Of a stretch of DNA of 35,531 bases, positions 1-35,531 are shown one piece after another (positions within the stretch are counted from its first letter, which is position 1; each line of letters starts with the position of its first letter). Origin of the DNA: SAR324 cluster bacterium (GTDB lineage: Bacteria; SAR324; NAC60-12); assembly GCA_022448485.1 (NCBI GenBank), contig JAKUUI010000019.1, positions 1-35,531 on the forward strand. The letters are read 5' to 3'. A model generated the notes under the pieces. That model saw only the letters and a list, made by a program, of their open reading frames with translations. It did not search any database and was not told where the DNA came from. Both the position numbers and the translations under genes were made by a program.

Positions 1-2769
1 CTGCTGAAACATCGTTTCGGGGAAACTCCTGAAAATAATTCGGGTCCTGCTTTAGCAACGGAAGGAATTCCGTTTTATTCCGGATTGGAACCTCTGAACA
101 TCAATCCTGATATCGGATTTTTGATGATCGGTGAACGAACAAATATCATGGGTTCTCCCAAGTTCCGGAAACTCATTTTGGATGATGATTTTGAATCCGG
201 ACTAGCCATCGCCCGTCAACAAGTGGAATCCGGTGCAAATTTTATTGATATTAACTTCGATGAGGGATTACTGGACGGAGAAAAATCAATGACACATTTT
301 CTCAACTTGATTGCAGTTGAGCCGGACATTGCCCGTGTGCCAATTATGATTGACAGTTCCAAATGGTCCGTAATCGAAGCCGGATTGAAGTGCATCCAGG
401 GCAAGGGGGTGGTTAACTCCATCAGCCTCAAGGAAGGTGAGGAAAATTTCTTGAAGCAGGCGCGTGAAATTCGCAAATACGGCGCAGCGGCAGTGGTGAT
501 GGCATTTGATGAAGAAGGGCAGGCAACACTGCTTGAACACAAAGTTGAAGTTTGCAGCCGAGCCTTTAAATTGCTTACTGAAACCGTTGGTTTTGCTCCG
601 CACGACATTATTTTTGATCCAAATATTTTGACGGTGGCTACCGGAATGGAGGAACACAACGATTATGCGGTGGCTTTCATTGAAGCCATACGCCAAATCA
701 AAGAACGATGTCCGGGGGCGCTGGTCAGTGGAGGAGTGAGCAACATTTCCTTTTCATTCCGCGGTAATAATCCGGTACGCGAAGCGATGCACTCTGCTTT
801 TTTGTATCATGCAATTCAAGCCGGCCTTGACATGGCGATCGTTAACGCCGGAATGCTCGAAGTGTACGAAGAAATCCCTAAAAATTTACTGGAACTTGTC
901 GAAGATGTATTGCTCAATAGACGAAAAGACGCCACAGAGCGACTGACAGATTTTGCAGAAAGTTACAAAGCTGAGGGATCACGTAAGATTCAAAAGGATA
1001 CAAAATGGCGTGAAGGGACGGCGGAAGAACGTATCATTCATGCTTTGGTGAGAGGCATAACGGAACATATCGTAGCGGACACCGAAGAAATCTTCAAAAA
1101 ATTTGATCTGGCATTGGAAGTGATTGAAGGACCTTTGATGGAAGGCATGAAAGTTGTGGGTGACCTTTTTGGTGATGGCAAAATGTTTTTACCGCAAGTC
1201 GTGAAAAGCGCCCGCGTGATGAAACAAGCTGTAGCCTATCTTGAACCGTTTATGGAGAAAGAAAAGAAGCAATCTGGCTCGCAGACCAAACTCCCAAAAA
1301 TTGTGATGGCCACAGTGAAAGGTGATGTTCACGATATAGGCAAAAATATTGTGGGCGTGGTTTTGGGCTGCAACAATTACGAGGTTATCGATTTGGGCGT
1401 GATGGTACCCTGCGAAAAAATTTTGGAAACCGCACGTGAGCTTCAAGCAGACGTGGTTGGTCTTTCAGGATTGATCACGCCGTCTCTGGATGAAATGATG
1501 CATGTGGCCAGCGAAATGAAGCGCGAAGGTTTCAGCCTACCTCTTTTAATCGGTGGCGCTACCACAAGTTCTGTACACACTGCGGTCAAAATCGCTCCGA
1601 AATACGACTATCCCGTGGCATATGTTCCGGATGCTTCAAGAGCTGCCGGAGTTATTACCAAATTATTGAGTCCTGACTACAAAACTGAAGCCGTACAGGA
1701 ACTTCATGAAGAACATGAACGGCGAAGAAAAGCTTACAAAGATCGAAATAGCAAACGTAAATTGCTATCCATTGAAGACGCACGAGCAAACCGCACTCCT
1801 ATCGACTGGAAAACCAGACAGTACACCGGAAGATCCGATTCCGGGACTGATTGCACGATTGACACACCAGGTTTTCTCGGATTGCGGGATTATTCGGTTG
1901 AAGTAGAAACCTTGTTGGAGTACATCGACTGGACACCTTTCTTTTACACATGGGAGATGAAAGGGCGCTATCCCAAAATTCTTAAAGATCCAAAATTTGG
2001 CATAGAAGCCAGCAAACTTTTTGAGGACGCACAAATTCTTTTGGGAGACATTGTTGAAAACCGGAGATTTCGGCCAAAAGCCGTGATTGGTTTTTTCCCC
2101 GCAAACAGTGAAGGCGACGATATTCTGATTTACACAGATGAGTCCCGCAATGAAATTAAAACGATATTCCACACTTTACGACAGCAAACAGTCAAGGCCG
2201 ATGACAAACCGAACCAGGCTTTGTCCGATTTTATCGCACCCACAGATTCAGGTCTCGCTGATTATTTGGGAGGATTTGCCCTGACCACCGGCCCGGAAGT
2301 GGAAGAACTGGCCAGAAGTTTTGAAAAAAAACTTGATGATTACAATTCCATTCTCGTAAAAGCCGTCGGTGACCGTTTGGCAGAAGCACTTGCCGAATAC
2401 ATGCACAAACAAGTGCGAGATGAATGGGGTTTTGGCCGGACAGAAAATCTGAACTTGGACGATTTGGTAAGCGAAAAGTACCGGGGAATCCGTCCTGCTC
2501 CGGGGTATCCTGCTCAACCAGACCACACGGAAAAACCGATACTATTTGAATTGCTGGATGCTGAAAAACGCAGCGGCATTAAACTCACAGAAAGCTACTC
2601 CATGTCTCCGGCCAGTTCGGTTTCAGGCATGTATTATGCCCATCCTGAGTCACGCTATTTTGCAGTGGGCAAGATCGACAGGGATCAAGTTGAAGACTAT
2701 GCCGAGCGCAAAAAGATGTCAATTTCAGAAGTTGAGCGCTGGCTGGCCCCAGTTTTAGGCTATGTTTAG
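1..2769 (+). CDS. metH: Cobalamin-dependent methionine synthase, 5'-truncated by window edge (pterin-binding, B12-binding and AdoMet-activation domains present)
   Basis: Frame open from base 1; the ORF track starts at an internal TTG (85). Motifs [42 protein letters not shown] (B12 domain), [20 protein letters not shown] (activation domain). Confidence 0.96.
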
Positions 2770-2858
2770 TGGGATTCACCTACAGTTTTGAGTGTTGAAT
2801 TAAAAGTGTTGAGTTTCCTTCGACTCTCTACAAAAATTAAAACCTAAAACTTAAAAAA

Positions 2859-3734
2859 ATGCATTTAATTGATTTGTACCAAAAACAGGATTTTGTTTTT
2901 TCGATTGAGATTTTTCCACCCAAAACCGAAAAAGGCATGGAAAAACTCAAAACGACTCTGGAGAAATTCAAATCCTGTACTCCGGATTATTTTTCTGTAA
3001 CTTACGGAGCAGGAGGGACTTCCCGTGCAAACACCCACGAAATGGCGGCACATATCCATCATGAACTGGATGTGCCTGCAATGGCTCACCTGACTTGTGT
3101 GGCACACACTGAGAAGGAAATCGATGAGGTTTTAACAAAACTCAAAAATAGTGAAATCACAAACGTAATGACCCTGCGCGGCGACCCCACCGCTGGAACC
3201 AAGCATTTTGTCCAGCCCAAAGGAGGTTATCATTATGCAAGTGAATTAATTGCAGCTGTCCGTAAACACAGCGATTTTGGTATAGGTGCCGCAGGTTATC
3301 CGGAAGGCCATGTGGAAAATCCCGATAAAGACGATGACCGAAAGCGTTTGCACGAAAAAATTGCTGCAGGAGCAGAATTTATCGTGACTCAGTTTTTTCT
3401 GGACAACACTCATTTTTTACACTGGCGGGATCAACTGCACAAGGAAGGTGTATCCGTTCCATTAGTCGCAGGAATCCTTCCCCCTGCAAATTGGAATGCG
3501 ATAAGTCGTCTTTCGGACATGTGTGGTGTCAGTATTCCAGAAAAATTAGCCCAGGCCCTGATCAAACACGAAAGCGATCCGGAAGTCTCCAAAATAATTG
3601 GCTTTGAGCATGTTGAAAAGCAGATAGAAGAACTGCTCCAAGAAGGTGTGGAAGGTCTTCATCTTTATGCACTCAACAGCCTGGAAACAGTAGATCGTTT
3701 GGGTCCAAAACTAAAGGAAGCTTCCGGTACTTAA
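2859..3734 (+). CDS. metF: 5,10-methylenetetrahydrofolate reductase
   Basis: FSIEIFPPKTEKGMEKL, VTYGAGGTSRANT, NVMTLRGDPTAG, FIVTQFFLDN motifs; located just after metH. Confidence 0.96.
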   Translation: MHLIDLYQKQDFVFSIEIFPPKTEKGMEKLKTTLEKFKSCTPDYFSVTYGAGGTSRANTHEMAAHIHHELDVPAMAHLTCVAHTEKEIDEVLTKLKNSEITNVMTLRGDPTAGTKHFVQPKGGYHYASELIAAVRKHSDFGIGAAGYPEGHVENPDKDDDRKRLHEKIAAGAEFIVTQFFLDNTHFLHWRDQLHKEGVSVPLVAGILPPANWNAISRLSDMCGVSIPEKLAQALIKHESDPEVSKIIGFEHVEKQIEELLQEGVEGLHLYALNSLETVDRLGPKLKEASGT

Positions 3735-3852
3735 TCACTTACCCCGCTGATTGATTTTCCTCCTTTTCGATTGTATTTTTCTTCTTTCCAGCACATAATA
3801 AAGGGCACAAGTCATTCAATACATTTCTAAATTTTTCACCACTAAAAAACCC

Positions 3853-6447
3853 ATGCAGGAATACGTTCCGCAAGAAATTGAAGCCAAATGGCAAAAATAT
3901 TGGGAAGAACAAGGGTTGCTGGACTTTAATTTTGATTCGGGAAGCCCCAAATTTTACATGCTGACCATGCTGCCTTATCCTTCAGGAGATCTGCACATTG
4001 GTCATTGGTACGCCATGGCACCCTCAGATTGCTATGCGCGTTTTATGAAAATGCAGGGCAACGAGGTTTTTTTCCCAATAGGTTTTGATGCATTTGGACT
4101 ACCTGCAGAAAATGCTGCCATAAAAAATAACCTCCATCCCAAATCCTGGACTTACACCAACATTGAGCGGATGCGCAAACAGCTGCGCACAATGGGCAAT
4201 ATGTTCAGCTGGAAAAACGAGGTGGTTTCTTGCGATCCTGAATATTACAAATGGAGCCAGTGGTTTTTCCTGAAAATGATGGAAAAAGATTTAGCGTATC
4301 GCGAGTATGCACCTGTTGATTTCTGCAACCATTGCCAAACCACACTCGCACGGGAACAGGTTTGGGGAGATGACAGAATTTGTGAGCGCTGCGAGAATCC
4401 GGTGGTTAAAAAGAAGTTGAATCAGTGGAAATTGCGGATCACAAAATATGCGGATGAATTGCTTGATTTTGACGGACTGGACTGGCCAGAACGTGTGCAG
4501 TCAATGCAGGAACATTGGATCGGCCGCAGTGAAGGAGTGGAATTTGCCCTCAAAATTGCTGGTTCTGAAACAGAAGGTCGAGAAAACGTCACAGAAAATA
4601 ATGCAGGAACAGAAAACATGCCGGCCAAAGACTTGAGTTTCCGTGTTTTTACGACTCGTCCAGATACCGTTTTCGGCATGACTTTCTGTGTGTTGTCACC
4701 GGAACATATTTTGGTTGATCAGATTACGACTCCAGAACAGAAAGAGGCGGTTGATGCCTACAAAGAAGCAGCACAACGTAAAGACGAAATTGAGCGAACA
4801 GCAGAAGGCAGGGAAAAAGACGGAGTGTTCACCGGAGCTTTTGCAATCAATCCGATGAACGGCGAGCCGGAGCCAATTTGGGTCGCAGATTATGTATTGG
4901 CCACCTATGGAACCGGCGCAATAATGGCGGTTCCCGGACACGATGAGCGGGATTTCCATTTTGCCCGTAAATACGACTTGCCGACGCCGGTGGTGATTGT
5001 TGCACCAGAACAGCTTGATTCCATTCCGGATGGTGCAGAACTAAGCGAGCCTATTTTGCAGAAGGAAAATTCGGTGATGGTCAACAGTCCAGGCTTTGAT
5101 GGTGCAGTTTGGCCGGAAAGTTACAACCGTGTTGCCGACCAGATGGAAAAGCAAGGTTTTGGTGAGCGGCAGATAAATTATCGTTTGCACGACTGGCTAA
5201 TCAGCCGTCAAAGGATGTGGGGCACACCGATTCCGGTTGTTTATTGCGAAAGTTGCGGAATGCAGCCAGTGCCTTACGAGGAGTTGCCGGTGGTTCTTCC
5301 CGATGATGCTGAATTCAAACCGACTGGTGAAAGCCCATTGAAATACCACAAAGGTTTCTTGAAAACAGCATGCCCGAAATGTGGAGGAGAAGCAGAAAGA
5401 GAAACTGACACGATGGATACTTTCATCTGTTCGTCCTGGTACTATTATGCTTATGCTGCACCTTATTGGAAAAAAGGCGAAACCCTGACAAAAAATGATC
5501 TTCCCTGGGATGCTGATATAATTCGGTCTTTGTGTCCTGTTGATCAGTATACAGGAGGAATCGAACACGCCACCATGCACCTTTTGTATTTTCGTTTCTT
5601 CACCAAAGCTCTTGCAGATTTAGGTCTGCTGGATTTTCGTGAACCTGCAAAACGTCTGTTCAATCAGGGCATGATTTTAGGTGAAGATCACGAAAAAATG
5701 TCCAAAAGCCGCGGTAATGTAATCAATCCGGATGATTTGCTGAAAAAATATGGATCTGATACTGTTCGAGCTTACCTGATGTTTCTGGGTCCATGGGATG
5801 CAGGGGCTCCCTGGAACCCTCATGGAATTGAAGGGCTGGCCCGTTTTTTTAAAGGAGTCTGGACGCTTTGCCATCTGAAGGCTCCGGAAACAGCTGAAGT
5901 AAAAGCGGAAACAGAAAAAAGACTACGTAAAACACTGCATCAAACTTTGAAAAAGGTCGGTGATGATTTGCAGAATTTTCGTTTCAACACCGCAATTGCA
6001 GCTGTGATGGCTTTCCGGAATGTTTTAAAAGCTGTACCTGAAGCTGCCGGAACTAAAGTCTGGGATGAATGTCTGGAGACCATGTTATTGATGTTGGCTC
6101 CAATTGCTCCACACATCACTGAAGAATTGTGGCAGCACCTCCAACCAGAAAACGAGAATCAAAACGTAAACGGCATGGACGCATTTCACGGCGGCTTCTA
6201 TGATAGCATTCACCAACAAAAGTGGCCTCAATACGACGAAACTCTGGCCGCAGAAGATTTGGTGACCCTGGTTGTCCAAGTCAACGGTAAAGTCCGCGAC
6301 CGCTTCAAAATGCCGGCAAGAACCAACAAAGAGGAAACAGAACGCCTGGCCCTGGCTGCCCCCAAAGTGCAGACTCATCTTGAGGGAAAGCAAATCTCCA
6401 AAGTGATTGTTGTACCGGAGCGCCTGGTGAATATTGTCTGCGGCTAA
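3853..6447 (+). CDS. leuS: Leucyl-tRNA synthetase
   Basis: HIGH-type motif (HIGHWYAM), KMSKSRGNV, editing-domain TTRPDTVFGMTF, C-terminal VVQVNGKVRDRF. Confidence 0.98.
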   Translation: MQEYVPQEIEAKWQKYWEEQGLLDFNFDSGSPKFYMLTMLPYPSGDLHIGHWYAMAPSDCYARFMKMQGNEVFFPIGFDAFGLPAENAAIKNNLHPKSWTYTNIERMRKQLRTMGNMFSWKNEVVSCDPEYYKWSQWFFLKMMEKDLAYREYAPVDFCNHCQTTLAREQVWGDDRICERCENPVVKKKLNQWKLRITKYADELLDFDGLDWPERVQSMQEHWIGRSEGVEFALKIAGSETEGRENVTENNAGTENMPAKDLSFRVFTTRPDTVFGMTFCVLSPEHILVDQITTPEQKEAVDAYKEAAQRKDEIERTAEGREKDGVFTGAFAINPMNGEPEPIWVADYVLATYGTGAIMAVPGHDERDFHFARKYDLPTPVVIVAPEQLDSIPDGAELSEPILQKENSVMVNSPGFDGAVWPESYNRVADQMEKQGFGERQINYRLHDWLISRQRMWGTPIPVVYCESCGMQPVPYEELPVVLPDDAEFKPTGESPLKYHKGFLKTACPKCGGEAERETDTMDTFICSSWYYYAYAAPYWKKGETLTKNDLPWDADIIRSLCPVDQYTGGIEHATMHLLYFRFFTKALADLGLLDFREPAKRLFNQGMILGEDHEKMSKSRGNVINPDDLLKKYGSDTVRAYLMFLGPWDAGAPWNPHGIEGLARFFKGVWTLCHLKAPETAEVKAETEKRLRKTLHQTLKKVGDDLQNFRFNTAIAAVMAFRNVLKAVPEAAGTKVWDECLETMLLMLAPIAPHITEELWQHLQPENENQNVNGMDAFHGGFYDSIHQQKWPQYDETLAAEDLVTLVVQVNGKVRDRFKMPARTNKEETERLALAAPKVQTHLEGKQISKVIVVPERLVNIVCG

Positions 6448-6484
6448 AAAAAGCTGACGTTCAGAATCCTCCGATCCTGAGGTT

Positions 6485-6715
6485 TTGCCGTTACCTTCCA
6501 CATTGGAAACAGAAGTTCGACAGGAACTCAAAACCATTGCACAAACTCCACCCTATAAATCAGTACAAATTGTTCATATGGGAGAGAAAATATTAGACCA
6601 TTGCCTGGGTTACGAGACTCCTTACCGAGAGACGGCGGAACGGATAAGACAGTTTGTCTGTTCAAATCACACGCAAAATATCCCCGGTTTGATTGAAGAG
6701 ACACTGAGGAATTAG
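6485..6715 (+). CDS. Hypothetical small protein (76 aa, TTG start)
   Basis: Open frame between leuS and the convergent codA-like gene; no recognised family, start codon uncertain. Confidence 0.35.
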   Translation: MPLPSTLETEVRQELKTIAQTPPYKSVQIVHMGEKILDHCLGYETPYRETAERIRQFVCSNHTQNIPGLIEETLRN

Positions 6716-6725
6716 TGGTTGAAGC

Positions 6726-7997
6726 TTAGTGAAGCAAATAATTTTGGATTTTCGGGCGGCCTGGCAGATTTAGTTCTGACTGAACAGACGCAGAGCGTGA
6801 GATAATGCTTCCGCGGCGGATCACAAAAAGCCGGTTTGCTTTTAAACGTAGCGCTTCTACAGGATCTGCTGCCTGTAAAATAATCAAATCGGCATTGCAG
6901 CCTTTTTCAATTCCATAGCCTTCCAATCCCAGAATATCGGCTGGGACTTCTGTGACTGCACCGAAACAGGCTTTCATCTCATCTACTCCCGTCAGTTGTG
7001 CTACATGCAGGCCCATGCTCGCAACTTCCAGCATATCTGCAGAACCAAGTGAATACCAAGGATCCATCACACAGTCGTGCCCAAAAGCCACCTTTAAGCC
7101 AATTCCCATCATTTCCGGAACACGCGTCATACCGCGCCGTTTGGGATAGGTATCGTGTCGTCCCTGGAGTGTGATGTTAATCAATGGATTTGATACTACG
7201 TTCATTTCTGCTTCTGCCATCAACGGCAATAATTTGCTGACATAGTAATTATTCATGGAATGCATGGAAGTCAGGTGTGAGCCGGTAACTCGACCCTGCA
7301 AACCGTGCCGGACAGTTTCTGCAGTCAATGTTTCGATATGACGCGAAAGGGGATCATCACTTTCGTCACAATGCATATCAATCCGCAAACCTCTCTCGGC
7401 CGCAATACGACACAACACTTCCACTGATTTTCTCCCTTCGTCCATCGTCCTCTCAAAATGTGGAATCCCGCCGACTACATCCACTCCACGATCAAGTGCA
7501 GTTTCCAAAAGCTCTGCGGCTTGAGGTGAACTGAAAAAACCATCTTGCGGAAAAGCCACCAACTGCAAATCAAGATATGGCGCAACTTCCTTCTTGACTT
7601 CCAGGAGGGCATCCACTGCCAATAAACGAGGATCACATACATCAACATGACTCCTGATGGCCAGCAATCCCCGTGCTACTGCCAAATCACAAAATTTGAG
7701 GGCTCGTTCCTTGATTGCATCAACCGTTAAATGAGGTTTCAGCTCGCCCCACAGGGTGATGCCCTCCAGCAAAGTACCAGACTGATTTAGCCGCGGCTGT
7801 CCCAAACTCAGGGTGGCATCCATGTGAAAATGTGCATCAACAAATGGAGGGCTGACCAGATATCCGGAAACATTGATTTCCTCCTGGCCCTTTGCAGTCA
7901 GCGCCGCTTCAAGTGCTACTATTTTTCCATCTTTGATACCAATATCTATTCCAAATCTTCCATCTGGAAGATTTGCATTGCGGATAATCAGATCCAT
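6726..7997 (-). CDS. codA: Cytosine deaminase-like amidohydrolase
   Basis: DAHFHMD metal site, LQLVAFPQDG, HCDESDDPLSRHIETL, GSHLTSMHSMNNYY, NPLINITLQGRHDTYPKRRGMTRV, FGHDCVMDPWYSLG closely match the E. coli CodA pattern. Confidence 0.8.
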   Translation of the reverse strand: MDLIIRNANLPDGRFGIDIGIKDGKIVALEAALTAKGQEEINVSGYLVSPPFVDAHFHMDATLSLGQPRLNQSGTLLEGITLWGELKPHLTVDAIKERALKFCDLAVARGLLAIRSHVDVCDPRLLAVDALLEVKKEVAPYLDLQLVAFPQDGFFSSPQAAELLETALDRGVDVVGGIPHFERTMDEGRKSVEVLCRIAAERGLRIDMHCDESDDPLSRHIETLTAETVRHGLQGRVTGSHLTSMHSMNNYYVSKLLPLMAEAEMNVVSNPLINITLQGRHDTYPKRRGMTRVPEMMGIGLKVAFGHDCVMDPWYSLGSADMLEVASMGLHVAQLTGVDEMKACFGAVTEVPADILGLEGYGIEKGCNADLIILQAADPVEALRLKANRLFVIRRGSIISRSASVQSELNLPGRPKIQNYLLH

Positions 7998-8028
7998 ATT
8001 TCCCTTTTAAATTTTTTTAATTTTTCCA

Positions 8029-9000
8029 TTAAATCGGCTTAAAAAAATATCGCTTGAATTGTTGATCTGAAATCAGAGAAAACAGTCGAACAAGGAGCCA
8101 GACTGCAAGCAGAGCAAAAATTAAGCGGCCAACAAAAAAGCCCCATAAACTTCCACCGAGCAGCATCAGCAGCAGTGTGTCTTCAACAAGACTGTGAAAC
8201 AGGCCCATCAAAACCAGCGCAAAAAAAATATCCCGCGGACGAATCGTGCCGTTTTGCGATTCACGAATAATCAATCCACCGCCATATGCAATTCCAAGTG
8301 TGATTCCAATAACCGTAATGTTCGTTGCCTCTTTTCCAATTCCCAAGTTTTTAAGCAAAGGATGCAGGATCCGCTGAAGCAATTTGGTGAAGCCAAACAG
8401 ATCGAGTAATTTCATCACTTGCACCAGAACAACCAAAACCACAAACATAATTATTAGACCAACCATTTGGTCCCATGCCCACGTTTGCAGTTCCACCGGA
8501 CCTGTTTCTGGATGCCAAAGTAAAATGCTGCTTTCCGAAAGCCAGTTCCCCCAATGCAAAACCTGATTCAAAATCATGCCATAGAGCAATGCTCCTCCTA
8601 CCCGAAGTATTCCCATACTCCACCAACGTGGTCCTGCTTTATCGGCAATTTGCAGTTCAATCGGCAGTGAATGTGCAATCAGCATTAGTGAGGATAAAAT
8701 TGTGACCTGGCCAACCGTCAGCATTTCTGTTGCTGCGAGATCAACAAAAATAATAATTCCAGGATAAAAACCTCCTACAAGAGTCGCTGCCCAGACCAAT
8801 CCCATGCTTCCCGGAAGTCCTACAAGCCCCATCAATGGTGCCAGCCAGTGACCCAAAATTTCAATGGCACCAATTTCCTTGAGTATTTTTACTACAATTA
8901 TCATTGGAATAATTATTCGATAAAGCGGCAAGGCAAGACCCACTGACTCTTGAATAATCTTCCTGAATTTCAATAAATACTGCTGAATCAATTCTGTCAT
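8029..9000 (-). CDS. Gate/nucleoside-recognition domain membrane protein (spore-maturation/YjiG-YjiH-like)
   Basis: Multiple hydrophobic helices; ...LAPLMGLVGLPGSMGLVWAATLVGGFYPGIIIFVDLA... and GITLGIAYGGGLIIRE patterns; start overlaps the upstream gene stop (ATGA). Confidence 0.7.
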   Translation of the reverse strand: MTELIQQYLLKFRKIIQESVGLALPLYRIIIPMIIVVKILKEIGAIEILGHWLAPLMGLVGLPGSMGLVWAATLVGGFYPGIIIFVDLAATEMLTVGQVTILSSLMLIAHSLPIELQIADKAGPRWWSMGILRVGGALLYGMILNQVLHWGNWLSESSILLWHPETGPVELQTWAWDQMVGLIIMFVVLVVLVQVMKLLDLFGFTKLLQRILHPLLKNLGIGKEATNITVIGITLGIAYGGGLIIRESQNGTIRPRDIFFALVLMGLFHSLVEDTLLLMLLGGSLWGFFVGRLIFALLAVWLLVRLFSLISDQQFKRYFFKPI

Positions 9001-10412
9001 GCGGGAATCATTTTTCCAGGATTCATCAGGTTATCTGGGTCAAACGCTCGCTTGATCTGCCGCATCAGCTCTAAAGAATCTCCGTGTTCCGCTTCCATAT
9101 ATTTAATTTTTCCGGAACCAATCCCGTGTTCTCCTGTACAAGTTCCTCCCATACGCAAAGCCCGTTCGACAAGCCGATCGTTCAATGGCTGATACCGTTG
9201 CAGTTCCTCTTCTTCGTTATCCGGATCGATCAAAAAAAGCAGATGAAAATTACCGTCACCCACATGTCCTACTAAAGGTACTATCATTCCGGATTCTTCA
9301 ATATCACTCCTCGTTTCCAGAATACAATCCGCCAGTCGTGAGATTGGCACACAAACATCAGTGGGCCAGCCTTTTGATCCCGGACGTAAAGCCAATGCTG
9401 CATAAAGAGCATTATGACGTGCCTCCCACAATTTTTGCCGTTCCTGTTCTCGATTCGACCAGTGAAAATCACTTCCTCCTTCTTCAGAAGAAATTTCCTT
9501 GACCATTTCCGCCTGCTCCTGTACCCAGGACTCTGTTCCATGAAACTCAAAAAACAAAGTCGGTTTGAGGTCATAATCAAAACCTGCAAAACGATTGATA
9601 GCATCAACTTGAACCTCATCCAGCAACTCTATTCTGGCCACAGGGATTCCCATTTGTATCGTAGAAATGGTGGTGTTTACTGCACCTACCAGTGTATTGA
9701 ATGAACAGACTGCAGCAGAAATCGCTTCCGGAACTCCATAAAGTCGAAGCTGAACTTCCGTAATAATTCCCAATGTTCCTTCCGAGCCGACAAACAAGCG
9801 TGTTAAATCATAACCTGCAGAAGATTTTCTGGCACGGGTTCCGGTTAGGATGATATGTCCGTCTGCTGTTACTACTGTCAAACCAAGCACATTTTCCCGC
9901 ATCGTTCCGTAGCGAACAGCGTTGGTGCCGGATGCACGAGTTGCCGCCATTCCTCCCAGTGAGGCATCGGCTCCCGGATCAATTGGAAAAAAGAGACCCG
10001 TATTCCGCAGGTGCTGATTAAGCTGCTTCCGGGTGACTCCTGCCTGCACCCTGCAATCCAGGTCATTTTCGTTGACTTCCAGAATCTGATTCATTCCGGA
10101 AATGTCAAGACAGATACCTCCATACAAGGCCGCAACATGTCCCTCCAAAGAGGTCCCGGTACCAAACGGAATAATTGGCTTTTTGTGCTTAACGCAAATC
10201 TGCACTATCTCAGCTACTTCTTCATTGCTTTCTGCAAAAGCGACTGCCTCCGGTGGTGCTGAGGCGTGAAATGACTCGTCTTGACCATGTTGTTCACGCA
10301 CCGATTTTGACAATGAAAGTCGCTCACCCAAAAATTTTTGGAGCTCTTGCAAACATGGATCTTTACATGAAGTTGAGTCAGAAGGAGATGTGGGATTATT
10401 CATGAGTGTCAA
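8997..10412 (-). CDS. FAD-linked oxidase, D-lactate dehydrogenase / glycolate oxidase GlcD-type
   Basis: PFGTGTSLEGH, FPIDPGADASLGGMAATRASGTNAVRYGTMRENVLGLTVV, GHVGDGNFH, GEHGIGSGK motifs. Confidence 0.9.
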   Translation of the reverse strand: MTLMNNPTSPSDSTSCKDPCLQELQKFLGERLSLSKSVREQHGQDESFHASAPPEAVAFAESNEEVAEIVQICVKHKKPIIPFGTGTSLEGHVAALYGGICLDISGMNQILEVNENDLDCRVQAGVTRKQLNQHLRNTGLFFPIDPGADASLGGMAATRASGTNAVRYGTMRENVLGLTVVTADGHIILTGTRARKSSAGYDLTRLFVGSEGTLGIITEVQLRLYGVPEAISAAVCSFNTLVGAVNTTISTIQMGIPVARIELLDEVQVDAINRFAGFDYDLKPTLFFEFHGTESWVQEQAEMVKEISSEEGGSDFHWSNREQERQKLWEARHNALYAALALRPGSKGWPTDVCVPISRLADCILETRSDIEESGMIVPLVGHVGDGNFHLLFLIDPDNEEEELQRYQPLNDRLVERALRMGGTCTGEHGIGSGKIKYMEAEHGDSLELMRQIKRAFDPDNLMNPGKMIPA

Positions 10413-10754
10413 TAATCAACAAATTACTTGATATTTTTAAAAACTTCGCGGTGCTCTGTCAAGGCTCTAAGCAACTGCTGGCAGAAGTGAAACCAATGAG
10501 TAGTGATGTGTACCTCAAAACAGGAAAGACTCGAGCAGACTTCCGGGAAAAAACAACTGGAAAAGCCTGATCTTCATTGATTCCTGAGAGCAGAATAGTT
10601 GACCATCTTAAAAAGTTCAAGTCTTGGCCCAGCAAAGTACAACCGGTTCTAATTGGACTGTCGCAGAAAACTTCCCTCTTCAGCAGCAAATTCTTTTCAA
10701 ACAGATGGGCTTCATGGCTCATCGATTTCGAGGTCGGGACCATTTTGGATTAAT

Positions 10755-11085
10755 TCAAATTACCTGAATATCCTGGTACCCATAACTTTGAAAAACAACA
10801 TGGACGTCTTCCAGACGTTCCGGAGTTGCTTCTGCAAAATCGGAGTGTTCAGGATGTAACCCGTGCCGGCGAAAACCGATTAGTTTGATTCGGATATCTG
10901 TGCTTAATCGGCTTAGCCATTCTGCCATTTGCTGTAAGACTAAATCTTGATCGTTTAATTCAGGAATAATCAGCAACCGTACCTCAAACAGCTTGTCAAA
11001 TTCCAACAAAACTTTCGGAGAAAAGCTCCTCCACGGCTGTTGAACCTCTCTGAATTTGCTAACAGGGTCACTCAACGCGCAGGAT
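10755..11085 (-). pseudogene. C-terminal remnant of radical-SAM glycyl-radical-enzyme activase (YjjW/PFL-AE-like)
   Basis: Minus-frame KLFEVRLLIIPELND...IRIKLIGFRRHGLHPEHSDFAEATPERLEDVHVVFQSYGYQDI resembles activase C-termini; no N-terminal CxxxCxxC half present. The upstream boundary is approximate. Confidence 0.55.
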
Positions 11086-11097
11086 TCCGAACCACGT

Positions 11098-11355
11098 TCA
11101 ATAGTCGAGCGCGGGAGGATCGGGATACCAAGGAACTTCAGCCTGCTGGGAGTTCGTGTCATCGAAGTCGCTGAAAGAGGGGACGGGACCGGTTGGCATC
11201 ATTGGTAGCGCTCGTGAAGTCTGTTCCCTGAAGTGTTCGAGGATCTTCGCGACCAAACGTGAATTGGTGATGAAGGCTATGATACGCATCTGCTCCTCGC
11301 ACTCAGTGCACGCAGACCCACCTGGATTCCAGTCAAAAGTGACTGAACCCTTGTT
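11098..11355 (-). mobile_element. C-terminal remnant of a transposase (zinc-ribbon tail, IS91/Y2-like or related)
   Basis: Reading the minus frame upstream of the listed ORF gives NKGSVTFDWNPGGSACTECEEQMRIIAFITNSRLVAKILEHF..., resembling the 'CPxCGGRMRIIAFIxDxxVIxKILxHL' tail of IS transposases; preceded in frame by TAG. Confidence 0.6.
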
Positions 11356-11408
11356 CTACGGTAAATTAGTAGAATAAAGCGGCTGAAAAGCGTCTGTATT
11401 CTGGCTCG

Positions 11409-11636
11409 CTAGGGAAGGTAGGTGAAGGTACCTTTCTCTTGGAATTCCTTGATGTGCTTTGTGCTGAAATGAGTGTAATTGGTGATCATCGAGCAATCCT
11501 TCCAACCCATGATTTTCATAATCATGTCTCCAGGGATGCCAACTATCACAAGGTAGGTTGCAACTGTCCGTCTGAAATCGTGCTGGGTAATTTGATTGTT
11601 ACTGAGAGGGCTCTGAAGCCCTCTAGCATAAAGTCT
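11409..11636 (-). pseudogene. C-terminal fragment of tyrosine recombinase/phage integrase
   Basis: Minus frame without a start codon: RLYARGLQSPLSNNQITQHDFRRTVATYLVIVGIPGDMIMKIMGWKDCSMITNYTHFSTKHIKEFQEKGTFTYLP*; carries HxxR (HDFRRT), the GW box and candidate catalytic Tyr (TNYTHF). Preceded in frame by TAG. Confidence 0.85.
11605..11624. repeat. Perfect 8-bp inverted repeat, 4-nt loop (AGAGGGCT-CTGA-AGCCCTCT)
   Basis: Read directly from sequence; sits at the truncated edge of the integrase fragment. Confidence 0.8.
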
Positions 11637-11655
11637 CTATAAAAATGTGAAATCG

Positions 11656-11961
11656 CTACTTATTCAGCTCATCTAAACAAATCCAGCCATACTTTCTTTG
11701 AAGCTTTTCCTCAACAAAGGCAAGACCCTTCTCGTCACAGTAATCTGTTGAGTTTTGAGCGCTCCAGACAACCTCACCCATTATATTACTTGTCTCATCG
11801 GCCTTAATATAGATCACCTGACAACCTGGATACTGATGGGTAATCTTAACCTGCCTAACATGATTGTTATCTTTATGGGTACAGATATAGTGGGAAGAGA
11901 CCACATCCTCTGCATAGAGCTGAGTAGAAAATAGAAGCGCGAAGGCAATTAAAATCTTCAT
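11656..11961 (-). CDS. Small periplasmic/secreted protein with signal peptide and four Cys
   Basis: MKILIAFALLFSTQLYA-ED signal peptide; mature Cys in YIC, PGC, DYC, WIC; upstream AAAGGA SD before ATG. Confidence 0.75.
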   Translation of the reverse strand: MKILIAFALLFSTQLYAEDVVSSHYICTHKDNNHVRQVKITHQYPGCQVIYIKADETSNIMGEVVWSAQNSTDYCDEKGLAFVEEKLQRKYGWICLDELNK

Positions 11962-12314
11962 TTGTTTATCCTTTCTAAATTATTGCAATTTTTTTCTTAA
12001 TTATCACTGAATGTTCACACATTCCTGAACTCTCACCTACGAACTATATAAGAAAATCAAAAAAAATCAAGAAAAAATTACAGGGCTTCTGCGGCCATAG
12101 GGATGCCAGTATACAGTATTGTGAGCATGCTACAGAAGATTTGGAGTCCTACTATTCGTAACTTTAGGAACTGTACAATTTAGTAGGGACAAGGGATTCT
12201 TGGTATATTTGGTTGATCCGTGTGGTAGAAATAAGCTTCTTATCTCCACAAGTTACCCTCAACTAATCTCTATACGCCTTTTTATATCAGCTTCAAAAAT
12301 AACAGATCAATTAA

Positions 12315-12461
12315 TCACTTCCAACAGTGACAATCCTCATTAGAACCACAAGTATTCCAACCTGCATTACATAGAGATAAAGAGTCGTCTGACTTACTAG
12401 AACAACCAAAAAACAATAATACTATAATGACAAATATTAATTTCTTGTATTTTTCCATCAT
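12315..12461 (-). CDS. Putative 48-aa Cys-rich lipoprotein (below ORF-track cutoff)
   Basis: Minus strand: MMEKYKKLIFVIIVLLFFGCSSKSDDSLSLCNAGWNTCGSNEDCHCWK*; lipobox-like LFFGC and four further Cys. Upstream TATAAT (in GCTATAATAACC). Confidence 0.6.
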   Translation of the reverse strand: MMEKYKKLIFVIIVLLFFGCSSKSDDSLSLCNAGWNTCGSNEDCHCWK

Positions 12462-12565
12462 ATTTTTCTCAACTTTTAGTTAAAGGTTATTATAGCTTAT
12501 AAAACTTTCGAATAAAAAAACAACATAAAAAACAAATTTATCTAAATCTATAAAAAAGTTTTTTC

Positions 12566-12580
12566 AAGAGATTATCTCTT
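12566..12580. terminator. Possible short AT-rich hairpin/terminator (AAGAGAT-T-ATCTCTT followed by TT)
   Basis: 7-nt arms, T-rich on + side; weak and AT-rich. Confidence 0.3.
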
Positions 12581-12620
12581 TTAATTTGGAAATATTAATT
12601 TAAGTGTTGACGAAAGATTA

Positions 12621-12643
12621 AATCAGTGGCAAACTGACTGATT
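12621..12643. promoter_or_regulatory. Inverted repeat AATCAGT-N9-ACTGATT upstream of rpsL; possible operator/leader hairpin of the str cluster
   Basis: Exact 7-bp arms about 45 nt upstream of the rpsL ATG. Confidence 0.35.
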
Positions 12644-12688
12644 GATAATTAATTAATTGCTTAGCAACAAAGGCGAACGTATCGAAAT

Positions 12689-13057
12689 ATGCCGACATTA
12701 AGTCAGCTAGTCCGCAAGGGACGTAAAAGCAAAATAACCAAAAAGAACACTCCTGCACTGGAGGCATGCCCACAACGCAGAGGAGTGTGTGTACGTGTTT
12801 ACACTTCAACGCCCAAGAAGCCGAACTCCGCATTACGTAAAGTTGCCCGTGTGCGTTTGACCAATGGAATTGAGGTGACGAGCTATATTCCCGGAATTGG
12901 ACACAACCTTCAAGAACATTCAGTGGTGCTGATACGCGGTGGAAGAATCAAGGATCTGCCAGGTGTACGATATCACGTCGTACGGGGCACATTAGATACA
13001 GTGGGAGTAACTGAACGCAAACAATCTCGCTCCAAGTACGGCGTCAAAAAGGATTAG
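12689..13057 (+). CDS. rpsL: 30S ribosomal protein S12
   Basis: [35 protein letters not shown]. Confidence 0.99.
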
Positions 13058-13069
13058 CAGAAAAACGAT

Positions 13070-13543
13070 ATGCCACGACGAAGAGCCGCAACTATAAGGG
13101 GAATATTACCTGATCCAAAATATAAAGACCTTTTGGTCAGTAAATTCATTAATTCATTAATGAAGCACGGAAAGAAGAGTATAGCTGAAAAAATTTTTTA
13201 TGGTGCACTTGATGCGATCACTGAACGCGAATCAGAAATGACATCTTTAGAGATTTTTAAAGCGGCCATAGAAAACGTGATGCCATCAGTCGAAGTAAAA
13301 TCCCGGCGTGTGGGTGGCTCAACATATCAGGTACCGATGGAAGTCCGTCACAGCAGAAGTCAATCATTGGCAATACGCTGGCTTATTGAAAATGCAAATT
13401 CTCGAAGCGGCTTGTCAATGCGTGCAAAACTGGCAGACGAATTTATAGATGCTTCAAACAGCAGGGGCAGCGCGATAAAAAAGAAAGAAGACACGCATAA
13501 GATGGCTGAGGCTAACAAAGCTTTTGCGCATTACCGTTGGTAA
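13070..13543 (+). CDS. rpsG: 30S ribosomal protein S7
   Basis: [42 protein letters not shown]. Confidence 0.99.
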
Positions 13544-13594
13544 ACGAACAGGCTTTTGCTGAAACAGATCAGTGCCTCAACCATATAGACCGAC

Positions 13595-15688
13595 GTGGCC
13601 AAAACAGTCCCCCTTAATCAGCGGCGCAATCTCGGCATCATGGCACACATTGATGCAGGGAAGACCACAACTACCGAGCGCATCCTTTATTACACAGGAC
13701 GCATTCATAAAATTGGTGAGGTCAATGACGGTTCTGCCACAATGGATTGGATGGAACAGGAGCAGGAAAGGGGAATTACAATCACCTCTGCTGCAACTAC
13801 TTGTTTCTGGTTGACTGATCAAAAAGAATACGCACTGAATATTATTGACACTCCGGGGCATGTAGATTTTACGGCGGAGGTCGAACGTTCCTTGAGAGTG
13901 CTGGACGGGTCAGTGATGGTTCTCTGTGCGGTGGCCGGAGTGCAGCCTCAGTCTGAAACAGTTTGGCAGCAAGCAAAACGCTACCACGTCCCTTGTATTG
14001 CATTTGTTAATAAAATGGATCGTGTTGGCGCAGATTTCGAGAAAGCAGTCATCTCAATAGTTGACCAGCTTTCTGCGAACCCCGTACCCATACAAATGCC
14101 GATTGGTGCCGAGGAGCAGTTTGCAGGAGTGATCGACTTGATTTCGATGCAGGAACTCCGCTTCAAAGATGAGGGATACGGTGAAGAGTACGAATGCAGC
14201 GAACTTTCAGATGAGTTAAGACCCCAGGCGCAGGATTGGCGTAGGCAGATGCTGGAGCACCTCTCTGACTATGATGACGGCCTGCTTGAAAAAATTGTTG
14301 AAGAGCAAGAAGTGGGGCAGGGAGAGATTGTCAAGGTTTTGCGTAAAGCAACCTTGGGCGGAAAGATCACCCCCGTACTGTGTGGAAGCGCCTTTAAAAA
14401 TAAGGGAGTTCAGCAACTGCTTGATGCAGTTGTGCATTATCTCCCATCTCCGCTTGATATTCCTCCAGTACAAGGAGATCATCCGGTAACAAAGAAATTG
14501 GTAAGCCGTGAGGCTTCTGAATCAGACCCCTTGTGCGCACTTGCATTCAAGGTGGCGAATGATCCGTTTGCCGGACAGATGACGTTTGTTCGTGTTTATT
14601 CAGGAACATTTGAGACCGGAAAAACAGCGTATAATCCTCGTAAACGCAAACGCGAGCGGATTGGAAACCTGGTCAAATTGCACGCAAACAAGCGTGAAGA
14701 AATCTCTGCAATAAGAGCAGGAGATATCGGGGCAGTGGTCGGAATGGAATTGATCACAGGAGACACGCTCTGCCCAAAGGATCATCCGATTATTCTGGAA
14801 AGAACGCAGTTTCCAGAACCGGTAATTGATCAGGCTATTGAGCCGAAAACAAAACCGGATCAGGATAAACTGGAAGAAGCTCTAAAGAGGTTGATGCAGG
14901 AGGACCCCTCTTTCCGGAGCAGAGTTGATGCGGAAACAGGACAAAACATCATTTCCGGAATGGGTGAACTTCATTTGGAAGTGATGGTAGATCGGCTCCA
15001 GCGTGAGTTTCGGGTAAATTGTAAAGCTGGAACACCCAGGGTTGCCTATCGGGAAACGATTACGCAAACTGCCGACTCAGAGATACTTTTTGAGCAACAG
15101 CTTGATGGGGAAGAGCAGTTTGCATTCTGCAGGATAAGTCTTGAACCACTGGAAGCTGGCGGTGGTTTTGAATTCGAAAACCAACTGTCTGCTGAGGAGT
15201 TACCGACACAGTTTGCAGAGGCTGTGGAACAGGGAATTCAAGATGCAATGAGCAATGGAGTCCTTGCTGGATTTTCCTTAATTGACTTGAAAGTTTCCTT
15301 GATTGCGGGAGGCTACTTGGAGGAAATTTCGACTGAAGTCGCATTTACGATCGCGGGAGTCCATGCCCTTCGAGATGGGGCTCAGAAGGCACTACCGGCT
15401 TTGCTTGAGCCCACTATGAAAATAGAAGTTGTTACACCTGTCCCGTTTACAGGAGAAGTTATAGGAGACCTGAATGCTCGCCACGGACGCATTCGCGGAA
15501 TGGAAGAGCAGGGTGGAATTCAGGTTGTATCGGCTGAAGCTCCGTTGGCGGAGATGTTCGGCTATTCCACCCGCTTACGTTCGCTCACACAGGGGCGGGC
15601 ATCATTTACTATGCACTTCAGTCACTACACTTCTGTGACTGAATCGACAAGAAAGGTTCTCATAGGGGAGCCTGTCAGCCCAGGCTGA
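13595..15688 (+). CDS. fusA: Elongation factor G (GTG start)
   Basis: [45 protein letters not shown]. Confidence 0.99.
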
Positions 15689-15734
15689 GAAATTTAATCA
15701 ATTAGTCAAAACAGGAATAGAAACAGGAGACGAG

Positions 15735-16934
15735 ATGGCAAGAGAAAAATTTGACCGCTCAAAACCACATGTCAATGTTGGAACTATTGGCCACGTTGAC
15801 CATGGAAAAACAACGCTGACTGCTGCAATCACCAAAGTGTTGCATATGGATGGATTAGCTGAAGCAAAAGGCTTTGATGAGATTGACGGTGCACCAGAGG
15901 AAAAAGAGCGTGGGATCACCATTGCAACGGCACACATTGAATACCAGACAGCGAATCGTCACTATGCGCATGTCGATTGTCCGGGGCATGCCGATTACGT
16001 AAAAAACATGATTACCGGCGCAGCGCAGATGGACGGAGCAATATTGGTTGTGTCCGCTGCTGACGGTCCAATGCCCCAAACTCGCGAACATATTTTGCTA
16101 GCTCGTCAGGTCAACGTCCCACACCTTGTGGTTTTCCTGAACAAAGTGGATCAAGTGGATGATGAGGAACTGCTTGAACTGGTGGAAATGGAAGTTCGCG
16201 AATTGCTTGATTACTATGATTTCCCTGGAAATGACACTCCTATTATAAAAGGTTCAGCCTTGGTGGCAATGGAGAGTTCAGCAACTGATTCAAGTGACCC
16301 TGCTTATGCGTGTATCAAAGAATTAATGGCTGCAGTTGACAGCTATATTCCAGAGCCGACACGAGATCTTGACAAAGACTTCCTGATGTCTGTTGAAGAC
16401 GTATTTACGATTTCCGGACGTGGCACTGTTGCTACCGGGCAAATTGAGCGCGGGATTGTGAAAGTTGGTGAGGAAATTGAAATCACCGGAATCCGTGAGA
16501 CTCAAACCACAACCGTTACCGGCGTGGAAATGTTTCGCAAGTCACTCGATCAGGGACAAGCTGGAGACAATGTTGGAATTTTGTTGAGAGGACTCAAGCG
16601 TGAAGAAATTGAGCGTGGACAAGTCATTTGTAAGCCGGGCTCAATTACACCACACACAAAATTCAAAGGACAGGTTTATGTACTTGACAAAGATGAGGGT
16701 GGAAGACACACCCCGTTTTTTTCCAACTACCGCCCGCAATTTTATTTCCGCACAACTGACGTAACCGGAGTGGTGACTTTACCAAGTGGAGTTGAAATGG
16801 TGATGCCTGGAGACAACGTGGAAGTCAGCATTGAGTTGATCAGTCCAATTGCAATGGAAAAAGAAGTTCGTTTTGCAATTCGGGAAGGCGGACGGACCAT
16901 TGGTTCCGGAGTCGTCACTAAAGTTATTGAATAA
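15735..16934 (+). CDS. tuf: Elongation factor Tu
   Basis: [51 protein letters not shown]. Confidence 0.99.
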
Positions 16935-16951
16935 ACTGGCCAGGTGGTTTG

Positions 16952-17263
16952 ATGGAACAAAAAATAAAAGTCCGTTTCAAGGCATACGACGATAAACTTC
17001 TCGATAAAACAATCGGTGAAATTGTTCATACAGTGAAACGAACCGGAGCAGAGATTGTCGGCCCCATTCCGCTCCCAACACGGAAGAACCGCTACACTGT
17101 TTTGCGTTCCCCACATGTAGACAAAAAGTCGAGAGAGCAGTTTGAGATTCGTACTCACAAACGACTACTATATATTTTGGAAACAACTCCGCAGACGATG
17201 GACGCTTTGATGCGCCTTGATATTTCTGCTGGAGTTGACATCGCCATTAAGCAAGAAGGATAA
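16952..17263 (+). CDS. rpsJ: 30S ribosomal protein S10
   Basis: [53 protein letters not shown]; start 16949 or 16952. Confidence 0.98.
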
Positions 17264-17286
17264 GGCCTTTTGAGGCAAGTAAAATC

Positions 17287-17913
17287 ATGGCAACATTAAA
17301 AACCGTTGATTCAGGAAACAAAGCCGCGGGTGAAATTGAAATTGACGATTCAATTCTGGAAACGCCATATCACAGGAAAGCTGTTTCTGAAGTTGTGCGT
17401 CAGTTCTTAGCTGCAAATCAACAAGGGACACATTCCACTAAGAATAGATCTGAGGTAGCTTACAGTGTCCACAAACTGTACCGACAAAAAGGTACAGGAA
17501 GTTCCCGGGCCGGTAGTGCAAAATCGCCGATACGTCGTCATGGCGGTACGGTATTTGGACCGCAAATGCGCAGTCACTCATTTAGACTGAATAAGAAAAC
17601 TAAGCGACTGGCAACCCGCTCAGCGTTTGCCGAAAAAGTTCGGCAGGACGGAGTGTTGGTGCTTGACAGTCTCAAACTGGCTGATAACAAGACCAAAAAC
17701 CTGAAAACACTGCTGACAAAGCTTAAGATTCCATCAAAAGTTTTAATTGTAGCAGACGAGGATTTGGACAACTTGCGACTTGCTTCGAGAAACCTTACGG
17801 ACGTACATGTGCTGAGTTACCGTAGCCTTAATGTTTATGAGATGATGAAATATACAAAAGTGATTTTCGTCAAAGATGCCCTTGAAGCATTCAAGGAAAG
17901 GTTGGGTAGATGA
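17287..17913 (+). CDS. rplD: 50S ribosomal protein L4
   Basis: RQKGTGSSRAGSAKSPIRRHGGTVFGP, NVYEMMKYTKVIFVKDALEAFKERLG. Confidence 0.98.
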   Translation: MATLKTVDSGNKAAGEIEIDDSILETPYHRKAVSEVVRQFLAANQQGTHSTKNRSEVAYSVHKLYRQKGTGSSRAGSAKSPIRRHGGTVFGPQMRSHSFRLNKKTKRLATRSAFAEKVRQDGVLVLDSLKLADNKTKNLKTLLTKLKIPSKVLIVADEDLDNLRLASRNLTDVHVLSYRSLNVYEMMKYTKVIFVKDALEAFKERLGR

Positions 17914-18197
17914 ATATGTTTGATGTGCTCAGAGCACCGCAAATGTCTGAAAAGACTTTGTCCCTGAAAGAGGAAGCAAATCAGTTCGCTTTTGGGGTTG
18001 ATCCTAGAGCAAATAAAATTCAGATTAAAGAAAGCATTGAAAAATCCTTTAAGGTGTCAGTACTGAAAGTAAGAACCATGAATGTGCGGGGCAAAAAAAA
18101 ACGCCTCGGACGTTATCAGGGACGTAAATCCAGTTGGAAAAAAGCATTAGTAACCCTTAAGGAAGGGGATACTATTGAATATTTTGAAGGTGCGTAA
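17910..18197 (+). CDS. rplW: 50S ribosomal protein L23
   Basis: LRAPQMSEKTLSLKEEANQFAFGVDPRANKIQIKESIEKSFKV. Confidence 0.98.
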   Translation: MNMFDVLRAPQMSEKTLSLKEEANQFAFGVDPRANKIQIKESIEKSFKVSVLKVRTMNVRGKKKRLGRYQGRKSSWKKALVTLKEGDTIEYFEGA

Positions 18198-18214
18198 ACT
18201 AACAATTAACAATT

Positions 18215-19033
18215 ATGGGAATTAAATTCCACAAGCCAACCTCGCCAGGACGACGGGGAATGAGTGGCTTCGTATTTGAGGAGATCACTACTTCTACACC
18301 GGAGAAAAGTCTTTTGGTGCCTTTGAAAAAAAAGGGTGGCCGAAACAATAATGGTCGAATTACAGTCAGACATCGTGGCGGTGGACATAAACGCAGATAT
18401 CGTAACATCGATTTTTATCGGAACAAACAAGAGGTCCCGGCCAAAGTAGCAAGCGTTGAATATGACCCTAACCGTAGTGCAAGGATCAGTTTGCTGCATT
18501 ATGCAGATGGTGAGAAACGCTACATTCTGACACCTTCAGGATTAAAAGTGGGGGATGTCGTTTTTTCAGGAGAAAATGCCGACATCAAAACCGGCAATGC
18601 TCTGCCATTAAAAAATATTCCTGTTGGAACCATGCTTCACTGCATTGAATTACGTCCAGGGAAAGGTGCACAATTAGGACGCAGCGCCGGATCAACAATT
18701 CAATTGATGGCAAAAGGTGAGGATTATGCCCAAATCAAACTTCGCTCAGGCGAAATCAGAAAAGTGAGAATCGAATGCATGGCAACGGTCGGAACGGTAG
18801 GCAATCCGGAACACATGAATATTAAAAAAGGGAAGGCTGGCCGAAATCGCTGGTTAGGTCGCCGTCCTACTGTACGTGGAGTGGTAATGAATCCTGTCGA
18901 CCATCCTCATGGTGGAGGCGAGGGAAAAACTTCCGGTGGCCGGCATCCTGTAACTCCTTGGGGTAAACCAACAAAAGGAGCAAAGACCAGGAAACGAAAA
19001 GCTACAGATAAATATATATTGAAGAGGAGATAA
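18215..19033 (+). CDS. rplB: 50S ribosomal protein L2
   Basis: [43 protein letters not shown]. Confidence 0.99.
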
Positions 19034-19036
19034 ACA

Positions 19037-19318
19037 TTGCCAAGATCCCTAAAGAAAGGACCTTTCGTAGATGCACATCTCGAAAAGAAAGTTGCTATAG
19101 CTAAAGCAAACAACGATCGACGTTTGATCAAAACATGGTCAAGACGCTCCGTGATTTTACCGGATTTTATTGGCATGAATATCGCCGTACACAACGGCAA
19201 CAAGTTTATCCCTGTTTTTATTACAGAAGACATGGTGGGATATAAATTAGGTGAATTTGCACCAACCCGAACATATCGGGGGCATGTAGGAAAAAGCGAT
19301 AAAAGGGTAAGGCGATAA
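19037..19318 (+). CDS. rpsS: 30S ribosomal protein S19 (TTG start)
   Basis: [41 protein letters not shown]. Confidence 0.98.
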
Positions 19319-19650
19319 TGACTGCTCAAGCAACAGTAAGGAATGTAAGAGTGGCACCAAGAAAAGCTCGTTTAGTTGTCGATATGATCAGAGGGCAGAA
19401 TGTTGTCCGGGCCATGGCGAAATTGAGTGCGTTGCGAAACAGAGCTGCTGAGCCGATAATGAAAGTCTTGCAGTCTGCTCTAGCAAACGCAGACCAGCAC
19501 CATCCAGAAGCTGATGTGGATAACTTTCGCGTGATTACTGCCTACGTTGATGAGGCAAGGGTGCTCAAACGATTCCGCCCTAGAGCAATGGGTCGCGCAT
19601 CTGGAATTAAAAAACGTTCCAGCCATATCACGCTGGAAGTTGGAGAATAA
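19318..19650 (+). CDS. rplV: 50S ribosomal protein L22
   Basis: [42 protein letters not shown]. Confidence 0.98.
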
Positions 19651-19711
19651 AGTTATATATATTTTATTCCCTGTCCTGATTAAAGGGAATTCATGTTTTT
19701 CAAGGTAAACT

Positions 19712-20365
19712 GTGGGTCAAAAAGTTAATCCGATAGGTCTAAGGCTTGGCATTTCCAGAACATGGAACTCAAAGTGGTTTGCAGAAAAAGATTATGCAAG
19801 TCAGCTGAAACAGGATTTGGATATTCAAAAGTTTGTGAAAGCTCGCCTGAAGCATGCAGCAATTTCAAAAATCGAAGTCGAACGCACAGCAAAAAAAACC
19901 AAGGTAAATATTTTCTCAGCACGTCCGGGAATCATCATTGGCCGAAAAGGTGATGAGGTTGAGCGCTTAAAAAACGAGCTCAGCAAGCGTAATCCTCATG
20001 AGGTTGTTGTCAATATTAAGGAAATCAAACGTCCGGAAATTGATGCAACGTTGATTGCAGAAAATATCGCAAGCCAGCTGGAACGGCGGATCGCCTACAG
20101 AAGAGCAGTCAAACGATCCATACAGGCAGCGATGAGGATGAATATTGCCGGCTGCAAAGTTATGGTTGGTGGGCGTTTGAACGGAGCAGAGATTGCCAGA
20201 ACAGAATGGGTGCGTGAGGGGCAAGTACGTTTGCACACTTTGCGTGTTGATATTGACTATGGTATTGCAGAAGCAAACACAACTTATGGCATTATAGGTG
20301 TCAAAGTCTGGGTGTATCGTGGAGAAGATTACGGAAAATCACGTGGAAGACGATCATATAGTTAA
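19712..20365 (+). CDS. rpsC: 30S ribosomal protein S3 (GTG start)
   Basis: GQKVNPIGLRLGISRTWNSKWFAEKDY, RPGIIIGRKGDEVERLKNEL. Confidence 0.98.
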   Translation: MGQKVNPIGLRLGISRTWNSKWFAEKDYASQLKQDLDIQKFVKARLKHAAISKIEVERTAKKTKVNIFSARPGIIIGRKGDEVERLKNELSKRNPHEVVVNIKEIKRPEIDATLIAENIASQLERRIAYRRAVKRSIQAAMRMNIAGCKVMVGGRLNGAEIARTEWVREGQVRLHTLRVDIDYGIAEANTTYGIIGVKVWVYRGEDYGKSRGRRSYS

Positions 20366-20377
20366 GGAGTTTTTGCT

Positions 20378-20794
20378 ATGTTAATGCCAAAAAAGACAAA
20401 ATTTCGCAAGCAGATGCGTGGTAGAATGCAGGGAGACGCACATACTGGGAACAATGTTAGCTTTGGTTCCTTTGGACTACAGGCAACCAGCCGAGGTTAC
20501 GTAACAACACGACAGATTGAGGCAGCCCGCAGGGTAGTCACGCGTACGTTAAAACGTGGTGGAAAAATTTGGATTCGGGTCTTCCCCGATAAGCCGATCA
20601 CTAAACGGCCCGCTGAAACACGCATGGGAAAAGGCAAGGGTGCAGTTGACACGTGGGTAGCTTCTGTGCATCCGGGACGTATCCTCTATGAAATTGACGG
20701 AGTTCCGGAAGAAGTGGCAACTGAAGCCTTACGCCTAGCTGCTTATAAATTGTCAGTAAATACAAAAATTATCAAAAGAGCTGCTGTGATATGA
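20378..20794 (+). CDS. rplP: 50S ribosomal protein L16
   Basis: [43 protein letters not shown]. Confidence 0.98.
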
Positions 20795-20985
20795 ATGCGT
20801 CTGAATTACGGGCACTTCCAGTTAATGAATTGGAAGCTAAAAAAACTGACCTTAAGGAAGAGTATCTGCGGCTGCGATGCGGCCACGTATCGCGGCAATT
20901 GGCTGATGTTAATTTGATCAAGAAAACACGACGAAGTATAGCTCGCTTGAATACAGTGTTGACTGAAAAACTGGCACAACAATAA
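20791..20985 (+). CDS. rpmC: 50S ribosomal protein L29
   Basis: Position between rplP and rps[37 protein letters not shown]. Confidence 0.95.
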
Positions 20986-21001
20986 AGGTTATTAGACTTA
21001 A

Positions 21002-21241
21002 ATGAGCACATTGAAGCTACAGAGTGGAATTGTTGTTAGTAACAAGATGGACAAATCCATTGTTGTAAAGATTGAAAGAAAAATAAAACACCCACTTTAC
21101 AAAAAGACTATCAAACGCTCAAAAAAGTATATTGCTCATGATGAACAGAATGAATGTCAAGTAGGCGATTTAGTTCAAATTGCTGAGTGTAGGCCATTGA
21201 GCCGGCGCAAGCATTACAGATTATTTAAACGTAAAAAATGA
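21002..21241 (+). CDS. rpsQ: 30S ribosomal protein S17
   Basis: [42 protein letters not shown]. Confidence 0.97.
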
Positions 21242-21606
21242 TACAAACCCAAAGCATCTTAGAAGTTGCAGATAACTCAGGAGCAAAAAGCCTGATGTGC
21301 ATCAAAGTCCTGGGGGGATCCAAGAGACGTTATGCTCGAGTAGGAGACATAATTGTTGCATCAATCAAAGACTGCCAACCTCATTCAAAAGTTAAATCTG
21401 GAAATGTGGTGAAAGCAGTTGTAGTCCGTACCAAAAAAGCGTTTCGTCGTCCAGATGGCAGTTATATTAAATTTGATAAAAATTCTGCTGTTGTAATTGA
21501 CGGAAAACGAGAACCAGTAGGAACCCGTATTTTCGGCCCTGTAGCCAGGGAACTGCGTGCAGGAAAATTCATGCGAATTCTGTCACTTGCCCCTGAAGTA
21601 TTGTAG
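21238..21606 (+). CDS. rplN: 50S ribosomal protein L14
   Basis: [33 protein letters not shown]; overlaps rpsQ stop. Confidence 0.99.
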
Positions 21607-21617
21607 AAGTCTGATTT

Positions 21618-21959
21618 ATGAAAGCTAACCAACGCAAAAAAAGAAGGCCCACAATTCATCGTGAAGACACCGTGATAGTTATTTCCGGAAAAGATAAAGG
21701 CCGCACCGGACGTGTAATTACTGTAGATTGGAAGCGGGAGCGCTTGCTGATTGAGGGTGTAAATATGGTCACACGCCACACAAAACCCAATGCAACAAAT
21801 CAGCAGGGTGGTCTGATCCAAATTGAATCACCTGTTCATTATTCAAACGTTCAACTCTACAATCCAACTTTAGCAAGAGGCGTGCGAGTAAAAATACAGA
21901 CTAGCAATGCTGGAGTGAAAAACAGAGTCTGTGTAAAATCTGGAGAAGTATTAGGATAA
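21618..21959 (+). CDS. rplX: 50S ribosomal protein L24
   Basis: [42 protein letters not shown]. Confidence 0.97.
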
Positions 21960-22504
21960 TGTCTGAGAGCCATTTGTTGCAGACCTACAATTCAAAGGTT
22001 GTGCCGCTTCTACAAGAGAAGTTTAAGTACAAGAACAAACATCAAATTCCAGTTATCAAGAAAGTTACCTTGAATATAGGTCTTGGTGAAGCTGTTCAGA
22101 ACCCTAAAGCAGTCGAAGCAGCCAGCCAGCAGCTGGCCTTAATTTCAGGACAAAAGCCTGTAGTCACCCGTGCAAAACGCTCAATTGCAGGATTCAAGCT
22201 GCGTGAAGGGATGCCTATCGGCTGCGTGGTGACTTTGCGTAATGAACAAATGTGGACTTTCCTGGATAAATTGCTTCACGTTGCAATGCCGCGTATTCGT
22301 GACTTTCGGGGAATTTCGCCAAAAGCTTTCGATGGATCAGGAAATTATACCATGGGAATTAAAGAGCAGTTGATTTTTCCTGAAATTGAAATTGATGATG
22401 TTGATAATATCCGCGGTATGAATATTTCTATAGAAACTAGTGCTCCTACAGACAAAGAGAGTCTCACAATGATGCAGGACTTGGGATTCCCTTTTAGAAA
22501 ATAG
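21959..22504 (+). CDS. rplE: 50S ribosomal protein L5
   Basis: [55 protein letters not shown]. Confidence 0.98.
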
Positions 22505-22509
22505 GTCAG

Positions 22510-22695
22510 ATGGCAAAAAAATCAATGATCGCCAAAAGTGAGCGTACTCAAAAGTATAGAGTCCGCGGATACAGTAGATGTGCATATTGCGGACGTCCCC
22601 GTGGATATTTGAGAAAGTTCGGTATGTGCAGGATTTGTTTTCGAAAAAATGCCAATGCTGGACTCCTGCCGGGAGTAACAAAGGCGAGCTGGTAA
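22510..22695 (+). CDS. rpsN: 30S ribosomal protein S14, zinc-ribbon (type Z) form
   Basis: 61 aa with [22 protein letters not shown]. Confidence 0.97.
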
Positions 22696-22727
22696 TATAC
22701 TATAAGATTCTGATAATAAATTGTGTA

Positions 22728-23123
22728 ATGTCAATGAGTGACCCAATTGCGGATTTATTAACACGTATCCGCAATGCGAACATGAGGAATAAAAAAAGTC
22801 TGGAGATATTGTCATCCAAGATGAAACTAAACATAGTTAAGGTTCTGAAAGATGAAGGTTTCATTGTAAACTGGGAACTGGACGAAAAAGGAAAATTCCC
22901 AGAGCTCCGGATTTGGCTGAAGTACGTGGATAATGTACCTGTTATACGCAAAATTACAAGGATCAGTAAGCCCGGGTTACGTCTCTACAGCAAAGGCAAG
23001 GATTGTAAACCAGTACTGAATGGACAAGGTATTTCGATAATTTCTACCTCAAAAGGGATAATGAGTGATCGACAATGTCGGGCCGATAATATTGGCGGTG
23101 AAGTGCTTTGCACCGTCTGTTAG
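22728..23123 (+). CDS. rpsH: 30S ribosomal protein S8
   Basis: MSMSDPIADLLTRIRNAN..STSKGIMSDRQCRADNIGGEVLCTV; true start inside the listed 22578 ORF. Confidence 0.97.
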   Translation: MSMSDPIADLLTRIRNANMRNKKSLEILSSKMKLNIVKVLKDEGFIVNWELDEKGKFPELRIWLKYVDNVPVIRKITRISKPGLRLYSKGKDCKPVLNGQGISIISTSKGIMSDRQCRADNIGGEVLCTVC

Positions 23124-23146
23124 ACTGTATTAAAACAGGATAGACA

Positions 23147-23686
23147 ATGTCAAGAATTGGTAAAAGACCCATCAAAATAACTCAAGGAGTTGAAGTAAAC
23201 TTTAAGGAGCGTCTGCTATCTGTGAAGGGTCCAAAGGGAGAGTTGGAACTTAAGGCCCATCCGGCGATTGAGTTATCAATTGGTGCTGAAAATATTTCAG
23301 TAAATCCTTCCGATCAGAATGCTCCAATGACGCCTATGCTTGGGACAACCAGGGCATTGATTAGTAATATGATTCATGGAGTTACAGAAGGCTTTCAAAA
23401 ACAGCTAAACCTAGTAGGAGTTGGTTATAGAGCAACTGTTAGTCAGAAAAAATTGGAGTTAAGCTTAGGTTTTTCGCATCCAATAAAATACATGCTTCCG
23501 GAAGGAATAAAAGCAACTGTCAGTGCCAACACTAAGCTACTTCTTGAAAGTTCCGATAAACAGCTTTTGGGCCAAGTATCTGCAGAGATTCAAAAATTTA
23601 GACCACCAGAGCCATACAAAGGTAAAGGGATATTATTTGAAGGTGAACAGCTAAAACGTAAAGCCGGAAAAAGCGGTAAAACTTAA
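23147..23686 (+). CDS. rplF: 50S ribosomal protein L6
   Basis: MSRIGKRPIKITQGVEV, SVKGPKGEL, RPPEPYKGKGI. Confidence 0.98.
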   Translation: MSRIGKRPIKITQGVEVNFKERLLSVKGPKGELELKAHPAIELSIGAENISVNPSDQNAPMTPMLGTTRALISNMIHGVTEGFQKQLNLVGVGYRATVSQKKLELSLGFSHPIKYMLPEGIKATVSANTKLLLESSDKQLLGQVSAEIQKFRPPEPYKGKGILFEGEQLKRKAGKSGKT

Positions 23687-23706
23687 TACACAAGTAACAG
23701 TTTAAA

Positions 23707-24075
23707 ATGTATAATGCAGAAGACCGTCTGAAAGGGAGAAAGACCAGACACAGGCGTATAAGAAAAAAAATATCTGGGACTAGTTTACGCCCCCGATTAG
23801 CGGTATTCAGATCTGCACGACATATTTATGCTCAGGCAATTGACGATAGCGCAGGAAGCACTCTTGCAGCTTCTTCAACTTTAACAATCCAAAAGTCCTT
23901 GAAAAAAACCTACACTGGAAACAAAGAGGCTGCAAAAGCTGTCGGTGCAGACGTGGCAAAAAAACTTATAGAAAAATCTATCTCCACCGTTGTCTTTGAC
24001 CGAGGTGGTTTTGTTTATCATGGACGTGTACAGGCCTTAGCTGATGGAGCTAGGGAGGCTGGATTAAATTTCTGA
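23707..24075 (+). CDS. rplR: 50S ribosomal protein L18
   Basis: [56 protein letters not shown]. Confidence 0.98.
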
Positions 24076-24108
24076 CAACCGGCAAAGCCGTAAATATATG
24101 GAAAGATA

Positions 24109-24597
24109 GTGGCAGAAAAAAACGAGCTGATAGAAAAAATAATTCGTGTGAACCGCGTCGCCAAAGTGGTGAAGGGTGGCCGCAGATTCAGTTTTAGCGC
24201 CTTAATCGTTGTCGGTGACGGGCAGGGTCAGGTTGGACTGGGGCTCGGTAAAGCAAACGAAGTTGTTGAGGCAATCCGAAAAGCTGTTGAACAAGCTTCG
24301 GTTAACATGAAAAAAATAAATGTGGAAGGCACATCAATTCCACATACAGCAATTGGTCGATTTGGTTCCGGTAAGGTTTTAATGAAACCTGCGGAAAAAG
24401 GACATGGAATTATTGCTGCGGGTGCAGCTCGCGCAGTTATGGAAGCTGCAGGTATCATGGATATCAGCGTTAAGTGTCTTGGCTCCAGAAACCCAAACAA
24501 CCTGGTACGCTCTACCCTTGAAGGTTTATATAATCTAAGAAGTAACGAGTGGATTGCTCGAGCCAGAGGCAAAGACTTAGAATATTTAAGACAGTAA
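24109..24597 (+). CDS. rpsE: 30S ribosomal protein S5 (GTG start)
   Basis: [38 protein letters not shown]. Confidence 0.99.
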
Positions 24598-24599
24598 AC

Positions 24600-24785
24600 A
24601 TGGCCAAAAAAATAAAAGTAACCCAGATTCGAAGTAAAATTGGTGCACGAGCAAATCAAAAAGCCTGTCTGAGTGGATTAGGACTACGAAAAATTAACAG
24701 TTTTTCAGTCTTAGAAAACACTCCGGCAGTCCGGGGCATGATCCGAAAGGTTAGTCATCTTGTCCGGATTGAGACTGCAATTTAA
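24600..24785 (+). CDS. rpmD: 50S ribosomal protein L30
   Basis: MAKKIKVTQIRSKIGARANQKACLSGLGLRKINSFSVLENTPAVRGMIRKVSHLVRIE; true start inside the listed 24549 ORF. Confidence 0.95.
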   Translation: MAKKIKVTQIRSKIGARANQKACLSGLGLRKINSFSVLENTPAVRGMIRKVSHLVRIETAI

Positions 24786-24802
24786 AATAATAACGGTAAT
24801 AC

Positions 24803-25249
24803 ATGTATCTACACGACCTTGAATCAAGTAAAAACAACCGACGTAAACGTGTTGGACGTGGTCCCGGCAGCGGTAACGGAAAAAACTGCGGTCGCGGTCA
24901 AAATGGGGCAAAATCGCGTTCCGGCTATAAACGGAAACGGGGATTTGAAGGTGGACAAAATCCGATCAGCCGAAGATTGCCGAAGTTTGGATTTACTAGC
25001 CCCAACAAAGAGTTTTTTCAGTTGATTAATATACAAAATCTGGAAGATACTGCTACTGTTGAAACAGGAAGCAGCCTTGATAAAACAAAACTTAAGGCAC
25101 TAGGATTAATCAAAAAAGAAGACAAAGCAGTAAAGCTTTTAGGCAAGGGGAAACTGAGCAAGAAATTAAAAATAGAAGTGGACATGGCTAGCGCAAGTGC
25201 TGCAGAAGCAGTAAAAAAAGCTGGAGGTGAAGTGGTTACGACAGGCTAA
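24803..25249 (+). CDS. rplO: 50S ribosomal protein L15
   Basis: RKRVGRGPGSGNGKNCGRGQNGAKSRSG..GFEGGQNPISRRLPKFGF. Confidence 0.98.
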   Translation: MYLHDLESSKNNRRKRVGRGPGSGNGKNCGRGQNGAKSRSGYKRKRGFEGGQNPISRRLPKFGFTSPNKEFFQLINIQNLEDTATVETGSSLDKTKLKALGLIKKEDKAVKLLGKGKLSKKLKIEVDMASASAAEAVKKAGGEVVTTG

Positions 25250-25259
25250 GGCATCTTTG

Positions 25260-26591
25260 ATGTTAAATATAATTCAGAACATTTTCCGGATTGAAGAGCT
25301 AAGGCAGCGTATTTTTTTCACTCTGGCAATGCTTCTTATTTTTCGCCTAGGTGCACATATCCCGACTCCCGGGATAGACGGAGCTGCTTTGACAGCGTTT
25401 TTTGAGGCGCAACAAGGTTCGATTTTGCGCTTCTTTGATATGTTTACAGGAGGGGCATTAGCACGACTGACAGTTTTTGCGCTGGGTGTGATGCCTTACA
25501 TTAGTGCTTCGATTATAATTCAACTAATGACTGCAGTATTTCCTTACCTGGAAAGATTGTCAAAGGAGGGGGATGCTGGTCGTAAAAAAATTACAAGTTA
25601 TACAAGGTATGGGACAATAGTTCTCAGTGTAATCCAGGGATTTGCAATTGCGGTAGGACTAGAAAGCATGGCAGCTCCAAGTGGGCAACCAATCGTAATT
25701 TCCACATTAAGCCCGTGGGCTTTCAGAGCACTGACTGTAATTACACTGACAGCAGGAACTGCTTTTCTAATGTGGGTTGGGGAGCAAATCAGTGAACGGG
25801 GAATTGGAAATGGAATCTCGTTATTGATATTTGCGGGAATTGTGGTTGGTATTCCAGGTGCGATCATTAATTCAATCCGTTTGGTTCAGGATAATGTTTT
25901 GTCACCCTTGGTACTTACGGTAGTCGGCTTATTGATGGTGGTAGTGGTTTTCCTGGTTATTTTTGCCGAAACTGCTTACAGAAAAATTCCGGTACAATAC
26001 GCAAAACGAATGCAGGGGAACCGTATGTTTGGCGGACAGTCTTCACACCTTCCTTTGAAAATAAACACAGCTGGAGTAATACCGCCGATTTTCGCATCTT
26101 CGATCCTTGCTTTTCCAGCAACAATCACAGGCTTCATCGCAGTCCCGTGGGTGCAAGCAGTTGGCAGCCAGTTGTTGCCTGGCAGGATGTTATATAATAT
26201 TATGTTTGCACTAATGATCTTTTTCTTTGCGTTCTTTTACACGGCAATTACATTTAACCCCGTTAAGATCGCAGAAGAGATGAAGAAACATGGTGGATAC
26301 ATTCCAGGAATACGGCCGGGCAAAAAAACAGCTGAATACGTTAACTTGGTGCTGACACGATTAACTTTCGGAGGAGCAGCCTATTTGGCGATTGTTTGTC
26401 TTTTCCCGTACATCCTTTTTGATCTTTTTGACATTCCTTTCTATTTTGGAGGGACTGCACTTTTAATTGTGGTTGGGGTTGGCCTTGACCTGGTTAATCA
26501 AATTGAAGCATTTCTGCTGAACCAAAATTATGACGGCTTCATGAAGAAAACTAAGCGCCGGCAATTAAAGTCTAGTGCATTACGGTTGTGA
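25260..26591 (+). CDS. secY: Preprotein translocase subunit SecY
   Basis: RIFFTLAMLLIFRLGAHIPTPGID, ALGVMPYISASIIIQLMTAVFP, KKHGGYIPGIRPGKKTAEY; likely start 25260. Confidence 0.98.
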   Translation: MLNIIQNIFRIEELRQRIFFTLAMLLIFRLGAHIPTPGIDGAALTAFFEAQQGSILRFFDMFTGGALARLTVFALGVMPYISASIIIQLMTAVFPYLERLSKEGDAGRKKITSYTRYGTIVLSVIQGFAIAVGLESMAAPSGQPIVISTLSPWAFRALTVITLTAGTAFLMWVGEQISERGIGNGISLLIFAGIVVGIPGAIINSIRLVQDNVLSPLVLTVVGLLMVVVVFLVIFAETAYRKIPVQYAKRMQGNRMFGGQSSHLPLKINTAGVIPPIFASSILAFPATITGFIAVPWVQAVGSQLLPGRMLYNIMFALMIFFFAFFYTAITFNPVKIAEEMKKHGGYIPGIRPGKKTAEYVNLVLTRLTFGGAAYLAIVCLFPYILFDLFDIPFYFGGTALLIVVGVGLDLVNQIEAFLLNQNYDGFMKKTKRRQLKSSALRL

Positions 26592-26609
26592 TACGTTAGA
26601 AAAAATAAA

Positions 26610-26723
26610 ATGAAAGTACGTTCATCTGTAAGGAAAATCTGCGATAAGTGCAGAATCATTAAAAGAAAAGGAGTCTTGCGAGTAATTTGCGAGAACCCGA
26701 AACATAAACAGCGACAGGGATAA
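26610..26723 (+). CDS. rpmJ: 50S ribosomal protein L36, zinc-binding form (not in ORF track)
   Basis: [37 protein letters not shown], between secY and rpsM. Confidence 0.97.
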
Positions 26724-26734
26724 TAAGGATCTGG

Positions 26735-27103
26735 ATGGCAAGAATTTCCGGTATAGACCTACCAAATGCTAAAAGGGTTGAAATTGGGCTGACCTACATC
26801 TATGGTGTCGGCAGAAAAATTTCAAATGATATTCTAAGCAAAACGAAGATTGATAAAAATGTACGAGTACGTGATCTAAATGACGATCAGGTAAATAAGA
26901 TCCGCACAATTATCGAGAAAGAATATCAAGTTGAAGGCGATCTTCGGCGAGAAGTGAGTTTGAATATCAAGCGACTCATGGACTTAGGCAACTACCGTGG
27001 ACTACGGCATCGCAAGCATATGCCAGTCAGAGGGCAAAGGACAAAAACTAATGCAAGGACACGAAAAGGTCCTAGAAGATTAGCAGTCAGCAAGAAAAAT
27101 TAA
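26735..27103 (+). CDS. rpsM: 30S ribosomal protein S13
   Basis: [56 protein letters not shown]. Confidence 0.98.
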
Positions 27104-27138
27104 TCCATCCTAATAAACACTGAATCGAGCAGTATCTG

Positions 27139-27522
27139 ATGGCACAGGCAAAAAAGAGAAAAGAAAAAAGAACTGTAGAACAGGGCCGCATCTATATCAA
27201 GGCCACCTTCAATAACACAATCGTGACGATTACTGATACTCAAGGCAATACAATTGCCTGGTCTAGTACCGGTGTACACGGCTTTAAAGGTTCTCGCAAA
27301 AGTACTCCATTTGCAGCAAGAGTAGCAGCAGACGATGCCTTGAAAAAGGCTGTAGACAGCGGCATGAAAAGTATTGATGTTTTTGTCAAAGGACCGGGGT
27401 CAGGACGAGAGTCTGCACTTCGTGCAATCTCAGCTATTGAAGAAATGCGTATCACGTCAATCAATGATATCACACCGGTACCTCATAACGGATGCCGCCC
27501 ACCAAAGCAACGGCGGATCTAA
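27139..27522 (+). CDS. rpsK: 30S ribosomal protein S11
   Basis: [40 protein letters not shown]. Confidence 0.99.
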
Positions 27523-27620
27523 TTACAAATGTCACCAATCGCAAAACTGTAAGGATGATAATTTCATTTTTGCAGTATTGTCTTTTTTGGTGAATATAAA
27601 CCAGAATACTTAAAACTGGG

Positions 27621-28754
27621 ATGAAGATGTCTGAAATAAATGAAACTATAGAAGCAGCAGATCCGGAGACAGAAACTGTCATGCCGGAGGAAAATGTAAT
27701 ATCCGGAACAGACTTAGATTCTGATAGTGAAGAAGGTTCCACAGGAGAAAATCCCTTCTTTGCCAAAAATTGGATGTCAATTGCAAAGCCAAAGAAACTG
27801 CAGTTTGAGCCAGAAAGTTTAAAATCTAATTATGGAAAGTTTTCACTAGACCCATTAGAGCCTGGATTTGGAATGACGATTGGGCATTCCTTAAGACGGG
27901 TCCTCCTCTCTTCAATCAGGGGTTCAGCAATTTTTGCCGTGCAGATTGACGGCGTCACTCACGAATTCAGCAACATTCCTGGCATCGTTGAGGACATGGT
28001 TCAAGTGATCCTCAATATCAAGGAACTGCAGATTGAGCAATTTGTTGACGAAGTTGTTGAACTGGAACTCATCGGAGAAGGACCTTGTATGATAAAAGCT
28101 GGAGACATTTCGACATTTGAAAAAGCAGAAATTTTGAACCCGGATCTTATTTTGGCCACTTTGCAAAAGGGCGCTACTGTCAGCATGACCATGTTTTCAC
28201 GCTTCAACAAAGGTTATGTTACCTCAGAAGAAAATCAACAGGGGGATTTGCCAGTTGGTACCATCTACCTAGACTCAAACCATTCTCCAGTCAGCAAAAT
28301 TAACTATGAAGTTGTAAACTCAAGAGTCGATCAAAAAACAGACTACGATTGCTTGAATTTTGAACTGTGGACAAATGGTTCAGTAAAACCGACAGACAGC
28401 TTGGCCTATGCAGCAAAAATCATCAAAGAACACATGGATGTGTTTATTAACTTTGATGAAGGCAGCATTAAGGATGAGCCGGAAGATGAAGCAGAAGATG
28501 AACCACTGAATGAAAATTTATATCGCAGTGTAAGTGAACTGGAACTGTCTGTCCGTTCAATCAACTGTCTGCAAAATGCTAAGATAGAAACCATCGGAGA
28601 CCTTGTCCAAAAGAGTGAACAGGAGATGCTCAAGACCAAAAACTTCGGCCGGAAGTCTTTGAATGAAATTAAAGTAATCCTGACTGAAATGGGGTTGTCG
28701 TTGGGTACTACTTTGGAAAATTTTGACTCACTGAATAACCCACACACTAATTAG
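27621..28754 (+). CDS. rpoA: RNA polymerase alpha subunit with about 45-aa acidic N-terminal extension
   Basis: NWMSIAKPKKLQFE..YGKFSLDPLEPGFGMTIGHSLRRVLLSSIRGSAIFAVQIDGV and alpha-CTD VRSINCLQNAKIETIGDLVQKSEQEMLKTKNFGRKSLNEIK. Confidence 0.97.
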   Translation: MKMSEINETIEAADPETETVMPEENVISGTDLDSDSEEGSTGENPFFAKNWMSIAKPKKLQFEPESLKSNYGKFSLDPLEPGFGMTIGHSLRRVLLSSIRGSAIFAVQIDGVTHEFSNIPGIVEDMVQVILNIKELQIEQFVDEVVELELIGEGPCMIKAGDISTFEKAEILNPDLILATLQKGATVSMTMFSRFNKGYVTSEENQQGDLPVGTIYLDSNHSPVSKINYEVVNSRVDQKTDYDCLNFELWTNGSVKPTDSLAYAAKIIKEHMDVFINFDEGSIKDEPEDEAEDEPLNENLYRSVSELELSVRSINCLQNAKIETIGDLVQKSEQEMLKTKNFGRKSLNEIKVILTEMGLSLGTTLENFDSLNNPHTN

Positions 28755-28768
28755 AACTTAAATATACG

Positions 28769-29575
28769 ATGCGACATTTAAAAGCTGGAAACCGTTTAGG
28801 AGTTACTACGGCGCATCGCCGTGCCATAATGCGGAATATGGTCACGTCTATCTTGGAAAATGGCCAAATAACCTGTACTCTTGCCCGGGCAAAAGAAGTA
28901 CGCAAACCTCTGGAAAAAATGATTGGTTGGGGAAAGCAGGGCAACCTGCATGCACGCCGTCAGGCTTTGCGTTTTGTCAAAAGCAAAGAAGCTATGACAC
29001 AGCTATTCGAAGAATTGGCTGATCGTTACAAAGATCGACAGGGAGGTTATTGTCGGATTATCAAATTGGGCAAAACCAGACTTGGTGATAACTCTGAAAT
29101 GGCGATTATACAGTTACTTGGTAGTAAGGCAGATCAATTAAGTGAGCTTAAATCTCAGACAGGCAAAAAGAAAAAACCAAAGAAAAAGGAGAGTTCTGTT
29201 CTGAAAGAGGTCAGTGAAGAAATCAAGACTGAGTCTTCATCCGAAACAAAAATAGAAACGAAGAAAGAAAAAACTCAGGCTGAGAATGAAGCAGTAAAAG
29301 GAGTTCCTTCTGCAGATACTGCTCCTGTTGAGAAAGAGACTGAGCAAAAGCGGGAAGCGGAAGTTACGACTAATACTGTTCAAGAAAAGATTGAATCAGA
29401 TACAAAAACGGAAGAAGAGGTTTCTGTTGAAGATTCAACACGGGATGAATCTGAAGCTGAACTTGATAAAGGGGAGGTAAAGGCTGAACCTGCACAAACA
29501 CAAGAAGAAGCAGAAGCCACTTCCGGACAGGATGACACTGTAGAAACTAATTCAGAGAAAAATACTAACGACTGA
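28769..29575 (+). CDS. rplQ: 50S ribosomal protein L17 with long acidic C-terminal extension
   Basis: MRHLKAGNRLGVTTAHRRAIMRNMVTSILENGQITCTLARAKEVRKPLEKMI; residues after about 130 are Glu/Lys/Thr/Ser-rich low complexity. Confidence 0.96.
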   Translation: MRHLKAGNRLGVTTAHRRAIMRNMVTSILENGQITCTLARAKEVRKPLEKMIGWGKQGNLHARRQALRFVKSKEAMTQLFEELADRYKDRQGGYCRIIKLGKTRLGDNSEMAIIQLLGSKADQLSELKSQTGKKKKPKKKESSVLKEVSEEIKTESSSETKIETKKEKTQAENEAVKGVPSADTAPVEKETEQKREAEVTTNTVQEKIESDTKTEEEVSVEDSTRDESEAELDKGEVKAEPAQTQEEAEATSGQDDTVETNSEKNTND

Positions 29576-29669
29576 CCGCCAAATCATCCCCCTTCGAATG
29601 ACTCCTTTTTCTTCTGGAGTTCTTTTTCTCTCCCACCATTTGCCCTTTTCTATCAACAAACTGTTTATT

Positions 29670-31042
29670 ATGTCCAATCCTGTTTCCGAATCGTCTTCAT
29701 GCTCAAAGAAGCGAGTTTATTTGGAAACACTGGGTTGTTCCAAAAACCGGGTTGATTCAGAAATAATGCTGGCTAGCCTGCAAAATCAGGGATATGAGCT
29801 GACAATGACGCCGGATTCTGCAGAAGTAATTATTGTCAACACCTGTGCATTTCTGACTGAGGCTAGTGAGGAGTCCATCAACAGGATCCTTGATCTCAGC
29901 GATTTCAAAAGCAGTGGCAACTGTGAAAAGATTGTCGCAACAGGTTGTTTGACTCAGCGATATCAGGATAGTCTTGCAGAGCAAATACCAGAATTAGATG
30001 GCTTGCTAGGATCGAATGGATTTGAACAGATCCCGGAACTGGTACGCTCTATGTACGAAGGTTCCGGACATTTACAAGCATTTTTGAAACAAAAACCCCA
30101 TTACAAGCAATTTGAAGAACAGTCCCGTACACAAAAACAACACCGTACCATTATACGTATCTGAAGGTGGCAGAGGGATGTTCAAATATGTGTTCGTTTT
30201 GTAACATTCCTGCTTTAAGAGGGAATTTCAGCAGTCGCACAGTTAACTCTATCATTACTGAAATCAGTAATCTCATTGAAAAGGGTGTTAAGGAAATAAA
30301 TTTGATTTCTCAGGACACCTCATCTTACGGCAAAGATTTTAATGACAACACCGGACTGGCAACACTCTTAAAAAGCATCAGTGAAATTGAAGGAGATTTC
30401 TGGATTCGCCTTTTTTATTGCTATCCCAACTCTTTTACTGATGAAACTATGGAAGTGATTGCTGATGACAACAGGTTTTGCCGCTATCTTGATATGCCTT
30501 TCCAACATATAAACAATGAGGTCCTGAAAGCAATGAACCGAAAAATTGACCGACGACAAATAGAAAATAAGATGCAGGAAATCCGGACACATCTCCCGAA
30601 TCTAGCATGGCGCACTACTTTTATTGTTGGCTTTCCTACTGAAACAGAAGAGCGTTTTCAGGAATTACTCGAATTTGTGTCTGCAGGACATTTTCAGCAC
30701 GTTGGAGTATTTTTATACTCCCATGAAGATAACATCCGCTCTGCAAAATGGGGAGACCCTGTTCCAAATGCTCTCAAACATGAACGAAGAAATCAACTGA
30801 TGGAAGCACAACAAAAGGTCAGCATTCAAAAAAATGAAAGTTGGATTGGGGAAAAAATGAAAGTACTAGTTGATGGTGTCAGCACTGAAAGTGACTTGCT
30901 GCTTCAAGGCCGAAATGAATATCAAGGACCAGAAGTGGATGGACTGGTTTATATCAATGAGGGGACCGCTCGCCCGGGAACTTTTCATACTGTTGAAATT
31001 TCGAAAGCCTACGAGTATGATTTAATTGGACGAATTGTCTGA
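29670..31042 (+). pseudogene. rimO: Ribosomal protein S12 methylthiotransferase RimO, interrupted by a -1 frameshift at about 30116-30161
   Basis: ORF1 RVYLETLGCSKNRVDSEIMLASL..NTCAFLTEASEESI, ORF2 YTYLKVAEGCSNMCSFCNIPALRG..; both halves intact and in different frames. Confidence 0.9.
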
Positions 31043-31121
31043 TTTAGTGTACTCTGCATTATAAAAATCTATATCACATTATATGTCAAATAAATTTCCA
31101 AATTCATAAATCAAAATTATT

Positions 31122-31874
31122 ATGTCTGGACACAGCAAATGGAGTACAATCAAACATCGCAAAGCTGCTCAAGATACTAAACGAGGTAAAGTTTTTACTA
31201 AACTGATAAAAGAACTCACCATTGCAGCAAGACTTGGCGGGAGCGACCTTGATGCCAACCCGCGTTTGCGTACTGCAGTCGCCAATGCAAAAAGCCAAAG
31301 TATGCCCAAAGACAATATTGACCGGGCGATAAAAAAAGGGGCGGGTGAGCTGGACGGAGCAATTTATGAGGAAATTATTTACGAAGGCTATGGACCACAC
31401 AATGTTGCGATTATTGTTGAAGTTATGACTGACAATAGAAACAGGACTATTGCATCAGTACGGCATGCATTCAGTAAATGCAATGGGAATCTGGGTTCAG
31501 CCAATTCTGTGCAGTACATGTTTGACCGACTGGGTTCGATTATGGTTGACAAAACTGTTATTGACGAAGACTCGCTGACTGAATTAATTCTGGAAGCTGG
31601 TGCTGAGGATATCAACACTGAAAGCACGGATGCATTTCAGGTCATTACTGCGCCTGCTGATTTTGATGCTGTACGTTTATACTTGGAAGAGAATAATGTA
31701 GTCATGCTTAGTGCGGAAGTAATCTGGAACCCGCAAAACCGCATAGAAGTTGACGATCATAAAAAAGCTGAACAGGTAATAAAACTGATTGATTTATTGG
31801 AAGATGATGATGACGTAAAGAGTGTTCATTCCAATTTTGAAATCAGCGAAAAAGTCATGGCTGAACTTGGCTGA
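31122..31874 (+). CDS. yebC: YebC/PmpR-family protein
   Basis: MSGHSKWSTIKHRKAAQDTKRGKVFTKLIKELTIAARLGG. Confidence 0.97.
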   Translation: MSGHSKWSTIKHRKAAQDTKRGKVFTKLIKELTIAARLGGSDLDANPRLRTAVANAKSQSMPKDNIDRAIKKGAGELDGAIYEEIIYEGYGPHNVAIIVEVMTDNRNRTIASVRHAFSKCNGNLGSANSVQYMFDRLGSIMVDKTVIDEDSLTELILEAGAEDINTESTDAFQVITAPADFDAVRLYLEENNVVMLSAEVIWNPQNRIEVDDHKKAEQVIKLIDLLEDDDDVKSVHSNFEISEKVMAELG

Positions 31875-32367
31875 TTCCTTGCGTATTTTAGGCATAGACC
31901 CCGGAAGCAGGAAAACAGGTTATGGCCTGATTGAGCATTCCGGAAACCACACTCGTCATTTGACCAGTGGATGTATCCGACTAAGTGCAAAAGCCCCACT
32001 TTCGGAGCGTTTATTAGTGCTCTCCAGAGAACTGGAAAAATTGATTGGAGAATTCAGTCCGGATTGTGGAGCTGTTGAAAAAATCTTTTTTGCAAAGAAT
32101 GCTCAGTCTGCACTTTCTTTGGGACATGCCCGCGGTGTAATTTTGCTGAAATTTTCGGAACACCATTTGCGAATTCATGAATACCAGACCCTGAAAGTCA
32201 AGCAAACTGTTGTCGGCGTGGGGCAGGCTGACAAAAATCAGGTACAGCACATGGTCAAGATTCTATTGAATTTGCATGATTCGCTCCAGGAAGATGAGGC
32301 CGATGCACTTGCCGTTGCAATCACACATGCCCATTTGGGGCTCTCCCAGAATCAGTCTATAGCTTGA
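31867..32367 (+). CDS. ruvC: Crossover junction endodeoxyribonuclease RuvC
   Basis: LRILGIDPGSRKTGYGLIE, AVEKIFFAKNAQSALSLGHARGV; TTG start at 31867 (or 31879) likelier than the 31822 GTG. Confidence 0.94.
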   Translation: MADSLRILGIDPGSRKTGYGLIEHSGNHTRHLTSGCIRLSAKAPLSERLLVLSRELEKLIGEFSPDCGAVEKIFFAKNAQSALSLGHARGVILLKFSEHHLRIHEYQTLKVKQTVVGVGQADKNQVQHMVKILLNLHDSLQEDEADALAVAITHAHLGLSQNQSIA

Positions 32368-32409
32368 TGAACATCCTGAACTGGAATCACATTATGCAAT
32401 ACTTGCCTC

Positions 32410-33027
32410 ATGATCGCCTACCTTGAAGGAGAGATCGTTCGTACAGAACCCAATTTAATCGTTCTTAAAACATCGGGCGGCGTTGGTTACGCAGTTCACG
32501 TATCACAACAGGTTTCTGTTAAATTTACTACAGAAGAATTCATTGCTTTACATATCTACACAAATGTCAGGGAAGATGATATCTCGTTGTATGGCTTCCA
32601 AAAATTGGAGGAAAAAGAATTGTTTGAAATGGTGATCAAGACCTCTGGTGTGGGACCGAAGTTGGGATTAGCCGTCCTTTCAGTGCTTTCTCCACAACAG
32701 CTGGTGGACGCAGTTCATCAGAGTAGTGCCGAGAGTTTTAGTCAAGTTTCTGGAATAGGTAAAAAAACAGCGGCAAAGTTGTGTCTTGATTTAAAAGATC
32801 AACTTAAGCGGCATCCAGTTTCTGGAATTGAGTCTGGACTTGAAGGTGTATCAAAAGCAAGGGCAACTCCTCAGGGAATTGAAATCGATGGGATTTTTTC
32901 TGCATTGAAAAATCTTGGCTATTCTGAAACAGAAATCCTGTCCGTTCTCCGAGAAACTGGCAGTTCAGATTTATCTTTTGAGGATAGGTTGAAAAAAGCA
33001 CTTTCCTTATTGACCCCATTGCGTTAG
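32410..33027 (+). CDS. ruvA: Holliday junction DNA helicase subunit RuvA
   Basis: MIAYLEGEIVRTEPNLIVLKTSGGVGYAVHVS, TSGVGPKLGLAVLS, SGIGKKTAAKLCLDLKD. Confidence 0.97.
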   Translation: MIAYLEGEIVRTEPNLIVLKTSGGVGYAVHVSQQVSVKFTTEEFIALHIYTNVREDDISLYGFQKLEEKELFEMVIKTSGVGPKLGLAVLSVLSPQQLVDAVHQSSAESFSQVSGIGKKTAAKLCLDLKDQLKRHPVSGIESGLEGVSKARATPQGIEIDGIFSALKNLGYSETEILSVLRETGSSDLSFEDRLKKALSLLTPLR

Positions 33028-33068
33028 AACGAAAGAGCTGTTATAAAACTAATGAACAGGAGAGGAAC

Positions 33069-33551
33069 ATGGCAAATCTTAACAAAGTTATGTTGATTGG
33101 ACGATTGGGACAAGACCCAGAGATTCGTTACACACAATCAGGTAGTGCTGTAGCAAATGCCACCATTGCAACTAACGATTATTGGACTGATAAACAAGGT
33201 GAAAAACAAGAACGTACAGAATGGCACAGTCTAGTATTATGGGACAGACTGGCTGACTTGGCTCAGTCTTATTTGAAGAAAGGTTCACAAGTCTATGTTG
33301 AAGGACGTTTACAGACGAGTAACTGGGAAGATCAACAAGGCCAGAAGCACTACAAAACAGAGGTAGTAGTTACAACCATGCAATTTCTTGACACAAAAAG
33401 TTCTGAAGGTGGAGACCCTCCAGTCGGCGGTTCTTCTGACTATTCAGATAGTTCAGCCACATCACAGGCTTCGTCATCTTCAGCTGATTCTGCAAATGGC
33501 CAGAAAGCCCCACAGGATGACGAATTCATCAAGGATGATATCCCTTTTTAA
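33069..33551 (+). CDS. ssb: Single-stranded DNA-binding protein
   Basis: NKVMLIGRLGQDPEIRYTQSGSAVANATIATNDYW; acidic tip DDIPF. Confidence 0.98.
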   Translation: MANLNKVMLIGRLGQDPEIRYTQSGSAVANATIATNDYWTDKQGEKQERTEWHSLVLWDRLADLAQSYLKKGSQVYVEGRLQTSNWEDQQGQKHYKTEVVVTTMQFLDTKSSEGGDPPVGGSSDYSDSSATSQASSSSADSANGQKAPQDDEFIKDDIPF

Positions 33552-33837
33552 GTATAGATCTGGGCCCATCCAGCTGAGACCTGTTAATTAAATGAACGAG
33601 GAATAATTGCGGCTGAGGGTTTTCAATATTCCATTATGAACCAGTCTACGAAACTCTCCAAAAAAAGTGAGGCCTGAGATTTTATTGACACTCACTATTT
33701 ACCAGTACCCAAAAGAAGACAGGATAACAAATATGATCAGCGATGCAGTTCAAGAAATTTCCACTTAAACCAGCATGCCTGGATACAGTATTTGAAAGCA
33801 TTAAGCTGGATTCTTTTCCCTTGAAAAACGGTGTACT

Positions 33838-34560
33838 GTGAGAATTAAACAAAAACGAAAGACAACAATTATTAAGTTGGATGATATTAATGCAGAAGTG
33901 ACGCAGAAAAAAATCAAAAATCTTCACCTGAGGGTTTGCCCACCTGCCGGTCATGTACGTATTTCTGCACCATTCCGTATGAATCAGGAAAAAATTCGTG
34001 TTTTTGCACTATCCAAGCTTTGTTGGATCAGAAAACAACGACAAAGGATACGCAATCAGGTCTGCGAATTAACTGACAAATATATAGATCAGGAAACGCA
34101 CTACTTTAGAGGAAAAAGCTATCAATTAAAAGTACTGGAAAATAATTGTTCCCCGTTTGCAGAATTGATTGAAAAAAAAATTTTTCTCCATGTACCCTTG
34201 GGAGCTGACACGAAAAAAAAACGTTCTGTACTAAATGAGTGGTACCGCGAGCAGCTGATGGAGTCAATCCTGCCTCTTGTCAAAAAATGGGAAATTAAAC
34301 TGAATGTCTCAGTCGAACGTTTTTCCATTCGCCACATGAAATCCAGGTGGGGCAGTTGTACCACCAAAACCCGCAGCATCCGTTTCAATCTGGAACTGGC
34401 CAAGAAGTCTATTGAATGTCTGGAATATATTGTCGTACATGAACTGGTACATCTGCTTGAAGCCAGCCACAACAGCAGATTTAAGGCCTTAATGAATCAG
34501 TTCTATCCAAACTGGAAACACTATCGGAAAGAGCTGCATAGTTTGCCGATAAAAGTATAA
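33838..34560 (+). CDS. YgjP-like (DUF45/M48-type) metallohydrolase (GTG start)
   Basis: SIRHMKSRWGSCTTKTRSIRFNLELAKKSIECLEYIVVHELVHLLEASHNSRF (HExxH). Confidence 0.92.
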   Translation: MRIKQKRKTTIIKLDDINAEVTQKKIKNLHLRVCPPAGHVRISAPFRMNQEKIRVFALSKLCWIRKQRQRIRNQVCELTDKYIDQETHYFRGKSYQLKVLENNCSPFAELIEKKIFLHVPLGADTKKKRSVLNEWYREQLMESILPLVKKWEIKLNVSVERFSIRHMKSRWGSCTTKTRSIRFNLELAKKSIECLEYIVVHELVHLLEASHNSRFKALMNQFYPNWKHYRKELHSLPIKV

Positions 34561-34665
34561 ATACCGGAAATAAATAACGTGTATACGCCACAGGAGTGAT
34601 AAAAATTAATTTTAATTTGAAGTGTGTGCTTGTCAAAATTTTTGAATAAAACATAGAAAAAAGTT

Positions 34666-35531
34666 GTGCGAATAAAAAAAATTAGAGTTTCAGGATTCAA
34701 ATCATTTTGTCATCCTGTCAATCTGCAGGTTAAGCAAAACGGTATTACAATTATAGTGGGGCCAAACGGCTGCGGGAAAAGCAATGTTGTTGATGCAGTT
34801 CGCTGGGTGCTTGGTGAACAGAGCGTAAAACACTTAAGGGGCCGTTCCATGGAGGATGTTATTTTTTCCGGAAGCTCCTTTCATAAGCCTTCCGGCATGG
34901 CTGAAGTTACGCTGACCTTTTCCAATCCCAAAGGTGATACTCTTCGCCAATTTGCAGATTACACAGAAATAGCGATTTCACGCCGCCTTTACCGCTCAGG
35001 TGAGAGTGTCTACATGATCAATAAAACTCCGGTACGTTTAAAGGATGTGCGGGAATTGTTCATGGACACAGGAATCGGCGGGACGGGATATTCGATTATT
35101 GAGCAGGGCCGCGTTGGGGAAATTATCGGCGCCAAACCCATTGAACGCCGCATATTGATCGACGATGCAGCTGGAATCGTCAAGTTTCGCTTCAAACGAG
35201 AAACTGCTGAAAAACGGCTTGAGGAGACAACACAAAATCTACTTCGTGTAAATGACGTGCTGGGAGCACTTTCGGAACAGGAGGAAGGGTTACGGGAGCA
35301 CGTTGAACGGGCAGAAAAATATTTGGAACTACAAGAACAGAGCGACCTTCTGGAGCGTCGGCATCTTTGTTTAAGTTGGCATCAAACTGGTCGCAATGAG
35401 CAGAAAGCACAAGAACTGGTGCAGGGACAACATCAACAGCAACAGGACCTGCAAAGCGAAAAGTCTGTTGTTGAAACAGAAGTGGAACGACTTAAGTTAG
35501 AGCAAACCCAACGTGGTACGAAGGTTGGAGA
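34666..35531 (+). CDS. smc: Chromosome segregation protein SMC, 3'-truncated by window edge (not in ORF track)
   Basis: GTG start; [80 protein letters not shown]; open to base 35531. Confidence 0.95.

Follow-up and report, generated by a model that had tools for sequence, protein, structure and literature searches.

The stretch of DNA analysed here (the window; 35,531 nucleotides from a SAR324 cluster bacterium) carries a str-S10 gene cluster on its forward strand. The gene encoding EF-Tu, tuf (15735..16934, an ORF of 399 aa), is the upstream neighbour, likewise in SAR324 relatives, and is followed by rpsJ, encoding ribosomal protein S10 (16952..17263, from an ATG at 16952 to a stop codon ending at 17263; a full-length ORF of 103 aa, also recognised by tblastn synteny), rplD (L4; 17287..17913, a full-length ORF of 208 aa), rplW (L23; 17910..18197, an ORF with matching synteny in SAR324 relatives) and rplB (L2; 18215..19033, an ORF), and the S10-spc genes downstream are in canonical order. 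The gene that is missing is rplC, encoding L3. Its position in most bacteria, between rpsJ and rplD, is represented in the window by 23 nt of intergenic DNA (17264..17286, ggccttttgaggcaagtaaaatc) which include a GAGG Shine-Dalgarno-like motif for rplD. The first-pass annotation had described these 23 nt between a full-length S10 end and the L4 ATG, with coordinates and sequence exactly as we find them, and its claim that the window holds no L3-like ORF is borne out by the ORF list, as none of the ORFs of the window encodes L3. The order rpsJ-rplC-rplD is among the most stable gene orders in bacteria, and L3 is an essential protein which acts early in the assembly of the large ribosomal subunit. 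The S10 operon of E. coli consists of the same genes in the same order as in SAR324 apart from rplC, which in E. coli is located between rpsJ and rplD and on the same transcript as both.

The source assembly is a MAG of 2.70 Mb, in 246 contigs and 86.9% complete. The whole genome was searched for L3 with PF00297, as the first-pass annotation had advised, and exactly one match was obtained (C1:72749-73000, 57.4 bits against a curated cut-off of 22), on a different contig from the S10 cluster. The corresponding rplC is full-length (C1:72461-73078, an ORF of 206 aa) and, when aligned with L3 of E. coli and others, its product contains the conserved central region GSIGQ..TP.RVFKGKKM, the part of L3 that reaches the peptidyl transferase centre. 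Its neighbours are a divergent mltG-like gene and a short ORF of no recognised function; no ribosomal genes lie next to it. Named loci coding for an L3 of 85-95% identity come for the most part from SAR324 cluster bacteria, and one carries the name Candidatus Lambdaproteobacteria.

We then consider the same two loci across SAR324, in a sample of 52 genomes from 26 genera and four families, almost all of them MAGs. Nine of the 52 were uninformative, with one or both of the L3 and L4 genes missing from the assembly; L3 and L4 are apart in all genomes having both genes (43/43), and where the two are on one contig the distance between them is 182 kb (G005) or 306 kb (G033). S10 is followed directly by L4 and L23 in 46 SAR324 genomes, with EF-Tu upstream wherever the contig extends far enough, and the gap between S10 and L4, mostly below 50 nt and 97 nt at the maximum, is far too short for L3. 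Since this direct junction is shared by so many genomes, the empty position is neither a matter of chance nor a local artefact. An assembly error at the junction was also ruled out by synteny and identity across the relatives. One could still suppose that the assembly lost rplC from between rpsJ and rplD, or that the contig with the solitary rplC is a contaminant, as the window is one contig of so fragmented a MAG. However, the junction and the displaced gene are both common to independently assembled relatives, the displaced L3 shares 85-95% identity with the L3 proteins of the window's genus, whose genes have the same neighbours, and in the long contigs of G005 and G033 both loci are on one molecule, which makes an artefact of either sort extremely improbable. 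The first-pass annotation had set a moved rplC against a clean deletion in the assembly, favouring a real rearrangement, and had suggested a comparison of the junction in relatives, among which any with rplC in place would have spoken against it. Its preference was correct: this genome has its rplC at another site, both the direct S10-L4 join and the displaced gene recur in dozens of relatives whose assemblies are independent, and no relative with rplC in place was found within the SAR324 phylum. That the move extends through the phylum and recurs in others was not visible from the sequence of the window.

The departure concerns a single gene, as rplC is gone while the flanking operon is contiguous and ordered, and all other S10-spc genes searched are canonical in SAR324. 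Such single-gene departures are known: 48 single-gene deletions from the cluster were catalogued in Gammaproteobacteria and Bacilli, rplC being absent from the main text of that report, and for rplJL in Haemophilus influenzae and secY in Bacilli duplication was followed by loss (PMC8046335). SAR324 resembles the 'deletion' class of Brandis (PMC8046335) in that a gene has departed, its former neighbours in the cluster have joined and the cell relies on a copy at another site; in that class the departing gene is a ribosomal or secretion gene and long-distance transfer need not be invoked. A copy of rplC is indeed found elsewhere in the chromosome. SAR324 differs from those cases in the gene concerned, rplC, and in having the new arrangement fixed throughout a phylum. 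Lineage-wide translocation of S10-spc-alpha cluster genes across the genome was described for Borrelia and Treponema (PMC2481283); the passages concerned name genes of the 3' end (adk, infA and rpsD) and make no mention of an S10 operon opening at rplC. In a literature search that was thin on subscription journals, we found no report of rplC displacement in SAR324 or from the S10 operon. Thus, the kind of event is known, and it is the phylum-wide instance involving rplC for which we found no report.

When did rplC leave the cluster? In the L3 tree (all tree supports given here are SH-aLRT values from quick trees) the SAR324 sequences are monophyletic (SH-aLRT 98), and each family forms a sub-clade among them. 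This monophyly and family structure lead us to conclude that rplC departed before SAR324 diversified and was then inherited vertically. Inside SAR324, L3 is monophyletic and congruent with the families; for the position of SAR324 relative to other phyla the protein is not long enough. Very probably, rplC left the S10 cluster in the SAR324 ancestor, becoming a stand-alone gene with separate control. The gene could instead be foreign, acquired at the new site after the native rplC had been lost. Its G+C content (48.5%) exceeds that of the cluster genes (43.5%, sd 2.7); the best L3 matches outside SAR324, among the best 80 matches, come from Cloacimonadota and Actinomycetota (~50-55% identity); and in the L3 tree SAR324 falls close to FCB-type phyla, weakly (SH-aLRT 84). 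However, matches taken from the best 80 only are biased to conserved L3, and a grouping of SAR324 with FCB is not rejected by the cluster proteins either (AU p 0.35), so that no conflict with L3 is demonstrated. The SAR324 L3 is moreover deep and monophyletic, and we consider a foreign origin improbable.

For the departure of a native rplC in the SAR324 ancestor, the most likely route, judging from the rplJL and secY events, would begin with an intrachromosomal duplication that placed a second rplC beside a usable promoter; a duplication intermediate was seen in no genome. The copy in the cluster would then have been cleanly lost, bringing rpsJ and rplD together, and the dosage of L3 would have come to be set by the gene's own promoter, and probably by its own 5' leader, instead of the S10 operon transcript. 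The neighbours of rplC are constant within the window's genus (with mltG divergent) and different in other genera and families; therefore, the gene has stayed solitary or has been re-shuffled since.

Candidate control signals accompany the solitary gene. A promoter-like site, TTG(T/A)A-N16/17-TANNNT, lies ~75-85 nt before the rplC ATG in 13/13 genomes of the window's genus, where the surrounding sequence has diverged; it was found by alignment, and the strict rule of a generic promoter scan did not list it. In genera g24 and g25, four of the five rplC loci have a site matching the consensus TTGACA-18-TATAAT at 12/12 positions. A Shine-Dalgarno sequence is present ahead of the solitary rplC, and in many loci terminator-like hairpins occur just past its stop codon. 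A small hairpin in the 5' leader is found in ten genomes of the window's genus, with 95.7% of cells paired versus 35-54% when the partner is slid, and with weak covariation. No Rfam ribosomal-protein leader was detected at gathering thresholds in eight rplC loci or in the window, upstream of rplC or of rpsJ. Taken as consensus matches, the promoter and terminator sites suggest that the solitary rplC is monocistronic and separately controlled. In loci of genera g24 and g25 (L028, L029, L031, L032 and L091) we also noticed that a leader sequence beside the Shine-Dalgarno, next to the start codon (CAGATCATATTTAGG), is complementary to a sequence of the 3' UTR in the ~70 nt that follow the stop codon (CCTTAAATATGATCTG). 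This complementarity is better than that of shuffled sequences (z -2.4 to -3.6), and in L032 both sides have changed in step (TTTGGG/CCCAAA); it may represent a 5'-3' UTR pairing or a regulatory element of the solitary rplC.

Outside SAR324 the usual order prevails, with L3 beside L4 in 148 of 153 loci of other phyla. A solitary rplC was seen in five sampled genomes of other phyla, and the direct S10-L4 junction in the four of these with L4 found. Two of their phyla were followed further. In the first, phylum A, to which G158 belongs, L3 is separated from L4 in 11/11 informative genomes, three of which are single-contig assemblies; in one single-contig genome of this phylum (G289) they are 1.7 Mb apart in linear coordinates. 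The same separation is found in 4/4 genomes of the second (phylum B). No rplC neighbours are common to SAR324 and the other displaced lineages. We also built trees on 3,150 columns taken from 21 cluster proteins. Phylum B stands apart from SAR324 in them, and one common origin for SAR324 and phyla A and B was rejected on these columns (AU p 1e-5), while with shorter data sets it was not. As one origin for all three is rejected, the displacement happened at least twice, and each time it is fixed in a phylum-level group.

The position of phylum A also bears on the age of the event. SAR324, phylum A and G142, a genome with normal order, meet at one unresolved node of the 3,150-column tree, and a tree constrained to group SAR324 with phylum A is only 1.1 log units worse and is not rejected (AU p 0.375). 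Given this, and the separation of L3 and L4 in every informative phylum A genome, the displacement may predate SAR324, as one event in a common ancestor with phylum A that was retained in both. However, a clade of SAR324 and phylum A is without positive support, the two have no rplC neighbours in common, and the trait can recur, because phylum B acquired it independently. We therefore regard a shared origin as a serious possibility, if an unlikely one. More doubtful is the fuller proposal that the loss of rplC from the cluster was a rare change in one ancestor of SAR324 and phylum A, marking the sister group of SAR324, and that the freed gene evolved its own leader-based control.

With rplC leaving the cluster in the SAR324 ancestor, as we prefer, a phylum that lives with an unlinked rplC shows that the linkage is dispensable. 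The displacement supplies a rare character of gene order that can help to place SAR324, and the phylum is a natural test of how the supply of L3 is matched to that of the other large-subunit proteins. In annotation, the gap between rpsJ and rplD should not be read as the absence of an essential gene or as a defect of the assembly.

Further features were noted in the window and in a relative. The gene for S4, rpsD, is missing between rpsK and rpoA (27522-27621), and the single S4 gene is on contig C225. It is kept in the cluster in the two f2 genomes and in two of the f3 genomes examined (L291, L293, L289 and L290) and is also absent from the cluster in some SAR324, separately from rplC; its displacement looks like an event separate from, and younger than, the move of rplC. 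The RpoA ORF (27621-28754) has an acidic N-terminal extension of ~50 aa ahead of the usual protein start, and the L17 ORF (28769-29575; 268 aa) is ~2x the usual length, with a long Glu/Lys-rich C-terminal tail. Two genes have broken reading frames. In the relative G005, tuf (L038, 2477-3622) is in pieces in different frames, probably through sequencing errors of that assembly. In the window, a rimO-like gene (29598-31042) is divided between two ORFs in different frames (188 + 291 aa) with the break around 30150, an apparent frameshift just ahead of the CxxxCxxC motif which is either an assembly error or a real mutation.
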